Of a stretch of 64,000 bases of DNA, positions 1-64,000 are shown one piece after another. How positions within the stretch are numbered: position 1 is the stretch's first letter; every line of letters starts with the position of its first letter. The stretch is from assembly GCF_001542915.1 (NCBI RefSeq), contig NZ_LNNH01000012.1, positions 238,757 to 302,756 of the forward strand, read 5' to 3'. The DNA comes from Peribacillus simplex. GTDB lineage: Bacteria; Bacillota; Bacilli; Bacillales; DSM-1321. The notes under the pieces were generated by a model. The model was not told the DNA's origin and did not search any database. It saw only the letters and a list, made by a program, of their open reading frames with translations. Made by a program: the position numbers and the translations under genes.

Positions 1-104
1 GCGGGTGTTCGAGACTCCTGCGGGAAAAGCGCGTCTAGGGGAGACCCCGCAGGCAAAGCCGAGGAGGCTCCCCGACCGCCCGCGGAAAGCGAGTGCCTGG
101 AGTG
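1..104. repeat. GC-rich interspersed palindromic repeat (partial)
   Basis: This is a GC-rich non-coding element with short inverted segments (gcggg/cccgc) and the signature gccgaggaggctc. The same signature occurs inverted near 2640-2695 and, diverged, at 3141-3217, so it is a dispersed family. Its left end is cut by the window edge. A 69-aa open frame across it is not credible as a gene because its composition follows the palindromes. Confidence 0.6.
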
Positions 105-130
105 GAAATCAACGTCTAAATTGTACAGGC

Positions 131-169
131 CATAAAAATAGACAAACTCGATTTCATCGAGTTTGTCTA
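131..169 (-). terminator. Intrinsic terminator of ywiB-argS
   Basis: A perfect 14-bp stem (139-152 with 156-169) and 3-nt loop is followed on the minus strand by a T-run, fitting a Rho-independent terminator downstream of argS. A second 12-bp hairpin without a T-run (178-189/195-206) lies between it and the argS stop codon. Confidence 0.85.
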
Positions 170-214
170 CAGTCTGAAGCGACTGTTCCCATTAGGAACA
201 GTCGCTATTGCTGA

Positions 215-1885
215 TTACATTTTTTCCGGTGCTGAAACGCCGATTATAGCCAATGCGTTCTTTAAAGTGATTTGAACGGATTTGACCAGTCCAAGGCGCG
301 CTTGACTTCGTTCCATTTTCTCCACATCCAGAACCTTATCTGCATTGTAGAAGCTATGGAAAGTGGAAGCTAGGTCGAAGATATAATTCGTCATGCGGTG
401 AGGCATCCGTTTTTCGGCTGCTTCAGCAATCGCCTGAGGAAACTCGCCCAGTTTTTTCAACAGCTCGACCTCTTTTTCAGTGGAAAGGGCAGAAAAATCA
501 GTGATTCCTTCATAGCTGACTCCTTGCTCCACACCTTGGCGCAAAATACTTGATATCCGGGCATGTGCATATTGTGCATAATAAACCGGGTTATCATTGG
601 ATTGCGATACGGCAAGATCCAAATCAAAATCCATATGCGTATCGGCACTTCTCATCGCAAAGAAATAACGTGTTGCATCAAGGCCAACCTCATCAATAAG
701 ATCACGCATCGTGACGGCTTTACCCGTACGCTTGCTCATTTTCATTTTCTCGCCATCTTTATACAGATGTACGAGCTGGATGATTTCCACTTCAAGCTGC
801 TCGCGTTTGTAGCCTAAAGCTTCAATCGCCGCTTTCATACGAGGGATATATCCGTGGTGGTCGGCACCCCATATGTTGATCAATGTTTCGAAGCCACGCT
901 CCAGTTTATTACGGTGATAGGCAATATCCGGTGTCAAATAGGTATAAGACCCGTCTTGTTTGATGAGCACGCGGTCTTTATCATCACCCAATTCCGTTGA
1001 ACGGAACCATGTTGCCCCATCTTGCTCATAGACATGGCCCCTTTCCCTCAATACATTGAGCGCTTCGTCAATTTTGCCATCTTGATAAAGGGACGTCTCG
1101 GAGTACCATACATCGAATCCGACACGGAAATTGCCCAAGTCCGTTTTCAGTTTTTCCATCTCACATTTCAAGCCGTATTCACGGAAGAAATCAAAACGCA
1201 CTTTTTCATCGGCATTTACGAATTTATCGCCATATTCTTCGGCAAGCTTTTTACCGAAGCCCTTGATATCCTCACCGTGATAACCGCCCTCCGGCATTTC
1301 CTTTTCAAGACCAAGCGCTTGGAAATAACGTGCTTCTATCGAAATGGCCAAATTATTGATTTGGTTACCTGCATCATTGATATAATATTCACGTGAAACA
1401 TCATAGCCTGCTTTGGAAAGGACATTGCATAACGTATCGCCTACTGCTGCACCGCGCGCATGACCGAGGTGAAGATCACCTGTCGGGTTTGCGGAAACGA
1501 ATTCCACCTGGATTTTTTCACCTTTTCCAAAATCGCTTTCCCCATATGACCCATCGGCTTTCAATATGGCAGGGATCAATTCGGTCAAATATGAATTATT
1601 CATGTAGAAGTTTATAAAACCTGGCCCTGCAATTTCAATTTTTTCAATGGAAGCCTTTGAGTTATCGAAGTTTTCAATGATCGCTTCAGCAATCATTTTT
1701 GGCGCTTTCTTCGCAATCTTCGTTAATTGCATCGCCATATTCGTCGAATAATCTCCGTGCGACTTTTCCCTTGGCAGTTCCAATACTACATTCGGAATCT
1801 GTTCTTCTGCTGCCAGGCCTGCCTTGATAACCGCAGCCTTAATTTCTTCTTTCAGTTTTTCCTGTACCTCATTAACTATATTCAT
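215..1885 (-). CDS. argS: Arginyl-tRNA synthetase
   Basis: Class I aminoacyl-tRNA synthetase that charges tRNA-Arg in the cytoplasm. At 556 aa it has the usual Bacillus ArgS length. Visible motifs are the N-terminal Add1-type domain, the HIGH-like HLGH in [17 protein letters not shown] near residue 130, the KMSKR version of KMSKS near residue 370, and a C-terminal anticodon-binding DALR domain. It starts 3 nt after the ywiB stop, with AAGGAGG upstream inside the end of ywiB, so the two genes form an operon ending at the terminator at 131-169. The identification is secure. Confidence 0.97.
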
Positions 1886-1888
1886 GTG

Positions 1889-2329
1889 CTATGCTTCCTC
1901 CTTGTAGGAAATCGTCATTTCATATTGACCGGGTTCGCTTCCCTGCATATGTAATGTATATTTAAGGACAAGTTTCCCTTGTTTGGCCTGCTCATCCCAT
2001 TGATGATCGATTTTTTTCGTGGTCGTCCGTAGTCCCAACCTGCCATATATACTTTCATAATGTCCATTTGTCGCTTCCTGCAAGCGGAAAAGCTGCCTCA
2101 TTTTAATGGCACCGTTCCTTAGCAGGATCGTTTCATCCATTTTATGCTTGATGGTCGTTTGTATTTGACCAGTTTCATTTTCTTCTTTATATTGCAAATA
2201 CAAATCGGCACCCTTGTACATTTTTGTACCAAATGTGACCAGCTCATACGTGTCCGTTTCAGCGCCATGCTTGATTTTTGTTTGCAAGGTCACTCTAATG
2301 GCATGCTTATCTATATCATGAAGAGTCAA
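1889..2329 (-). CDS. ywiB: YwiB-like DUF1934 beta-barrel protein
   Basis: A 146-aa conserved protein of the DUF1934 family (calycin-like beta barrel). Its cellular role is not established, but it sits directly upstream of argS in B. subtilis as here. The start is TTG at 2329: AAGGAAG lies 7 nt upstream, and it is the only normal initiation codon in frame after an upstream stop. The body alternates hydrophobic and polar residues, as a small beta barrel would, with no signal peptide. It is preceded by a sigma-A promoter at 2368-2396 and cotranscribed with argS. Family assignment is from length, context and sequence feel. Confidence 0.85.
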   Translation of the reverse strand: MTLHDIDKHAIRVTLQTKIKHGAETDTYELVTFGTKMYKGADLYLQYKEENETGQIQTTIKHKMDETILLRNGAIKMRQLFRLQEATNGHYESIYGRLGLRTTTKKIDHQWDEQAKQGKLVLKYTLHMQGSEPGQYEMTISYKEEA

Positions 2330-2367
2330 CTCAACACTTCCTTCATCACGTCGTCCTTAACTTCATA

Positions 2368-2396
2368 AGTATAAATATTCTTCAAGGAAGTTTCAA
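2368..2396 (-). promoter_or_regulatory. Sigma-A promoter of ywiB-argS
   Basis: On the minus strand there is TTGAAA (2391-2396), a 17-bp spacer and TATACT (2368-2373), about 35 nt upstream of the ywiB start. Position and spacing are near consensus. Confidence 0.7.
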
Positions 2397-2639
2397 CTTG
2401 CATCGGAAAATAAAGTGCAAATCCAGAAAGGGATAGAAGGAAATAGCCTGGAAAGTGATTTTCAGTGAAAGTTTTCTTTTGGGTTTGGAAATGCACCCTA
2501 TGGAAAAGACACTTTTTTTAAAAACAAGGGAGAGAATTAGTAAGAATTTGACCGACAGTTCCTTTCTACTTCATCCGAACAAAACTATCTCTAATTTCCC
2601 ACAGTTTTGGTAATTTCAAATTCAATCGCTTCATTGCAC

Positions 2640-2695
2640 CGCGGGCGGTCCGGGAGCCTCCTCGGCTTTCAGCCCGCGGGTTCTCCCGTGTCTCG
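2640..2695 (-). repeat. GC-rich interspersed palindromic repeat, copy 2
   Basis: Read on the minus strand it matches the element at 1-104 over gagac...gggaga.cccgc.ggc..aaagccgaggaggctc..gaccgcccgc. The ends (gcgggcgg and cagcccgcggg) are partly self-complementary. Confidence 0.65.
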
Positions 2696-2856
2696 TATTT
2701 ACCATAAGAGTCTCGCTGCTTTCCGTTTCATTTCACGTTGCGTGAAAATGAAGATGACATCCAGATTGTCCACATGTAGCTGAAGAGAAACGGTACTAAA
2801 AGCGTGTGAAAAGCGCGATTTTTATGAGAAACCTCCTCAAATAAGTAGCAAAGCCC

Positions 2857-2961
2857 AAACTCGCGAGTAAATGCGCCAAATTTACGAATAAAAGCACGAA
2901 ATTCACGAATAAAACTGCCAAACTCACGAATAAAGTGGCAAAATTCGCGAGTAAAGCTCCG
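2857..2961. repeat. Five-copy degenerate 21-bp tandem repeat
   Basis: Five consecutive 21-nt units begin at 2857, 2878, 2899, 2920 and 2941, with consensus close to AAATTCACGAATAAARYNGC. The period is a multiple of three, and one frame reads heptads of the type K-F-T-N-K-x-A, but there is no start codon or ribosome site and a stop follows soon. A related array in opposite orientation lies at 27387-27610. Confidence 0.8.
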
Positions 2962-3140
2962 AAATGGTGAAAGAAAGCAGTGATTATACGGGGAACCCGG
3001 GTTAAAAACGTGAGTAACGCAAGAAATACAATAGAAACGGCCCCAATTGCGTGTGAAAAGGGTAAATTATACGGAACCCCGCTTTAAATTCAATGCAAAG
3101 CACAAACTGACGAGTAACTGTACCTTAGACCGTTTCAATC

Positions 3141-3217
3141 CACTGCAGGCGATCGCGCTTATCCAGAGGGCGGCGGTCCGAGCCTACTCGGCTCTCAGCC
3201 TGCAGGGTCTCCCGTGA
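3141..3217 (-). repeat. GC-rich interspersed palindromic repeat, copy 3
   Basis: The minus strand again shows gggagacc..gcaggct.a.agccga.taggctc.gaccgcc. Its left end, cactgcaggcgatc, is identical to the left end of the element at 9231-9289, linking both repeats to one family. Confidence 0.6.
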
Positions 3218-3275
3218 TTCGCATGTTCCGCAAATTTCTCCAACACTGCGGACATTTTGCACTCTACTCATAAAC

Positions 3276-3332
3276 AAAAGTACCCTACAGGATAGACTTT
3301 TTTCAACGTGTCCATTCCATAGGGTACTTTTT
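3276..3332 (-). terminator. Terminator of speE-speB
   Basis: The inverted arms aaaagtaccctac (3276-3288) and atagggtacttttt (3319-3332) enclose a 30-nt loop. The T-run on the minus strand ends transcription just after speB. The arms are A/T-flanked on both sides, so it could act in both directions. Confidence 0.75.
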
Positions 3333-3347
3333 ATTAAAGTTCGATCC

Positions 3348-4226
3348 TTAGCCTTTTTGAACCCAGCCTAAAATCATTTCGCGTATCAGCTTGCTTGCCG
3401 TGTTCGCCGTTTGCTCGGATGGATCATAAATCGGTGCAACTTCCACTAAATCACAGCCGACGACATTAATTTCAGAACGAGCTATCTCATGTATCGAAGC
3501 CAAAAGCTCTTTGGAAGTGATGCCGCCGCAGTCTACCGTGCCTGTTCCAGGCGCATGTGCAGGGTCCAGGACATCGATGTCAATCGTTACATAGACGGGA
3601 CGCCCTGCCAGCTGTGGCAATACTTCTTTCAGCGGCTCCAGAACCTCAAATTTAGAGATGTGCATGCCATTTTCCTTTGCCCATTGGAACTCTTCCTTCA
3701 AACCGGAGCGAATGCCGAATGAGTATACATTCTTCGGACCGATAAGCTCTGCGGATTTACGAATGATCGAGGCATGGGAAAGCGGTTCCCCCTCATAATC
3801 CTCACGTAAATCTGTGTGGGCATCCATATGGATGATGGCCATGTCAGGATACTTTTTGTACATGGCTTTTATGACAGGCCATGTGACGAGGTGCTCCCCG
3901 CCCATCCCCAATGGGAATTTACCGGCATCCAACACACCGTCGACAAATTCTTCAATCATATCGATGCTGCGCTGCGGGTTGCCGAAAGGCAATGGGATAT
4001 CGCCCGCATCGTAGAATTTCACTTCTTCCAATTCACGATCCAAGTACGGGCTGTACTCCTCCAAACCGATCGAAACCTCGCGGATCCTGGTCGGGCCAAA
4101 GCGGGAACCCGGACGGAAGCTTACTGTCCAGTCCATTGGCATGCCGTAAAGCACAGCTTCCGATTCCTCGAAATCGGGATGGCTTTTAATGAATACATTG
4201 CCTGAATAGGCTTCCTCGAATCTCAT
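3348..4226 (-). CDS. speB: Agmatinase
   Basis: Hydrolyses agmatine to putrescine and urea. The 292-aa protein belongs to the arginase/ureohydrolase fold and has the binuclear manganese ligands in GGEH (about residue 110), DAHTD (about 135) and DIDVLDP (about 215). The GTGTVDCGG loop typical of agmatinases follows. The gene starts 13 nt after the speE stop, so putrescine synthesis and its aminopropylation are coupled in one speE-speB transcript, as in B. subtilis. It ends at a strong terminator. Confidence 0.95.
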   Translation of the reverse strand: MRFEEAYSGNVFIKSHPDFEESEAVLYGMPMDWTVSFRPGSRFGPTRIREVSIGLEEYSPYLDRELEEVKFYDAGDIPLPFGNPQRSIDMIEEFVDGVLDAGKFPLGMGGEHLVTWPVIKAMYKKYPDMAIIHMDAHTDLREDYEGEPLSHASIIRKSAELIGPKNVYSFGIRSGLKEEFQWAKENGMHISKFEVLEPLKEVLPQLAGRPVYVTIDIDVLDPAHAPGTGTVDCGGITSKELLASIHEIARSEINVVGCDLVEVAPIYDPSEQTANTASKLIREMILGWVQKG

Positions 4227-4239
4227 GGTCGACGCCTCC

Positions 4240-5067
4240 TTATTTCACTAAGTCTTGAACGAATTTAGGCAGAACGAAAGCTGCTTGATGAAGTTCTTTT
4301 GTATAATATTTCGTTTCGATTTCATGGAAGCGTTCTTCCGCAACTTCCAATGGATTATATTTTTTCGATCCGATCGTAAACGCCCAAAGGCCGCTCGGAT
4401 ACGTCGGGATATTCGCTAAGTAAAGGCTGGTGATCGGGAATATTTCTTTTACATCACGTTGTACATCACGGATTAGATCGGCTTTGAACCAAGGATTATC
4501 TGATTGTGCCACAAATATCCCATCTTCTTTCAACGCTTTGGAAATTCCCGCGTAAAAACCTTTCGTGAATAAATTGACAGCAGGTCCGACCGGTTCAGTC
4601 GAATCAACCATGATCACGTCATATTCATTTTCACTTTTGGCGATGTGCATGAAGCCATCCCCCACTTGTACGTCCACACGTGGGTCTTCAAGCATGCCGG
4701 CAATCTCAGGCAAGAACTTCTTCGAGTATTCGATGACTTTCCCATCGATATCCACCAGCGTGGCTTTTTTTACGCTTGGGTGTTTAAGGATTTCACGGAT
4801 AACGCCTCCGTCCCCTCCGCCTACAACCAAAACGTTTTCTGGATTAGGATGAGTGAATAAAGGAACATGGGCTACCATTTCATGGTAAACGAATTCATCG
4901 CGCTGTGAAGTCATGACCATGTCATCCAACAATAGCATATTGCCCCACTCTTCCGTTTCAATCATATCCAGCTTTTGAAACTCAGTTTGCTCCGTATGTA
5001 AAGTACGATTCACTTTCATCGTAATACCAAAATTCTCTGTTTGTTTTTCAGTAAACCAAATGCTCAT
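4240..5067 (-). CDS. speE: Spermidine synthase
   Basis: Transfers an aminopropyl group from decarboxylated S-adenosylmethionine to putrescine, making spermidine. At 275 aa it has the usual length. The polyamine synthase signature is visible: [17 protein letters not shown] (about residues 80-97), the [13 protein letters not shown] segment, and [10 protein letters not shown] carrying the catalytic aspartate (about 155). It is first in the speE-speB operon, preceded by a sigma-A promoter (5148-5175), and diverges from pbpG. Confidence 0.96.
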
Positions 5068-5147
5068 TTATTAACGCTCCTTTTCCATTTCATATTGTCA
5101 GTCACCTAATAGGTTCCCCAAATTCGGTATAGTCATTAGCTAGAAAA

Positions 5148-5175
5148 ATTATAGACGAATCTAGCAGAATTGCAA
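5148..5175 (-). promoter_or_regulatory. Sigma-A promoter of speE-speB
   Basis: On the minus strand TTGCAA (5170-5175), a 16-bp spacer and TATAAT (5148-5153) lie about 80 nt upstream of the speE start codon. Confidence 0.7.
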
Positions 5176-5265
5176 GATAAATTTCCTAATTGCCTTTCTT
5201 ATGTTTAAAAAATTCTTTTTTTTCCATAATAGTAATAGATACTAGATTCAAGAGAGGTGAAAGCA

Positions 5266-7335
5266 ATGGAATTGATTCCAAGCGAACGATTTAAAAGGAC
5301 GACCAAATATGTACGGGCCATCATTATCCTTGCCACAATCGGGCTCATCATACTCTTTGTATTGCTTCTCTCTTTACTGATTTATGCCAAAATATTAGGT
5401 CCGCCGCCTTTGGTCGTGCCGCAATCCACCCTCTATTATAGCAATGATGGAAATGTGATCGGTGAAACGGATAATGGCCAGAAACGCTATTGGGCCGGAA
5501 TGGATGCCATTTCACCCCAGCTCATCCAAGCAACTGTCGCTGTTGAGGACCGCCAATTCTACACGCATAATGGTTTTGATATAAAGCGGATCGGCGGAGC
5601 CATTCTTGCGGATATACAGGCCATGTCCAAGGTCCAGGGTGCCAGCACCATTACCCAGCAATATGCACGGAACCTGTTTCTCGGTCATGATAAAACGTGG
5701 TCACGCAAGTTCAATGAGGCTTTTTATACAATACGCCTGGAGATGAACTATTCCAAAAAGGAAATCCTTGAAGGCTATTTAAATACGATTTACTATGGCC
5801 ATGGCGCATATGGAGCCCAGGCCGCGAGCCAGTATTACTTTGGCAAGGATGCCTTGGATCTTACGCTCGCAGAGGCCAGCATGCTGGCCGGGATACCGAA
5901 AGGGCCCTCTAATTATTCTCCATTGGATGACCTTGAAAAAGCGAAATCCAGGCAGAAGGTTGTCCTGCAGGCCATGAAAAACAAAAGCTACATTTCAGAA
6001 AGAAAAATCACCGAAGCCCTGCAAGACCCTCTGACATTAAAAGGCGAGCATGGAACGGTCACCAATAAAACCGCTCCCTATTTTCAGGATGCGGTCAAGC
6101 AAGCTTTGAAATCCCAGCTTCATTTGGATGACAGGACGATCGAGCTCGGCGGCCTGAAGGTATTTACCACACTCGACGAATCCCAGCAGGCTGTCGCCGA
6201 AGATGTTGTTTCCACTACCATACCCGATTCTTCAGGCATACAAGCCTCGATCGTGGCAATGGATCCGGCTACTGGGGAAGTCCGGGCATTGGTCGGCGGG
6301 AAGGATTATGCGGAGTCACCGTTCAACAGGGCCACACAGGCCGTCCGCCAGCCTGGCTCCACCATGAAGCCACTGCTTTATTATTCGGCGCTGGAGAATG
6401 GCTTCACACCGTCGACCACCTTAAAAAGCGAGACGACCACCTTTACGTTCGACGATGGTCACTCCTCCTATACACCGCATAATTACAACCATCAATATGC
6501 GGAAGGAGAAATCACGATGGCCCAGGCCATTGCTCTTTCAGATAATATTTTCGCCGTAAAAACACACTTGTTCCTAGGAGAACAAACCTTGGCCGATACG
6601 GCGCGCCGCTTTGGCATAACCGCAAAAATGGCTGCCGTGCCATCGCTGGCACTCGGCACCTCTGGTGTACGGGCGATAGAAATGGTCAATGCATACAGCA
6701 TTCTCGCTAACGGCGGCAAGAAGGTGAAGCCCGTATTCATCAAAAAGGTTGAAAACCAAAAAGGGGAAGTCATCTATGCACAAAATAAGAAACCGGAACA
6801 AATTCTCGATGCGGATAAAGCGTTCGTCATGACACAGATGCTAACCGGGGTTTTCGATGAAACCTTAAATGGCTATACGAAAGTGACCGGCAGCACCATC
6901 AGCTCCGAACTGACCCGCCCGTATGCAGGTAAATCAGGGTCCACCCCGACAGATAGCTGGATGATCGGATACACGCCTGAACTTGTGGCAGGGGTCTGGA
7001 CTGGCTACGATCAAGGTAAAAAAATCGAGAATCCTGCTGAAAAAGGCTATGCAAAAAAAATATGGGCGGCCTATATGGAAAAGGGCCTGCAGGGAACACC
7101 GGCCAAACCGTTCAAGGAAACGAAAAACGTCATCGGAGTCAACGTGAATCCTGCAAGCGGTAAATTGGCAACAAAGGATTGCCCTGTCTCTAGATTGACT
7201 TATTATGTGAAAGGTACAGAACCTATCGAATACTGTGCCGAGCATTTTAAAGGCGAAAAACCTGTGCAGGTTCCAGATGAAGCCGAGCAAAAAAAGACCC
7301 CCTGGTACAAAAAGGTCCTGAAGCCTTGGCAATAA
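5266..7335 (+). CDS. pbpG: Class A penicillin-binding protein, PbpG (PBP2d)-like
   Basis: Bifunctional glycosyltransferase/transpeptidase; in B. subtilis PbpG acts in forespore peptidoglycan synthesis. The 689-aa protein starts at ATG 5266, with GAGAGGTG six nt upstream; a GTG 9 nt earlier overlaps that site. It has one N-terminal membrane segment (about residues 20-45), a GT51 domain with EDRQFYTHNGFD and GASTITQQYARN (about 95-140), and a transpeptidase domain with PGSTMKP (active serine, about 360), SDN (about 425) and KSGST (about 555) instead of the commoner KTGT. The gene order beside speE and ywhD supports pbpG. A forespore sigma-factor promoter is expected but I could not place one convincingly. 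Confidence 0.9.
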   Translation: MELIPSERFKRTTKYVRAIIILATIGLIILFVLLLSLLIYAKILGPPPLVVPQSTLYYSNDGNVIGETDNGQKRYWAGMDAISPQLIQATVAVEDRQFYTHNGFDIKRIGGAILADIQAMSKVQGASTITQQYARNLFLGHDKTWSRKFNEAFYTIRLEMNYSKKEILEGYLNTIYYGHGAYGAQAASQYYFGKDALDLTLAEASMLAGIPKGPSNYSPLDDLEKAKSRQKVVLQAMKNKSYISERKITEALQDPLTLKGEHGTVTNKTAPYFQDAVKQALKSQLHLDDRTIELGGLKVFTTLDESQQAVAEDVVSTTIPDSSGIQASIVAMDPATGEVRALVGGKDYAESPFNRATQAVRQPGSTMKPLLYYSALENGFTPSTTLKSETTTFTFDDGHSSYTPHNYNHQYAEGEITMAQAIALSDNIFAVKTHLFLGEQTLADTARRFGITAKMAAVPSLALGTSGVRAIEMVNAYSILANGGKKVKPVFIKKVENQKGEVIYAQNKKPEQILDADKAFVMTQMLTGVFDETLNGYTKVTGSTISSELTRPYAGKSGSTPTDSWMIGYTPELVAGVWTGYDQGKKIENPAEKGYAKKIWAAYMEKGLQGTPAKPFKETKNVIGVNVNPASGKLATKDCPVSRLTYYVKGTEPIEYCAEHFKGEKPVQVPDEAEQKKTPWYKKVLKPWQ

Positions 7336-7337
7336 CG

Positions 7338-7373
7338 AAAAAACCCGAAACCGCAAGCGGCTTCGGGTTTTTT
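7338..7373 (+). terminator. Bidirectional terminator after pbpG
   Basis: A GC-rich stem (aacccgaa.ccgc with gcggcttcgggtt) is flanked by A-run and T-run two nucleotides after the pbpG stop. It could also stop leftward transcription from ywhD. Confidence 0.85.
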
Positions 7374-7483
7374 CTGTCCTAGTTCCACAGTGTCTAAACT
7401 GCTGTCTTTAAGTTTACTGATTTTATCCGTTTCCTACAAGTGCAATTTTCACTAAACTTCATAATTCAGCATGAAAATCACAA

Positions 7484-7993
7484 TTATACCGTCAATGATT
7501 CCTTGAGCTTCACTGAAGAACGCTCCCACATTCCCGCATCATGGTTTTTCAGGAAGTCTGCCAGTACACGCTTTGATTTATCATCCATGTCCTCGACGAT
7601 GATATGACGTTTAAGCGACTTATCCATCCGGTTAACATGCTCCGGAAGGGATTTGTAGCCGCGTCTGATGGAACGGTCGACCAACATTTCACAGGCAGTC
7701 ACACCTGCATATTGAGGGCCGTTTTGAGTCGCTTCGATCGTCACCCAAACAAGCCAGTACGGCTTTGCATTCGGGACCTCTTCTTTGGTTTTCAGGAATT
7801 TGATCCCCTTTTCCACGACACTTCTGGCGTGCATCGCACCGATATCCACCTCGGCTTCCCCTGCATCGACATCGATGATGACCGGTGAAATGTTATCGAG
7901 CGTCAAAACCCCAGCCCCGTATCCGCCATGCCCCTCAGTAGGATCATTTTTGATGATATTGAAGCCTACCTTTTTCTTCGGTTGTTCTTCCAT
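7484..7993 (-). CDS. ywhD: YwhD family protein
   Basis: A 169-aa soluble conserved Bacillus protein of unknown biochemical role, identified by synteny between ywhC and pbpG and by the YwhD-like sequence (GFNIIKNDPTEGHGGYG near the N-terminus, C-terminal LKNHDAGMWERSS). It has no signal peptide or membrane segment. It follows ywhC by 39 nt and is probably cotranscribed. A function cannot be assigned from sequence. Confidence 0.85.
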   Translation of the reverse strand: MEEQPKKKVGFNIIKNDPTEGHGGYGAGVLTLDNISPVIIDVDAGEAEVDIGAMHARSVVEKGIKFLKTKEEVPNAKPYWLVWVTIEATQNGPQYAGVTACEMLVDRSIRRGYKSLPEHVNRMDKSLKRHIIVEDMDDKSKRVLADFLKNHDAGMWERSSVKLKESLTV

Positions 7994-8032
7994 GTTTCAT
8001 ATCCCCCTTTATGGTTTGTCATTTCTTATTTG

Positions 8033-8713
8033 TTAAAAAAATAATAGTGAAAAAAATTGACTCAAACTGCTTCCTACAAATTTAATACCCGTATCCATAA
8101 TCGGTCTAATTGTATAGTTGCTAAGCGGCGTAATGATCAAAATCAAAAAAATCAGCGACCCATACTGCTCATACTGGGTCATCTTTGCCCGCAAATCCGC
8201 TGAAACAAGATCCTGTATGATCCGATAACCATCGAGCGGCGGCAGCGGGATCAGATTGAATACAAATAAAAGGACGTTCAAATTTATGAGCACATTCAGG
8301 AAGGGCTGGACGAAAAAAGGTAAATCAGGTCCAGCTCCTGCTGCAAGCAACCCGTAAAAAATCAAATAACCCAAAATGGCAACGATCAAGTTACTGAACG
8401 GACCCGCAAAAGAGACGAGCACTCCGGCCAGCTTTGGATTCTTGAAATGAAAACGATTGACCGGGACAGGCCTTGCCCAGCCAAACCCGGCGATCAGTAT
8501 CAGCAAAGTCCCGATCGGATCCAAATGGGATATCGGATTCAACGTCACTCGCCCTTCATTCTTTGCAGTCGGGTCACCGAACTTATAGGCGACATACGCA
8601 TGTGAAAATTCATGAACCGTAAATGCGATCAACAATGACACAATGACATATGGAAGTTGTTCCAAATCATAAGCCAAAAACCGTTCTAATTGATCCAATA
8701 GCTTCTCCCCCAA
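8033..8713 (-). CDS. ywhC: Site-2 protease family (M50) membrane metalloprotease, YwhC-like
   Basis: A 226-aa polytopic membrane protein with the zinc protease motif HEFSH in the first membrane segment (about residue 31) and the second metal motif PLPPLDGYRI (about 160), so it is an intramembrane M50 peptidase. Its substrate is unknown. It has about five hydrophobic helices and no PDZ domain, like the short YwhC subfamily. It is upstream of ywhD and divergent from ywhB. Confidence 0.9.
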   Translation of the reverse strand: MGEKLLDQLERFLAYDLEQLPYVIVSLLIAFTVHEFSHAYVAYKFGDPTAKNEGRVTLNPISHLDPIGTLLILIAGFGWARPVPVNRFHFKNPKLAGVLVSFAGPFSNLIVAILGYLIFYGLLAAGAGPDLPFFVQPFLNVLINLNVLLFVFNLIPLPPLDGYRIIQDLVSADLRAKMTQYEQYGSLIFLILIITPLSNYTIRPIMDTGIKFVGSSLSQFFSLLFF

Positions 8714-8834
8714 TATATATTACCGTTAGTATACATCAAAAGACCAAGAAGTGAAAAAAACTCTGACTTCCGTGTCTTGCAATTCTTTTTTCATTGTGAA
8801 ACACTACAAGATAAGAACGAAAGGGGGGATCATG

Positions 8835-9020
8835 ATGCCATATGTAACAGTCAAAATGCTTGAAGGCCGTACGGACGAACAAAAAAAAGCTCTAGTCGAG
8901 AAGGTGACCGCCGCGGTTACGGAAACAACCGGAGCACCAGCGGAAGCCGTGACGATTTTCATTGAAGAAATGTCAAAAAACCACTTGGCAGTAGCCGGTG
9001 TCCGTAAAAGCGACCTATGA
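8835..9020 (+). CDS. ywhB: 4-oxalocrotonate tautomerase family enzyme
   Basis: A small 61-aa tautomerase that normally forms a hexamer and uses the N-terminal proline as catalytic base. ATG 8835 is chosen over the adjacent in-frame ATG at 8832 because it puts proline at position 2 (MPYVTVKML), which becomes Pro1 after Met removal. A strong AAGGGGGG site precedes it. Arginine and EEM residues of the family are present (GRTDEQKKALVEKVT, IEEMSKNHLAVAG). The native substrate in Bacillus is uncertain. Confidence 0.92.
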   Translation: MPYVTVKMLEGRTDEQKKALVEKVTAAVTETTGAPAEAVTIFIEEMSKNHLAVAGVRKSDL

Positions 9021-9061
9021 GTTTTTACATAACGGGGAAAGCTAAGTCATTCATTTAAAAT

Positions 9062-9108
9062 GTACCCTGCAGGATGGACCCTTAAAAAAGATCCATCCTG
9101 CAGGGCAC
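9062..9108. terminator. Bidirectional hairpin terminator after ywhB
   Basis: The arms gtaccctgcaggatgga and tccatcctgcagggcac form a stem of about 16 bp around a 13-nt A-rich loop, followed by TTTTGTTT on the plus strand, 40 nt after the ywhB stop. Confidence 0.8.
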
Positions 9109-9230
9109 TTTTGTTTAAAATGGGGAAAATCACGTCGATTGAACGAGTTAATATTTGAACGATGTTTCTTTGCTGGTCTGTTCATGCATAAAAGGCAGAT
9201 AGAGTTACCATTGTACTTTATCCGTTTCAT

Positions 9231-9289
9231 CACTGCAGGCGATCCCGTGATCTCTCCTCACATGCGGTAAAGCCCCTTTGCCTGCAGTG
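9231..9289. repeat. Inverted-repeat element ending in cactgcaggc/gcctgcagtg
   Basis: A 59-nt element is bounded by perfect 10-bp inverted ends. Its left 14 nt match the left end of the element at 3141, suggesting a deletion derivative of the same intergenic repeat family. Confidence 0.55.
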
Positions 9290-9584
9290 TTGACAAAGCG
9301 GTGAATTTAAATCTATGAAGAATCGGCCAAGGACGCCTTCCATAATGACTTACATCGGCTTTAATCATTCCATTTAGAGGTTTCACTCTACCAACCACAT
9401 CTCGTCGGTGAAGAAAATGAAAAGGGGTCAATCCATGTCACACCAAGGTAAAACTGCCGGGATATGCCCCCATAAGTTTCACGCCTTATTCATGCAATGG
9501 AACCTAAAAAAGATGCCGCCTGCAAAATACAGACAGCCTCCCCTTCATGGTGCCTAGCTTTTTTTGCCTTTTACAAAAGGCAGC
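9290..9584. other. Intergenic region, nothing recognised
   Basis: About 300 nt downstream of ywgA contain no convincing gene on either strand. A T-run and gccttttacaaaaggc hairpin near 9558-9580 may belong to ywgA termination, but polarity is not clear. Confidence 0.4.
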
Positions 9585-10094
9585 TCAATTCGGCTTAGCT
9601 TTTGTTTTTAGCTGATCAATATATGCATATGCTTCATCAATTTCTTCAGGTGTGTATTTTTGTTTGCTTTTCAGTGTGAATACCTTCTCGGTGACTTCCT
9701 CTTTTTCAAGCGTGTCGAAATATAACACCGTTGAAACCAGCTCCAAGAATCGGGCATTCTGCTCATTCATATCATGTAAGCATGCCTCGAGGGCAGGCAT
9801 CTCCACTTCCTGTATGGATAGGAAATCCTGGCCCGCATCCGTTATGGAATAGCAATATTGATAATAGCCTGCCTTTTTTTCCCTTACCTCATTCAAGTAG
9901 CCCATCTCGCAAAGCTCTTCAATCCGTAAGGTCAGCTCCTCCGAATACGGTCCATAAAAATGAAATTGAAACTTCTCGTGGAACGGAAATGAAAGCTTTT
10001 TCGCGATATACACGATTTTTTGTAATTTTTTCCGCCCTGAGATTTCACCGGCAGTAGAAATTGCATTGATAATATTTGCATGATCCTTAAACAA
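9585..10094 (-). CDS. ywgA: YwgA family protein
   Basis: A 169-aa protein of the YwgA family, function unknown. The N-terminal half (ANIINAISTAGEISGRKKLQKIVYI) looks like a winged-helix fold, as found in phage-related GepA/YwgA-type proteins. It follows ywfO by about 30 nt and is probably its operon partner, as in B. subtilis. Confidence 0.8.
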   Translation of the reverse strand: MFKDHANIINAISTAGEISGRKKLQKIVYIAKKLSFPFHEKFQFHFYGPYSEELTLRIEELCEMGYLNEVREKKAGYYQYCYSITDAGQDFLSIQEVEMPALEACLHDMNEQNARFLELVSTVLYFDTLEKEEVTEKVFTLKSKQKYTPEEIDEAYAYIDQLKTKAKPN

Positions 10095-10126
10095 GGCTCG
10101 TCACTCCTCACCATAAATGTACCACT

Positions 10127-11434
10127 TCAATCCGATAGCTCCAAAAGCTCACGGATCTGTTTTTTTAAATTTTTCTTCGTCGATTCATCACGCAATATAT
10201 CTGCTGGATAGTACAGCTTATGATCCGTTCTTCTTTTGCCTGATATGGCGTCGACGATTTCGGATTCACGCGACAATTCACGAATTTCGCCATTATTTTT
10301 CAGCAAGTGAATCGGCAGTCTTTCCTCTTCCTCACCAGGACGGTAAAAATCATACGGCAGATCTGAAGAAGAATCGACGACGAGATAATAATCCGGATCG
10401 ATCCCTGCCTTTTTGAAAAGCGTCCTTAATTCCATCAATCTGTTCATCTGATTGTTCGAAGGATGGAATTCCACATATTTAAATAGTTTCCGGTTAACGA
10501 AGCGCGTGCATAAATCTTTTAAAATCGCATCGTTCTCCTCTTCCCAAGCCTCGAAGTAATAGAGCATCACCGCTTCATCCATTTTCAAGTAGTCAGCCAA
10601 GGTCACTTCCCCCTTGAACAATGAATAAAAATGATGCGGTTCCTGAGCAAATTCATAACCCGCTTCGTATAAATGCTTTGCTCTATGTAAGATCTTAGTG
10701 AGAATGACCTCTGCACTTCTCGTGACCGGATGGAAATAAACCTGCCAATACATTTGGTAGCGGCTCATGATATAATCTTCCACTGCATGCATCCCGCTTT
10801 GCTTGATCACGGCATGCTCTTCCCTCGGCCTCATGACCCGAAGCAGCCTTTCCATATCGAAGTGTCCATAGCTCACGCCGGTAAAGTAGGCATCACGCTG
10901 TAAATAGTCCATTCTATCAGCATCGATCTGACTGGAAATCAGGCTGACTACTAATTTGCCTTTATAGGTTTTTGCGATGACCTCAGCCACTTTTTTAGGA
11001 AAATCACGGCCTACCCTAAGGAGGATCTTATTCACTTCCGTGTCACCGACGATTATCTGCTGGGTGAATTGCTCATGGTCGAGGTCGAATACCTTTTCAA
11101 AAGAATGAGAGAAAGGTCCATGACCCAAATCATGCAGCAGGGCCGCGCACAATGATAGTAAACGTTCCTCCGGCTTCCATTCCGGCCTTCCCTCGAAGAC
11201 ATCATCGACGATCCTCCGGACAATCTCATAAACTCCAAGCGAATGGCTGAGCCGGCTATGCTCCGCACCATGAAAGGTCAAATACGTCGTTCCCAGCTGT
11301 TTGATCCTTCTAAGGCGCTGGAATTCCTTCGTTCCGATCAGATCCCATATAACCCGGTCACGAACATGTATATATCGGTGCACCGGGTCCTTGAATACTT
11401 TTTCTTCTTGTAATTTCTCGCGGGAATATTCCAT
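10127..11434 (-). CDS. ywfO: HD-domain phosphohydrolase, YwfO-like
   Basis: A 435-aa metal-dependent phosphohydrolase of the SAMHD1/dGTPase-like HD superfamily. The metal ligands are visible as H(SLGVYEIV), the HD pair in LLHDLGHGPFSHSFE (about residues 95-110) and the distal aspartate in IDADRMDYLQRD (about 175). YwfO-type enzymes hydrolyse nucleoside triphosphates; the exact substrate here is inferred only. It is upstream of ywgA. Confidence 0.88.
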   Translation of the reverse strand: MEYSREKLQEEKVFKDPVHRYIHVRDRVIWDLIGTKEFQRLRRIKQLGTTYLTFHGAEHSRLSHSLGVYEIVRRIVDDVFEGRPEWKPEERLLSLCAALLHDLGHGPFSHSFEKVFDLDHEQFTQQIIVGDTEVNKILLRVGRDFPKKVAEVIAKTYKGKLVVSLISSQIDADRMDYLQRDAYFTGVSYGHFDMERLLRVMRPREEHAVIKQSGMHAVEDYIMSRYQMYWQVYFHPVTRSAEVILTKILHRAKHLYEAGYEFAQEPHHFYSLFKGEVTLADYLKMDEAVMLYYFEAWEEENDAILKDLCTRFVNRKLFKYVEFHPSNNQMNRLMELRTLFKKAGIDPDYYLVVDSSSDLPYDFYRPGEEEERLPIHLLKNNGEIRELSRESEIVDAISGKRRTDHKLYYPADILRDESTKKNLKKQIRELLELSD

Positions 11435-11657
11435 GAACTACCCTCTTTTTTCATAGTCTCGATGCATCCATTATATCGCGTTTTGACAAAAAACCCTAAC
11501 TATCCCCTTGCTAGCAAGCGGGGGCATTCTGTAAGAAAACGGAAGATTCCATTTGGTTTTGCCCCAAAAATAAGGAAATAAAAAATCACCGCAGTTTGTT
11601 TCAATCCGGGTGATGTCAGCCTGTTCATTTTATTAAAAAAGCAATCCTGCATGGATC

Positions 11658-11879
11658 CTACTTTAGTTTTTTATTGATTTTATCTAGTAACTCGTCTTCT
11701 GTCGGTGCAGCAACCGGACGGTTATTGACAAAGGCAAATGATTTCTTTCTGCCTGGACCGCAATAGGATTGGCAGCCCACTTCAATTTTCGCGTCGGGAT
11801 CAAGCTTTTCAAGACGGGGGATCAACGTCTTAATATTCACCGCCAAGCAATCATCGCACACCCTGAATTCATTGGACAT
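11658..11879 (-). CDS. Small cysteine protein, DUF1450-like
   Basis: A 73-aa protein with CDDC near residue 8 and [11 protein letters not shown] near residue 38, similar to the DUF1450/YuzB-like family with a thioredoxin-like [2Fe-2S] ferredoxin look. The function is unknown. It is monocistronic between ywfO and rsfA on the minus strand. The four cysteines suggest metal or cluster binding, but this is inference. Confidence 0.75.
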
Positions 11880-12158
11880 CCTCCGGTCACCATCCTTCCC
11901 ATAACAAACTATTTATTCATCCAATTATATGGCTAAAAGGTATTTTACCGCTTCTACCTATGAATATCAAGTGGACTTGATGAGCGAAAAGGATGGGAAA
12001 AGACGTAATCAGTCAAAAAACTAGTATCCTTTCAACCTTTTTGTATAAAAAATCCAGAATTTGTCCAAAATGCTAGTAGAACACAGCTTAAATCATGGCC
12101 ACACGATCTTTTATATAGTTATTCATTTGAAAAGTTACCAGAAAGGGAGTATGTAGAA

Positions 12159-12905
12159 ATGAAGGTTCGTCAAGACGCATGGACAGAAGAAGATGATTTG
12201 CTTTTGGCAGAAACGGTATTGCGCCATGTGCGGGAAGGAAGCACTCAGCTGAATGCATTTGAAGAAGTAGGAGATAAGCTGAATCGCACCTCTGCCGCCT
12301 GCGGATTCCGCTGGAATGCGGTGGTCCGCCATAATTATGATAAAGCGCTATCCCTTGCCAAGAAACAGCGGAAGCAGCGGCAAAGGATCCTTGGAAAGGA
12401 TCAAGCAGCGAAAAAACGGCTTCTTTATACACCGCCTACCCCTACCATATCCGACATAATGGTTCCCCAAGTGCAAGAAGAGGAGCTAGAGTTGGAAATG
12501 GAAGCCGATGCTAGCAGTTATGAGGCTGCTGAAGAATTCGTGGTGGCCGAAGCCTTGGCGCCTAGGGTCCACAATGCGCCAGTATCCACGGAAAGGGCCC
12601 TGAACCTCGATACCGTCATCGCCTACCTTGAATCTATGAATGGGCGTACGCTTCAGGCAGAAGTATTAAAAACCGAAAATGAAAGATTGAAGCTTGAAAT
12701 CAAGGGTCTGAAAAAACGAAATGAAGAGCTCGAGAATAAAATCAGCCATCTCGAACAAAATAGTGGCTTGATGCAGGAAGATTATGAGACTTTGATGAAT
12801 ATCATGAATCGGGCAAGAAAACTCGTTTTGTTAGAGGAAGAGGAGCGCCCGGCAACGAAATTCAAAATGGATCGGAATGGAAATTTGGAAAAAATGGCTG
12901 AATGA
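12159..12905 (+). CDS. rsfA: Prespore regulator RsfA
   Basis: A 248-aa transcriptional regulator. The N-terminal Myb/SANT-like DNA-binding domain is visible (residues 1-60, [20 protein letters not shown] and a W in GFRWNAVV). An acidic linker follows, then a C-terminal coiled coil (about 170-215, repeated E-N-E-R-L-K heptads). B. subtilis RsfA (YwfN) modulates sigma-F-dependent forespore genes and sits next to ywfO, as here. Start: GAAAGGGAG lies about 10 nt upstream of ATG 12159. I searched by eye for a sigma-F promoter and found none that I would defend. Confidence 0.9.
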
Positions 12906-13046
12906 TGAAATAATGTGGAGCGCATGTTTGCCCGACCACATGAGGATGGCCGATACTAAATAAATCGATCGGAAAAGGAGTCTGGAGTAAGGCTCTTTTT
13001 CTCCTTATCCAAGTTTCAGTGAATGATAAAATCGTATGAAGTGAAC

Positions 13047-13078
13047 AAAGCCGTTCCTGAACTTACAGGGACGGCTTT
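13047..13078 (-). terminator. Terminator of pta-lipL
   Basis: The stem aaagccgt...acggcttt with internal cctg/cagg pairing lies just after lipL and is followed on the minus strand by gttc and further T-rich sequence. Confidence 0.65.
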
Positions 13079-13084
13079 CAACAT

Positions 13085-13933
13085 TCAAACATTCAATGAA
13101 GCAAATACTTTGTCATTCCGCTCCAACACTCTTGTCAAGTAGGCCTCATATAACGGCCATTCCCCTGGGGAAAGCGTGTCCGAGAATATCCTTCCGCTAT
13201 GCTCCTTCAATACATTGAGGAACCTGAGCATCACATCCTGGACACTCAATTGCACATCCAGCAATTCCGAAAGGGACGCCATTACAGAAGGGACGATAGC
13301 CGGATAAGCGAATTTCGTTTCCGCATTGCCTTTCGCTGCCTCATAAAAACCTTTCACGAGACTGGCGCGCTCGGCCCCGCTTCCATTGACGCACAAATAG
13401 ATTTGCACCGCTACCCCATTGCGGATCCTGCGTTGGGATATGCCAGCAAACTTTTGCCCATTTATGCTTAAATCATAACTTCCCGGACAGTAGGAGCCGA
13501 CGATTTCCCTTGCCTCCATCTTGACCGGGAAATCGGCGAACATCAATTGAACAAGCTCCCACATCGCATCGTAGCCACGATTGATTTCAATTTTTTGCTC
13601 GTTTTCAGGGAAAATGAGCGAGAGATTAAGGACCCCCTCGTCCAACACGACGGCCAGCCCCCCGGAATTGCGGACAATGGCCTGGAAACCGTGTTCCTCT
13701 AAATGACCCAAACCCTTCTTGAGAAAAGGCAGCTTCGTGTCCTGAATGCCCATGACGACGGTTCGATGGTGCACCCACGCCCTAGCTACGGGCACTGAGT
13801 TACCTGAACCGACGGAAGCACATAATGTATCATCCATTGCAAAGGATTCCAGAGCCGGGAACTGGGGACCAACGGAAGATTGATCTATCACCCGCCACTC
13901 TTGCTGCATTAATAATGAACCTGTTTCACTCAT
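13085..13933 (-). CDS. lipL: Octanoyl-[GcvH]:protein N-octanoyltransferase
   Basis: Amidotransferase of the lipoate protein ligase superfamily that moves octanoyl from GcvH to the E2 subunits of 2-oxoacid dehydrogenases (B. subtilis YwfL). The 282-aa protein has the conserved cysteine nucleophile in [19 protein letters not shown] (about residue 148), followed by the family lysine and the SQRR segment. It starts 35 nt downstream of pta and shares its terminator, so it links lipoylation with acetyl-phosphate/acetyl-CoA metabolism in one transcript. Confidence 0.92.
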
Positions 13934-13968
13934 AGAAATCTCCCTTTACATGTTATCTAAGGAACCGC

Positions 13969-14955
13969 TTATTGGTACTGGGCCGCAAACCCCTGCGCCG
14001 CTGTAATGACGGCCAGTTTATATACATCCTCTTCATTGCATCCCCTTGAAAGATCATTCACAGGCCGGTTCAGACCTTGAAGGATCGGGCCGACCGCTTC
14101 GAAGCCACCTAAACGCTGGACCATCTTATAGCTGATGTTCCCTGCTTCGAGGCTTGGGAAAATGAAAACATTGGCATCTCCTTGAATAAGGGAATCCGGC
14201 GCTTTTTGTCTTGCCACCGAAGGAACGAACGCCGCATCAAACTGGAATTCACCGTCGAGGATGATTTCCCGATCGATTTCTTTCGCTAAATCGACAGCAT
14301 CGACGACTTTCTGTGTTTCAGGCGAAACGGCAGATCCCTTCGTCGAAAAGCTCAGCAGTGCCACGCGCGGTTCGATATCGAACATTTGAGCAGTCTTGGC
14401 ACTTTCAATGGCAATTTCGGCAAGATCTTGGGAAGTGGGGTTTATATTAATTGCACAATCAGCGAACACATATCTTTCCTCGCCACGGACCATGATGAAG
14501 ACTCCCGATGTCTTTTGGACGCCTGGCTTAGTTTTAATGATCTGCAGTGCGGGACGAACCGTGTCGGCCGTGGAATGCGCCGCACCGCTTACCATTCCGT
14601 GTGCCAGTTTCATGTGGACGAGCATCGTTCCGAAATAGTTCTCATCCCTTAACATTTCACGTGCTTGTTCGACTGTCGCTTTACCGGCACGGACCTTTAC
14701 AAACGCTTCTACCATTTCATCCATCATGATGTAATTCTTCGGATCATATATTTCGATTGCATCAAGGGCGATTTTCAATCCCCTGGCCTTTTCGGAAATC
14801 AATTCGATATCCCCGATCAATACAGGTGTAACCAGTTTTGCTTTGGCAAGCCTGCCTGCGGCTCCCAAAATCCGTTCATCCGAACCTTCTGGAAAAACGA
14901 TCTTTAAATTATGACCCATAACTTTTGATTCCAACATTTCAAATAAATTGCTCAC
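13969..14955 (-). CDS. pta: Phosphate acetyltransferase
   Basis: Interconverts acetyl-CoA and acetyl phosphate. The GTG start at 14955 is chosen because AAGGAGG lies 6-8 nt upstream and the protein then begins (M)SNLFEMLESK like B. subtilis Pta. This gives 328 aa; a longer in-frame extension lacks a ribosome site. Family motifs include IVFPEG near the N-terminus, SGAAHSTADTVRPALQIIK (about 130), FVFPSLEAGN-like IFPSLEAGN (about 270) and GPILQGLNRPVNDLSRGC. It is followed by lipL. Confidence 0.95.
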   Translation of the reverse strand: MSNLFEMLESKVMGHNLKIVFPEGSDERILGAAGRLAKAKLVTPVLIGDIELISEKARGLKIALDAIEIYDPKNYIMMDEMVEAFVKVRAGKATVEQAREMLRDENYFGTMLVHMKLAHGMVSGAAHSTADTVRPALQIIKTKPGVQKTSGVFIMVRGEERYVFADCAININPTSQDLAEIAIESAKTAQMFDIEPRVALLSFSTKGSAVSPETQKVVDAVDLAKEIDREIILDGEFQFDAAFVPSVARQKAPDSLIQGDANVFIFPSLEAGNISYKMVQRLGGFEAVGPILQGLNRPVNDLSRGCNEEDVYKLAVITAAQGFAAQYQ

Positions 14956-15177
14956 TGGCGCTTCCTCCTTTTTAGATACGTTTCCCCTGATTGCACTATG
15001 TTTAATCATTGAACCATTCTTTCCTACCCTGCCTTTTTTAGAATACTCCAGCGGCCCGCTAAATTCCAGCCACATCTCAGCACCGAAAACAGTGATGGCG
15101 TTTGCGGGTTGACCTAAATTTCCTTATACTGAAACTATGTTATATTAAAGCTATAATAAGACTTAGGAGTGATCGTA

Positions 15178-15927
15178 ATGAGTGAAGCAGCACAAACACT
15201 GGACGGCTGGTATTGTTTACATGATTTCCGCCTGATCGATTGGGCATCTTGGAAAACGTTATCAAGTGACGAACGCCAACTAGCCATCTCGGAGTTCCAA
15301 GGTTTACTCGATAAATGGAATATGACCCAAAGCGACAACGAAGGCAGCCATGCCCTATATTCCATCGTTGGCCAGAAAGCGGACTTCATGCTTATGTTTG
15401 CCCGCCCGACAATGGAAGAATTGAATGCAATCGAAAATGAATTCAATAAAACGAAGCTTGCCGAATATTCCATTCCGGCTTATTCATACGTTTCAGTGGT
15501 GGAGCTAAGCAATTACCTTGCAGGAGGAGATGGTGAGGACCCTTATCAGAACCCTCATGTACGTTCCAGACTGTATCCGATCCTGCCAAAGGCGAAACAT
15601 GTTTGCTTCTATCCAATGGACAAGCGCCGTGAAGGCGATGACAACTGGTATATGCTTTCCATGGAAGAACGCAAAGGCTTAATGCGTTCACATGGCTTGA
15701 TCGGCCGCAGTTATGCTGGCAAGGTAAAACAAATCATTTCCGGCTCGGTCGGTTTTGACGACTATGAATGGGGCGTAACACTTTTCGCGGATGACGTCCT
15801 TCAATTCAAGAAATTAATTTATGAAATGCGTTTTGATGAAGTGAGCGCCCGTTACGCTGCGTTCGGCTCTTTCTTTGTAGGCAATATTCTGCCTGAAGAA
15901 AACATAGCCTCTTTCCTCTACGTATAG
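15178..15927 (+). CDS. hemQ: Coproheme decarboxylase HemQ
   Basis: Converts iron-coproporphyrin III to protoheme in the Gram-positive coproporphyrin-dependent heme pathway (formerly YwfI, chlorite dismutase fold). The 249-aa protein starts at ATG 15178 with AGGAG 9 nt upstream; GTG 15169 in frame lies inside that site. The conserved tyrosine in [14 protein letters not shown] (about residue 145) and the histidine in [14 protein letters not shown] (about 170), which bind substrate and heme iron in the family, are present. It is divergent from pta and ends at a strong terminator. Confidence 0.95.
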
Positions 15928-15935
15928 GATACTTT

Positions 15936-15968
15936 AGCTTCCGGCTTCCGGAAGCTTTTCTCTTTTTT
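15936..15968 (+). terminator. Terminator of hemQ
   Basis: A perfect 9-bp stem (agcttccgg / ccggaagct) with a 3-nt loop is followed by ttttctctttttt, 9 nt after the hemQ stop. Confidence 0.9.
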
Positions 15969-16320
15969 CACCTCCCTCCTTTTTATTTTCCCCAGCTATG
16001 GAATAAATCCAACACACATCCCATACATTTTCAATAGTGATGAATGTAATTTTTACCGGCTCATTCGACGTTTCAGGAAAAGAAAACAAGGCAACGCCTA
16101 AATCCAGCGAGGTGAAGGAACGTTACTTCTATTTAGATTACGTTTAGCGGATATCACTTTACCCGCGTAAACCAGGAAAGGCAACGTTATGTATCGCTTA
16201 AAATTCATTGTGGGTTTTTAAGCTGCCGGGGATTGTATCGAGCGGTCGCTATAAATCGCACTGTTGCTTCAAGTACTCGGATTTTCGCCACCAAAATCAA
16301 AAAGCCTTGAACTTTAGGAG
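15969..16320. other. Intergenic region upstream of gerQ
   Basis: About 350 nt carry no credible gene. A catacatt word with a distant ata at 16000-16030 resembles a sigma-E -10 element, which would fit the mother-cell expression known for gerQ, but it is 300 nt from the start codon and I do not call it. Confidence 0.35.
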
Positions 16321-16328
16321 GGAATGCA

Positions 16329-16847
16329 ATGTCACAAAATAATCCTTATGGTAACTACCCGTATGGTGGAAGCCCCTATTACCCGAATGAAAACAATGAG
16401 TCCAGCCAGCGGCAGCAGACACCATACCAGCAACAACAGTCTTTTCCGCAGCAAGCCTATCAACAGCCGGCATACCAGCCACAACAGCCAACCATAGCCG
16501 GCACGCCGCAGCAGATCCCGATGCCGATGAATCAATCGACATCCGGACCACAGGTACCTGGCATGCTTCCAGTCGAAGCATCATACATCGAAAACATCCT
16601 GCGTTTGAACAAAGGGAAATTAGCGACCGTTTATACAACATTTGAAAATAATAAGGAATGGAATGCAAAGATCTTCAAAGGAATCATCGAAGCTGCAGGA
16701 CGTGACCATTTGATCATAAGCGACCCGCAAACCGGCAAACGGTATTTAATCCCGATGGTGTACTTGGACTACATTACCTTTGATGAAGAAATCGAATACG
16801 ACTATCCATATGGAGGCGCAGGGCTTGCCACCTATTCGCCAAGGTGA
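16329..16847 (+). CDS. gerQ: Spore coat protein GerQ
   Basis: Coat protein (B. subtilis YwdL) needed for localisation of the cortex lytic enzyme CwlJ and cross-linked by transglutaminase Tgl. The 172-aa protein has a low-complexity Gln/Pro/Tyr-rich N-terminal half (residues 1-75, many QQ and PQQ words, suitable for cross-linking) and a conserved globular C-terminal half (PVEASYIENILRLNKGKLAT onward, DHLIISDPQTGKRYLIPMVYLDYITF). TAGGAGGG lies 8 nt upstream of ATG. It is monocistronic, ending at the terminator at 16861-16900. Confidence 0.93.
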   Translation: MSQNNPYGNYPYGGSPYYPNENNESSQRQQTPYQQQQSFPQQAYQQPAYQPQQPTIAGTPQQIPMPMNQSTSGPQVPGMLPVEASYIENILRLNKGKLATVYTTFENNKEWNAKIFKGIIEAAGRDHLIISDPQTGKRYLIPMVYLDYITFDEEIEYDYPYGGAGLATYSPR

Positions 16848-16860
16848 ATGAGATGATAAA

Positions 16861-16900
16861 AAAGGGGCCTCAGAATCGTATCGATTTTGAGGCCCTTTTT
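16861..16900. terminator. Bidirectional terminator between gerQ and ywdK
   Basis: A long stem (aaaggggcctcagaatcg / cgattttgaggcccttttt) with a 3-nt loop and A- and T-runs lies between the convergent genes gerQ and ywdK. Confidence 0.9.
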
Positions 16901-16926
16901 CATGGAGATGTTTTTTGATCCTGCCC

Positions 16927-17295
16927 TTACAAGTACTTATAGGCAGCAATGACCATCAATACCCAAGCTGCCAAGAACGACACTCCGCCAAGCGGTGTGA
17001 TGGCGCCTAACACCTTGATCTGCGTGACGCTTAGAACGAACAGGCTTCCGGAAAAGAGGATGATTCCGATTAACATAAGCCAGCCAGACCAATTGACTAA
17101 CGGGCTTGAGATTTTTCCAGCCAATAAACCGATTACTAATAAACCGACCGCATGGAACATTTGATATTGAACGGCCGTTTGCCATGTTTCCAAATATTTA
17201 TCGGGTATCTTCCCTTCGAGCCCATGGGCACCGAATGCACCTAGTGCGACAGCAATGAACCCATTGATTGCACCTAAAATGATGAACAGTTTCAC
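16927..17295 (-). CDS. ywdK: DUF423 membrane protein YwdK
   Basis: A 122-aa integral membrane protein of DUF423 with four predicted hydrophobic helices and the N-terminal family sequence GAINGFIAVALGAFGAHGLEG. Its function is unknown. It belongs to the minus-strand ung-ywdI-ywdK group, as in B. subtilis. Confidence 0.9.
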   Translation of the reverse strand: MKLFIILGAINGFIAVALGAFGAHGLEGKIPDKYLETWQTAVQYQMFHAVGLLVIGLLAGKISSPLVNWSGWLMLIGIILFSGSLFVLSVTQIKVLGAITPLGGVSFLAAWVLMVIAAYKYL

Positions 17296-17321
17296 TATGA
17301 TTTCGCTTCCCTTCGCTGCTT

Positions 17322-17576
17322 TTAAAAATCGAATAAAGACTCTCCATTGGCTTCATCCATTTTGACCGGCTCTACATTCGGTGTAGCCGTCATGATGGGC
17401 TGAGACAATGTGATTGGCTTCGAAATGCCGCTTCCCACTTTTTCATCAACCATTACTTCACATAAGGCTTTAATGGCAATGACATATCCCTGCACCTTAT
17501 CCTCTGAGTTTGCCTGCTTTGCCTTCGAAGCAAGCTCTTCGATTTTATCCAGCATTTTTCTTGAAGAAATATCCAA
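17322..17576 (-). CDS. ywdI: YwdI-like small protein
   Basis: A small soluble protein (84 aa with the chosen start), helical N-terminus and conserved C-terminus DEANGESLFDF, matching the YwdI/DUF5327 family by memory and position. I start it at TTG 17576: GAGGTG lies 5 nt upstream and the homologous family begins at this ISS..LDKI segment, while the upstream ATGs in frame (17639, 17591) lack ribosome sites. Function unknown. It lies between ung and ywdK. Confidence 0.7.
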   Translation of the reverse strand: MDISSRKMLDKIEELASKAKQANSEDKVQGYVIAIKALCEVMVDEKVGSGISKPITLSQPIMTATPNVEPVKMDEANGESLFDF

Positions 17577-17661
17577 ATTTTCCACCTCGTCCATATACAG
17601 GTCAAAACTTTCATCACTAGCATAGCAAAAATCAAGCAAGAAAACACCTTTGTAAAACCTA

Positions 17662-17835
17662 CTACTTCATATTTTTCTTGGCTGTAAATTCGAGGCACAC
17701 CTGCCCCGATGATCTAAACACATCAAGAGACGGCAGGTTTGCGGTTTTGAATGGAAAGGCGCGGCACCCTTTTGGAAAGTTGGGATCCCACGTGACGTAA
17801 AAATGACGGCACGACATACAATTCACCCGCTTCAT
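17662..17835 (-). CDS. Small CxxC protein translationally coupled to ung
   Basis: A 57-aa protein beginning [18 protein letters not shown], with CMSC near residue 6, a further GC at about residue 23 and VCLEF near residue 48, which looks like a small zinc-binding fold. Its ATG overlaps the ung stop codon (ATGA at 17832-17835), so translation is coupled. Databases often label such proteins as uracil-DNA glycosylase by neighbourhood; the sequence itself has no glycosylase motif. The role is unknown, plausibly a partner of Ung or a separate zinc protein. Confidence 0.75.
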
Positions 17836-18530
17836 GTTCCTTTTCGACTCATCGCACCCGAGATTTCCCAATCAATGGGCGATTCCCCCATTTCCATAAG
17901 AAATTGATTGGTTTTGGAAAACGGTTTGCTGCCAAAGAACCCACGGGAAGCCGAGAGCGGACTCGGATGCACGGATGTAATGATTTTATGGCGGCTTTCA
18001 TCAATCAAAGGGATCTTCGTTTGTGCCGGTTTCCCCCATAAGATAAAAACGATCGGTTTCTGCCGCTCACTCAGCAGGCGGATGACTTGATTCGTAAAGT
18101 TTTCCCACCCTTTTCCCCGGTGTGAGTGCGCTTCTCCTTCACGGACAGTCAAGACGGTATTCAAAAGAAGCACACCTTGTTTTGCCCACTCAACAAGGTA
18201 TCCCTCATCTGGAATGTCAATGCCTAAATCAGCATGCAGTTCCTTAAAGATGTTTCTTAATGAAGGCGGAATGCGCACCTCCGGTTTAACGGAAAAGCTA
18301 AGGCCATGCGCTTGATCGGGCCCATGGTAAGGATCCTGCCCAAGAATGACGACCTTCACGTTTTCATAGGCCGTATAGTGAAGTGCATTGAAAATATCGT
18401 CCTGATCCGGATGAATGACCTGCTCTTTGTACTCTCGCTTTATGAATTCCCTTAGCTCCTGGTAATATTCTTTTTTGAATTCCTCTTTCAATAGAGGCCA
18501 CCAATCATTTGTTAATATTTGCTTTTCCAT
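17832..18530 (-). CDS. ung: Uracil-DNA glycosylase
   Basis: Family 1 UDG that removes uracil from DNA to start base-excision repair. The catalytic water-activating motif [16 protein letters not shown] (aspartate near residue 65) and the C-terminal [13 protein letters not shown] motif are intact. The start is placed at ATG 18530 (232 aa), because GGGG lies 8 nt upstream, whereas ATG 18536 is only 2 nt from it. The next gene overlaps its stop. Confidence 0.96.
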
Positions 18531-18678
18531 ATGCATAGCCCCTTTCTTCTTTTAGACTATATTATAACAAACGAACGGCCTTCGCCTTTTTGATAGACCA
18601 TGATATATGTTTCTTTATACCCCTTAATTGGGAAAACAGATAGTTAGCAAGCAATTTAACCATGTTGGAGGATTCCCT

Positions 18679-20112
18679 ATGAAAAAATGGTACAAAAGAA
18701 AACGATTTTACCTGCTGGTTGGCATTTTGCTTGTCATTACGGCAGTGATCGTCTATAACAGCTACAAGCCCCTTCCCAAGGGCATTTCCTATGAAGGAAA
18801 GGTTCATCATGTCGAGGATGTCGACTTCATCTATGACCTTTCCTACCACGATGAACAAGGGAATCTTAAACATGAGCAACGAATTTTTCAAACCATCAAT
18901 AATGCCATCGAAGAGGCGGATTCTTATATCATAATCGATATGTTTTTGTTTAATGATTTTTATGATGAAAAGGTAAACTTCCCAAAGCTAACCAAGACAC
19001 TGACGGATAAACTGGTTGCCCAAAAGAAAAAGAAACCCGGACTCCAGGTGATATTCATTACCGATGAAGTGAATACTTCCTATAATGCTTACAAGTTGGA
19101 TGCGCTAGAAACCATGAAGCAAAATGGCATCGATGTCGTGGTGACCAATTTAGACCGACTTCGCGACCCGAACCCTCTTTATTCCGGCGTATATCGGACC
19201 TTTTTCCAATGGTTTGGCGAAGAGGGAAAAGGCTGGATCGTGAATCCAATGGCTAAGACAGCACCAAAGGTCACCTTTCGTTCTTACCTTAGGCTGATGA
19301 ATATTAAAGCCAACCACAGAAAAGTGGTCGCGACCGAAAAAACGGCGATCATTTCATCTGCCAACCCCCATGACGCAAGCGGATTCCATTCCAATATCGC
19401 GTTTCAGATGAAGGGGAATATCATCGGTGATTTCATTAAAGCGGAGGAAGCGGCTTCGAATTTCTCCGGCGGTCCAAAGGCATTCCCGGAATTCAACGAG
19501 GCGGCTGAAGATAGAGGACCGATCTCGGTGCAATTGCTCACGGAAGGAAAAATCAATACGCATGTCCTTAAAACGATAAAAGAAACGAGGAAAGGGGACA
19601 AAATCCACCTTGCCATGTTTTACATTGCCGATCGTGAGGTGGTCGAAGCGTTAACGGACGCCGCTAAACGGGGCGTGAAGATTCAGATGATCTTGGACCC
19701 GAATCAAAACGCCTTCGGAAGTGAAAAAATCGGCCTCCCGAATCTCCCGGTTGCCGCCGAATTTGAGAAGCTGGGGGATGAAAATATTTCAATCCGCTGG
19801 TACAAAACCGATAAAGAACAGTTCCATACAAAGCTGATGATGATACAAAAGGAAAAGGAAACGATCGTTCTTGGCGGATCAGCCAATTACACCTCACGTA
19901 ATCTCGATGACTTTAACCTTGAAGCGAATGTTGAAATCCATGCACCAAAAGATGCGGACATTTCTTATGATGTCGCTGACTATTTCCAAAGACTTTGGAC
20001 AAATCGCAACGGAACATACACGGCCGATTATAGTGAATATCAGAAGGACCTTCCCGTTTTCAAATATTTAACCTACCGCATCCAGAAGGTGTTTCGCTTC
20101 ACCACCTATTAA
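18679..20112 (+). CDS. Membrane-anchored phospholipase D / cardiolipin synthase-like protein
   Basis: A 477-aa PLD-superfamily enzyme with one N-terminal membrane anchor (about residues 10-30) and two HKD motifs. The first is HRKVVATEKTAIISSANPHD (about 215-235), the second HTKLMMIQKEKETIVLGGSAN (about 385-405). Cardiolipin synthases usually have two N-terminal helices, so a YwiE-like or other phosphatidyl-transferase or lipid hydrolase role is possible; substrate is unknown. Start ATG 18679 follows GGAGG by 7 nt. It is divergent from ung and precedes the sigma-B gene at 20250. Confidence 0.82.
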   Translation: MKKWYKRKRFYLLVGILLVITAVIVYNSYKPLPKGISYEGKVHHVEDVDFIYDLSYHDEQGNLKHEQRIFQTINNAIEEADSYIIIDMFLFNDFYDEKVNFPKLTKTLTDKLVAQKKKKPGLQVIFITDEVNTSYNAYKLDALETMKQNGIDVVVTNLDRLRDPNPLYSGVYRTFFQWFGEEGKGWIVNPMAKTAPKVTFRSYLRLMNIKANHRKVVATEKTAIISSANPHDASGFHSNIAFQMKGNIIGDFIKAEEAASNFSGGPKAFPEFNEAAEDRGPISVQLLTEGKINTHVLKTIKETRKGDKIHLAMFYIADREVVEALTDAAKRGVKIQMILDPNQNAFGSEKIGLPNLPVAAEFEKLGDENISIRWYKTDKEQFHTKLMMIQKEKETIVLGGSANYTSRNLDDFNLEANVEIHAPKDADISYDVADYFQRLWTNRNGTYTADYSEYQKDLPVFKYLTYRIQKVFRFTTY

Positions 20113-20130
20113 ATTATTTTGTCATAAGAT

Positions 20131-20156
20131 GTTTAGGCACTCGTAAATAAGGTTAT
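20131..20156 (+). promoter_or_regulatory. Sigma-B promoter of the YflT-like gene
   Basis: GTTTAG (20131-20136), a 14-bp spacer and GGTTAT (20151-20156) match the general-stress consensus GTTTAA-N12-15-GGGTAT at nearly all positions. They lie 94 nt upstream of the start codon of a general-stress family protein, which supports the call. Confidence 0.75.
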
Positions 20157-20249
20157 ATACTACTATAGCTAATTAACAATCACGATAAACAAGATTCCAT
20201 TTACCTATATTCCGGAGAATCTTACATTATAATTCAAGGAGGAGTTTAT

Positions 20250-20570
20250 ATGTATCAAGTACATGTAGTAGAAAACGGTTTACAAGCAAAGGAAAAAATC
20301 GACGAGTTAGTCACTTCAGGATATACGAAGGACGATGTTTACTTGTTCGCTCATGACAAAACCCGTTCGAAGCACCTTACCGAGAATACGAATACGGAAG
20401 ATGTAGGAATGAAGGAACAGGGCTTCCTCGATACGGTTGGCAATCTCTTTAAATCACGTGGAGACGAGCTTCGTAACCGCATGAGCAACCTCGGCCTTAG
20501 CGACATGGAAGCAGAACGTTACGAGGAAGTGCTTGACGAAGGAAAAGTCGTCATCGTCGCTTCTAAATAA
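20250..20570 (+). CDS. General stress protein, YflT family
   Basis: A 106-aa soluble protein of the general-stress YflT/heat-induced family. The N-terminal half (VHVVENGLQAKEKIDELVTSGY) is typical of this alpha/beta fold; biochemical function is unknown. AAGGAGG lies 8 nt upstream of ATG 20250. The sigma-B-type promoter at 20131 indicates induction by general stress. It ends at a strong bidirectional terminator. Confidence 0.85.
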   Translation: MYQVHVVENGLQAKEKIDELVTSGYTKDDVYLFAHDKTRSKHLTENTNTEDVGMKEQGFLDTVGNLFKSRGDELRNRMSNLGLSDMEAERYEEVLDEGKVVIVASK

Positions 20571-20605
20571 TTCAACAGACATAAGGTAGCATTTACCCTA
20601 TATAT

Positions 20606-20639
20606 AAAAAACGGGGCCCATCAACGGGCCCCGTTTTTT
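20606..20639. terminator. Bidirectional terminator between stress gene and moeB
   Basis: A perfect GC-rich stem aaaaaacggggccc / gggccccgtttttt with a 6-nt loop separates convergent genes and has T-runs on both strands. Confidence 0.93.
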
Positions 20640-20647
20640 GCTATTCA

Positions 20648-21667
20648 TTATCCTAGTATACTTTGGTAGGCTGCCTTTGCTTGGATCATATCCTTCGTAC
20701 CGTGTATCAGCGCCCTGCCATCCTCAAAAATGACCATCCGCACTCCTTCTTTTTCGCAGGAGAGGAGAAAAGGATTGAATTTCACTGCATAGCCACTTCC
20801 AACCAGACCTTTTGCCAGCTTCTCGAGCTGGAGCTTAACTGGCTTGGGCGGTCTGACCTGCACAGTATCCCTTCCGCAAAGGACCGCTGTTTTCGTTGCG
20901 TTATCTCCGGTTAAAAAAGGATAAGATCTCTGCTCGCCGCAAGAAAGGCAATCTTTCTTTTTCGCTTTTGTTAATTTCACAGATTGGTATTGACTTCGCC
21001 ACAGATCAAAGATAACGAGTGCCGGACGAATCGCTTCCCGATTCCCTGAAAGGATTTTCAAAGCCTCGGCCATTTGGTGGGCCGCCACCATCGTGACCGC
21101 CGGTGATATGATGCCCCCCGTGTCACAGGTCATGCCCTGAATGGGGATCGTTTTAAGCAAACAGTGCAGGCAAGGCGTATTTCCGGGAAGGATCGTCAAG
21201 GCCATGCCGACACTGCCGACGCATGCCCCATAAATCCATGGAATATGAAGCTTTTGTGACAAATCGTTAATGATCATCCGAGTTTCAAAATTATCGGTTG
21301 CGTCCAATATCAAATCAACCCCGCCAAGCTGCTGCTCCAGGTTTTGCGCGGTTGCGTCCATGATGAGGGCATTCACTTCCACTCCATGATCGATCTCGAG
21401 TAAATGACGCTTTGCGGCTTCAGCCTTTGGCAGCCTCTCTTCGACATCCCGTTCCGTATACATTTGCTGGCGCTGTAAATTACTAAGCTCCACATAATCC
21501 CGATCCACGATGGTGATTTTCCCTACTCCCGCACGGGTAAGGGCCTCGGCGTTTGCAGCCCCCAATGCGCCTGCCCCCAGGAGTAAAACATGCTTCTTTT
21601 GGATTTCCAATTGACCCCGCTCACCGATCGGGGCAAATAACGTTTGCCTGGAATATCGTTCTTTCAC
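20648..21667 (-). CDS. moeB: ThiF/MoeB family adenylyltransferase
   Basis: Activates the C-terminus of a sulfur-carrier protein (MoaD or ThiS) by adenylation. The 339-aa protein has the nucleotide-binding GAGALGAANAEALTRAG (about residue 35), NLQRQ arginine segment, DATDNFETR catalytic region and a CxxC zinc site (CLSCGEQ, about 230, pairing with an earlier CLHC near 170). GTG 21667 is chosen (AAGGTGG 5 nt upstream; VKERYSRQ aligns with MoeB starts), although TTG 21685 is possible. Directly downstream of moaD, so MoaD is the likely partner. Confidence 0.88.
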   Translation of the reverse strand: MKERYSRQTLFAPIGERGQLEIQKKHVLLLGAGALGAANAEALTRAGVGKITIVDRDYVELSNLQRQQMYTERDVEERLPKAEAAKRHLLEIDHGVEVNALIMDATAQNLEQQLGGVDLILDATDNFETRMIINDLSQKLHIPWIYGACVGSVGMALTILPGNTPCLHCLLKTIPIQGMTCDTGGIISPAVTMVAAHQMAEALKILSGNREAIRPALVIFDLWRSQYQSVKLTKAKKKDCLSCGEQRSYPFLTGDNATKTAVLCGRDTVQVRPPKPVKLQLEKLAKGLVGSGYAVKFNPFLLSCEKEGVRMVIFEDGRALIHGTKDMIQAKAAYQSILG

Positions 21668-21690
21668 ATCGCCCACCTTATCCAATTCGC

Positions 21691-21924
21691 TCAGCCCCCG
21701 CTTACAGGCGGAATGAAGGCCACTGTATCCCCGTCCGATAAGATCGTGTCATCATCGGCAAATTCTTCATTGACTGCCGTCATTGCGGTTTCAAGGCTCC
21801 CTAATTGATAGTCCGCCTTCAATTTTCTTTTCAGCTCGTCCACACTCCAGCCATTTCCTTCTATAGAAATGGACTCTTTTCCTGATTCATCCCTCAATTG
21901 GGCAAATAAAAGCACGTTAATCAT
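21691..21924 (-). CDS. moaD: Molybdopterin synthase small subunit MoaD
   Basis: A 77-aa ubiquitin-fold sulfur carrier. It begins MINVLLFAQLRDESGKE and ends PPVSGG, with the terminal Gly-Gly that is thiocarboxylated. The ATG at 21924 overlaps the end of moaE by 8 nt and has AAGGAGATGG just upstream. It is the sulfur donor subunit for MoaE and the substrate of MoeB. Confidence 0.94.
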   Translation of the reverse strand: MINVLLFAQLRDESGKESISIEGNGWSVDELKRKLKADYQLGSLETAMTAVNEEFADDDTILSDGDTVAFIPPVSGG

Positions 21925-22381
21925 GGATGTCCATCTCCTTCGGTTTTCCTGATGGATATGGTAAGGTCTCCAACTGGTTCCCGACCCACGTCTCCCCATC
22001 TTCCCAATGTTCCTTCTTCCAAATCGGGACAATTTCCTTGATTCTTTCAATCGCATACCGATTCGCCTCATATGCATCGTTTCGATGCGGCGTACTGACG
22101 GCAATGACGACTGCGATATCCGTAATATCGAGTTTACCTACACGATGGGTGATCGCCGTTTCCGCTTCAGGCCAACGTTCCTTGATCTCCGCACCGATTT
22201 GCTCTAATTTCTTGATCGCCATCGGTTCATAGGCTTCGTAAATTAAGAATAAGGTCTTTTTGCCTTTGGTCATTTCCCGTACCGTCCCAATGAAGGTCGT
22301 GACGGCACCTGCATTTCGTTTTACTACTTTATCAATCACTTCCTGAATGACGATCGGATCCTTTGAAATTTTATAATTCAT
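21917..22381 (-). CDS. moaE: Molybdopterin synthase catalytic subunit MoaE
   Basis: Large subunit that inserts two sulfurs into precursor Z to make molybdopterin. The 154-aa protein shows FIGTVREMTKGK (about residue 30), HRVGKLDI, and the conserved VSTPHRNDAYEANRYAIERIKEIVPIWKKE active-site region split here as R-N-D-A and the K-K-E lysines (about 95-125). The start is placed at ATG 22381 with AGGGTGG 5 nt upstream; 22390 is an in-frame alternative. It overlaps mobA and moaD. Confidence 0.94.
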   Translation of the reverse strand: MNYKISKDPIVIQEVIDKVVKRNAGAVTTFIGTVREMTKGKKTLFLIYEAYEPMAIKKLEQIGAEIKERWPEAETAITHRVGKLDITDIAVVIAVSTPHRNDAYEANRYAIERIKEIVPIWKKEHWEDGETWVGNQLETLPYPSGKPKEMDIHD

Positions 22382-23006
22382 CTCTACCACCCTTTATATC
22401 CCATTCCGTTTGCTTAATATGGACAGCTTCTTGATAGTCCTCCCTCGTATTCATATTGAAGAATACGTGTTGAAAACATTCAGGGTTTTCGTGATATAGC
22501 TTAAAGTCTTTTTCCCTAATGATTTTCACCGAGATCTTCTCCAGAAAACGGCTCATTTTCAATTCCCGGCTCATCAAACACTCCGTCAGTACAGGGAGAC
22601 AGGTTTTGTGATAAACCGCAAAAAGAGGCTGGAGCCGCCCATTTATCTCCGGAATGACCGCATCGAATGAAGGCTCGTAATTGGCCATCAATTCATGAAT
22701 GACAGTGGCACTCACAAAGGGCATATCACAGGCTGCAAGGAAGTGCAGCTGAGTTTGCGAGGCAGTCATACCTGCATGCAAGCCGCCAAGCGGTCCATGA
22801 TCTTTATGTAAATCAGCAATTAACGGAAGTTGCAGAAAACGATAATCGTCGAATGTATTCGTAATGACCAACACGTTATCGGACACCTTTTTCAGTTCGG
22901 ATGCCACTCTTGAAATGTTCACATCGCCAGCTATTGTCAGTAATGCCTTATTCTCGCCCATCCGGCTTGATTTTCCACCAGCTAGAAGCAACATCGTCGA
23001 TTCCAT
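22371..23006 (-). CDS. mobA: Molybdenum cofactor guanylyltransferase MobA
   Basis: Attaches GMP to molybdopterin to form the dinucleotide cofactor. The 211-aa protein has the nucleotidyltransferase signature LLAGGKSSRMGENKAL (residues 5-20) and the acidic metal-binding ACDMPF (about 95). The exact start is unsure among three closely spaced ATGs (23015, 23012, 23006); 23006 gives the best spacing to GGAAGG. It is first in a mobA-moaE-moaD-moeB operon. The early genes moaA/moaC and moeA are not in the window. Confidence 0.9.
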   Translation of the reverse strand: MESTMLLLAGGKSSRMGENKALLTIAGDVNISRVASELKKVSDNVLVITNTFDDYRFLQLPLIADLHKDHGPLGGLHAGMTASQTQLHFLAACDMPFVSATVIHELMANYEPSFDAVIPEINGRLQPLFAVYHKTCLPVLTECLMSRELKMSRFLEKISVKIIREKDFKLYHENPECFQHVFFNMNTREDYQEAVHIKQTEWDIKGGRDEL

Positions 23007-23015
23007 CCGCATCAT

Positions 23016-23362
23016 CCTTCCCTTTTTTCGGTTTAATCGAGCCTACTACGGTAATGCTATACCTACTATGTATCCCAAAAAAGCATCCATTGTATGTAAA
23101 TAGTTTAATGCAACTTCGAGAATAATGACACCATAGATTGATTGGATCACATCTTGGAATCCTGGTTTCCGATAAACGGAATGCGATATGATACACTTAT
23201 GAAAAGTGCCCATCAGAGGCACACACTTTACCTCATTTTCAGGCCCGCAGACGGGGAAACAACTAAGTTTTACATAAAATAAATTTTGGTATATTCTAAA
23301 AATAGGATATTACCTGGTATGATGATAATATCGATATCTAATTCTCCTGAGGAGGTCACATA
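23016..23362. other. Divergent intergenic region mobA / thiD
   Basis: About 350 nt hold the divergent promoters. Promoter-like AT-rich words (TATTCT, TATGAT) occur at 23290-23330 upstream of thiD. I see no gene, no TPP riboswitch and no molybdenum-cofactor riboswitch pattern. Confidence 0.4.
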
Positions 23363-24190
23363 ATGACTATGAAAAAAGCTATGACAGTTGCTGGATCTGA
23401 CTCCAGCGGCGGAGCAGGTCTTCAAGCTGATTTAAAGACATTTCAAGAATTCGGCATTTACGGTATGTCCGCTTTAACGACAATCGTGTCGATGGACCCT
23501 AAGAATGGCTGGTCCCATAATGTATTCCCTACACCAGTAAATGTTTTGGAGGCCCAAATCGAAACGATTCTATCAATCGGAATTGACGCCATGAAAACAG
23601 GTATGCTCGGTTCAGTTGAAATCATCGAACTCGTTGCCCGTAAAATTGACGAGTTGAAATTGGACAAAGTCGTAATCGACCCAGTTATGGTATGCAAAGG
23701 TGAGGATGAAGTATTGCACCCTGAAACAGCCGTGGCTCTGCGTGATCTACTCGTTCCGCGTGCAACGGTAGTGACGCCTAACCTTTTCGAGGCTGCCCAA
23801 TTAGCAGGGACGGCGCCTATCAAAACGATCGATGATATGAAGGCTGCCGCCGAAAAAATACATGCACTTGGTGCAAAATATGTCTTGATCAAGGGTGGAA
23901 ATAAGCTTGATCTTGATAAAGCCATCGACCTTCTCTATGATGGAAAAGAATTTGAAATCCTTGAATCCGAGAAAATCGAAACAACCAATACACATGGTGC
24001 CGGCTGTTCATCATCAGCGGCGATTACAGCGCAGCTGGCTGAAGGAAAAAGCCCGCGAGAGGCCATCCACATCGCGAAAGACTTCATTACAGAAGCGGTT
24101 CGCCATTCCTGGAAGATGAATGACTATGTAGGACCGGTCAACCATGGGGCATACCATAAATATGGAAATGCGCAAACCACACAAAAATAA
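23363..24190 (+). CDS. thiD: ThiD-family pyridoxine/HMP kinase
   Basis: Ribokinase-superfamily kinase of 275 aa that phosphorylates hydroxymethylpyrimidine and/or pyridoxine; the B. subtilis syntenic gene (ywdB) is annotated as such. It has the N-terminal AGSDSSGGAGLQADLKTF, LIKGGNKLD near residue 175 and the PfkB-type anion hole NTHGAGCSSSAAIT with catalytic aspartate replaced by Cys/Ser surroundings (about 210-220). GGAGG precedes the ATG by 7 nt. Whether thiamine or vitamin B6 is its main substrate cannot be told from sequence. Confidence 0.88.
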   Translation: MTMKKAMTVAGSDSSGGAGLQADLKTFQEFGIYGMSALTTIVSMDPKNGWSHNVFPTPVNVLEAQIETILSIGIDAMKTGMLGSVEIIELVARKIDELKLDKVVIDPVMVCKGEDEVLHPETAVALRDLLVPRATVVTPNLFEAAQLAGTAPIKTIDDMKAAAEKIHALGAKYVLIKGGNKLDLDKAIDLLYDGKEFEILESEKIETTNTHGAGCSSSAAITAQLAEGKSPREAIHIAKDFITEAVRHSWKMNDYVGPVNHGAYHKYGNAQTTQK

Positions 24191-24205
24191 ATCATCACGT
24201 TTACG

Positions 24206-24236
24206 GGCCGCTCCAATTCATCGAGCGGCCTTTTTC
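24206..24236 (+). terminator. Terminator of thiD
   Basis: An 8-bp GC-rich stem (ggccgctc / gagcggcc) with a 9-nt loop is followed by TTTTT. Confidence 0.88.
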
Positions 24237-24314
24237 GCTTTTTTTGATTTTATTTAGTAAAATGGGAAGAAGGAAAAGCTTATCTAGCCGCCCAGTTAAG
24301 GAGGAAATTATAGA

Positions 24315-24662
24315 ATGAAACCTATAGACCGCACCGAGGTGCAAAATGCTATTGATTCTTTCGCCGGAAAAGATGTATATCTTCACCTGGAAACGACAAA
24401 TGGTGCCTATGCCACTCATGTAGATGAAGCCTTCTTTTCGGCAGGTGCTTATATTCGTAACGCTCTTATACAATATGAACATGGCAAGATCGTTGGGGAC
24501 GGCCCCTACCGCATCGGCTTAAAGCTCAATATCGGCTGGGTATATGCAGAAGGCGTAAACCACTTCGAAGTGGATGAACAAGGAAGGTTGCTAGTCGCAG
24601 GTCTTGATTTTTCCGGAAAGCTTGCCGTCTCCATGCAGCTCAGTCCCACACCCTTTGAATGA
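24315..24662 (+). CDS. yojF: DUF1806 protein YojF
   Basis: A 115-aa conserved small protein of DUF1806 (B. subtilis YojF), all beta/alpha with no membrane segment. Its role is unknown, but it is nearly always the immediate neighbour of bshB2 (YojG), as here, 77 nt upstream. A bacillithiol-linked role is inferred from context. AGGAGG precedes its ATG. Confidence 0.88.
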   Translation: MKPIDRTEVQNAIDSFAGKDVYLHLETTNGAYATHVDEAFFSAGAYIRNALIQYEHGKIVGDGPYRIGLKLNIGWVYAEGVNHFEVDEQGRLLVAGLDFSGKLAVSMQLSPTPFE

Positions 24663-24739
24663 TCCTGACATACCTTTAATCCCATTCCCATTTACCTTTA
24701 ACCATACTCAATGTAAGTAAACGGAAGGAGAAATATACC

Positions 24740-25405
24740 TTGGAAAAAGAACGTCATGTTTTAGTCATTTTCCCACATCCCGATGATGAAGCCTTCTCGG
24801 TTTCCGGTACGGTTGCCATCCATAGAGAAGCGGGCACACCTGTTACCTATTTATGCTTAACACTAGGAGAAATGGGACGTAATTTAGGCAATCCGCCATT
24901 TGCAACGAGAGAATCGCTCCCCAAAATCCGTAAAAAGGAATTGATCGATGCAGCAAATGCGATCGGCATTGAAGACTTACGCATGCTCGGCTTGCGTGAT
25001 AAGACGATAGAATTCGAGGATGATGAAAAGCTGACGTCCATATTTACCGATGCCATCAATGAATTGAATCCATCATTGATCATCACGTTTTACCCAGGAT
25101 ACAGCGTCCATCCTGACCATGAAGCGACGGCGAGGGCCGTGGTTCGTGCCGTGGAAAGAATCGAGGAAACGAAACGTCCAAAACTTCATTGTGTCGCATT
25201 CTCCAACAACTGCATCCAAGAGTTAGGGCAACCTGACATCATCCATGATATCACTGCGGTCGAAGAGAAAAAAGTTGCTGCCGTTACGGCTCACCGTTCC
25301 CAAACGGAGGCGATGGTACTTGATTGGAAGGAAAAATTCGAAAATCAGGATGCCGATTTCCTAGAGTGGATACGCAAAGAACGATTATGGACCTATAAAT
25401 TTTGA
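24740..25405 (+). CDS. bshB2: Bacillithiol biosynthesis deacetylase BshB2
   Basis: Zinc-dependent LmbE-type N-acetylglucosaminyl-malate deacetylase in bacillithiol synthesis (221 aa, B. subtilis YojG). Metal and catalytic residues are in FPHPDDEAFSVSG (about residues 10-22) and HPDHEATARAV (about 118). The start is TTG 24740 with GGAAGGAG about 9 nt upstream; no ATG in frame fits the family N-terminus. It follows yojF and ends at a hairpin terminator. Confidence 0.93.
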   Translation: MEKERHVLVIFPHPDDEAFSVSGTVAIHREAGTPVTYLCLTLGEMGRNLGNPPFATRESLPKIRKKELIDAANAIGIEDLRMLGLRDKTIEFEDDEKLTSIFTDAINELNPSLIITFYPGYSVHPDHEATARAVVRAVERIEETKRPKLHCVAFSNNCIQELGQPDIIHDITAVEEKKVAAVTAHRSQTEAMVLDWKEKFENQDADFLEWIRKERLWTYKF

Positions 25406-25433
25406 AGAAACCGCCCATTAGGCGGTTTCTTTG
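25406..25433 (+). terminator. Terminator of yojF-bshB2
   Basis: The stem agaaaccgcc / ggcggtttct with loop catta starts at the bshB2 stop and is followed by T-rich sequence. Confidence 0.85.
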
Positions 25434-25443
25434 TTTATGGCAT

Positions 25444-25470
25444 AAAAAAAACGCCTGTTATATACAGGCG
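25444..25470 (-). terminator. Terminator of marR-MFS unit
   Basis: On the minus strand cgcctgtatataacaggcg forms an 8-bp stem followed by a run of eight T. It lies 68 nt beyond the MFS gene. Confidence 0.85.
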
Positions 25471-25537
25471 GAGAAAGGGGGATACTTTGGAAAATCAATC
25501 ATATAACTAGCATGCCCCCATTTTTTCATTTTATACT

Positions 25538-26743
25538 TTAAGCAGACATCCGCTCTTCCGCCTGCAGTTTCTTTCTGCTCGAGGCTTTTTTACCATGTAC
25601 CAAGAAATAAATTCCGATAAGTATGAATGAGAAAATCGACATGCCGATGAATAACCCTTTGAATCCGGTAAATGGGATAAGGAAACCCAATAGGAACGGG
25701 CCAACCCCAATCCCGAAATCATACATGGTGAAAAACGTGGAAGTGGCCAAACCCATCCGATTTGACGGTGCCTCCTTGATGGAAATCGCTTGGCAGCTTG
25801 ATTGGAACGTACCATACCCAACACCGATAAAAGCACCGGCTACCAGAAGCGTGATTCCATGATGGGATTGGCTGAGGATGACCATGCCGACCGCATAAAA
25901 AATCAAGGCCGGATAAATCACCGCATTCTCCCCCTTCACATCAAACATCCGTCCTGTAAACGGTCGCGACGCAAGCAGGAATACGGCAAATACGACGAAG
26001 AAAAAGCTTGCGGCATCCATCAAATTCATTTCCTTTGCAAACGATGTTAAATAAGACAAGATGCTCGAATAAGTAAATCCGGCAAATCCGATGAAAATGG
26101 CAATCGGCAGGGCACTTTTTTCAAAGTAATCACTGATCTTAAACCCTTTTCGTGATGAAACTTTGCCCTTTTCGCCTTCTGGCACATTCATGAACAACGA
26201 AGCGACTAAAGCAAATGCGGCAAACACCGAGGCAGCATAGAAGATGATTGAATAACTAAAATGCTGGGTGATCAGCAAACCGATAAACGGACCGAAAGCC
26301 ATGGCCAAGTTTGTACTCATCGCAAAATACCCTGTCCCCTCCCCACGCCTTTCATTCGGAATGATATCTGCGGCAATCGTTCCGGTTGCAGTCGTCGCAA
26401 GACCAAAAGCGAAACCGTGAATAAGCCGGTCGATCAATAGAAGAAACAAACCATTGACCATGAAATAGCCAATCGAAGCTAACAAAAATAAAATCAAGGA
26501 ACCAAAAAGCATTTTTTTGCGGCCGACCTGGTCAATTTTCTTCCCGGCAACCGGTCTGACCAGCACAGCCCCAAGGACAAAAATACTTGAAGCGAGTCCC
26601 GCCTGGGCTTGAGACGCATGGAATTGATCGATCGTGTAAATCGTCAATGTCACCATCAACACATAAAAAGTTAAAAAGAGAAAAAAGTTCGCTGACGACA
26701 CAATCAGAAAATCTTTCGTCCACAGCTTTGGTTTTTGATTCAT
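25538..26743 (-). CDS. MFS transporter, drug-efflux-like
   Basis: A 401-aa major facilitator with 12 predicted membrane helices and the motif-A loop GKKIDQVGRKKMLFG after helix 2 (about residue 68). It resembles Bacillus YfkF/YwoG-type efflux carriers, but the substrate is unknown. It starts 16 nt after the marR gene and shares its promoter and operator, so export of a MarR-sensed small molecule is likely. It ends at the terminator at 25444-25470. Confidence 0.85.
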   Translation of the reverse strand: MNQKPKLWTKDFLIVSSANFFLFLTFYVLMVTLTIYTIDQFHASQAQAGLASSIFVLGAVLVRPVAGKKIDQVGRKKMLFGSLILFLLASIGYFMVNGLFLLLIDRLIHGFAFGLATTATGTIAADIIPNERRGEGTGYFAMSTNLAMAFGPFIGLLITQHFSYSIIFYAASVFAAFALVASLFMNVPEGEKGKVSSRKGFKISDYFEKSALPIAIFIGFAGFTYSSILSYLTSFAKEMNLMDAASFFFVVFAVFLLASRPFTGRMFDVKGENAVIYPALIFYAVGMVILSQSHHGITLLVAGAFIGVGYGTFQSSCQAISIKEAPSNRMGLATSTFFTMYDFGIGVGPFLLGFLIPFTGFKGLFIGMSIFSFILIGIYFLVHGKKASSRKKLQAEERMSA

Positions 26744-26759
26744 GTAAAATCCTTCTTCC

Positions 26760-27182
26760 TTACAATTGTTTTAATTTTTCCTTCAAGAATTTCAAGGTTT
26801 TTTGCGTTACCTCAAGATCCTCTTCGGCCATACCACTCAATAATTGGTGCTCAAATTCCTCCACCACTTTTTTGGCCTCTTGAAAAGTCCTTTTACCGGA
26901 CTCCGTTAACTGTATTCTCCGTTCCCGCTTATCTTTCCCGGGTATTTGTTCGATTAAATCACGTTCCTCCAAACGGTTCACCGTCCGTGTAACCGTCGGC
27001 TTCTCCACATCGAGATAGTTGCTGATTTCCACAAGCGTCGAACTCCCATATTGATTCAAATAAAAAACAATCAACCACTGAGAATGAAAAAGATCAACCT
27101 TAGCCAATTGTTCGTTCAACTTTTTTGTAAATGACCTCGAGAACTGTAAATTTTGATGAAAAAACCCATCATGGAAGGGCAT
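26760..27182 (-). CDS. MarR family regulator
   Basis: A 140-aa winged-helix repressor. The wing region is clear: DVEKPTVTRTVNRLEERDLIEQIPGKDKRERRIQLT covers recognition helix and wing (split about residues 62-97). Start ATG 27182 is preceded by GGAGG 8 nt upstream; a longer reading frame would run through the operator. It is followed by the MFS gene. A perfect palindrome (27202-27219) over the -10 region suggests autoregulation. Ligand unknown. Confidence 0.9.
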   Translation of the reverse strand: MPFHDGFFHQNLQFSRSFTKKLNEQLAKVDLFHSQWLIVFYLNQYGSSTLVEISNYLDVEKPTVTRTVNRLEERDLIEQIPGKDKRERRIQLTESGKRTFQEAKKVVEEFEHQLLSGMAEEDLEVTQKTLKFLKEKLKQL

Positions 27183-27201
27183 AGGTATTCCTCCTGTAAA
27201 G

Positions 27202-27219
27202 TAGTTACCTAGGTAACTA
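27202..27219. promoter_or_regulatory. Palindromic MarR operator
   Basis: TAGTTACCTAGGTAACTA is a perfect 18-bp palindrome located 19 nt upstream of the marR start codon and overlapping the -10 hexamer, the usual arrangement for an autorepressing MarR protein. Confidence 0.8.
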
Positions 27220-27244
27220 TACAATATTTCTTTATTAAAGTCCA
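27216..27244 (-). promoter_or_regulatory. Promoter of marR-MFS
   Basis: Minus-strand TGGACT (27239-27244), 17-bp spacer and TATAGT (27216-27221). The -10 overlaps the palindromic operator. Confidence 0.65.
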
Positions 27245-27386
27245 GCCTCCAAACGAAGAATCCGAGCCCTGAACACAACTTAACAGCAGGTTCGTGATCA
27301 AATGTTCGTTTAGGCTGATTGCGGATGATTCGGGATGGTTACTCGGCAGACGATAACCATTGTCGGTTCGGGGCGGTTTCAGGGTA

Positions 27387-27610
27387 GTTGCTTGCGAATA
27401 TCGGGAATTCACTCGGCGAATTTGGGACTTTTACTCGCCAATTTGGGCGTTGCCTCGAAATGTGAGGCGGGTTCTCGGAAAGATATCGCTTTTAACACGT
27501 TTGCTGTTTCGCGCCAATTTCTGGCGTTGCTCATCAATTTGACGCGGTTTCTCCGCATGACTACTGCTTTTTTTCACGATTTCAGCGCGTTACTCACCGA
27601 TTCATGCAGC
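27387..27610. repeat. Degenerate 21-bp tandem repeat array
   Basis: About ten units of 21 nt with consensus near gttactcgccaatttgggcg occupy the gap between marR and the sugar dehydrogenase gene, with one shortened unit near 27513. The unit is the reverse complement of the one at 2857-2961 (actcgcgaattt versus aaattcgcgagt). No protein frame runs through it with a start signal. The stretch 27245-27386 and 27611-27730 shows nothing else apart from a small GC-rich hairpin near 27618. Confidence 0.75.
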
Positions 27611-27730
27611 AGCAGGAGCCCCCGCCATTGGGCGAGGGCTTCACGTGTAACAATAAAAATCGGTGTAGGTAAGCGTTCGCACAACTGCGGGCATTTTTTC
27701 GCTGCCTCTATTAGCGGGGGCCTGAATCCT

Positions 27731-28828
27731 TCAGGGCATATTTCCTTCTAATTGGGATAGGGGCAGACGATAAAGTTTATCATCTTTTTCATCGGGATTT
27801 CCTCGTCCGTCCGTATTGTTACTTATGAAGTATAGGAATTCTTCATCCACGAAGACGTCGCGAATCCGCCCGGCATTCGTGATGATATCCGTCATTTTGC
27901 CGCTCTTGATATCGTACTGCTTAAGCGATTCACCTCTTAAGGCTGCAATAAATAGCTTCCCATCAAAATAGGCCAGTCCGGAGGGGGCCCAAGTGTTTTC
28001 GCCTGAGTGGATCAATGGATTGATCATATCCGGTTTTTGCTGATCACCTTCAATCTCTGGCCAGCCATAGTTCTTGCCTGGATCAATTTCATTTATTTCA
28101 TCATGAGCGGACTCTCCGTGCTCGCTTTCATATAACTTCCCGGCATCATCCCAGGCCAGTCCTTGCGGGTTGCGATGGCCATACGAATAGACGTACGAAT
28201 TTGCGAAAGGATTATCTTTAGGAATGGTGCCGTCTGGATTCATGCGCAAAATCTTCCCGCCTAATGAAACAGTATCTTGTGCGATTTCCGGTTTCTTGGC
28301 ATCCCCTGTTGTTGCGTATAGCATGCCATCGGGGCCAAGCTTGAGGCGTCCGCCGTGATGGTAGTCACCGCTTGGTATTCCATCGATTAACGTTTCTCGC
28401 TCCAGCCATTTATCATTGTCCTTTTGCAGGGAGACGATTCGGTTGATGGAATTCCCACTGCCATCTTCGTACGTATAATAGGCGTAGGCTCGCCTGCTTT
28501 CAGAAAAGTCGGGCGTCAATAAAAAACCAAGCAATCCAGCTTCCGCTTTTGAAGATAATGTTTTCTTAAGCTCGACCGGTTGCCGTGTCAGCTTGCTCTT
28601 GTTCCATTCCACGATGGAGCCTGTCCGTTCTGAAACATACATCGCACTCCCAACCTTTTGGATCGACCATGGAGAATGCAGATTCGTCACGAGTACTTCA
28701 GGATCTTGACCAAGCGTGCCCGCCACTTCTTTATCAGGCTTTGGATCGGTTTTGCTGTCCTCTTCTTTGCCATTACAACCTGCCAGAGTCAATGCAGCCA
28801 TAAGGAAATATAGAAGCCATCTTTTCAA
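27731..28828 (-). CDS. Lipoprotein PQQ-type sugar dehydrogenase (YliI-like)
   Basis: A 365-aa secreted lipoprotein: signal peptide with lipobox LAGC at about residues 15-18, then a six-bladed beta-propeller of the glucose/sorbosone dehydrogenase (soluble GDH-B) family. Motifs include LVTNLHSPWSI, DYHHGGRLKLGPDGMLY and YSYGHRNPQGLAWD, and the conserved catalytic histidine lies in YHHGG (about 157). It would oxidise sugars outside the membrane with PQQ, although Bacillus rarely makes PQQ, so a role with a scavenged cofactor or another activity is possible. Confidence 0.85.
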   Translation of the reverse strand: MKRWLLYFLMAALTLAGCNGKEEDSKTDPKPDKEVAGTLGQDPEVLVTNLHSPWSIQKVGSAMYVSERTGSIVEWNKSKLTRQPVELKKTLSSKAEAGLLGFLLTPDFSESRRAYAYYTYEDGSGNSINRIVSLQKDNDKWLERETLIDGIPSGDYHHGGRLKLGPDGMLYATTGDAKKPEIAQDTVSLGGKILRMNPDGTIPKDNPFANSYVYSYGHRNPQGLAWDDAGKLYESEHGESAHDEINEIDPGKNYGWPEIEGDQQKPDMINPLIHSGENTWAPSGLAYFDGKLFIAALRGESLKQYDIKSGKMTDIITNAGRIRDVFVDEEFLYFISNNTDGRGNPDEKDDKLYRLPLSQLEGNMP

Positions 28829-28855
28829 ACGCCTTTCCCCCTTCGATTCGTGAGT

Positions 28856-29725
28856 TTAATAGGCTGACTGTTTGAGCACCTTCAATATTGCCTGCGCTAC
28901 ACCTGATTCATCATTCTTTCCTGTCACTTCATCACACAGTTTTTGAATGTCGAGCGGGGCATTTCCCATGGCGACAGCCAAGCCTACCCGTTCAAACATG
29001 GATACATCATTATAATTATCGCCGATGGCCATCGTTTCCTGCATGGAACCGGATTTTTCCTTCACATATGCTTCGAGCGCCGTACCTTTTTGGGCTTCCG
29101 TACTCATGATTTCCACATTTTCACGTCCTGATGAGGTGACGGTGACTCCACCTTGCCCGTTCAATTTCGAAGCAACTTGATTCAATAAATCTAAATCTTT
29201 GGAGAAGCTGAGGATTTTATAATATTCCACATTAGAATGGCTGAATAGCTCGGAATAGTCGGAGATCGATGTAACTTGTCCAAGCTGCAAGCGCTCCTCT
29301 GCGAATTTCCTCATTCTCTCGGCATCCATCTCGGGATTGGCCGTTACGAATATGTCCACCAAAACGGATATTGATTTTTCGTAATTTTTGGAATAAATCC
29401 CCTGGCTCGTATAAATTTCGAAATAAATCCCTTGTTCCTCAAGGATTTCAGCGACCATTTTTGCAGTGGCAGCAGACATTGGATTCGAAGCGGCAATCTT
29501 TCCTTCCTTTGTGAACAAGGCCGCCCCATTCACAGAGATGACAGGGCAATCGATATTCGCTTCATCTAAAGCGAACCTTGCTTCGACGTATGATCTCCCA
29601 GTGGCGATGATCACTTCCACCCCTTCTCTTTGTGCCTTCTGGATCGCCTCTTTATTTTCCACACTGACCTTTTGCATTTTGTTTAATAATGTTCCGTCCA
29701 TGTCAATCGCAATCGTCTTTATCAA
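28856..29725 (-). CDS. Cof-type HAD-IIB phosphatase
   Basis: A 289-aa haloacid-dehalogenase phosphatase of the Cof/YidA group acting on sugar phosphates or similar. The nucleophile is in IAIDMDGTLLN (residues 5-15), motif II in IIATGRS (about 40), and motif III/IV in AIGDNYNDVSMFE (about 240). It has an IIB cap domain. It ends 27 nt before the sugar dehydrogenase start and may share its transcript. The true substrate is unknown. Confidence 0.9.
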   Translation of the reverse strand: MIKTIAIDMDGTLLNKMQKVSVENKEAIQKAQREGVEVIIATGRSYVEARFALDEANIDCPVISVNGAALFTKEGKIAASNPMSAATAKMVAEILEEQGIYFEIYTSQGIYSKNYEKSISVLVDIFVTANPEMDAERMRKFAEERLQLGQVTSISDYSELFSHSNVEYYKILSFSKDLDLLNQVASKLNGQGGVTVTSSGRENVEIMSTEAQKGTALEAYVKEKSGSMQETMAIGDNYNDVSMFERVGLAVAMGNAPLDIQKLCDEVTGKNDESGVAQAILKVLKQSAY

Positions 29726-29829
29726 TTTAACCGGCTCCTTTATTACAATATAATCCCTATTCTAACCGAAAGAGCGTCGATAAACACGTTTTACAACCTT
29801 GCAGTGAATATTGATCGAAAAAATATAAA

Positions 29830-29868
29830 TAAACTGCACCTGATAAGGAGAGGTGCAGTTCAATTTTT
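29830..29868 (-). terminator. Terminator of the double P-loop gene
   Basis: A 10-bp stem aactgcacct / aggtgcagtt with A/T-rich flanks on both sides lies between the double P-loop gene and the HAD gene; it may act in both directions. Confidence 0.7.
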
Positions 29869-30986
29869 TAATGCAGGATCGTTTGGCTGTCAATCGCCTG
29901 CGCCCGTTCAATGATCTGTTCATGAATGTCACTACGAATGTCATCTATCGCAGTAAAGTCCATGGCTTTCACATAAATTTTTTCAAGTTCGTCATGCAGC
30001 TCTTTTGCTTTGGCCAGGCTTGCCGTCGCTTCATTCATCTTCTCCCTGTACCTGGAGGAAACATCCTTGATCTGATCGGCATAAATTTCATCCGTTCCCG
30101 GCAGGATCGCCGTTTTATATATATCGATGATCTCATCACCTTCGCAGCTCGGAAAATATTCATGAGGAGCTGTGCTGTCGAATATGGCGATACCTACCTC
30201 GCGGACGATGACCATGTCCAGGCTATGCGGATCGAAACCGCAATGATACACCTCCACATCGAAGCCCCTTTGCTCCGCAGCCTTTGCAATCTTTTTCAGC
30301 ATCGTCGATTTTCCCGAACCGGGACGCCCTTTTAAAAAGTAGCGTTTCTGTACGCCCTCCGTGATATTCGGTATGAAATCGACCGCTCCCTTTGGCGTGG
30401 CGGCACCTAAAAAACGATGACGAACATCCGCCTTCTTATTAAGGACGATATCTCGATAAAAGCCTTCTATCAATTTATTGGTCAGCCCATTCAATTTAGC
30501 GAAGTCGATGTTTGCCTTATAGATGTCCTCCCATTCATCATGTATCTTCAATGCTTCGGAGAAAAGGGCATAGGCCTTCTCGAAGCTTTTGCTTCTCGCA
30601 TTCGTCAGCCTTATGATGGACGCTCTTTCCGAAGCGAGCTGCTGTGAATTCCAGGCTGACCCCAAATTGACATATTCCTCTACAGCCCCTGGTGCCTTCG
30701 GTTCAATCACATGCGGAGCGGTCCCATCCACAAGACCGATTTTCAAAGCCGGTATGATGACCCCATCGATGGAATCATTATCGGAAGAACAATGTAAATA
30801 CTCGATATCAAAGTTTTTATCCAGCCATTCCTGGCCGATTTTTTTCATGATGGTCGATTTTCCCGAACCAGGTCCGCCTTTTAAAATGAATAATCTTTCC
30901 AAACCTGCCAAATTCGAATCATATAAACTATAAAAACCTTTAGCGGTATTGCCGCCGGCGAAATAATGCATCACTTTTCCCGTCAC
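29868..30986 (-). CDS. Double P-loop ATPase of the PRK06851 type
   Basis: A 372-aa protein that is a clear internal duplication. Each half has a Walker A motif (GGPGSGKSTIMKKI at about 37, GRPGSGKSTMLKKI at about 220) followed by the same block: Y/H-C-S/G, an S-hydrophobic-D/D sequence and D.TAPH. This is known in Bacillus genomes as a conserved NTPase of unknown function. GTG 30986 is chosen: GGGAGAG lies 7 nt upstream and the protein then starts (M)TGKVMHYFAGGNTAKGFYS, the conserved N-terminus. Monocistronic by its terminator. Confidence 0.8.
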   Translation of the reverse strand: MTGKVMHYFAGGNTAKGFYSLYDSNLAGLERLFILKGGPGSGKSTIMKKIGQEWLDKNFDIEYLHCSSDNDSIDGVIIPALKIGLVDGTAPHVIEPKAPGAVEEYVNLGSAWNSQQLASERASIIRLTNARSKSFEKAYALFSEALKIHDEWEDIYKANIDFAKLNGLTNKLIEGFYRDIVLNKKADVRHRFLGAATPKGAVDFIPNITEGVQKRYFLKGRPGSGKSTMLKKIAKAAEQRGFDVEVYHCGFDPHSLDMVIVREVGIAIFDSTAPHEYFPSCEGDEIIDIYKTAILPGTDEIYADQIKDVSSRYREKMNEATASLAKAKELHDELEKIYVKAMDFTAIDDIRSDIHEQIIERAQAIDSQTILH

Positions 30987-31077
30987 TTCCACACTCTCCC
31001 TCACAATAGAAATGTGATCTTCAAGACAGCGTATGCGGCAAAAATCAAATAGGTGAATGCCCAAGGATGCCATTGTC

Positions 31078-31554
31078 CTATTTGATAAGAGCGACGGACT
31101 CCGCCTGCGTGATTTCGAGGAAATCTGCCGGATTCAGGACAATCTGGGTGCCGATCCTCCCCGCGCTTACGATGATTTCAAACAAGTTCGATGCACTTTC
31201 ATCGATGAAGGTCGGGTATTGCTTTTTCATGCCGATCGGTGAACAGCCCCCCCGTATGTAGCCGGTGTTTTTTTGAAGGTCCTTGACGGCGAGCATTTCC
31301 ATTTTTTTCGCTCCTGCCGCCTTGGCCGCTTTTTTCATATCCAGTTCGGCCGCTACTGGAATCACAAAAACATAAAGCTGCTGCGGCCCGCTATGGGTAA
31401 CGAGCGTTTTAAAGACGCTTCCAGGCGCCTTTCCGATTTTTTCGGCGACGGTAATTCCATCGATCTTTCCATCACGTGCATCATAACTCATCATCCCATA
31501 TTCGATTGAATGGTTATCAAGAATTCGCATTGCATTCGTTTTACTGGCTCCCAT
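31078..31554 (-). CDS. ybaK: Cys-tRNA(Pro)/YbaK-type aminoacyl-tRNA deacylase
   Basis: A 158-aa YbaK/EbsC family trans-editing enzyme that hydrolyses misacylated Cys-tRNA(Pro). The family lysine in VFKTLVTH (about residue 47) and the GYIRGGCSPIGMKK loop (about 100-112) are present. It is placed between gntK and the double P-loop gene on the same strand, with a terminator upstream, so it is probably expressed alone. Confidence 0.92.
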   Translation of the reverse strand: MGASKTNAMRILDNHSIEYGMMSYDARDGKIDGITVAEKIGKAPGSVFKTLVTHSGPQQLYVFVIPVAAELDMKKAAKAAGAKKMEMLAVKDLQKNTGYIRGGCSPIGMKKQYPTFIDESASNLFEIIVSAGRIGTQIVLNPADFLEITQAESVALIK

Positions 31555-31594
31555 ATGACATTCCCCTTATCTTTTTTACCATCTTATCAAAAAC

Positions 31595-31626
31595 AAAAGC
31601 ACAGTGCTTATGCAGCTGTGCCTTTC
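31595..31626 (-). terminator. Probable terminator of gntK
   Basis: Minus strand aaggcacag...ctgtgctttt forms an imperfect stem followed by gttttt just after the gluconokinase gene. Confidence 0.6.
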
Positions 31627-31634
31627 CTTCACGT

Positions 31635-33173
31635 TCATTCCAAATGGCGTCTTTGAAATTCGGCAATGCGGCTGTAGTCAGCCTCCAATTGCCTGCTCAC
31701 GGATAAATAGATCGACATCAGCTCTTCGTAAACTTTAACGTTAGCCTCGATCGGCACAAGCTCATCCGTATCGCCTATCATCCCTTCCACTTCATCGAGG
31801 CTTTCGATTTCCCCTAAAGCATAAAGCCCAAGCACGGCTGCCCCTAAGCTAGAACTTTCAAAGCTTTCAGGGATCGTCACGTTCTGATTGAAGACATCAG
31901 CCATGATTTGACGCCACAGCTTCGAGCGGACAAACCCGCCACTTGCATGGATCTTCTCGGGTGCGCCAGCCAGTTCCCTTACAGCAAGGAGGACACTATA
32001 GAGGTTATACATCACGCCTTCGAGTACCGCCCGGACCATATGATCACGTGTATGGTGAAGGGCCAATCCAAAGAAGGAGCCCCTTGCATCGGCACTCCAT
32101 AATGGCGCACGCTCCCCAGCCATATACGGGTGGAAAATGAGCCCATCCGATCCAGGTGCAATAGTCGAGGCCATATCCGTCAAAATTTCATAAGAATCCA
32201 GTCCGGAAGCCTTCGCTTTTTCAATTTCGACACGGCCAAATTGATCTCGAGCCCAGCGGAAGGTGATGCCCCCGTTATTGACCGGCCCGCCGATCACCCA
32301 ATGATTTTCAGTAAGAGCGTAACAGAAGGTCCTGCCTTTTGGATCAGTAAGCGGGCGATCACTGACGGTCCTTACTGCACCGCTCGTGCCGACCGTGATT
32401 GCCAGGACCCCTGGCTTGATGGCATTTTGCCCTAAGTTGGCAAGTACGCCATCACTCGCACCGATCACGAACGGGGTGCCTTCCTGAATGTTCATGGCTG
32501 CGGCCAATTCCGTACTTAAGCCAGAAAGGACCTGTGTTGTCGGGACAAGCGCCGGCAGCCTGTCCGCATCGATTCCGGCAATGCTAAGTGCCTCTTCATC
32601 CCATTTCAGCTCATTCAAGTTGAACATACCCGTTGCGGAAGCTAGCGAGTGATCCATCACATACTCATTGAAGAATTTATAAAAGATATATTCTTTGATT
32701 CCGATGAATTTGTATGTATCTTCAAAAATGTCCGGATGCTCGTTTCTTAACCACATGATTTTCGTAATCGGGGACATCGGGTGAATGGGGGTCCCTGTCC
32801 GATGATACAATTGCATCCCTTGTTCCGAGGCCTTCAATTGCTCTGCATAAGCAACACTTCGGTTATCTGCCCAAGTCATGCTATTCGTCAGCGGCCTGCC
32901 GTCCTTCCCCATGGCGATCAAGCTATGCATCGCTGAACTGAATGATAGGAAGCCCAGTTCGTCCTTGCCCACTTCACTTGCTATCATCACTTCGGCTATC
33001 GCCAGGATGACCGCTTTATATATTTCCTCGGGGTCTTGTTCAGCAACGGACGGGGTAGGGCTATGAAGGGGATATCCTTTCGAACATGATTGGACGACCT
33101 CCCCCCCTTTTGAAAAAAGAACGACCTTCGTACTTGTCGTGCCGATATCGATGCCCATCATATAACCTGCCAT
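31635..33173 (-). CDS. gntK: Gluconokinase (FGGY family)
   Basis: A 512-aa FGGY carbohydrate kinase, most like gluconate kinases (usual length about 513 aa) by GIDIGTTSTKVVLFSKGG near the N-terminus, the SFSSAMHSLI and TWADNRS segments, and IGASDGVLANLGQNAIKPG (about 255-273). The second ATPase signature lies near SGGFVRSKLWRQIMADVF (about 405). Xylulokinase is the main alternative. The usual gnt partners (gntR, gntP, gntZ) are not adjacent, and I see no catabolite-response element next to the start. Confidence 0.82.
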   Translation of the reverse strand: MAGYMMGIDIGTTSTKVVLFSKGGEVVQSCSKGYPLHSPTPSVAEQDPEEIYKAVILAIAEVMIASEVGKDELGFLSFSSAMHSLIAMGKDGRPLTNSMTWADNRSVAYAEQLKASEQGMQLYHRTGTPIHPMSPITKIMWLRNEHPDIFEDTYKFIGIKEYIFYKFFNEYVMDHSLASATGMFNLNELKWDEEALSIAGIDADRLPALVPTTQVLSGLSTELAAAMNIQEGTPFVIGASDGVLANLGQNAIKPGVLAITVGTSGAVRTVSDRPLTDPKGRTFCYALTENHWVIGGPVNNGGITFRWARDQFGRVEIEKAKASGLDSYEILTDMASTIAPGSDGLIFHPYMAGERAPLWSADARGSFFGLALHHTRDHMVRAVLEGVMYNLYSVLLAVRELAGAPEKIHASGGFVRSKLWRQIMADVFNQNVTIPESFESSSLGAAVLGLYALGEIESLDEVEGMIGDTDELVPIEANVKVYEELMSIYLSVSRQLEADYSRIAEFQRRHLE

Positions 33174-33509
33174 ACTAACATCATGCTCCTTCCTCTTAAA
33201 CGATTGAATTCAATAGTAAAAATGGAAGCTGTGGAACGATTGCTATGATCGAGTCCACAACCATTAAGATTTTTTTCATTTGTGAAATATCCTTCATTTA
33301 ATACCAATAATTTCATCTTAACACACGCTGCAGAAGGACGGGCATTACGGATCCGATCTGGATAACACGATGAGTGATCCCTGAACCGCTTTACTAGAGT
33401 ATCCATATCTATCATTTTTTAGAGGCGGCTCGCAATTTCAATGAAAAAAGGAGCAGTGAATCCGTTCATGATGAACTAAACCCGATGCCCCATCTATTCT
33501 GAAGTGCTG
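33174..33509. other. Intergenic region between gntK and the cobalamin operon
   Basis: About 335 nt without a credible gene. It should carry the gntK promoter, but I see no hexamer pair I would defend. No clear hairpin terminator follows cblS either. Confidence 0.35.
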
Positions 33510-34205
33510 TCATTCACCAATAAAAAGAGGCCCTGCTTTACGCTTGATTTCTTCCTCCAAATATAAGGGATAAGCAAGAAGGAAGCAGGTGGATGGGCCG
33601 GATGATTTTTCGATATCGACTCTATTGCTTATACAATCGGGAACACCTTCCCCGCTTCGGTCCAGGTGCTTCCATTCATAGGCGATTCCCTTCGATCCGA
33701 TTGGAAGCGCCTCCACTCCTTCAAGCTCACAAAGACTTTTATATAAGGATAGAGGGGCAACCCATTCTTGCTGTTTCAGCACGTCCTCCCCGACGAGCGG
33801 CCTGCCGATGAGGGCCATTTTCCGTGAATGGTTTGGTTGCATTGCCAGGTCATTCCTTCGCTTGCCAAGGACGATGAGACCAAGAGCCGATTGAAGCAGC
33901 GGCATGTTCGTTTCCGTGCTTCCCGTAATCGGAAGATCCAGACCCAATTCGTCCAAGCCTTGCATGATACCTTTGCTCAAGCCCTCCCAAGCTTCATCGC
34001 CGCAAAAATTATGGAGGACGACCGATATGGGAATTCCGCCAACGCTTAAGCATTCCATGACGGCCACCCTGAAGGAATAATAGCCGACGATTTCATATGG
34101 AACCTGAACAAAATCGTTTTCCTTCAGTCCTATTCCGCCACTATTGTCACTTGATAGTATCAATGATTCCGATTCGGAGAATGGCAAAACCAAGGAATCA
34201 CTCAT
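33510..34205 (-). CDS. cblS: Alpha-ribazole kinase CblS-like
   Basis: A 231-aa protein resembling the AIR-synthase/PurM-like kinases known as CblS in Listeria and Geobacillus, which phosphorylate alpha-ribazole to alpha-ribazole phosphate. Visible features are the N-terminal SSDNSGGIGL (dipeptide-rich ATP-grasp-free PurM style), GGIPISVVLHNF and GSTETN (about 95). It overlaps cblT by 4 nt (ATGA) and is last in the B12 operon, which lacks cobT, so it supplies the lower ligand by salvage. Assignment leans on context plus PurM-like features. Confidence 0.78.
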   Translation of the reverse strand: MSDSLVLPFSESESLILSSDNSGGIGLKENDFVQVPYEIVGYYSFRVAVMECLSVGGIPISVVLHNFCGDEAWEGLSKGIMQGLDELGLDLPITGSTETNMPLLQSALGLIVLGKRRNDLAMQPNHSRKMALIGRPLVGEDVLKQQEWVAPLSLYKSLCELEGVEALPIGSKGIAYEWKHLDRSGEGVPDCISNRVDIEKSSGPSTCFLLAYPLYLEEEIKRKAGPLFIGE

Positions 34206-34696
34206 GATATCGATCCATCTTTAAGAATCGATTTTCTCAAGATAGGCTGCAAGCGGGGCAGTAAAAGGGCCGCCAAGGCAATATTTATCGCCGATGCAGC
34301 TGTTAATCCCGGCACTGTCAGCATATAGAATCCGGGACTGACCAGAAACACAAACGGCAGGCCCAAAATGAATGAATTGCCGATAAAAAAGAGGAAATAG
34401 GCGGACAGTTTTTTTCCTTGTATGAATAAAACGCCAAACATCCATACGAGCACGGCCATTTCAGCCATGATCAAAAAGTGAAATGGCCCCAATGGCAGGC
34501 CGCCGATGAACGCTGAAATGATATGTCCAAGTCCCGCTACGAGCGCTCCCGATACCGGGCCGAGGATGACAGCCGCCAAAAGGGCCGGAAAACTGTCCAA
34601 GGCGATACTGCCGATCGGGGAAGGGATTTTGAGCATCGCCCCCACGGCGGATAAGGCAATGAATAAAGCGATCACACTGATTCTTCTTACGTCCAT
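34202..34696 (-). CDS. cblT: ECF transporter S component, alpha-ribazole transporter CblT-like
   Basis: A 164-aa integral membrane protein with about five hydrophobic helices and the ECF substrate-binding-subunit look (SVIALFIALSAVGAMLKIP, SPIGSIALDSFPALLAA, GPVSGALVAGLGH). Next to cblS in a B12 operon this fits CblT, which imports alpha-ribazole. ATG 34696 follows AAGGAG by 6 nt. It would use the general energy-coupling module encoded elsewhere. Another small cobalamin precursor as substrate cannot be excluded. Confidence 0.8.
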   Translation of the reverse strand: MDVRRISVIALFIALSAVGAMLKIPSPIGSIALDSFPALLAAVILGPVSGALVAGLGHIISAFIGGLPLGPFHFLIMAEMAVLVWMFGVLFIQGKKLSAYFLFFIGNSFILGLPFVFLVSPGFYMLTVPGLTAASAINIALAALLLPRLQPILRKSILKDGSIS

Positions 34697-34697
34697 G

Positions 34698-35282
34698 TTA
34701 CTCCTTTTCCTTTCTTTTCCCTCCACGGAATACATTTGCACTGCGGATGTATTCCACATCTTTCACACCTAGCCGGAAGTTGATGACACGTGCTACCGCA
34801 AAGAAGTAATCCGATAAACGGTTTAAATATTGAAGCGATAAAGGGGAGACGGCTGCGCCCGACTTGATCAAGGAAACGACCAATCGTTCCGCCCTTCTAG
34901 TAACCGTACGGGCGATATGGATGGTTGCTGCCGCTTTCGATCCGCCTGGCAAAATGAATTTTTCCAATTCCGGCGCTTCGGCGATGAACGCGTCAATCCG
35001 CTCTTCCAAATACGTAATCGCCTCATCCGTCAGCTTTTGCGGGGCCTTCTCGGAGACCGTCGCCAAATCGCCGCCGCAGTCGAATAACTCATGCTGGATC
35101 TTCTCGAGATCTGCCAGTACATCGGCAAATAGCGCTGCGTCCAATTCAGCCACCGCAAGGCCGATATAGCTATTCACCTCATCGACCGTTCCATATGACT
35201 CGACCCGGATGTCGTCCTTGTCAAGGCGCCCCCCGATAACGCTCGTTTGTCCTTTATCTCCTGTACGTGTATAGATTTTCAT
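34698..35282 (-). CDS. ATP:cob(I)alamin adenosyltransferase (PduO type)
   Basis: A 194-aa PduO-family enzyme (as B. subtilis YvqK) that adds the 5-prime-deoxyadenosyl group to cobalt. It shows MKIYTRTGDKGQTSVIGG at the N-terminus, SYGTVDEVNSYIG (about 30), RTVTRRAERLV (about 130) and the C-terminal NRLSDYFFAVARVIN, all family hallmarks. In the operon it adenosylates salvaged cobinamide or cobalamin. It ends just before the cblT ribosome site. Confidence 0.95.
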   Translation of the reverse strand: MKIYTRTGDKGQTSVIGGRLDKDDIRVESYGTVDEVNSYIGLAVAELDAALFADVLADLEKIQHELFDCGGDLATVSEKAPQKLTDEAITYLEERIDAFIAEAPELEKFILPGGSKAAATIHIARTVTRRAERLVVSLIKSGAAVSPLSLQYLNRLSDYFFAVARVINFRLGVKDVEYIRSANVFRGGKRKEKE

Positions 35283-35296
35283 TCCAATTGCCTCCT

Positions 35297-35725
35297 CTAT
35301 TTTATTCGCTGGTTAATTCCATACCAGATGATATCAACCCGGCTCGATAAGGATGCCACATCCTGATAGACCCAGCCGCAGGCATCACGCCAGCGACGAT
35401 CGGTTGCTTCCATCGGCACGATTCCTTTGGATAGGTCAGAGCCGATGACGATGCAGCTGCGTTCATCCCTTACCTTCTCCCATATTCGCCAGTCGGCGAT
35501 GATTTCCTGCCATTTTTCGCGAATTGCATCAGCCGCCATCTTTCTGGCATCCGACTGAATCCAGCCATCCAAGCCTTGCAATACGACGGTCTTGCCTTGG
35601 AAATCGAATCGTTGGGGCTGTTCTTTTTGATAACCGGAAAGCCACAGGACCTCACTCTCCAGTTCATACACCCGCTTTACCCATTCAGATTTTCCATTAT
35701 AGGCACCGCCTGTAACAAAGTGCAT
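35297..35725 (-). CDS. Short CobU-like P-loop protein
   Basis: A 142-aa protein with a P-loop at the N-terminus (FVTGGAYNGKSEWVKRVY) that resembles the kinase/guanylyltransferase CobU but is shorter than the full 191-aa CobU encoded nearby (37040-37615). The CobU DCLT-like region appears replaced (SCIVIGSDLSKGIVPMEATD matches the V-S/D-N-E-V-G region of CobU). It might be an adenosylcobinamide kinase variant or a degenerate paralogue; function unknown. Located between cobC and the adenosyltransferase. Confidence 0.7.
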   Translation of the reverse strand: MHFVTGGAYNGKSEWVKRVYELESEVLWLSGYQKEQPQRFDFQGKTVVLQGLDGWIQSDARKMAADAIREKWQEIIADWRIWEKVRDERSCIVIGSDLSKGIVPMEATDRRWRDACGWVYQDVASLSSRVDIIWYGINQRIK

Positions 35726-36300
35726 CGCTCACCCCTCCTTAAACTGTTCCGGTCCTCCCAAATCAGCTCATAGCCCCTGCCGTGGGATATGCCCCAATCG
35801 AAAAAAGCCTTCTCCACCGGGGCAAAGCGGACCAATAAATCCCGGATCACCCCGCCATGGGTCATTAAAACATAAGGGCCTTCCTCATCGGCCATCCATT
35901 CGTTCCAGCCATTTCGGACCCGTTCCGAAAATTCCGGGTAGCTTTCCCCGCCAGGCACCATGGCCTCCATCGGGTGTTCCAGCCAATCCAGATAGTTGCC
36001 ATCACGCTTCAATTCATCGTATGTCCGCCCTTCCCAATGACCGAAGTTCATTTCGCGGAAGGAGCGGTTTTTGATAATTTCAGCATCCGGAAACAGCAGC
36101 CTTGCCGTTTCCACACAACGAGGTAAATCGCTCGTATGGATTTTTTCGTACATGGGGTAAGAACCCCTTAAAGCCTGAATTTGCTTCTCTCCTTCTGCAC
36201 TTAAAGGTGAATCGCTCCAGCCTAGATAGGCTCTTCGCTCATTCGCTACTGTCAGCCCATGGCGAAGTAGTGTAATAGCCACAGAATCAGCCATAACCAA
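35677..36300 (-). CDS. cobC: Histidine phosphatase, CobC-like
   Basis: A 207-aa phosphoglycerate-mutase-superfamily phosphatase that in this operon probably removes the phosphate from alpha-ribazole-5-phosphate or adenosylcobalamin-5-phosphate. The catalytic RHG is in ITLLRHGLTVANERRAYLG (about 9-25), with the distal MTHGGVIRDL (about 150). The listed start overlaps cobS by 49 nt; a downstream GTG (VAITLLRHG) is an alternative. It overlaps the short CobU-like gene as well. Confidence 0.87.
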   Translation of the reverse strand: MVMADSVAITLLRHGLTVANERRAYLGWSDSPLSAEGEKQIQALRGSYPMYEKIHTSDLPRCVETARLLFPDAEIIKNRSFREMNFGHWEGRTYDELKRDGNYLDWLEHPMEAMVPGGESYPEFSERVRNGWNEWMADEEGPYVLMTHGGVIRDLLVRFAPVEKAFFDWGISHGRGYELIWEDRNSLRRGERCTLLQAVPIMENLNG

Positions 36301-37043
36301 AGCTCAACCCCTTCCACGGATGCCCCCAAGACATCCCCGGTTATCCCGCCGAACCAGCTGTTGATTTTACGTTTGAGATAAAGCAGGAAAAGTAGCGCTG
36401 CCAAGCACATGATAACAAGTAGGGCAACAAGCTTAACATCGATGACCAAGGCCGCGGCCAGGCTCGCAAGGAGATACAGTCCGTATATGGGTAAACTGCT
36501 CTTCTTTACCGCCTGTTGAAAAAATGCGCCCAGCCCTTCTTCTTTAGCAAGCGGCATCCGGATCAGTAAATAACCCATCACGCATTTGCTCAAGAGCGGC
36601 AGAGCGATGATCAAGAAGTAAGTCCATTCATTGGCCCGTTCGACGATTTCATAGATGAAGAGAAATCTCGCGGCCAAAAGTACGATGACGGAGATGACAC
36701 CGAATGCACCTGTTCTCGAATCCTTCATGATCTCCAATCTGCGCTCTTTATCCTGATAGGAAAAAAAAGCATCGCTAGCATCGATCCAACCATCAAGGTG
36801 CAGGCCGCCCGATAACGCAATTGTCAAAAACCAAAGGAAAAAGGCAATCGCAAGGGATGAAAACGGCGTCCACTCCACTAGCACATATAAGGCTCCGCCC
36901 ATGATCACACCTAGTAAAAGGCCTACCAAGGGAAAGGTTTGAATGGCCCGGTGCATATATTTCCTTTCCATCGGAAGCTGCTTTTTGATTGGAAAAACCG
37001 TAAAGAACTGCAGGTTGATTAAAAATCCGATCCATCCGTTCAT
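36252..37043 (-). CDS. cobS: Adenosylcobinamide-GDP ribazoletransferase
   Basis: Membrane-bound cobalamin synthase joining AdoCbi-GDP with alpha-ribazole(-phosphate). The 263-aa protein has about six hydrophobic helices, the NLQFFTVFP N-terminal motif, the DGWIDASDAFFSY acidic metal motif (about 85) and the C-terminal GGITGDVLGASVEGVE segment. It overlaps cobU by 4 nt. Confidence 0.95.
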   Translation of the reverse strand: MNGWIGFLINLQFFTVFPIKKQLPMERKYMHRAIQTFPLVGLLLGVIMGGALYVLVEWTPFSSLAIAFFLWFLTIALSGGLHLDGWIDASDAFFSYQDKERRLEIMKDSRTGAFGVISVIVLLAARFLFIYEIVERANEWTYFLIIALPLLSKCVMGYLLIRMPLAKEEGLGAFFQQAVKKSSLPIYGLYLLASLAAALVIDVKLVALLVIMCLAALLFLLYLKRKINSWFGGITGDVLGASVEGVELWLWLILWLLHYFAMG

Positions 37044-37615
37044 GCCTGTTTTCCTCCCTTCATCTGCAACGGAATCCCCGATTCAACAAGATACGCCTCA
37101 TCCGCCTGTCCTACGATCGTTCGATGGAGCTTGCCAAGCATCCTTCCGTATATATGCAGCAATTCATTTTGGAAAATCGGTTCCTGGACCACTTCATTGC
37201 TGACGATGATCAAGCAGCCCGATTGTTGTCTTAGCTCATCGATGGCGCTGATGATTTTTGCCTGAATGCTATGTAAAAATTCCGCTTCAAGCGGAACTCC
37301 AGGACCGAAAAGTTCATGATCGAGCAAGGTTGTCAGGCAATCGAGCAGGATGATGGAATCGGAATCTATTTTCGCTGCGATTCTAGTAATATCCGTTGCA
37401 TATTCAGAGGTCTGCCAAGCGATCGGGCTTCTTTGCCTGTCTTTTTGGTGCCTTAGGATGCGTTCCCCCATTTCAGCATCACTGCCACGCCCGCAGGCGA
37501 GGTAATGCAAGTTCCCCTCCATCAGGCGTGCATATTCCAGCGCTTTTCTTTCTGCAAAACTGCTTTTCCCGCTGCGGACACCGCCAGTTACAAAGCAGAG
37601 CCTTGCCTTTTCCAC
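37040..37615 (-). CDS. cobU: Adenosylcobinamide kinase / guanylyltransferase
   Basis: Bifunctional CobU, 191 aa: phosphorylates adenosylcobinamide and then transfers GMP. P-loop FVTGGVRSGKSSFAERKAL (residues 8-25), the guanylylated-histidine region RHQKDRQRSP (about 55) and the VSNEVVQE segment (about 133) are all present. Overlaps cobD and cobS. Confidence 0.95.
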   Translation of the reverse strand: MEKARLCFVTGGVRSGKSSFAERKALEYARLMEGNLHYLACGRGSDAEMGERILRHQKDRQRSPIAWQTSEYATDITRIAAKIDSDSIILLDCLTTLLDHELFGPGVPLEAEFLHSIQAKIISAIDELRQQSGCLIIVSNEVVQEPIFQNELLHIYGRMLGKLHRTIVGQADEAYLVESGIPLQMKGGKQA

Positions 37616-38667
37616 TGCCTTACCCCCTCCATCAGCGCCTCGTTATCACGTTCATCCTTCACTGCAAACCTGAGCCACATTCCGTCCACCCCGGGAAAAT
37701 TATCGGTATGACGCGGGACGATTCCTCTTTTCAGCAAAAAGGGAAACAAAGAGAGCGTTTCATCTTTCAGTAAGTAAAAATTGACCGTGCTGTCGGAGAC
37801 TGTTACTCCAAGCTCCCGATAAAACCGGGATAGTTTCTGTTTTTGTGATTGAATATATTCTCTTGTTTCACTTATATATGCCTCTTCTTCTAGACAGATT
37901 CTGCCCACTTCCAATGCGACTTGGTTGACGCTCCAATGCGGTTTATAGCTTTTCACCGTCTTGATGATGTTCGATTCGGCAAGTAAATAGCCTAGTCTCA
38001 AGCCCGGAATCGCAAAGATTTTCGTCATCGACCTTAGAACAAGCAAATGTGGAAATCGGTTGATTAATGGCGCATACGTAAAGGCGTCCTCGGTAAAATC
38101 ATAAAACGCCTCATCGATGACAACCAGGCAATCCGCTTTTTGGCATTCGCTGATCAATTCCATCACAGCCCCACGTTCAAATGACACGCCCGTCGGGTTA
38201 TTGGGAGTGCAGAGGAAAACCGCATCATATTCACGTAATCTCGGAATCAAGCGAGCCACATCCAGCTGCCAATCAGGAGCATCAAGCTGGTGGAAGTCGA
38301 CCTCACAACCAGCTGCCAAACAAGCTTGCTCATATTCCGCAAAAGCCGGCTGGATGATCAACACCTTCCGATCGGTCAAAATGCTGGCCACCAACATGAT
38401 GATCTCTGCACCACCGTTCCCTACCAAAACCGATGCCATGGGAAGCGCTTCTTTCTCTGCAATCGCTTTTGTCAGTTCAACGGCATGGGGGTCCGGGTAA
38501 TGCATGACCCCTTCAAAAAAACCGGACCATCGTTCCTTGATTCGCAAAGGCGGTCCCAATGGGTTGATGTTTGCGCTGAAATCGATGATCGATCCAGGCA
38601 TTTCGATTTCCAGCGCTTCGTAAAGATAATGTGGATTAGAACCATGAGATGGTAATTTCAAATGCAA
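37588..38667 (-). CDS. cobD: L-threonine-O-3-phosphate decarboxylase CobD
   Basis: PLP-dependent class I aminotransferase-fold enzyme (359 aa) making (R)-1-amino-2-propanol phosphate, the linker of the nucleotide loop. CTPNNPTGVSF (about 155), the VIDEAFYDFT motif (about 185) and the PLP lysine in RSMTKIFAIPGLRLGY (about 215) are visible. The start overlaps cbiB by 32 nt. Histidinol-phosphate aminotransferase is the main relative, but operon position decides for CobD. Confidence 0.93.
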   Translation of the reverse strand: MHLKLPSHGSNPHYLYEALEIEMPGSIIDFSANINPLGPPLRIKERWSGFFEGVMHYPDPHAVELTKAIAEKEALPMASVLVGNGGAEIIMLVASILTDRKVLIIQPAFAEYEQACLAAGCEVDFHQLDAPDWQLDVARLIPRLREYDAVFLCTPNNPTGVSFERGAVMELISECQKADCLVVIDEAFYDFTEDAFTYAPLINRFPHLLVLRSMTKIFAIPGLRLGYLLAESNIIKTVKSYKPHWSVNQVALEVGRICLEEEAYISETREYIQSQKQKLSRFYRELGVTVSDSTVNFYLLKDETLSLFPFLLKRGIVPRHTDNFPGVDGMWLRFAVKDERDNEALMEGVRQWKRQGSAL

Positions 38668-39601
38668 TTCCCCCCAGCCAAAGCATCAGTAAAAATAGAA
38701 AAGACGATCGATGCATGATGGCAATCGTTTTTGGTATATGTTTTGCCTCCAGCGGAACAAGCGGAACACCCATGCGCGCCCGGTCAGAAACTACTCCTTT
38801 GTACATATTGAGCCCGCCAAGCTGCACACCCAAAATCGCCGCTACGGCTGCTTCACACCAGCCGCTATTCGGACTTGGATGTTTCTTCGCATCACTGAAT
38901 AAGATCCTCCATCTGGCCTGAAGATCATGATGGCTAGACTTCGAGCATACTAGCATCAAAAATCCAGTGAGACGGCTGGGAAGGTAGTTCGCGATATCAT
39001 CGAGCTTTGCCGAAGCCCAGCCAAATTGGCCATATTTATCATTATTGTAGCCAACCATCGAATCACACGTATTGATTGCCCTGTATACCATCGCAAGCGG
39101 CGCCCCGCCAACCGCTGCCCAAAACAACGGGGCCGTTACTCCATCACTCGTATTTTCAGCTACGGTTTCAACAGTGCCCCTGACTATTTCGGACTCATCA
39201 AGCATGTCGGTATCACGGCCGACGATATAGGAAAGCTTAAGCCGCGCTTCAGGAAAATCCCTTTCATTCAGCGGACGGCACACCTCCATTCCAGCCTGCT
39301 TCAAACCCTTTTGGGCAATCGTAGTGGAAATCACGGCAGCTTCCCAAATGATTCCCGCCAGCGGATGGATAAGATAGGCCAAATAAACCGACAGACCTGT
39401 AAGCAATAGTACCGTCGTCAAGACGAAAGCCAGCATGAACAGTCCATTTCGTTTCTTATGTACGCCTTCATTGAATGTGCGATCGAGCTTGCTTATCATC
39501 GTTCCGATCCATTTGACTGGATGCGGCCAATTCGGCGGATCTCCTATTATCGAATCAAGGAAAAACGCCAGCGTAACGGCAAAAAGGTGATGATAGATCA
39601 T
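38636..39601 (-). CDS. cbiB: Adenosylcobinamide-phosphate synthase CbiB
   Basis: A 321-aa membrane enzyme attaching aminopropanol (phosphate) to adenosylcobyric acid. It begins with a hydrophobic FFLDSIIGDPPNWPHPVKWIG (about 12-32), and has VAENTSDGVTAPLFWAAVGG (about 150) and NSGWCEAAVAAILGVQLGG (about 245), all family motifs. It matches CbiZ action upstream, which yields cobyric acid. The start overlaps the ABC-CbiZ stop by 4 nt. Confidence 0.95.
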   Translation of the reverse strand: MIYHHLFAVTLAFFLDSIIGDPPNWPHPVKWIGTMISKLDRTFNEGVHKKRNGLFMLAFVLTTVLLLTGLSVYLAYLIHPLAGIIWEAAVISTTIAQKGLKQAGMEVCRPLNERDFPEARLKLSYIVGRDTDMLDESEIVRGTVETVAENTSDGVTAPLFWAAVGGAPLAMVYRAINTCDSMVGYNNDKYGQFGWASAKLDDIANYLPSRLTGFLMLVCSKSSHHDLQARWRILFSDAKKHPSPNSGWCEAAVAAILGVQLGGLNMYKGVVSDRARMGVPLVPLEAKHIPKTIAIMHRSSFLFLLMLWLGGIAFEITISWF

Positions 39602-41070
39602 AATGCCTCATTCCGTTTACGACTATTCCTTATTGCTTCGGCGGTACAATCATATACTCCGCGGCTGATCAGCTTCCCTAGCGGGGTGATGGTTCCTGCA
39701 TATTGAAGCTTCTCCCCTCTTTGTGTCGCTGCAATCGAGATGCTATCGGTCGATGTCCCTGTCGCATAGGTGTTCGTCACCTTGTCCAGAACCTCCAAAT
39801 CATGAAGCGCTTTTACTTTTGCCTCGGTCGCGGTAACGATGCTGTGAATGAACGCTTCTTCTGCCAGGTGGCCATTTACGAATATCCATGTATTGATGGT
39901 CCCTGGCGCAGAACTCCAGGAGTGGCGGTCCGCTAATGAAGCGTCGATCGCATTGCCGACTCCAGCCGTCACGATGATGAAAACCGAGAAACCTTCCGCT
40001 TTTACTAATTGGAAGGCAGCCGTATCAAGGAAGACTGCCGTCATCATCCCTACCGTTTCCTGCGGATCGATGTTATTGGCTTTTAAATAATCCGCCATTT
40101 CCGCAAGATGGTCGGCGCAATCATAATCGTGATGGACGTGCCTATTCACGAAATATCGATGCCAGCCCATCCCCGATCCAGTCACTCCAGAAGACATCGT
40201 TCTAAGGGGATTGGGGGCATTCAACCGGATCATCTCCCGCCCGACCGTCAAATGGGATTCATTGATTTCGAATGGTTCGTAATCGCTGCCATGCTTTTGG
40301 GGAACGATGAACATTTGCGGCTTCGGAAGTGCAGGATGCGGATGCTTTTCGATCGTCGTACGATAGACTTCCTGGATCAGGTCCTGTTGAAGCACTTCAT
40401 GAGGGGCAGCAAGGGCTTGGATTTTCCCTTTTGCAAGCAGCAAGAGCCGATCACAATATAATCCAGCCAGATTCAAGTCATGAAAAATCGATATGACGGT
40501 CAATTCCTGCTCCTTTGCCATCTTCCTCATCAAATCAAGAAGTTCCTTTTGATACGATAGATCCAAGTGGTTCGTCGGCTCATCCAAAAAAAGTACTTCA
40601 GGCTCCTGGGCCAGCGCCTGGGCCAGCAAGACCCGCTGTCTCTCCCCTCCTGATAGCCGTTCGAAATGAAGATCCTGGAATTCGGCCACTCCCGTTTGTT
40701 TCATCACCCGTTGGACAATCCTTTCATCCTCCTCAGACCAGCTGTGGAACCAGCCTGTTTGATGGGCGTACCTCCCAAGCGAGACCGTTTCCTTCACCGT
40801 ATACGAAAAAGCTAACGAGGAATGTTGAGGAAGCACCGCAATGACCCGTGCAAGCTGTTTTGCCGAATAATCCTGCAAATCTTTTCCTTTGATCCGTATG
40901 CTTCCTTGCTTGTAAGCGAGCACCCCGCTGAGCATACTCAACAGCGTCGTTTTTCCGCTGCCGTTTGGACCGAGGATCCCGAATAGTTCTCCTTTTTGAA
41001 CGTCGAAAGAGATGGAATCCAAAACGCTTTTGTTATCATATCCACCTGTTAACCCTTTAACTTCAAGCAT
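39598..41070 (-). CDS. BtuD-type ABC ATPase fused to adenosylcobinamide amidohydrolase CbiZ
   Basis: A 490-aa two-domain protein. Residues 1-250 are an ABC ATPase (Walker A GPNGSGKTTLLS about 35, signature LSGGERQRVLLAQALA, Walker B VLFLDEPTNH about 165). Residues 265-490 are a CbiZ domain (SSGVTGSGMGWHRYFVNRHV, VTAGVGNAIDAS, GTINTWIFVNGHLAEEAF) that cleaves the aminopropanol side chain from adenosylcobinamide/pseudocobalamin. The fusion ties corrinoid uptake to remodelling. It overlaps btuC and cbiB by 8 and 4 nt. Confidence 0.93.
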   Translation of the reverse strand: MLEVKGLTGGYDNKSVLDSISFDVQKGELFGILGPNGSGKTTLLSMLSGVLAYKQGSIRIKGKDLQDYSAKQLARVIAVLPQHSSLAFSYTVKETVSLGRYAHQTGWFHSWSEEDERIVQRVMKQTGVAEFQDLHFERLSGGERQRVLLAQALAQEPEVLFLDEPTNHLDLSYQKELLDLMRKMAKEQELTVISIFHDLNLAGLYCDRLLLLAKGKIQALAAPHEVLQQDLIQEVYRTTIEKHPHPALPKPQMFIVPQKHGSDYEPFEINESHLTVGREMIRLNAPNPLRTMSSGVTGSGMGWHRYFVNRHVHHDYDCADHLAEMADYLKANNIDPQETVGMMTAVFLDTAAFQLVKAEGFSVFIIVTAGVGNAIDASLADRHSWSSAPGTINTWIFVNGHLAEEAFIHSIVTATEAKVKALHDLEVLDKVTNTYATGTSTDSISIAATQRGEKLQYAGTITPLGKLISRGVYDCTAEAIRNSRKRNEAL

Positions 41071-42130
41071 CCGTCCTACCCACTCTCCGTCTCCTTAATA
41101 AAATGAGGGCAAATGCAGGTGCCCCGATCAGTGAGGTGATGACCCCGATCGGCAGTTCCGACGGGGCGATGATCGTCCGTGCCACAAGATCTGCCAAAAT
41201 CAAGAACCCGCTTCCTACCAGCAATGATAACGGAAGCAGATGCCTATGATCTGGCCCCCATATCCTCCGGACCAAATGGGGAATCACCAGCCCTACAAAG
41301 CCGATCGTGCCTGAAACGGCAACCGCTGCGCCCGTCAATATCGAGCCCGCGATCAGGATCCACATTTTCCGCCTCTGCACGTCGACACCTAAATGTTTTG
41401 CCCGGTCCTCCCCGAAGGTCATCGCATTCAATTCCCTCGTATTCATGATCAGAATCAACGAGCCAATGATGAAAAACGGCAGAATGATTCCGATATAATT
41501 CCACCCGCGCATGGACACGCTGCCCATGAGCCAGCCGATGATTTGTCTTAATTCCTCCCCCGTCAACGCAATCATCAAGGATATGAAGGCGCTTAAAAAC
41601 GAGCTGAAGATGATTCCGGTCAAAATGATCGTTTCGACCTTCATCGATCGATCCATTTTTTTTGCGAATGTCAGCACACAAAAAATCGTAATCACGGAAC
41701 ATAAGATGCTCAATGCAGGAAGCGTATATAAGCCGATGAACGGGAGTGATATATTCAGGAATAACGTCACCACTGCCCCGACTGATGCTCCTGACGATAT
41801 CCCGAGCGTGTAGGGATCGGCAAGCGGATTCCGGAGCAGCCCCTGAAATGCCGCACCCGCGATCGCCAAGCATGCCCCGACCAAACCAGCAAGCAATACA
41901 CGCGGCAAACGGATGTTCATCACGATATTCGTCAGCATCACATCGGGATCAGCGGAAATCGGCAAATGAAAAATCTCCTTGCCGATTATTTGCATAAGTA
42001 CGGGGATCGGTACGGACACCGAACCGAATGAGATGCCGATCGTACTGGCAAAAAGTAAAAACAATGACGCAAGCAAATAAGCAAGCGCCCATTTAGTTGT
42101 CAAATACGTTCGGATAGATTGATTTGGCAA
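41063..42130 (-). CDS. btuC: Cobalamin/corrinoid ABC permease BtuC
   Basis: A 355-aa FecCD-family permease with about nine to ten membrane helices and the typical IRLPRVLLAGLVGACLAIAGA stretch (split, about 75-95), GISSGASVGAVV and the ATPase-contact loop with GIGFVGLVIPHLVRR-like IGFVGLVIPHLVRRIWGPDHR (about 275). The operon places it as the B12 uptake permease. Overlaps btuF by 38 nt. Confidence 0.94.
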   Translation of the reverse strand: MPNQSIRTYLTTKWALAYLLASLFLLFASTIGISFGSVSVPIPVLMQIIGKEIFHLPISADPDVMLTNIVMNIRLPRVLLAGLVGACLAIAGAAFQGLLRNPLADPYTLGISSGASVGAVVTLFLNISLPFIGLYTLPALSILCSVITIFCVLTFAKKMDRSMKVETIILTGIIFSSFLSAFISLMIALTGEELRQIIGWLMGSVSMRGWNYIGIILPFFIIGSLILIMNTRELNAMTFGEDRAKHLGVDVQRRKMWILIAGSILTGAAVAVSGTIGFVGLVIPHLVRRIWGPDHRHLLPLSLLVGSGFLILADLVARTIIAPSELPIGVITSLIGAPAFALILLRRRRVGRTDA

Positions 42131-43064
42131 GTTCCTCTACTCCCTCTATTAAACGTGGACCTGAACGGGTCACCAAGTCGGAATGGACATCAAAGACTTG
42201 GGCATTCTTAACCGCCGTTACGTCTTGCCACCCTTTTCGGCCCGTCACTCCACTTACCGGGTCTTTTGTGTAATAACCATAAGTCGTAATGATGACATCC
42301 GGATTGGCTGCAATCATCGACTCTTCATCCATTTTGGCCCAGCCATCCACATCCGCTGCAGCATTATCAGCTGAGATCATCACAAGCATTTCATTCATGA
42401 ATGTATTTTTACCAGGTGTATAGATATCCGGGGACGGCGAAACCTCCACTAAAACGGTCTTTCTTTCCGATTCCGTTACCGATTTGGCCTTCTCGGAAAT
42501 AACCTTCAGCTTCGTTTTCATGTCCGTGATGATGTCTTTTGCCTTAGCTTGCTCGCCTGTTGCCATCCCGATCATATCAATGGATTTGTACACCTCATTG
42601 AAGCTTTGGGCATCATTGACTACAAGCACATCTATTCCCGCATCCTTAAGCTGCTGGAGCCCCTCCTTCGAATTATGGGCACTCGATGCATGGGCAAGAA
42701 CAAGATCGGGCTTCAAGGATACGATCAATTCCGTGTTCATCTCCATGCCGCCCACTTTTTCGATATCCTTCGTTTCTTCCGGGTAATTATCATTGTCGGA
42801 CACGCCAATAACCTTATTACCTAAACCAAGCGCAAAGACCACTTCCGTATTGCTTGGTATCAACGTAACGATTTTCTTCGGTTTTTCTTCTATCGTCACC
42901 TTTTCGCCCGTTGCATCTTTAATCGTAACCGGGAAGGCTTGTTGTGTAGCCTGATTCGTCTGCTGCTTTCCTTTTCCTTCATCGGCCGTGCCGCTGCAGC
43001 CAACCATCATGCCAGCCGTCAGCACCATCACCAGTATCAGGCCAAAAATCTTCTTCACGTTCAT
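42093..43064 (-). CDS. btuF: Cobalamin-binding lipoprotein BtuF
   Basis: A 323-aa periplasmic-type substrate-binding protein anchored as lipoprotein: signal peptide with lipobox MVGC near residue 22. The class III fold motifs include PKKIVTLIPSNTEVVFALG (about 65-83), VIGVSDNDNYPEE and LVLAHASSAHN. ATG 43064 follows TGTGGGGA. It is the first gene of the riboswitch-controlled operon and binds B12/cobinamide for BtuC. Confidence 0.94.
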   Translation of the reverse strand: MNVKKIFGLILVMVLTAGMMVGCSGTADEGKGKQQTNQATQQAFPVTIKDATGEKVTIEEKPKKIVTLIPSNTEVVFALGLGNKVIGVSDNDNYPEETKDIEKVGGMEMNTELIVSLKPDLVLAHASSAHNSKEGLQQLKDAGIDVLVVNDAQSFNEVYKSIDMIGMATGEQAKAKDIITDMKTKLKVISEKAKSVTESERKTVLVEVSPSPDIYTPGKNTFMNEMLVMISADNAAADVDGWAKMDEESMIAANPDVIITTYGYYTKDPVSGVTGRKGWQDVTAVKNAQVFDVHSDLVTRSGPRLIEGVEELAKSIYPNVFDN

Positions 43065-43115
43065 TCCCCACAATCATTTCATTTAGTTTTAGCCCGCCTT
43101 AAGCGAGGACCTCAT

Positions 43116-43150
43116 GACAAAAAGCATCCCCCGTCAAACGGAAGATGCTT
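43116..43150 (-). terminator. Riboswitch expression-platform terminator
   Basis: Minus-strand aagcatcttccg / cgggggatgcttttt forms the hairpin and T-run just downstream of the B12 aptamer and about 50 nt before btuF. It is the likely switch that stops transcription when cobalamin is bound. Confidence 0.85.
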
Positions 43151-43162
43151 GTATGGCAACAA

Positions 43163-43372
43163 TATCATTACGGACTCTTTACGGTCTGCCACACACCTCC
43201 CCATCCGCGTGGGTCACAGGTGTACGAATCTTGGCAGGTCTCCTGGCTCATGGTCATCGTCAACGGCATCTCCCATATCCCAAACAGTGGCATACAGCCG
43301 TCAGCTCCCATATACAGTGGCGGGACCGCGCTGGCATTGAACCAGCTTCCCTTTTAAGTCATTTAGACACCA
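43163..43372 (-). promoter_or_regulatory. Cobalamin (B12) riboswitch aptamer
   Basis: On the minus strand the conserved blocks appear in order: gggaagctggttcaatgccagcgcgg, gtcccgccactgta, ctgacggc, the B12 box core gccactg, gggagatgccg, and atgagccaggagacctgcc, the last being the highly conserved cobalamin-riboswitch signature. It lies upstream of the btuF operon and its terminator. Confidence 0.93.
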
Positions 43373-43466
43373 AATCGTTCATATGTATATAATTTTCACT
43401 GCTTATCATTATACACCATGCAAGAAGCGATTATTGGGTGATTTTTCACAAAACGCCTGTCCAGCT

Positions 43467-44381
43467 TCAGCGATTGGACGCATTTTCAATCAGTGATGCA
43501 AATCCCCCTACGGATAATCCCGGTGAAATCCGAACGCGATGCAGGGCATGCATCCCTTGATCACTTGTTGCCCCGCCAGGTTCGGTGGTGACTGCCATCT
43601 TGTATCCGGCTTCTTCCGATAACCTGAGGCTCTCCTCGTTATAACGGCCGACTGGATACGAAAGTACCGTCGTCTCCTGGTTCAGAATGCGATCGAATAA
43701 ATCCTTGGACTGGACCATTTCAGCTTCCTGCTGTCCGGAAGTCATCCGGTTCAGCTCAAGATGGTTGATTGTATGACTCTCGATGGAAATCCCATTCGCA
43801 CTCATCTCCATCATTTGATCTTCCGTCAGGTGATGAGCTTTACCAATGGACTTCCCGATCATGAAGATGGTCGCTTTCAACTCATATTCCTTCAATATAG
43901 GAAAAGCCTCGGTGTAGTTATCTGTATAGCCATCATCAAAAGTAATCCAGACACACTTTTCACTTGGCATTATATTTTCGCTTAAAACGAGAAAGGCTTC
44001 ATTAGGCGATAAAGTCTGGTAGCCATTTTCCCGAAGCCAAGCCATTTGCAGCCGGAATTCCTCCTTCGGCACCCGAAGGTTATTCCCCTCCGATATGCTG
44101 TGATACATCAATATCGGAAGCCTAACCGCGGACTCGGCCCTTATCCAGCCACTCGTGTCGATTCGTTCAGGATTTGCTCCATCCTCCGAATCGATTTCGG
44201 CCTCATTCTCCTCTGCTGCAGCCACCTCGATATTCTCTTCCACAATCGGCGCAGCCGTCTTTTTACCTATTTTCTCTAAAACACCTTGTGAACAGCCAGC
44301 TAAAATGAAAACCACAAACACTGCTGCCATCCATACCAATCTGTATTTTCCCACTATCATTCTCCTATTTTTTTCTAGCAT
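43467..44381 (-). CDS. Polysaccharide deacetylase lipoprotein
   Basis: A 304-aa membrane-anchored deacetylase of the NodB family: lipobox ILAGC near residue 29 and an acidic linker to about residue 70. The NodB domain has LPILMYHSI, the metal motif TFDDGYTDNYTEAF (about 145) and SHTINHLELNRM (about 195). It is expected to deacetylate peptidoglycan or another surface glycan. It is upstream of, and transcribed toward, the B12 riboswitch promoter region. Confidence 0.9.
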   Translation of the reverse strand: MLEKNRRMIVGKYRLVWMAAVFVVFILAGCSQGVLEKIGKKTAAPIVEENIEVAAAEENEAEIDSEDGANPERIDTSGWIRAESAVRLPILMYHSISEGNNLRVPKEEFRLQMAWLRENGYQTLSPNEAFLVLSENIMPSEKCVWITFDDGYTDNYTEAFPILKEYELKATIFMIGKSIGKAHHLTEDQMMEMSANGISIESHTINHLELNRMTSGQQEAEMVQSKDLFDRILNQETTVLSYPVGRYNEESLRLSEEAGYKMAVTTEPGGATSDQGMHALHRVRISPGLSVGGFASLIENASNR

Positions 44382-44495
44382 AATAGTACCAGAAAATCAG
44401 CGAATAATAAAGTATCCCAATTAACGCAATAAAAGGTAAAAATCATCGTTATATGACCCGCCAGGCATTTTTTTTCATAATTATAAGCTACTCAC

Positions 44496-44524
44496 TTGAA
44501 AAGTTTGCCTATAACAAATATAAT
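44496..44524 (+). promoter_or_regulatory. Promoter of tRNA-Arg
   Basis: TTGAAA (44496-44501), a 17-bp spacer and TATAAT (44519-44524), 26 nt before the tRNA 5-prime end. Confidence 0.85.
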
Positions 44525-44549
44525 AAACAAGTCGTCGACCTTTTTATAT

Positions 44550-44623
44550 GTCCCAGTAGCTCAGCAGGATAGAGCGACAGCCTCCTAAGCTGTAGGTCGT
44601 AGGTTCGATTCCTATCTGGGACG
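44550..44623 (+). tRNA. tRNA-Arg (anticodon CCT)
   Basis: A complete cloverleaf: acceptor GTCCCAG/CTGGGAC, D arm GCTC..GAGC, anticodon stem ACAGC/GCTGT with loop CTCCTAA (anticodon CCT, reading AGG), and T arm CTA-G loop GTTCGATTC. CCA is not encoded. It is followed at once by a terminator. Confidence 0.96.
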
Positions 44624-44631
44624 CTAAATAG

Positions 44632-44674
44632 AAACAGGCAAAACCCCTTGTGAATCAAGGGGTTTTGCCTGTTT
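44632..44674 (+). terminator. Terminator of tRNA-Arg
   Basis: A 19-bp perfect stem (aaacaggcaaaaccccttg / caaggggttttgcctgttt) with a 5-nt loop, ending in a T-run 9 nt after the tRNA. Confidence 0.95.
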
Positions 44675-44912
44675 TTAAATATTTTTATTTAAAGTTCGAA
44701 TTTGAAATTATTCATGATGAAAGTTTCACAAAATACAGGATGGTTACTATTACCTGAATCAGTCACCAGTGCCATCCGTCACGCCAAGTTAGTTATTTGA
44801 CTATTCTTAATACTTCTCGTATAGTATATTAATCCAATGGGTTTTCTTTTATTTAAGTAGTTTTCGATACCTTATACAATAGTTCATGAATGAATTGGGA
44901 GGAAGATGCAGC

Positions 44913-45262
44913 ATGTCAAAAGAAATTGTGTTTAATCCACAGGTCACACCTCCGCGTGGTCCGTACGCACAGGCGATTAAAGTAAGTGAACGCAGAACCA
45001 CCATCTATACAGGGACGATCACAGCACTTGATGAGGATTAGAATGTTGTTGGTGCTGGAGATATTCGTGAACAGACGCGCAAAACGATCGAGAATTCGGA
45101 AAAAATCCTGGAAGCAGCAGGAGCTACCTTAGCAGACGTAGTAAAAACAACTTGGTATCTTACTGACATCACCCATATGCCTATCGTAGCGGAAATTCGC
45201 AATGAGATGTTTGGAGGCGCAATTCCTGCAAGTGATTCTTCTAAAATAGCTGCCTCATGTTT
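44913..45262 (+). pseudogene. ridA pseudogene (amber stop, truncated 3-prime end)
   Basis: The frame starts MSKEIVFNPQVTPPRGPYAQ with GGGAGGA upstream, and reads as a RidA/YjgF enamine deaminase. It has an in-frame TAG after 42 codons (45039-45041) and then continues in the same frame as AGDIREQTRKTIENSEKILE... to about SDSSKIAAS, where similarity ends. RidA proteins are near 125 aa and end in a conserved E-I-E-A-I-A-V strand, which is missing. This is a decayed gene next to a tRNA, as at island edges. Confidence 0.85.
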
Positions 45263-45321
45263 TAGGTTTTTTCTGATGCATTACCATCTTCCTTTTCCCT
45301 TCAAAAGTTGATATAACCTAT

Positions 45322-45603
45322 CTACTTTCTCCCTTTTTTAAAAGATGCTATAAGGAGGTTTAAAAAGAAGTGTATGATTAACCCAACTACGAAACTAAGG
45401 ATACACCCAAATATAGTTGCTTCAGATGAAAATGTTTGATTCTTTATCTCTATTATGTATAAGTACTCTCCGACCAAGGCAGGACTTGAAAAGATATTTG
45501 TATAACCCATTAGCATCAAAATTATTGGACTTACAAATACAATAAATAGATATAAAAACGCAAAAACAATCCCACTCGATATTGATTTTAAAATATTTAT
45601 CAT
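45322..45603 (-). CDS. Small membrane protein of the peptide-ABC-M50 cluster
   Basis: A 93-aa protein with two or three strongly hydrophobic segments (about 8-32 and 62-85) and a basic C-terminal tail ending KKGRK. I do not recognise it. It is the last gene of the AT-rich cluster, starting 1 nt after the M50 stop. A small cationic membrane protein in such a cluster could be an immunity protein, but this is inference. Confidence 0.6.
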   Translation of the reverse strand: MINILKSISSGIVFAFLYLFIVFVSPIILMLMGYTNIFSSPALVGEYLYIIEIKNQTFSSEATIFGCILSFVVGLIIHFFLNLLIASFKKGRK

Positions 45604-45966
45604 CTAATTCCCCTTCCATTCTTTAACTGCATTAATTATATTTCTACCATCAGGAAATCTAGGATGAAGCATAGTTAAATTTACAAATCTTAGTAATGTA
45701 AATAATTTTGTAAATTGGTTGTTTATAATAAATATTAAAATGAGTGATAGCAATACAGGAAGAATCGGACCTGAAACTGCAACTAAAATATTTTTGGACT
45801 GTTTTGTGAATTTTTCATGAACAACGTAGAAGTATTTAATATTCCATTCGAATCTTAAATGATAAAAAGGTTTAGACTCTGTCACATTAAATATCATAAT
45901 AGCAACAATATGACCTAGTTCATGTATAAGAAACACTAATAAAAAAGCACAGATAAACTCAATCAT
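45604..45966 (-). CDS. Miniature M50 site-2-protease-like metalloprotease
   Basis: A 120-aa membrane protein with the zinc motif FLIHELGHIVA in its first helix (about residues 11-20) and a second metal motif HPRFPDGRNI near residue 105, as in site-2-type intramembrane proteases. It is reduced to about three helices. ATG 45966 overlaps the permease stop (ATGA), giving coupling; a longer upstream reading frame overlaps the permease and is not used. It may process the 90-aa peptide encoded at the head of the cluster. Confidence 0.75.
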   Translation of the reverse strand: MIEFICAFLLVFLIHELGHIVAIMIFNVTESKPFYHLRFEWNIKYFYVVHEKFTKQSKNILVAVSGPILPVLLSLILIFIINNQFTKLFTLLRFVNLTMLHPRFPDGRNIINAVKEWKGN

Positions 45967-47363
45967 ATAAGAATAGGTTTCCTTAAATAGAGTCCCATAA
46001 TAATCAAAAATATTATAATAGAAAATCCTGTATATACTAATTGAATATAAATTTCTAATATGAAAGTTTGCTGAATAATAAAGTCGAAAATATTTACACA
46101 TGCTAATAAAAATATAACAATGAAAATTTTATTAAAATCATCAATCTTGATAAGAAAACTTACTAGAATGGAGAACATTGTAATAAACATGATTGAAAAA
46201 AGGGCACCATATAGATTTCCCATTTCTACTCCAAATAGGAAATAGGATAATAATAGAAAAAGGTAATAGCTAAAGCAATTAACAATATAACTAATTATTA
46301 CTCTTGTAGTAAAGTAAGGGTTTTTTTGGATATTTAAATTATATATTGCAATTTTATACTCTTTGAAGTGCATTCCAACCGTTAACGGTATCATAACCAA
46401 GATTTCTTTTAGCCCAAATTGTGTAATAAAAGAAAAAACCAAAAAGAAGTTATTTGCATCAAATATAAAGTAGGTACCCGTAGCCATCCCAATTAAGATA
46501 CAAAATACCAATCCTTGTTCTTTAAAGATTTGATTGCGAGTAAAGTTTATCCATTCAACATTCATCTGAAGTGAGTACTCATTATTAGTAAAAATACTTT
46601 TACTTTTATACTTTCTAACTAATCTACTTTCATTTTTTTGTTTTAAAATACTCATCAAATATCCAGTTGAAATCCTTCTAAATATAACTAGTAAGATAAA
46701 ACTCAAGAATAATAAAAGAGAAAAATAAAAACCGAGATGTTCCTCGAGAAAATTTTTCCAATATCTTTCTCCTAGGCTTATAGAACCAAAAAGGATAGTA
46801 ATTAATGCTATTGAACTTCCATATAAATTTTCTTTATCTTTATTTAAATACTTCATTAATAAAAAATTAGCGAGCATCCAAACAGTCATAGCAAAAATAA
46901 ATAAGAAGGATATTGTTAATAACAGTAATAATAGGGAAGAAAGATTTATTGTCATACCTTTAATCACCATAGCCAATAATAATGGAAAAAAGGAAAATAA
47001 CATGATTAATATGGAGAAAAGATATGTATGCACTAAGCTGCCCAATACCAACTCATATGCTTTAATAGAAGTGTTCATATAAAAAAAGATATAATTTCCA
47101 TGCTTCAATTTGTTTCTTGTAAATACCAAACAAAAACAAATAACGACTGTCCAAACCTTAATAACATTTATAAACATAGTTACTATATTAAAATCAATTT
47201 CTATTAATGTTTTTATAGTTAATGTAACATATACTGCATACATCAAAAGTAGGCCTATAACAATTGCCAAAATTAATGTGGTATACTTTTGTATTAACTC
47301 TTTTACCTTATGTATAATTCTTGGAGTTTCTATTTTCTGTACTACTTGAATGATCCATGTCAT
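45963..47363 (-). CDS. Large ABC-type permease of the peptide cluster
   Basis: A 466-aa very hydrophobic protein with about twelve predicted helices in two halves separated by a polar stretch (about 215-260), so it is likely a dimer-like single-chain permease. No known family motif is visible. The start ATG 47363 has GAGGAG 7 nt upstream, although it overlaps the ATPase gene by 56 nt. It pairs with the ATPase at 47308-48105. AT-rich codon use differs from the core genes. Confidence 0.75.
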   Translation of the reverse strand: MTWIIQVVQKIETPRIIHKVKELIQKYTTLILAIVIGLLLMYAVYVTLTIKTLIEIDFNIVTMFINVIKVWTVVICFCLVFTRNKLKHGNYIFFYMNTSIKAYELVLGSLVHTYLFSILIMLFSFFPLLLAMVIKGMTINLSSLLLLLLTISFLFIFAMTVWMLANFLLMKYLNKDKENLYGSSIALITILFGSISLGERYWKNFLEEHLGFYFSLLLFLSFILLVIFRRISTGYLMSILKQKNESRLVRKYKSKSIFTNNEYSLQMNVEWINFTRNQIFKEQGLVFCILIGMATGTYFIFDANNFFLVFSFITQFGLKEILVMIPLTVGMHFKEYKIAIYNLNIQKNPYFTTRVIISYIVNCFSYYLFLLLSYFLFGVEMGNLYGALFSIMFITMFSILVSFLIKIDDFNKIFIVIFLLACVNIFDFIIQQTFILEIYIQLVYTGFSIIIFLIIMGLYLRKPILI

Positions 47364-48105
47364 TTATTATCTCCTCTATATACTGATAGTATTCTTTATT
47401 AGCGCCTCTATATACTTCTTCTAAAGACAAACCTGTGAAACGTTCTTCAACTTCCTCCCTGTTCATGTTTATGATTATTTTTCCATCTCTTAAGATTATG
47501 AGCCTATTAAATAATTCTTGGCCGAAGTCCAAATTATGTGTAGAAAGAAGGATTCCAACACCTTGCGATTTTAGTTTTCCTAATACCCTCTTTAAAATAA
47601 TAATCATATCTGGATCAAGTCCATTTGTAGGTTCATCGAATACAACATATTCGCTTTTTCTACACAGTTGAGATACTATCTGTGTTTTCTTTTGATTTCC
47701 ATGTGATAATTGGATAATGGGTATATGTAAATATTTATCTAGCTCAAATATTCTAATTAATTGATTCAAAAATTCTTTGTTTTCACTTTGATTAAAAGAA
47801 CTTTGTACTAAATCAAAATACTCCATTGGTGTTAAATAATTCAACAATGAAATATCATCGGGTATATAAGCCATATTCTTTTTAAAAAGATCTACATCAC
47901 CTTGTAATTGAAAACAAATTTTGTGATCATCCAGTTTAACATTTCCATTAATATTTAATAATCCAAATAGAGATTTTATGATTGTTGTTTTTCCTGCACC
48001 ATTATGACCTAAAAGAAGGGTAGCTTCCCCTTTTTTTATTTCAACAGGAATATCAATTAATTCAAATGATTCAAACCTTTTTTCTTTTATATATAATGAA
48101 ATCAT
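47308..48105 (-). CDS. ABC transporter ATPase of the peptide cluster
   Basis: A 265-aa ABC ATPase: Walker A GHNGAGKTTIIKSL (about 33-46), an unusual signature LSHGNQKKTQIV in place of LSGGQ (about 140), Walker B YVVFDEPTNGLD (about 160) and the H-loop STHNLDF. The D-loop sequence suggests a CcmA/lantibiotic-export-type protein. It follows the peptide gene after a strong hairpin and overlaps the permease gene. The substrate is likely the 90-aa peptide or its product. Confidence 0.85.
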   Translation of the reverse strand: MISLYIKEKRFESFELIDIPVEIKKGEATLLLGHNGAGKTTIIKSLFGLLNINGNVKLDDHKICFQLQGDVDLFKKNMAYIPDDISLLNYLTPMEYFDLVQSSFNQSENKEFLNQLIRIFELDKYLHIPIIQLSHGNQKKTQIVSQLCRKSEYVVFDEPTNGLDPDMIIILKRVLGKLKSQGVGILLSTHNLDFGQELFNRLIILRDGKIIINMNREEVEERFTGLSLEEVYRGANKEYYQYIEEIINDMDHSSSTENRNSKNYT

Positions 48106-48136
48106 AAATTCTCCCCTATTTAGGCTATTGTTTCAA

Positions 48137-48170
48137 CCTTAGGATTGTCAAACACTCGACAACCCTAAGG
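48137..48170 (-). terminator. Strong intercistronic hairpin between peptide and ABC genes
   Basis: Minus-strand CCTTAGGGTTGTC and GACAATCCTAAGG form a 13-bp stem with one G-U pair and an 8-nt loop, but no T-run. Such a hairpin after a small precursor gene commonly acts as a partial terminator or mRNA stabiliser. Confidence 0.7.
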
Positions 48171-48176
48171 CTCCAC

Positions 48177-48449
48177 TTAACCACATTTGATTTTAATATA
48201 AAGTCCTGACATTTTAAATTCACCTAAAAATTTCGAGCCACTTCCATAGGTTTTACACGCCCAGATTAATGCTGCCACACTAGCAACTCCTAAAATAATT
48301 AAAAGAACTACAATCCAAAATGCATTTTTTTGAGTAGTCACAGATTTTTTTAACTCTTCTTGTGAATGAGCGACATTTTGAAAAAAATTCATAACCAAAA
48401 GATATAACTGCATAGATAAATTGTTAGCGAAATTTAGAGTAGATAACAT
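48177..48449 (-). CDS. Putative peptide precursor / membrane peptide
   Basis: A 90-aa protein with an excellent AAAGGAGG site 7-8 nt before ATG. It has an amphipathic N-terminal region (about 1-27), a polar linker, one strong hydrophobic segment (about 44-69, ending WAC) and a basic C-terminal tail containing a second Cys (penultimate IKCG), giving a Cys-X22-Cys pair. It resembles no bacteriocin or pheromone I recognise. Heading an ABC-M50 operon it is the likely substrate: a cleaved C-terminal peptide, or a holin-like toxin. No modifying enzyme is adjacent. Confidence 0.7.
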   Translation of the reverse strand: MLSTLNFANNLSMQLYLLVMNFFQNVAHSQEELKKSVTTQKNAFWIVVLLIILGVASVAALIWACKTYGSGSKFLGEFKMSGLYIKIKCG

Positions 48450-48550
48450 TTTTTCCCTCCTTTCAATTAGATTTGTTGTGACAGTTCATTAATTATTTTG
48501 GTAAGTAGATTAATGAATAAATAAATTTAAAGACTCCAAAAATTATAAAG

Positions 48551-48569
48551 TCTTATGTTAGCAACATAA
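48551..48569. promoter_or_regulatory. Palindrome over the probable peptide-cluster promoter
   Basis: CTTATGTT-AGC-AACATAAG has 8-bp perfect arms. On the minus strand it directly precedes tataat (48544-48549 region), so it occupies the -35/spacer zone about 100 nt before the peptide gene. Inverted words TTTTGGTA and TACCAAAA flank it at 48494 and 48575. It is a candidate operator. Confidence 0.5.
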
Positions 48570-49174
48570 GAAACTACCAAAATATACATGTAACCACCCA
48601 ACAGGTATATAGTACCATATTTTACAATAAATTGTTACATAAATGATATATTTTACCTAAATTTCAATTATAATCCCAATAAACTTAACAGCTTTTATTT
48701 TATTTGGTTTTTGAATTAAAAATGAATATTAGTTACAAAGGAATAAGAGAAAAGATATTGGAGGAATCATTTCTAAGTAACGTGAGGTTCATAGATTTAG
48801 AGTATTCTTCAAATAAATATATCCGGAATGCTTTATCATTTTTATATCTCAAGCTTAAGAGAATTATTAATACATTCAACAGATCGCGTAAGAGAATATA
48901 CTGTTACTCGAAATATAATTAATAATTTATTGTTCAAAAATTTGTCCGGCACTTCAATTCTCATATTGTCTTGAAATGAAACCTTATTTGCGTGGATATT
49001 CTTTAGATGCTGTCAGATAAAAAGAGCTTATGATTATTTACATATCATCATAAAAGTTGGGGAAACTCATTACAGGCAGTATATGTTTATACTTTTTTAA
49101 AAAAAATGTTTCACCCTGTCCTACCCGGGTATATAAATACTGTAAGACATTCTCAACCAAAGGAGATGATGTGC

Positions 49175-49246
49175 ATGAGTACAATCAGAAGCCAATGGAA
49201 CAAGGAGAATGACGCAGCGGTGTTTAGTCCCGGTGATCAGCGTTAG
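49175..49246 (+). CDS. Truncated microprotein, first copy
   Basis: ATG with AAAGGAG about 12 nt upstream encodes 23 residues beginning MSTIRSQWNKENDAAVFSPG and stops at TAG 49244. It is a near copy of the N-terminal half of the following 46-aa product (RWNPENDEAIFSPGDQ shared pattern), so it is a truncated or partial duplicate. Confidence 0.5.
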   Translation: MSTIRSQWNKENDAAVFSPGDQR

Positions 49247-49321
49247 AGTCAATTGAAGCGTTAGATGCTAATCAAAATGGGAATTACTACTCTTCTCATC
49301 CAAAGGAGGAAGATACTGATC

Positions 49322-49462
49322 ATGAGTATTTACAGCCGATGGAATCCAGAGAATGATGAAGCGATTTTCAGTCCAGGTGATCAGCAGCCATTCAGTACGC
49401 TCATACGAGTAGATTCCGAAAAACACACAAAAAAAATGGACAACACACTTGAATATGAATGA
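49322..49462 (+). CDS. Microprotein of the WN-END-SPGDQ type, second copy
   Basis: A 46-aa soluble polar protein starting MSIYSRWNPENDEAIFSPGD, with GGAGG about 12 nt upstream in the same arrangement as the truncated copy at 49175. No domain is recognised. Its terminator follows at 49511. A role is unknown; the tandem copies argue that the family is real. It has no signal peptide or cysteines. Confidence 0.55.
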   Translation: MSIYSRWNPENDEAIFSPGDQQPFSTLIRVDSEKHTKKMDNTLEYE

Positions 49463-49510
49463 CATGGCACCGTACTGAATGAAATTTAGTCGAAGCAGTA
49501 ATATACAGAA

Positions 49511-49541
49511 AAAGGATGGAGCGAATGCTCCATCCTTTTTT
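49511..49541 (+). terminator. Terminator after the microprotein gene
   Basis: The stem aaaggatggagc / gctccatccttttt with a 4-nt loop and T-run lies 50 nt after the 46-aa ORF. Confidence 0.88.
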
Positions 49542-49925
49542 CTTGTGCGCACTGCAGGCATACGGCGCATTTGTTACACGTGAAACACTTTCCTTGTGGC
49601 CGCATTCACGATCCTGACAGACAAGCATTTCCCCCTTTTCATTATTCACTACACGCATCAGCCTGCCACATGATCTTGCTTGCATTTCTGGCGCATATCG
49701 TCAATGAAAACCTGTTTGGCAAGAATTCCTTTTGCAATCGCCGTTAGCTTTTGCTCCTCCTGTGCCGTCTAAGCAGGCGACCTCAGGTCTTCAGGCGCCA
49801 ACTCGAGGAGTTGCTTTCCTTTTGAATTTACGTGAAGGCCCTTCCCTCTCTTTTCGACCAAGAAGCTTTCGAACAGTTGCCACTGTCCCGATCCCGGCGG
49901 CTTCGTTTCAAGGGCTCAAATGAAC
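49535..49925 (-). pseudogene. topB remnant (C-terminal part, several stops and a frameshift)
   Basis: On the minus strand the translation matches the intact TopB nearby in successive pieces: F-E-S-F-L-V-E-K-R-G, HVNSKGKQLLELAPEDLRSP, then a stop (49769-49771), EEQKLTAIAKGILAKQVFID, a stop and frame change, and VCQDRECGH with RVTNA from the zinc-finger region. This corresponds to roughly residues 510-640 of the 730-aa protein. The remnant lies only about 70 nt upstream of the intact topB but in the opposite orientation, implying an inversion or replacement. Confidence 0.88.
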
Positions 49926-49995
49926 TGTATAGGCCATTCCTGCCTTGAAATTATGTTATATTAGACGGAAATAGTTAGTAAGGGAGTTTGAACAA

Positions 49996-52188
49996 ATGTC
50001 AAAAAGTGTGGTAATTGCTGAAAAGCCTTCAGTTGCACGTGATATTGCGAATGTATTGAAGTGTAATAAAAAAGGAAATGGATTTTTAGAAGGCGATAAG
50101 TATATCGTTACGTGGGCATTAGGTCATCTGGTTACTCTAGCAGATCCAGAGGCATACGATATGAAATATAAAACATGGAAGCTGGAAGACCTGCCTATGC
50201 TTCCTGAAAGCATGAAGCTAGTTGTCATGAAACAAACCGGAAAGCAATTCAACGCAGTTAAAACGCAATTGACTCGCAATGATGTGAATGAAATAATCGT
50301 GGCGACTGATGCGGGGAGAGAAGGAGAATTAGTTGCACGATGGATCATCGAGAAAACAAAAGTGAATAAGCCCATCAAACGTCTCTGGATTTCTTCCGTA
50401 ACGGATAAAGCAATTAAGGATGGATTCAATAACTTAAAGCCTGGTAAAGAGTATGAAGACTTATATACTTCTGCAGTAGCACGTTCGGAAGCGGATTGGT
50501 ATATCGGTTTAAATGCAACCCGTGCCTTAACGACAAAATTCAATGCGCAATTAAACTGTGGACGCGTTCAGACACCGACGGTTGCAATGGTTGCAGCACG
50601 CGAAGAGGAAATTGCGAATTTCAAACCGCAAACCTATTATGGAATCGAAGCCCAAACGGATGGACTTAAATTAACGTGGCAAGATGAAAATGGAAATAGC
50701 CGCAGCTTTAATAAAGAAAAGACCGATGCAATCGTGAAATCGCTTGGAAGTAAAGATGCGACTGTTGTTTCCATTGACCGCAAAGCAAAGAAAACATTCG
50801 CACCTGGTCTATATGATTTAACAGAGTTACAACGTGATGGGAATAAACTCTTTGGCTATTCTGCTAAAGAAACATTGAACATCATGCAAAAATTGTATGA
50901 GCATCACAAGGTCTTGACTTATCCGCGTACAGATTCACGATATATATCATCCGATATCGTCGGTACGCTTCCGGAGCGTTTAAAAGCCTGTGCCATAGGT
51001 GAATATCGTCCTCTTGCAAATAAGGTGTTGAATAAGCCTATTAAGACGTCAAAAGCATTTGTCGATGATAGTAAAGTCAGTGATCACCATGCCATTATTC
51101 CGACCGAGGGTTATGTGAATCTTTCAGCCTTCACTGACAAAGAACGCAAAATCTACGACCTTGTCGTGAAACGTTTCTTGGCAGTTTTATTCCCTGCGTT
51201 TGAATATGAGCAATTGACGGTGCAAACGAAAATTGGCGATCAAACGTTTATCGCTAGAGGAAAATCCGTGATTCATTCCGGCTGGAAAGAAGTTTATGCA
51301 AACCACTTTGATGATGAAGAATCAACAGAGGATGTAAAAGAGCAGCTATTGCCTCGTATGGAAAAAGACGATGTATTAAAGACAAAATTAATCACTCAAA
51401 CGTCAGGCCAAACAAAGCCACCAGCACGCTTTACGGAGGCGACTTTACTATCAGCAATGGAAAACCCTGCGAAATACATGAAAACAAACGATAAGAAGCT
51501 GGCAGACACGTTGAAATCAACGGGCGGACTTGGAACAGTCGCCACTCGTGCCGATATCATCGATAAGCTATTCAATTCGTTCTTATTCGAAAAACGCGGC
51601 GGCAAGGACATCCATATCACATCCAAGGGACGTCAGCTTTTGGATTTAGTGCCAGAAAAGCTGAAATCTCCTGCGACAACAGCTGAATGGGAACAAAAGC
51701 TCGAGCTAATCGCAAAAGGGAAACTGAAAAAAGACGTGTTCATCAATGAAATGAAAAATTACACAAAAGAGATTGTCAGTGCAATCAAAACGAGTGACAA
51801 AAAATATAAACACGACAATATCTCAACGAAATCTTGTCCAGACTGTGGTAAGCCCATGCTTGAAGTGAATAGTAAAAAAGGTAAAATGCTCGTCTGCCAA
51901 GATCGTGAATGCGGCCATAAAAAGAACGTCGCCCGTGTAACGAATGCACGCTGCCCGCAATGTAAAAAGAAAATGGAATTGCGTGGTGAAGGCGACGGTC
52001 AAATCTTCACATGTAAATGCGGATATCGCGAAAAACTGTCTGCTTTTGAAGCAAGACGGAAGAAAGAAACTGGCGGAAAAGTGGATAAACGTTCCGTACA
52101 AAAGTACTTAAAAGAGCAGGAAAAAGAAGCGGAACCGATTAATAATCCATTTGCGGATTTATTAAAAGGGTTTAATTTAGATAAATAA
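49996..52188 (+). CDS. topB: DNA topoisomerase III
   Basis: A 730-aa type IA topoisomerase that passes single strands and helps decatenate DNA. The N-terminal Toprim domain starts KSVVIAEKPSVARDIANVLK and has the acidic DAGREGELVARWI (about 103). The active tyrosine lies in TYPRTDSRYISSDIVG (about 315). The C-terminus has two zinc-binding units: CPDCGKPM...CQDRECGH and CPQCKKKM...CKCGY (about 610-680). AAGGGAG precedes the ATG. Intact, in contrast to the inverted remnant upstream. Confidence 0.95.
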   Translation: MSKSVVIAEKPSVARDIANVLKCNKKGNGFLEGDKYIVTWALGHLVTLADPEAYDMKYKTWKLEDLPMLPESMKLVVMKQTGKQFNAVKTQLTRNDVNEIIVATDAGREGELVARWIIEKTKVNKPIKRLWISSVTDKAIKDGFNNLKPGKEYEDLYTSAVARSEADWYIGLNATRALTTKFNAQLNCGRVQTPTVAMVAAREEEIANFKPQTYYGIEAQTDGLKLTWQDENGNSRSFNKEKTDAIVKSLGSKDATVVSIDRKAKKTFAPGLYDLTELQRDGNKLFGYSAKETLNIMQKLYEHHKVLTYPRTDSRYISSDIVGTLPERLKACAIGEYRPLANKVLNKPIKTSKAFVDDSKVSDHHAIIPTEGYVNLSAFTDKERKIYDLVVKRFLAVLFPAFEYEQLTVQTKIGDQTFIARGKSVIHSGWKEVYANHFDDEESTEDVKEQLLPRMEKDDVLKTKLITQTSGQTKPPARFTEATLLSAMENPAKYMKTNDKKLADTLKSTGGLGTVATRADIIDKLFNSFLFEKRGGKDIHITSKGRQLLDLVPEKLKSPATTAEWEQKLELIAKGKLKKDVFINEMKNYTKEIVSAIKTSDKKYKHDNISTKSCPDCGKPMLEVNSKKGKMLVCQDRECGHKKNVARVTNARCPQCKKKMELRGEGDGQIFTCKCGYREKLSAFEARRKKETGGKVDKRSVQKYLKEQEKEAEPINNPFADLLKGFNLDK

Positions 52189-52194
52189 TCATTT

Positions 52195-52246
52195 TTTGCC
52201 CTCCTCCCCCGAAAATGCGAATTTAGGGAGAGGGGGGCAAAAACAT
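52195..52246. terminator. Terminator after topB
   Basis: An imperfect hairpin of ttttttgccc.cctcccc with ggagaggggggcaaaaa lies 7 nt after the topB stop; its tails are T/A-rich on both strands. Confidence 0.65.
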
Positions 52247-52438
52247 CCAAATTAATTTCCCCAACCAAAACGAGACGATAACCAATTTTAAAATGCCCTG
52301 TCTAAGTCCATTTGAGATAAAGAAAGTATATAACCTTCGTAAAAGAGTGATATGGAAGCTCTACGAGGTGAAAGCTGCACGTACGGTGTGGAACAGGTTA
52401 AAAGATGAAAATTATAATTACAAAGTGTCAGTTTACGC

Positions 52439-53080
52439 CTATTTTACAGGCCTTAAGAAGAAAGAAACATTTTTATTAGTCGAAAATCCACTTTGGTTAA
52501 GTTCCAACCATGTATTCTCCTTCAGGTCAACTTCAAACTGATTGGCATCTCCAAAGGAGTCCCCTCCTATAATTTTTTGCAAATCATCAGATATGATTTG
52601 GAACCATGGATCTTCCTTTAACACTTCATCATTCCTGGTTTCATAAGTGATGATATACTCTCCGGCTTGTATTTGTTTACCGACTGTATAGAAACCGGAA
52701 TGATGTATTTCATAGGAATCACCCTCTTTACTAACTGGCGAAAAAGCTGATTTTTTAAGCTTGATTGTTCCTTTCCCAGTAACTTGTGCTATATTGCTAT
52801 CATAAAGTCTCAAACCTAAAAAATGATCACCATCGGAAAGTTCAGTCCCATTAAAATAATTATCACCATCGCTTGTCACGTCATAATATCCCTCTGGAAT
52901 ATCGTTTCCTATATGGAAGTTGCCTTGCGTGAGTCTGTATTCGATACCTCCCCCCTTGATTTTTTTTGTTTCAAGGTGTTCATTTGGCGTAAGAGATTTT
53001 ATGAATTCCGGTATGGATATGATGGTGAGTAAACATACAAATGTGATAACCAAAAAAATCATTTGAGATTTTCTCATCAT
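52439..53080 (-). CDS. Membrane-anchored protein with repeated G-x-Y/F-x-x-G-x-x-I-x-x-G-x-Y motif
   Basis: A 213-aa extracytoplasmic protein: N-terminal membrane helix (about 5-25), then two repeats of a beta-rich motif, QGNFHIGNDIPEGYYDVTSD (about 52-71) and SGFYTVGKQIQAGEYIITYE (about 125-144). The same motif pattern is common in secreted or lipoprotein modules of Gram-positive bacteria of unknown function. Its start overlaps the ATPase stop by 4 nt, so it is the last gene of the ABC operon and probably an accessory or immunity protein. Confidence 0.7.
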   Translation of the reverse strand: MMRKSQMIFLVITFVCLLTIISIPEFIKSLTPNEHLETKKIKGGGIEYRLTQGNFHIGNDIPEGYYDVTSDGDNYFNGTELSDGDHFLGLRLYDSNIAQVTGKGTIKLKKSAFSPVSKEGDSYEIHHSGFYTVGKQIQAGEYIITYETRNDEVLKEDPWFQIISDDLQKIIGGDSFGDANQFEVDLKENTWLELNQSGFSTNKNVSFFLRPVK

Positions 53081-53700
53081 GTTAACCGTCCATTACTAAT
53101 TTCTATAACTTCATCACAAATCGGGAAAACATCATCTTTATTATGAGTGGCAATTATGATGGTTGCTCCCCTCTCCCGTTCTTCTTGTAAAATATCAAGA
53201 ACTCGTTCCACACCTTTTTCATCAATTGCATTAGTCGGTTCATCCAATAAAATAATGTCAGGTTTCTCAAAGATAGCTTGTGCTATATTCAGTCGCTGCT
53301 TCATACCTAGAGAATATTTTCTTACTTTCAATGTACCGAACTGATCCAGCTCAAGTCTCTTTATGGCGTGTTGTATATCTTTGAGCGATGCTGTTTTCTT
53401 AATCGCAGCAAGAATTTTCAAATTAGTTTCGGCATCGAATTGGGGAAGCAACTCGAGATTTTCAATAATAATGCCAATACTCGGAGGAAATGAAATATCC
53501 TTATGCAATATCTTACCATCAATGGTTACACTGCCATCAGTTGGAATGATAAGTCCAGCTAGCGCCCGAAGCAACATGGTCTTACCAGATCCATTTTTTC
53601 CAACCAAACCATAAATTCTCCCTTTTTCGAAGGTGTACGAGATGCTTTGTAAAACATTATTTTTTTTTAACTTCTTTGATAAGTCATGGACTTCAATCAT
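53077..53700 (-). CDS. ABC transporter ATPase of the DUF2712 operon
   Basis: A 207-aa short ABC ATPase, of the type found with peptide-export or immunity permeases. Walker A GLVGKNGSGKTMLL (about 32-45), signature YSLGMKQRLNIAQAI (about 125) and Walker B IILLDEPTNAID (about 148) are intact. It serves the adjacent three permease genes and overlaps the downstream accessory protein. Confidence 0.88.
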   Translation of the reverse strand: MIEVHDLSKKLKKNNVLQSISYTFEKGRIYGLVGKNGSGKTMLLRALAGLIIPTDGSVTIDGKILHKDISFPPSIGIIIENLELLPQFDAETNLKILAAIKKTASLKDIQHAIKRLELDQFGTLKVRKYSLGMKQRLNIAQAIFEKPDIILLDEPTNAIDEKGVERVLDILQEERERGATIIIATHNKDDVFPICDEVIEISNGRLT

Positions 53701-53709
53701 TATAATTCC

Positions 53710-54438
53710 TCACATTAATTCTATTTTTTTGATTCTTATTACGGAAAGACAAAGCAAAAACAAAATAATAACAACTAAAAAAAGCCCCGGCTCATTTAAT
53801 TGGCCTATCGTTTCCTGCAAGGAAGGATTAACAATCATGCCATTGCGAAAACTCATTGAAAGGTTCGGGAAAAACACATGAAAGAGCACATTTTTTTGAA
53901 CGAAACCTTCAACAATCGTTATCGATAGAAGCACATAACAATTGGTTAATATAAACGCCAATTGGGATTTCATATACAGTTCCAATATCATTTGTATGGA
54001 TAAAATAGCCATGATTGTTAACACATAAAACAATATACCTTCAAACAGGTGTGTCAATTCAAGTACAGGATCAGAATCCAAGATTGTTTGAAAAAAAGTT
54101 GTAACGATTAATTGTGAAAAAACTAAAACCAATACAACCCTCCACATATGGATTACTTTAGACATTAGCCATGAAAACCTACTTTTTCCCCTTAAAATGA
54201 TATATTTTCCGTAATCAACTAGTGAATCCGAGATGTGCCCTAATAAAATGAAGCTACTTGCAGCTATCGATATATACCAGCCCATTAAATAGGTAACTAA
54301 GTGAGGATAATTAACTGGTGTCGGTACGCCATCCAAAAACGGAAAGGAAGAATGAGCTAACCTATCATTCATGAAATATACATATTGGACAAGTACAACA
54401 ATAAACAAGATGAACGCTTCATTTCTAAAGTGAGTCAT
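53710..54438 (-). CDS. ABC permease 1 of the DUF2712 operon
   Basis: A 242-aa protein with about six predicted membrane helices, AT-rich and without recognised motif. It overlaps the next permease gene by 14 nt and shares its style of hydrophobic helices. It is one of three related-size permeases in tandem; which pair forms the membrane channel with the ATPase cannot be told. Confidence 0.7.
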   Translation of the reverse strand: MTHFRNEAFILFIVVLVQYVYFMNDRLAHSSFPFLDGVPTPVNYPHLVTYLMGWYISIAASSFILLGHISDSLVDYGKYIILRGKSRFSWLMSKVIHMWRVVLVLVFSQLIVTTFFQTILDSDPVLELTHLFEGILFYVLTIMAILSIQMILELYMKSQLAFILTNCYVLLSITIVEGFVQKNVLFHVFFPNLSMSFRNGMIVNPSLQETIGQLNEPGLFLVVIILFLLCLSVIRIKKIELM

Positions 54439-55147
54439 TTTTCAGGTAATCCTTCCTTTGAAACATGCTCCACCCAAAAACAAGCAGGGCTACGACAATC
54501 GTTATTTGCCGCAAATAAATCGTTACTATACTGTACATGTCACCAGAAGCTACTACTAATAAAACGATATTTGCTAGATCTCGGATCGGTGTATACAGCT
54601 CTTGCATGACTAACTTATTGAAAAAGAAAGTCAATGTCACAATAAAAAACACAAAAGAGTAAGATAATATATCTGAATTTAGGATTGTTTTAATCGCTAT
54701 ATAAAGAAGAGCTAGCGAGAAATAATAAAAAATAAGACCAAGAAACTCACATAATAGGATCTGAACAAAACTTACATCTTTTAAAAAAACACTTCCCAAA
54801 TAGAAAAAGTTATAGCCACTTAACAGGCAAAGGTGGATGGTAACGAAAATAAGAACGGCATAGAAAGCATGTAGAACATCCTTCCGATATTTTGCACCGC
54901 GCATTACATATCTAACTGTTGCTGCTGCATGACTTGGAGTTGCAGTGCTTTTTACGAACATCAAAAAAGGATAAGTGAAAAATAGCACATGTGCTTCGAT
55001 TGAATTCGGCGAATACATATTAGAGTTCATTGAGAGAAACCTGTTATAAAGTGGTTGAAGATGAACAAAGTCACTGGTTTGTTTATACCAAAGCACCACC
55101 ATAAATAGGAATAAACAGAGAGTTGGAAGCAACCGTTTAGATTTCAT
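54425..55147 (-). CDS. ABC permease 2 of the DUF2712 operon
   Basis: A 240-aa protein with about six hydrophobic helices, a first short one at the N-terminus (LLPTLCLFLFMVVLW), then a long extracytoplasmic loop. No family motif is recognised. It overlaps both neighbouring permease genes (14 and 11 nt), so it is translated in coordination with them. Confidence 0.7.
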   Translation of the reverse strand: MKSKRLLPTLCLFLFMVVLWYKQTSDFVHLQPLYNRFLSMNSNMYSPNSIEAHVLFFTYPFLMFVKSTATPSHAAATVRYVMRGAKYRKDVLHAFYAVLIFVTIHLCLLSGYNFFYLGSVFLKDVSFVQILLCEFLGLIFYYFSLALLYIAIKTILNSDILSYSFVFFIVTLTFFFNKLVMQELYTPIRDLANIVLLVVASGDMYSIVTIYLRQITIVVALLVFGWSMFQRKDYLKNDSL

Positions 55148-55889
55148 TTATTTTCACCTCATGGAGGTACGTCAGAATATACAGAACAAGAAAAGCAAGG
55201 GTTGATGTAATAAAAATGGGTGTTAAAGTCTCTAACCCGTACTCGGCAAACGGTTGTAATAGATACATCACCGACCCCTTATTAGAAATAAGGATATACC
55301 AAAATGCAAACGTTACTGGATACGTTATTTTCTTATCGTAAGTCAGCATACTAAAGCATGTACCAGCAGCTCCTATCAAACCCGCAAAAAAAGAGGTTGT
55401 TAAAGAAAATAAAAAGATACTAAGATAAGGACTTTCCACTTGCTTCTTTAAAAAAGCTTCGCCTGATACTCCATCATAATTGCTTGCTGAACTGAAACCA
55501 GCCATATCAAAAAAAAGAGAGTTGATTAGAAAATTTATTGTTAAGGCTAAAAAAATTACAGAAAATGATACAATAAAAGAAGTTTTAAGCTTAACAAAGA
55601 AGTATTTCTTTTTTCCTAATTTAGAAATCCAAATGTCTCTAACGCCTGTCTTCTTATCTTGTATAGGATCGTCTGAGCAAATCACCAGTAAGTAAAGTGG
55701 GAGAAACCACAGTAAAATAATTTGTGTTACATGTCCAATCGTCGACCCTGAAAGAAAAAAGGCCTCCGCCAAATAGACTTTTTCATATGATAATAACTGA
55801 ATGATCTCTATACAAGGTATTAGCACGATAGCTAAAATTCCAATACAGCTTAATTTATTTCTTAATACTCTACTAAATTGACTTTTCAT
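55137..55889 (-). CDS. ABC permease 3 of the DUF2712 operon
   Basis: A 250-aa protein with about six hydrophobic helices and the N-terminal signature KSQFSRVLRNKLSCIGILAI, like ABC-2 permeases of lantibiotic immunity type. It follows the secreted DUF2712-type gene by about 115 nt. Probably the partner of permeases 1 and 2 and of the ATPase. Confidence 0.72.
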   Translation of the reverse strand: MKSQFSRVLRNKLSCIGILAIVLIPCIEIIQLLSYEKVYLAEAFFLSGSTIGHVTQIILLWFLPLYLLVICSDDPIQDKKTGVRDIWISKLGKKKYFFVKLKTSFIVSFSVIFLALTINFLINSLFFDMAGFSSASNYDGVSGEAFLKKQVESPYLSIFLFSLTTSFFAGLIGAAGTCFSMLTYDKKITYPVTFAFWYILISNKGSVMYLLQPFAEYGLETLTPIFITSTLAFLVLYILTYLHEVKINEI

Positions 55890-56005
55890 TTTTTCTCCTA
55901 GTTATTCATTTTAAAGGCACATAAAGGCCCCCTTCTTACGTATCTTTCAAGATGGTAAAAAGGGGGGTGTCTAACATACATGAATATGGATATGCTATCT
56001 TCCTG

Positions 56006-56452
56006 TTAACGTACTGCTGGATCCCAATATCCTGATACGGTGTGTGATTTTGAAGTAAGATTGTTATTTTCAGCGCCAATACGTACTGAACCACTGACAG
56101 CACTTTTAACTTTTATTGTATATTTCTTTCCTTGGTAATAGTTATTGGGATGTGAGTAGACAGAACTACTTTTAGCAAGCCACATCGTTGTAATTGTTCC
56201 TGCACCTTCTGAAGAATAGGCAAGATTCAAATACCATGGAGCATTCTTTTCTGCGGTTGACCTTGATTGCGTCTGTGAGTAACCATTATCGTAAATAGTG
56301 CCCTTATCTGGGTTGCTAGATGCAGGAACAGTAAAACGGAAACTTTTATCATCACCCGTATTGTTAGCAGCAAAGACACTTGTACCAATACTAAAAATTG
56401 AGGCGATAATCAATACAAACATTAAAAAATTTGATTTTCTTGAAATAGTCAT
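56006..56452 (-). CDS. Secreted DUF2712 / lactococcin-972-like protein
   Basis: A 148-aa secreted protein with signal peptide (KSNFLMFVLIIASIFSIGTSVFA, cleavage after A near residue 29). The mature part is beta-rich and cysteine-free, with FRFTVPASSNPDKGTIYDNG, TMWLAKSS and the C-terminal VSGYWDPAVR. This matches my memory of the DUF2712 family; lactococcin-972 bacteriocins are a looser alternative. AAGGAG lies 7 nt upstream of ATG. It heads an ABC operon, suggesting a secreted antimicrobial or an immunity/stress effector, unproved. Confidence 0.72.
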   Translation of the reverse strand: MTISRKSNFLMFVLIIASIFSIGTSVFAANNTGDDKSFRFTVPASSNPDKGTIYDNGYSQTQSRSTAEKNAPWYLNLAYSSEGAGTITTMWLAKSSSVYSHPNNYYQGKKYTIKVKSAVSGSVRIGAENNNLTSKSHTVSGYWDPAVR

Positions 56453-57299
56453 ATTTATCTCCTTAAATGTTTATTTTGTAATCAACGAAGTTTTTAACAT
56501 TCCGTTAATTGCAATAATCTATATTCACATAAATAATAGTACTCTAACGGCGCCAATTTAAAGACACTACTCTTTAAGACATACAACGAATGAAAACCCA
56601 CGATGAACCGCTAGAGCCGTTAAAATCAGAAACCAGCTTGTTCAATTGAATAATTTTGTCAAAAAAAAAGGCCTTAATAATTGTATTTCATATCAGCTTT
56701 TCCCTGATTTTTGAAGGTTAATGCGATATCCCCAATCAAGCTTCATAAACTAAGCATGGAATGTCCTCATAGAATACGTAGTGACAATAGAAATGATTAC
56801 CCACTAACAATCTGGATGTAATCTTGTTATAACTTCATTTTATATGAATTAAAGACACAAGGAGTTTCTATTTTAAAACTCCTTGTGTCTTTTTTGAAAT
56901 TTAATATAGTCCTTTTAATGATATGTAGTAGAGAGTATCAACCATTTGCAGAAAAGGAGATTTTATAAAATTTTCACATGTACAGAGCATTGAATAACCG
57001 AAGCTTTTATAAAAAATGAACACATTCGAGGTTAGAGTCAGGATCACATTCATGTTCGTGATTCATATTACATGTCCATTTTTGCTTCGAATCCATAACT
57101 GATATCACATAATACATGTCTAAACGATCAACAGGGACATCTATCGACAAAAATACCTTAATTCAATTACGGCTTCCGCTCAAAAGTGCTCCCCCGACCC
57201 ACATATATGTAAATGAATAGATTAGATAGCAATCCATCACAGTTTTTAGTATGATGAAACGTAGGGATTTTTTCAAATTAACTGGGAGGTTCAACATAC
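56453..57299. other. Intergenic region at the right edge of the accessory region
   Basis: About 850 nt without a credible gene on either strand. It includes a strong terminator (56851-56892), listed separately, and segments such as ggttaatgcgatatccccaatcaagc near 56718 that look like degraded mobile DNA, but I cannot identify an element. The ABC-F promoter must lie near 57200-57290. Confidence 0.4.
56851..56892. terminator. Strong hairpin terminator in the intergenic region
   Basis: The arms aaagacacaaggagttt / aaactccttgtgtcttt (17 bp) with an 8-9-nt loop and T-run. It stands alone with no gene upstream on the plus strand, so it may be the remains of a deleted gene or end an unannotated small RNA. 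Confidence 0.75.
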
Positions 57300-58850
57300 A
57301 TGAGCTTACTTTCTATAGATAAATTGGCACACAGCTTTGGCGATCGCACCTTATTCAAGGATGTTTCCTTCCGCCTGATGGCTGGTGAACATGTCGGGCT
57401 CGTCGGGGCGAATGGTGTCGGAAAATCAACGATGATGAATATCATCACAGGGCAGCTTATCCATGATGAAGGCAGGGTCGAATGGACTCCCGGCGTCGAA
57501 TATGGCTACCTTGACCAACATACGATCCTTGAAAAAGGAAAATCGATCCGCGATGTCCTAAGGGATGCTTACCTACCTTTATTCGAGCAGGAAAAGGCAC
57601 TTAATGAGGTAACCGAGAAAATGGGTACGGCAACTCCCGAAGAGCTTGAAGAGCTTTTGGAGCAAATGGGGGAAATACAGGACAAGCTTGAAGCGGGCGG
57701 CTTTTACAATCTGGATATCAAGATTGAAGAAGCGGCACGCGGACTGGGCTTGGATGCAATCGGGCTGGACCGCGACGTTTCGGCGCTAAGCGGCGGACAA
57801 CGGACAAAGGTTTTACTGGCTAAGTTACTTTTGGAACAGCCTGAAGTACTGCTCCTTGATGAACCGACGAACTATTTGGATGTGGAGCATATCCGCTGGC
57901 TGAGCAGCTACTTAAAGGAATACCCGCATGCATTTCTTTTGATTTCGCATGATACCGAGTTCATGAACGGTGTCGTTGATGTCATTTTCCATCTGGAGTT
58001 TTCCAAGCTGACCCGTTATACGGCAACATACGAAAAGTTCCTTGAGCTTGCTGAGTTGAATAAGAACCAGCATATCAACGCATACGAAAAACAGCGTGAA
58101 TTCATTAAAAAGCAGGAAGATTTCATTGCGAAAAATAAAGCCCGCTACTCAACGACAGGCCGGGCAAAGAGCCGTCAAAAGCAATTGAATCGCATGGAGC
58201 GGATCGATCGTCCGGAAACGGCCATGAAACCGACCTTCGATTTCAAGGAATCACGTGCAAGCAGCCGTTATGTCTTTGAAGGGGAAGATTTGGAGATCGG
58301 CTATGACCGTCCATTGCTTCCGAAGCTGTCGATGACCATCGAGCGGGGAGAGAAAATCGCCGTGGTCGGCTGTAACGGAGTCGGGAAATCGACGCTGTTA
58401 AAAACGATTCTAGGTAAGATCGATCCTCTTGGCGGAAAACGATCACTTGGCGATTTCCTCTTTTCTTCTTATTTCGAGCAGGAAGTGAAGGCAGGAAATA
58501 CGACACCTATCGATGAGGTCTGGAACGCCTTCCCGCATCTCGACCAACCGCAGGTACGCGCAATCCTTGCCCGTGTCGGTTTGAAAAACGAGCATATCAC
58601 ACGTCCAATGAGCCATCTAAGCGGTGGTGAGCAAGCCAAAGTGCGTCTATGTAAGCTTATGCTTACCGAGAGCAACTGGCTATTGTTCGATGAACCGACG
58701 AACCATTTGGATGTCGTTGCCAAAGAAGAGCTGAAGCGTGCATTGAAAGAGTATAAAGGGACGATCCTCCTCGTATGTCATGAACCTGATTTCTATGAAG
58801 ATTGGGTCACGAAGGTATGGGATGTCGAAGAGTGGTCGGGCAATAATTAA
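57300..58850 (+). CDS. ABC-F family ATPase (YfmM-like)
   Basis: A 516-aa soluble protein with two ABC domains (Walker A GANGVGKSTMMNI about 41 and GCNGVGKSTLLKT about 357; signature LSGGQRTKVLLAKLL about 165 and LSGGEQAKVRLCKLM about 440; Walker B DEPTNYLD and DEPTNHLD) joined by a charged linker, and no membrane segment. ABC-F proteins act on the ribosome (stall rescue or antibiotic resistance). Length and sequence resemble B. subtilis YfmM. Resistance function cannot be inferred. GGGAGG lies 10 nt before the ATG. Confidence 0.9.
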   Translation: MSLLSIDKLAHSFGDRTLFKDVSFRLMAGEHVGLVGANGVGKSTMMNIITGQLIHDEGRVEWTPGVEYGYLDQHTILEKGKSIRDVLRDAYLPLFEQEKALNEVTEKMGTATPEELEELLEQMGEIQDKLEAGGFYNLDIKIEEAARGLGLDAIGLDRDVSALSGGQRTKVLLAKLLLEQPEVLLLDEPTNYLDVEHIRWLSSYLKEYPHAFLLISHDTEFMNGVVDVIFHLEFSKLTRYTATYEKFLELAELNKNQHINAYEKQREFIKKQEDFIAKNKARYSTTGRAKSRQKQLNRMERIDRPETAMKPTFDFKESRASSRYVFEGEDLEIGYDRPLLPKLSMTIERGEKIAVVGCNGVGKSTLLKTILGKIDPLGGKRSLGDFLFSSYFEQEVKAGNTTPIDEVWNAFPHLDQPQVRAILARVGLKNEHITRPMSHLSGGEQAKVRLCKLMLTESNWLLFDEPTNHLDVVAKEELKRALKEYKGTILLVCHEPDFYEDWVTKVWDVEEWSGNN

Positions 58851-58866
58851 TCACGTTTATTTAGAG

Positions 58867-58896
58867 GGTGTCCGCTTAGAAACCGGGCACCTTCTT
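58867..58896 (+). terminator. Terminator of the ABC-F gene
   Basis: An imperfect stem gggtgtccgc / gggcacc with G-U pairs and a T-rich tail, 17 nt after the ABC-F stop. Confidence 0.6.
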
Positions 58897-58904
58897 TTCA
58901 TATA

Positions 58905-58944
58905 AAAAAAGACTGAAGGGGCATAAAGAATCTCCCTTTCAGTC
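58905..58944 (-). terminator. Terminator of the helicase-APH-MTase-ATP-grasp unit
   Basis: Minus-strand gactgaaaggg...ccccttcagtc forms a stem followed by TTTTTTT, just beyond the ATP-grasp gene. Confidence 0.8.
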
Positions 58945-58950
58945 AGATAC

Positions 58951-59904
58951 TCATTTCATTTGCACAAGTTTTTTTTTCGCCAATTCAGATCCCAGGAATT
59001 TCGCTAATTCAAGCATGCCATATTGGCCCGCCGCTTCCTCAGCGTCTCTGTTATAATTCGTATTGGTATTGATGTCATATGTATAGATTTCACCAGCGCT
59101 GTTACGAATGAATTCAATTCCGGCAATCGAAATTCCATTGTCTTTTAGAAATGCTTCATATTTCTCGATGATCGGATCATGAAAATCTTGCACAATTTGA
59201 AATTTCGGTTTTTCTTCCACCTCTTCACCGATCGGGCAGAATAGGTCACCGATTTGACATGCATCTGCCGGACAAAGCTCGAAGCCTTCGGATGTATCAA
59301 CCTCCACCGCATAAATGAACTTGCCACCCACGAATTCACAACGAGTTATGAATGGCTCCGGGGCTTTTATGTATTCCTGAATCAACGTAATTCCATCAAC
59401 CGGCTCATCGAATTCCGGACCATCCACATATTGTTTCAACGCTTCTACTGATTGAAATAATTGAACACCGAGTCCTTTACCTGCACGGTTATGTTTCGTG
59501 ATGAACGAAGCGACATTTAATTTCTCTGCTGCCTTGATGATATTTTCCTTGCCTACAGCTGCAATCGTTTTCGGTGTCTTAATTCCGGCCTTTGTCAGTG
59601 CCGTATATTGATTGACTTTGCTGACCTCCAACCGCAGCGCCCGTGACCCATTGAAGACCGTACGATCATGCTGTTCAAGCCACGCTAGCACGGCTTCCGT
59701 CATTTCAGGCGCAAATCGATGCCCGCGAGTATGTGAGCTTGCACTCATACGGCTATAAAAAACGCCCTCTGGCGGCTCCTCCGTTAAATCGACCACACCT
59801 TGATCAAGATGCCATTCTTCATAGGGAAGCTCCAACTCATTCATTCTTTTGGTTAAATGGGCCGTCCATTCCTCGTTTTCATGAATGATATACGCTTTGC
59901 TCAT
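58951..59904 (-). CDS. ATP-grasp ligase, RimK-like
   Basis: A 317-aa ATP-grasp protein. The ATP-binding VASFITKHNRAGKGLGVQLF (about residues 132-151) and metal-ligand GIEFIRNSAGEIYTYDINTNTNYN (split; about 265-288) mark the fold; the exact ligation is unknown. Start ATG 59904 has AGGAGG 9 nt upstream. It is the last gene of the minus-strand group with the methyltransferase fusion 54 nt upstream. Confidence 0.8.
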   Translation of the reverse strand: MSKAYIIHENEEWTAHLTKRMNELELPYEEWHLDQGVVDLTEEPPEGVFYSRMSASSHTRGHRFAPEMTEAVLAWLEQHDRTVFNGSRALRLEVSKVNQYTALTKAGIKTPKTIAAVGKENIIKAAEKLNVASFITKHNRAGKGLGVQLFQSVEALKQYVDGPEFDEPVDGITLIQEYIKAPEPFITRCEFVGGKFIYAVEVDTSEGFELCPADACQIGDLFCPIGEEVEEKPKFQIVQDFHDPIIEKYEAFLKDNGISIAGIEFIRNSAGEIYTYDINTNTNYNRDAEEAAGQYGMLELAKFLGSELAKKKLVQMK

Positions 59905-59958
59905 AAAAGGTTCCTCCTGATTGTTTAACATTTTATGTCTTTAATTGTGACTGTACCC

Positions 59959-61143
59959 TTATACCCGTTCAGCCACCAATGTATAGGTCTTTGGAATGCC
60001 GATATCGTGAATTTTATGATTCGGTTCTTCCTCGAGCACTTTAATGACAAGACCTGATTGGCCTATTGCCGTGATAAGCTCGCCGATTGTCCATTTACGC
60101 TGGACAACCTTTGAAAGGCCCCCTTTTTCTTCATCCGGCATATGCTTGGAAAAAGCGACTTCGTTGTTTTCGATTTCCGGGGCGAAATAGTTGCCTGCAA
60201 CCTTATGTTTCTTACCATTGGAGGTAATCAGTTTGGTTGAAATTGGATGAAATTCATGGAGGATGAATTGGCCTCCCGGTTTCAGCATCTCTTTGATTTT
60301 TGCAAATAATGGCTGCAGATCAATCAAATAGTGCAGCACGCCCAGCTCCATCAGTACCAAATCCTGATTCCCTGATGCATGCTCTTCCGGCAAGGAAAGG
60401 ACGTCGGAAACGATATAATCGATGGTGACACCGGCGCCGCTTGCGAGCTCCATAGCAAAGGCCGCGTTTTCCCTGGAAAAGTCGACGACCTTCACGGAGG
60501 CACCCAATATCGCCAAGGCCACCGCTTTAACACCGTTCGATCCCATCAAATGTGTGATTTTTTTATCCTTGGCCTCGCCTATATATTTATAAAATGGATG
60601 CAAACGCCATTTTGGATTTTGCTTGATTTTAGCAGCAATTTCGACAGGCTCGCCATACCGATTGACCAGCGCCAAATAATTATTCTGATTCCATGCCTGT
60701 TCATTTTCGGCTGTGAAACCCTGCTGCTCGGCAGATAGGTAAGCATGGATCTCGGCACTGTATCTTTTCATTTCATCATCATAGAAATAACTGTATAGCG
60801 ACCGGCACCAGACAGCTGCCCCTCCAAGCGGTATCGATAAGCGGTAGGGGTCGGTTTTTATGGTCGTGTTATACCTGCAGCCAACTTTGACGGAAACACC
60901 CTCAACTTCCATTGTAAAGGAGGCACGCTCAGGATTTCTTTCAGGACTTGTCGGGGAGTATGCGCCGAAATGGGACAAGGCCTCTTGGAACACGTCCCAT
61001 TGCACGTCCAGGTCGATGCCCTCGACATCGACATCCACTCCTTGGACAAATAGGGCTGAACGGCCTGTAAATTGATAAGGAATATCGGCCTCGTCCAGCA
61101 TTTCCCCCATTAATGTGATTGCATGATAATAGCTTGCCTTCAT
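59959..61143 (-). CDS. Fusion of nucleotidyltransferase-like domain and SAM methyltransferase
   Basis: A 394-aa protein in two parts. Residues 1-135 resemble a minimal nucleotidyltransferase fold (GRSALFVQGVDVDVEGIDLDVQWD with three acidic D-x-D-like residues near 37). Residues 150-394 form a class I methyltransferase (HLMGSNGVKAVALAILGASVK motif I about 195, VLHYLIDLQPLFAKIKEML and GGQFILHEFHP later). The methyltransferase half exists alone in other Bacillus proteins. Substrate unknown. Followed by the ATP-grasp ligase and preceded by the APH-like kinase. Confidence 0.75.
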   Translation of the reverse strand: MKASYYHAITLMGEMLDEADIPYQFTGRSALFVQGVDVDVEGIDLDVQWDVFQEALSHFGAYSPTSPERNPERASFTMEVEGVSVKVGCRYNTTIKTDPYRLSIPLGGAAVWCRSLYSYFYDDEMKRYSAEIHAYLSAEQQGFTAENEQAWNQNNYLALVNRYGEPVEIAAKIKQNPKWRLHPFYKYIGEAKDKKITHLMGSNGVKAVALAILGASVKVVDFSRENAAFAMELASGAGVTIDYIVSDVLSLPEEHASGNQDLVLMELGVLHYLIDLQPLFAKIKEMLKPGGQFILHEFHPISTKLITSNGKKHKVAGNYFAPEIENNEVAFSKHMPDEEKGGLSKVVQRKWTIGELITAIGQSGLVIKVLEEEPNHKIHDIGIPKTYTLVAERV

Positions 61144-61176
61144 AGTAACCTCCTAATCATCAAAAGCACTTACCTG

Positions 61177-62085
61177 TTATTCTTCTATCGCCAATGCCAA
61201 TCCTTTTTCCGTGATCGCGACCAGCTTTTCATCCTCGCGATCAATGCCATAGACGAGCAATGTAACGAGCATATATACGGCTCTGAAGCGGGCTAACCGC
61301 TCCGTTTCCTTATCGATGTTCCCATAAACTTCAAAGAATGCTTGGCGCGCATTCCTTGGGAAATAACTGTATAAAAAGGCGATATCTATGGCTGGACTTC
61401 CGATATGGACATCTCCCCAATCTAGAATGCCAGCCAGAATGCCGTCGTCATCCAGTAAGACATTCCTGACGTGAATATCTCCATGAACGAGTGTTGAGGG
61501 CCGCGGCACGTCCATGTCGCCCAGCCTTTCAACAAAGCATGTAACCGAACGAGCCCGTTCCATATATCCCAGCTTTTCCAGCGTTGCGACATGCGCAAAC
61601 AGCGATTCTCGGCGAAAGGCTGCATCGAGCCTTCTCAACCCATCAGGCTCCACACCTGACCGCCTGGCCTTACCGAGCGGAAAGCTATGGAGGATCTTCA
61701 GGAAACCGGCCAATCTTTTTGCGGATTCAACCTCGTTTGCAACAGATCCTTCTGCAGGCAGATGTCCCTTTACCATCTTATAGCCGGTAAAGGGATACGG
61801 ATAGATGGCACTAGGCTCCCCAAAAAAGATCGGTTCAGGGATAGTGAGCGGTAAAGTTCCGGCAATGGAAGGCAAAAGGCGATTCTCCACCTGAATCAAC
61901 GTAACGGCAAGCGGACGGCGCGGGAAACGGAATACAAATTCACCATTGATTTGCATGACGGTGTTATCGAACCCTTCCCCTAGCTGCTTGATTTCTTTCC
62001 ATTCAATTTCCGGAAACTGCTGCATGATCAATTTCCCTGCCAGCTCCAGTGAAACTGGATATTCTGCCACCCAAGGCTTTTCCAC
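61177..62085 (-). CDS. Aminoglycoside phosphotransferase-family kinase
   Basis: A 302-aa APH/choline-kinase-fold protein. It carries the Brenner loop LVHGDIHVRNVLLDDDG (about 194-210) with the catalytic aspartate and the metal motif ILDWGDVHIGSPAIDIAFL (about 218-236). GTG 62085 is preceded by AAAGGAGGAGACGGA. It starts 14 nt after the helicase stop and so is cotranscribed with it. Without specific residues I do not call antibiotic resistance; sugar, homoserine or other small-molecule substrates are as likely. Confidence 0.82.
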   Translation of the reverse strand: MEKPWVAEYPVSLELAGKLIMQQFPEIEWKEIKQLGEGFDNTVMQINGEFVFRFPRRPLAVTLIQVENRLLPSIAGTLPLTIPEPIFFGEPSAIYPYPFTGYKMVKGHLPAEGSVANEVESAKRLAGFLKILHSFPLGKARRSGVEPDGLRRLDAAFRRESLFAHVATLEKLGYMERARSVTCFVERLGDMDVPRPSTLVHGDIHVRNVLLDDDGILAGILDWGDVHIGSPAIDIAFLYSYFPRNARQAFFEVYGNIDKETERLARFRAVYMLVTLLVYGIDREDEKLVAITEKGLALAIEE

Positions 62086-62099
62086 TCCGTCTCCTCCTT

Positions 62100-63593
62100 T
62101 TACCGGTTTCTCCCTCTGTTGGAGCTGCTGCCGGAACCGCCCCTTCGGCTGCTTGGTCCTTGTGCACGCGCCCCTTTGGAACCGCGTCCTTCTTGGCGGC
62201 CGCCTCGTGGATTTTCGCGAGTTTGTGCCTTACCTTTTTCAGGGCGCCTCCCCCGTGAATCCTCACGCTCAGGCCGGCCACCGCGTGGTTTCTCCTTGTC
62301 CAATTCCCGATTGTCCGCCTGGTTCACGGAACGGTGGCTGCCCCTGTTCGGCCCTCTTGTATCTATTCGCTCCCGATGGCGTCTTCCCCCGCCAGTACGC
62401 GGCCGGCGGGCACCGTCTTCAGCGGAATCTTCATAACGCTTCTTTTTATGTGCCACTTCATCAGGCTGGAACATTTTCACGCCTTCAATCGTCCTTCTTT
62501 CGATTTTCATGGAAATCCCTTTTTCCACTTCACTTAAAAGCTGAAGATCCTTCGTCGCGATGAAGGTTACAGCAAGGCCATTCTCGCCCGCCCGTCCTGT
62601 ACGGCCAATTCGATGGATGTAACTTTCCGCATCCTCTGGGACATCATAATTAAATACATGCGTCACGCCTTCTACATCGAGCCCCCGTGCCGCAACGTCG
62701 GTGGCAACCAAGTATTGCAGCTTTGCATCCCTGAAGTTTTTCATGACACGTTCACGCTTGGCCTGTGAGAGGTCGCCGTGCAGTTCTTCGGAATTGAAGC
62801 CAGCGGCCTTTAGGGCATCATTCAATACGGAAACACGGCGTTTCGTGCGGCAAAATATAATGGCCAGATATGGCTGTTCTTCCTTAAGCATGTTCATCAA
62901 TGATGACTGCTTGGCACGGTCGGTCGTCTCGATGACAAGCTGCCTGATTTGCTCGACCGTCACCTGCTCTGCCTTTACAGCGGCCGTCAACGGTTTTTCC
63001 ATGTACCGTTTAGCCAGCTGATGCACTTGTTCAGGCATCGTGGCCGAAAACAGCAGAGTTTGGCGTTGCTCGGGAAGCTGCCCCATGATCTCCTCCACCT
63101 CAGGTAAGAAGCCAATATGGAGCATTTGATCAGCTTCATCGAGCACGAGCGTCCGCGTTTCGGAAAGGTCGATGGTTCCCCTTCGCAAATGGTCCAATAG
63201 CCTGCCTGGTGTGGCGACGACCACCGATATATTCCTTGTCAGCTTCTTCATTTGCTGCTCGACATCTTGTCCGCCATAAACGGCAAGCACTTGAAGCTCC
63301 TCGATTTCATTGGCGAATTTTTTCAATTCCGCAGTGATTTGCAAAGCCAACTCCCTTGTCGGCGTGACGATCAGCGATTGGATGTGGGAGGCCGCGGGAT
63401 CGACTTTTTCCAGGATTGGCAGCAAGAATGCCAGGGTTTTCCCCGTCCCTGTCTGCGCCTTCCCGATGACATCCCTTCCAGCCAGGATATCAGGTATCGC
63501 TTTTTCCTGGATCGGAGTTGGAGTGGCTATTCCTATTTGCTTTAATATCGTATGAATCGCCGGGCTGACGCCAAGGTCGATGAAATTTTTCAT
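62100..63593 (-). CDS. DEAD-box ATP-dependent RNA helicase
   Basis: A 497-aa RNA helicase with Q motif [17 protein letters not shown] (about 22), motif I AQTGTGKT (about 45), DEAD as [12 protein letters not shown] (about 150), SAT (about 185), and motif [15 protein letters not shown] (about 325). The C-terminal tail (about 395-497) is a basic Arg/Gly-rich disordered region (RGGR-like). It resembles the CshA/CshE-type cold-shock helicases, but I cannot fix which. It is the first gene of the minus-strand operon. Confidence 0.93.
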
Positions 63594-63903
63594 GTTATTG
63601 CCTACTTTCTGAATTTCTTCATTTTATTCAATGGTAAATCAACTTGAAATTGTGGATGTATCTTCCTTCGCTTCTGATCATTTTTCTTATTCTGAGCTAT
63701 TTGTAAGTATATCATTATCTAATTTCGAGAAAACCCGTCACATAAAATTTTTCATGCTATTGTACTTTAATTATTTTTCTAATATAATTTATAAGATTTT
63801 ATTACCGAATCATAGATCGAGCTACTTACTTGAGAAAATGGTAAGCATCTCCTCCTTGTAGTGCTTTGCAAGGATTTTTTGTATATAAAAAGGGAGTGAC
63901 CGC
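63594..63903. other. Divergent upstream region of helicase and NCS2 permease
   Basis: About 310 nt of AT-rich sequence with promoters for both directions. On the plus strand a hairpin (tccttg...caagga, 63853-63874) with six T (63875-63880) lies 24 nt before the NCS2 gene and could be a leader attenuator. A purine-riboswitch consensus was looked for and not found. A 76-aa open frame across the gap is not credible. Confidence 0.4.
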
Positions 63904-64000
63904 ATGTTTAAATTAAAAGAACGGAATTCAAATATCAAGACGGAAGTGCTTGCGGGGCTTACAACCTTTTTAACGCTGGCTTATATCATCGTTGTAAACC
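63904..64000 (+). CDS. NCS2/AzgA-type nucleobase permease, 5-prime end only
   Basis: The first 32 codons begin MFKLKERNSNIKTEVLAGLT and continue TFLTLAYIIVVN, the N-terminal signature of AzgA-like (NCS2) hypoxanthine/guanine/adenine permeases. GGGAG lies 8 nt upstream of ATG. The rest is beyond the window, so only the family is supported. Confidence 0.88.
   Translation, partial: MFKLKERNSNIKTEVLAGLTTFLTLAYIIVVN

Follow-up and report, generated by a model that had tools for sequence, protein, structure and literature searches.

The TMcins form a recently established class of bacteriocins that are anchored by a helix and form pores; they were described in a 2025 article in Nat Commun (PMC12328743) and a 2026 preprint (PMC13252029), and their discoverers regard the clusters as having escaped genome mining. 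Processing steps, export and killing were shown experimentally for TMcin-G1905 of S. aureus G1905, whose peptide is cleaved by an intramembrane protease (DUF3267), has its C-terminal loop closed by a disulfide and is exported by an ABC pair (PMC13252029, PMC12328743). The precursor, TmcA-G1905, is encoded by a 297-bp gene and has a 45-residue leader, with cysteines C25 and C50 in the mature peptide (PMC13252029, PMC12328743). The protease TmcP is described as having four helices and is filed under PF11667, and tmcE is needed for TmcA proteolysis, TmcE being published as an escort (PMC13252029). Homologues are reported in Bacillota, some of them chromosomal (PMC12328743, PMC13252029), with three gene arrangements (PMC12328743).

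The locus studied here comprises five minus-strand genes at positions 45322-48449 of a 64,000-nt stretch of Peribacillus simplex DNA (the window), with a GC content of 27.4% compared to 44.0% for the window as a whole. All five frames given in the initial annotation were present at their places in this AT-rich segment, and the overlaps reported there between the ATPase and permease genes (56 nt, 47308-47363) and between the permease and protease genes (ATGA, 45963-45966) were confirmed. The gene order is A-B-C-P-E (tmcA-, tmcB-, tmcC-, tmcP- and tmcE-like; Table 1). Based on a comparison with the published TMcins by features and description, the operon is very probably a TMcin biosynthetic gene cluster in Peribacillus. 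Given this match in anatomy, the locus would be a member of the class published in 2025, and neither an unknown family nor an epipeptide cluster. The earlier view that the peptide stands outside any known family was accordingly not upheld, as its features fit TMcin.

Table 1. Features of the TMcin-like locus of Peribacillus simplex (positions in the 64,000-nt window).
Feature	Size	Position	Strand	Remarks
tmcA-like precursor	90 aa	48177-48449	-	leader, helix 44-62, W45 and W63, C65-X23-C89 loop
Predicted leader	residues 1-40	48330-48449	-	assumes first Cys = mature residue 25, as in TMcin-G1905
RNA stem-loop between tmcA and tmcB		48135-48173	-	folding z = -5.0; not listed as terminator-like
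tmcB-like ABC ATPase	265 aa	47308-48105	-	
tmcC-like ABC permease	466 aa	45963-47363	-	12 hydrophobic segments
tmcP-like mini site-2 protease	120 aa	45604-45966	-	HELGH, distal FPDG; best Pfam PF11667/DUF3267
tmcE-like two-helix membrane protein	93 aa	45322-45603	-	conserved outside loop

Across several families of the order to which the window belongs, 24 readable loci carry the peptide. Gene order was identical in all of them and five open frames were found in 23, so that the conserved order sought by the initial annotation does recur in other genera and families, where the locus proteins are 25–61% identical to those of the window. In one clade of 15 genomes, the median pairwise dN/dS over the five genes was 0.09–0.20, indicating purifying selection. 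The recurrence of the order in other genera and families, together with the purifying selection on each gene in this clade, indicates more than a chance arrangement. Among 397 genomes sampled from the order, the permease profile gave 11 matches. The peptide profile also gave 11, one of which was spurious (G323, unrelated and with two stops; dropped before counting), and the other 10 were all permease carriers; eight of these 10 true matches were rows of the profile used, while G200 and G270 were not. A match in G873 was an unrelated 216-aa frame and was likewise removed before counting. Further members were found by the profiles, e.g., G200, G929 and G867. In a plasmid collection, tblastn gave no matches for five permeases, one protease and the window peptide, no link to phages was found using one permease as query, and a peptide scan of viral contigs returned 12 pattern matches with no relatives among them. 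A LuxR-type response regulator lies ~4.5 kb from locus L053.

Within the precursor, the cysteines at 65 and 89 correct the Cys-X22-Cys spacing first annotated. Both cysteines were found in 14/14 compared peptides, spaced X23 in 13 and X21 in one, and in each of the 14 a 19-residue stretch with a mean hydropathy of 2.4–3.0 precedes the Cys loop; in the window peptide, one hydrophobic segment lay above the threshold. The first tryptophan was present in 13/13 rows and both helix-flanking tryptophans in 12/13, the G041 peptide being without the second and having the X21 spacing. Assuming a cysteine position like that in TMcin-G1905, the cut is predicted inside a conserved Q-x-N motif, and the predicted mature lengths are 48–51 aa across the peptides, compared to 53 aa for TMcin-G1905. 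The window peptide had no NCBIfam match at E <= 1, and a Pfam match to SecE (E 0.008) was rejected as weak and looking like a generic helix match. Behind the precursor gene, the stem-loop was present in 12/13 folded loci (z <= -2.7), with stem sequences that differ between genera. It is perhaps a partial terminator or an mRNA stabiliser that would keep the precursor in excess. The frequency of promoter-like sites was not above that in shuffled sequences.

For the protease gene, the start at the ATGA fits most relatives and yields the tabulated length, while the ORF tool begins at 46101 (165 aa). The HExGH and PDG motifs were found in 10/10 aligned proteases, and all 10 matched PF11667 at E <= 0.01, the window protease with a score of 23.4 bits, which is below the gathering cut-off of 27.1. 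The G929 protease, outside the aligned set, matched PF11667 at E 0.018 and Peptidase_M50 at E 0.00085. Simple hydropathy gave two hydrophobic segments in the window protease and 2–4 across the family, compared to the four helices described for TmcP, and the best solved-structure match of the protease profile was SpoIVFB (E 0.08). The weak PF11667 scores, the segment counts of the protease and the deviating G041 peptide speak against the TMcin assignment.

The initial annotation had likened the locus to epipeptide and Skf clusters, and one rival reading is a cannibalism cluster of the epipeptide (EpeX/YydF) or Skf kind whose modification enzyme was lost. The epeXEPAB (yydFGHIJ) locus likewise combines a small peptide, a membrane M50 protease (EpeP) and an ABC pair, and EpeAB gives autoimmunity (PMC10885120, PMC12871923). 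The protease family also showed a weak hhalign match to EpeP around HELGH (32%). However, the absence of a radical SAM enzyme noted by the same annotation was borne out by Pfam scans of the 12 window proteins and of 20 of the 74 flanking frames from eight other loci, the remaining flanking frames being inspected by eye only. Moreover, hhalign gave 0.2% against one EpeX and 2.4% against one EpeB, and the precursor had no NCBIfam match to YydF/EpeX (TIGR04077) at E <= 1. In one genus, the YydF family occurred in 6/44 genomes and in none of the 15 with this peptide. The epeXEPAB locus further differs in its epimerase EpeE, its 49-aa precursor family and its 17-aa linear product. With no radical SAM gene among the scanned proteins and no detectable kinship of the peptide or the permease, epipeptide membership was dropped and descent from such a cluster is considered extremely improbable; what remains is a logic common to epipeptide loci and this operon.

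The 12 helices annotated for the permease agree with a simple Kyte-Doolittle count, and among the aligned permeases (n = 10) seven had 12 segments, two had 13 and one had 11. No Pfam (E <= 1) or NCBIfam match was obtained for the window permease, and hhalign against the genome's own EcsB gave 0.1% (with a single sequence on one side), so that membership of EcsB/PptB (PF05975) was dropped. This result also speaks against a signalling-peptide cassette, which would unite the logic of Eep and PptAB/EcsAB in one operon, with the protease freeing a pheromone and the ABC pair exporting it. The Eep/RseP and PptAB/EcsAB systems resemble this locus in that a site-2 protease acts first and an ABC transporter then exports the membrane-derived peptide, and Eep and EcsAB are reported to process and export linear peptides (PMC7157817, PMC10202637). 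The locus ATPase shares 32% identity with the one that neighbours EcsB in the same genome, a kinship that is common among ABC ATPases, and the peptide is strongly conserved, with a median dN/dS of 0.13 in the 15-genome clade. The substrates of those systems, in contrast, are lipoprotein signal peptides and their products are small and linear (PMC7157817). Inspection of the loci by eye and a Pfam scan of 20 flanking proteins revealed no constant receptor or regulator neighbour. Short linear pheromones are also unlike a 50-aa helix-plus-loop peptide, and TMcin-G1905 kills. A signalling role is hence rated as highly improbable.

TmcE-like proteins have two hydrophobic segments with a loop of 31–36 residues between them (11 aligned rows), and the gene was found in 24/24 readable peptide loci. 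A PHROG holin match of the small protein (E 0.0026) was weak, appeared to be a generic helix match and was rejected, as were further matches of this kind. The proposal of the initial annotation that the 93-aa protein confers immunity is half right at best, as its position is that of TmcE, the cleavage escort, whereas the decay of loci leans towards protection. The biosynthesis preprint states that self-immunity was not investigated (PMC13252029), and tmcE was not found described as an immunity gene in the literature searched, which covered few subscription journals and included the accessible text of PMC12328743 and PMC13252029. Immunity through TmcE would explain why, in decaying loci, tmcE persists longer than the genes for the toxin, the protease and the transporter, and immunity based on the loop would explain why an orphan tmcE retains that loop as its helices drift. 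Four loci were without an intact peptide core, and in three of them (G824, G140 and G980) tmcE was still open at full length; in G837, only the last 59 codons remain. For the G824 orphan, intact pairs served as the reference: the loop had 0.094 differences/site (0.079 in the reference) and the helices 0.415 (0.089 in the reference). This regional comparison was chosen after the sequence was seen and covers one lineage; in it, the ancestor is represented by the closest codons, which hides synonymous changes. The G824 tmcE branch had a dN/dS of 1.15 (bootstrap 0.22 up to the limit of 9), compared to 0.06–0.14 for three intact branches, so purifying selection on the orphan is not shown by dN/dS. 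Its 27 amino-acid changes lay above most neutral simulations (mean 21.6), and its stop-free frame is uninformative, since 33% of the simulations were also without stops. Charge complementarity between the peptide loop and the TmcE loop was inconsistent, with a peptide loop charge of 0 in 2/14.

That TmcE acts only as an escort for cleavage and export, the orphan copies being debris of deletions that spared the last gene, has in our estimate slightly better than even chances. The requirement of tmcE for proteolysis (PMC13252029), its last position in the operon, the truncated G837 copy and the G824 branch with its many amino-acid changes all fit this reading; the full open frames without a tmcA core and the normal rate of the G824 loop beside diverged helices do not. 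Overall, we lean towards a protective role from locus decay, on few cases and with some results contrary, and the G824 orphan hints, in a single lineage, at an additional role of TmcE in protecting producers. A combined role, in which TmcE would be both escort and self-immunity protein and would prevent pore assembly by capping the TMcin beta-loop with its outside beta-loop rather than its helices, is put forward tentatively, at somewhat less than an even chance.

For the TMcin assignment, the core mechanism first proposed (intramembrane cut, disulfide loop, ABC export) is largely right by close analogy with the TMcin-G1905 experiments, from which we infer every biochemical step and activity at the Peribacillus locus. 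Gene content and order, conservation, motifs, selection and co-occurrence are what the analysis itself shows. TmcA would insert N-in/C-out via its own helix, and TmcP, helped by TmcE, would cut near the cytoplasmic helix end at the predicted Q-x-N, removing the ~40-residue leader. A disulfide would close the 23-residue outer loop, TmcBC would pull the ~50-residue helix-plus-beta-loop peptide from the membrane and release it, and the released peptide may form pores in other Gram-positive cells. The loci described here add TMcin-type members in several genera of the order to which the window belongs, together with profiles that find more, a predicted cleavage motif and a stem-loop that recurs downstream of tmcA, and their natural gene-loss cases bear on TMcin self-immunity.

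In direct comparison, the Peribacillus locus and TMcin-G1905 share a peptide made up of a leader, a helix flanked by tryptophans and a C-terminal loop with two cysteines, as well as a DUF3267-type site-2 protease, an ATPase with a 12-helix permease and a two-helix small protein. TMcin-G1905 has tmcD (DsbA) and a regulatory operon, neither of which was found at the Peribacillus locus; the Pfam scan, which covered 12 proteins of the window and 20 encoded beside eight other loci, gave no DsbA-like gene, and non-staphylococcal TMcin clusters are likewise reported to be without one (PMC13252029). The cysteine spacing is X23 in the Peribacillus peptide and X24 in TMcin-G1905, and the leader is predicted at ~40 aa compared to 45. 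Finally, the TMcin-G1905 cluster sits on a plasmid, whereas the Peribacillus locus is carried by an 813-kb contig, presumably the chromosome.

The operon, which comprises five genes running leftward from 48449 to 45322 of the window, had a GC content of 27.4% versus 44.0% for the window. The order peptide, ATPase, permease, protease and small protein was found in 24/24 readable peptide loci, namely those of the window, G017 (same genus), G041 (a further relative), six genomes of a 146-genome family and 15 of a 44-genome genus. The operon proposed in the initial annotation was confirmed, and its order recurs in other genomes. All five frames were open in 23 of these loci; in the exception, G867, the protease was broken into two frames (contig L054, 6988–7348) while the peptide gene was intact, which may reflect real decay or an assembly error. 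Of 74 flanking proteins listed, 20 were scanned, drawn from eight loci; they differed from one locus to the next and were mostly metabolic or transport proteins. Since the flanking proteins are unrelated between loci, the five genes are the unit.

Genes of the window operon, in order of transcription
Feature	Position	Strand
Peptide gene, 90 aa	first of five leftward genes	minus
ABC ATPase gene, 265 aa	second of five leftward genes	minus
Permease gene, 466 aa	third of five leftward genes	minus
Mini site-2 protease gene, 120 aa, start at ATGA	fourth of five leftward genes	minus
Two-helix protein gene, 93 aa	fifth of five leftward genes	minus

All 14 peptides compared had two C-terminal cysteines after a hydrophobic stretch and a Q-x-N motif upstream of it. 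The cysteine spacing, annotated as X22, was X23 in 13/14 and X21 in G041. Of 13 aligned rows, 12 had tryptophans 20–21 and 2 residues ahead of the first cysteine, whereas G041 had a single one at −17. The protease carried HExGH and PDG in 10/10 aligned rows, all of which matched PF11667/DUF3267 at E ≤ 0.01, the window protein under the curated cut-off; outside this set, the protease of relative G929 matched at E 0.018 only. The permease had no Pfam or NCBIfam family match and no solved-structure match by sequence. The small protein consisted of two helices with an intervening loop of 31–36 residues. In the two TMcin papers (PMC12328743, PMC13252029), TmcA has a leader of 45 residues and a helix bordered by two conserved tryptophans, and its product a C25–C50 disulfide; TmcP is a DUF3267 site-2 protease; TmcBC are an ATPase and a 12-helix permease; TmcE has two helices, is required for proteolysis and has been put forward as an escort; and TmcD (DsbA) is absent outside staphylococci. 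Because the anatomy agrees with these papers, the window operon is very probably a TMcin cluster, an assignment based on features matched to the published description. The peptide, annotated as matching no known family, thus fits a class published in 2025 (PMC12328743), with its biosynthesis in a 2026 preprint (PMC13252029) and homologues reported from Bacillota and Actinomycetota, some of them chromosomal (PMC12328743). The proposed mechanism of protease cut, disulfide and ABC export is largely borne out by the same texts, and would extend to the window operon by analogy. If the first cysteine is residue 25, as in TMcin-G1905, the S. aureus-borne reference, the window peptide would be cut between Q40 and K41, within the Q-x-N motif, to give a 50-residue product; the same count places the predicted cut a few residues either side of the motif in G929, G867 and G041.

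The permease profile matched 11/397 genomes in the order sample and 2/398 in the phylum sample, the latter two being the genome of the window and one that was known before. In an order sample of equal size (397), the peptide profile gave 11 matches, of which 10 were true, all in permease carriers; eight of these were rows of the search profile itself, with G270 and G200 outside it. The match in G323 was spurious and was excluded. G200 encodes a clear family member, its operon divided between two contigs. In the 146-genome family six genomes had true matches, a seventh (G873) being false. When eno was compared with that of one member, the 44-genome genus separated into 17 genomes with ≥ 94% DNA identity and 27 with ≤ 88%; all 15 peptide carriers fell within the former, a clade that we take to be the Bacillus pumilus group, with the peptide ≤ 0.3 kb from eno in 14 and 1.3 kb away in G829. 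The epipeptide YydF, present in six genomes of this genus, did not co-occur with the TMcin-type peptide. Searches of plasmids, phages and viral contigs found no family members.

Within Peribacillus, a Bacillaceae genus, the permease was present in only one of 34 same-genus genomes (G017), and a Peribacillus sp. SI8-4 record holds a peptide 98% identical to that of the window. This rarity, together with the low GC content, suggests recent acquisition within the genus. The operon is flanked on one side by tRNA-Arg and a broken, presumably RidA-like frame (44910–45240), and on the other by topoisomerase III. The former frame adjoins the operon, has an in-frame stop, lacks its end and looks like a pseudogene; at 1e-5, its first part matched nothing in Pfam. 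A decayed, inverted partial copy of the topoisomerase III gene (49567–49670 versus 51844–51947, 77% over 104 nt), with related frames at 49401–49685 and 49769–49861, separates the operon from the intact gene and may be a scar left by acquisition. On both contigs of G200 the operon adjoins a 206-aa frame (L088 526–1146; L022 2274–2894); the two frames start very similarly (compared by eye), possibly another neighbour-gene duplication. At 39598–43073, an ABC ATPase–CbiZ (adenosylcobinamide amidohydrolase) fusion lies beside genes of the FecCD and periplasmic binding protein types, an arrangement suggestive of uptake and salvage of cobinamide or B12.

The gap between the peptide and ATPase genes was folded in 13 of the 24 loci, the window and G017 being near-identical copies. 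Strong stem-loops were obtained in 12/13 (z −2.7 to −6.5), the exception being G041 (z −0.5). The stem sequences differ between genera, so that the structure recurs and not the letters. A terminator scan of the window did not list this stem-loop, which could act as a partial terminator or stabiliser keeping precursor mRNA above machinery mRNA.

Four loci lacked an intact peptide core. G140 had no peptide ahead of the ATPase and a decayed protease, with ATPase, permease and tmcE open; it was absent from the peptide-profile matches of the order sample, seemingly the same as the permease sample. G980 (assembly 88% complete) had, ahead of the ATPase, a leader-like 38-residue frame that matched the profile weakly (E 0.022), and one in-frame stop in the permease, with ATPase, protease and tmcE open. 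In G824, read by eye, a deletion extends from the 5' part of the peptide to the 3' end of the protease, and tmcE survives with its frame open and preceded by a ribosome site. In G837, tmcE was reduced to its last 59 codons. Hence tmcE was open in 3/4 core-less and 24/24 peptide-bearing loci; no tmcE relic was found downstream of eno in the 22 genomes searched of the 27 same-genus genomes outside the clade.

This retention bears on the annotated immunity role of the 93-aa protein. TmcE is presumed in the preprint to prevent autotoxicity via predicted beta-sheet pairing with TMcin, although by its own account that study did not investigate self-immunity (PMC13252029). Median dN/dS in the 15-genome clade was 0.13 for the peptide, 0.09 for the ATPase, 0.17 for the permease, 0.20 for the protease and 0.10 for the small protein. 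On the G824 tmcE branch it was 1.15 (bootstrap 0.22 to the upper limit of 9, 200 resamplings), versus 0.06–0.14 on three intact branches, and pairwise values against the 15 intact genes were 0.17–0.38; its amino-acid changes exceeded nearly all neutral simulations and its ends had likewise diverged, all of which counts against a protective role for producers. The distribution of the changes favours such a role. Between intact pairs, the loop has diverged as much as the helices (0.079 and 0.089 per site), compared with 0.094 and 0.415 between G824 and intact TmcE, and residues absent from all 15 numbered 15/48 in the helices and 1/27 in the loop (Fisher p 0.007). In neutral simulations, P was 0.003 for at most one loop change and 0.07 for helices that gained no polar residue; both jointly, with no stop, occurred in 0/5000. 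The pattern fits a TmcE that has lost its helix partners with the loop still in use. As the signal comes from a single lineage and the test was post hoc, protection by TmcE is a lead, not a result. What is new here is the set of loci, the recurring hairpin and the pattern in which tmcE is retained.

In line with the annotation, Pfam scans of 12 window proteins and 20 flanking proteins turned up no epipeptide-type radical SAM gene. Given this and hhalign probabilities of 0.2% against one EpeX and 2.4% against one EpeB, the operon was rejected as an epipeptide cluster; the match to one EpeP (32%) was confined to the HELGH surroundings. The permease had no recognisable relation to EcsB. The ATPase was 32% identical to the ATPase beside EcsB and, over a shorter stretch, 26% identical to EpeA, and ABC ATPases tend to show such identity to one another. 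What stands of the annotated epipeptide/Skf-like architecture is the logic of intramembrane protease plus ABC pump, common to the epipeptide, EcsB-type and window systems. With the TMcin-G1905 cluster, the window operon shares the two-Trp helix, the two-Cys loop, the DUF3267 protease, the ATPase and permease, and the two-helix protein.
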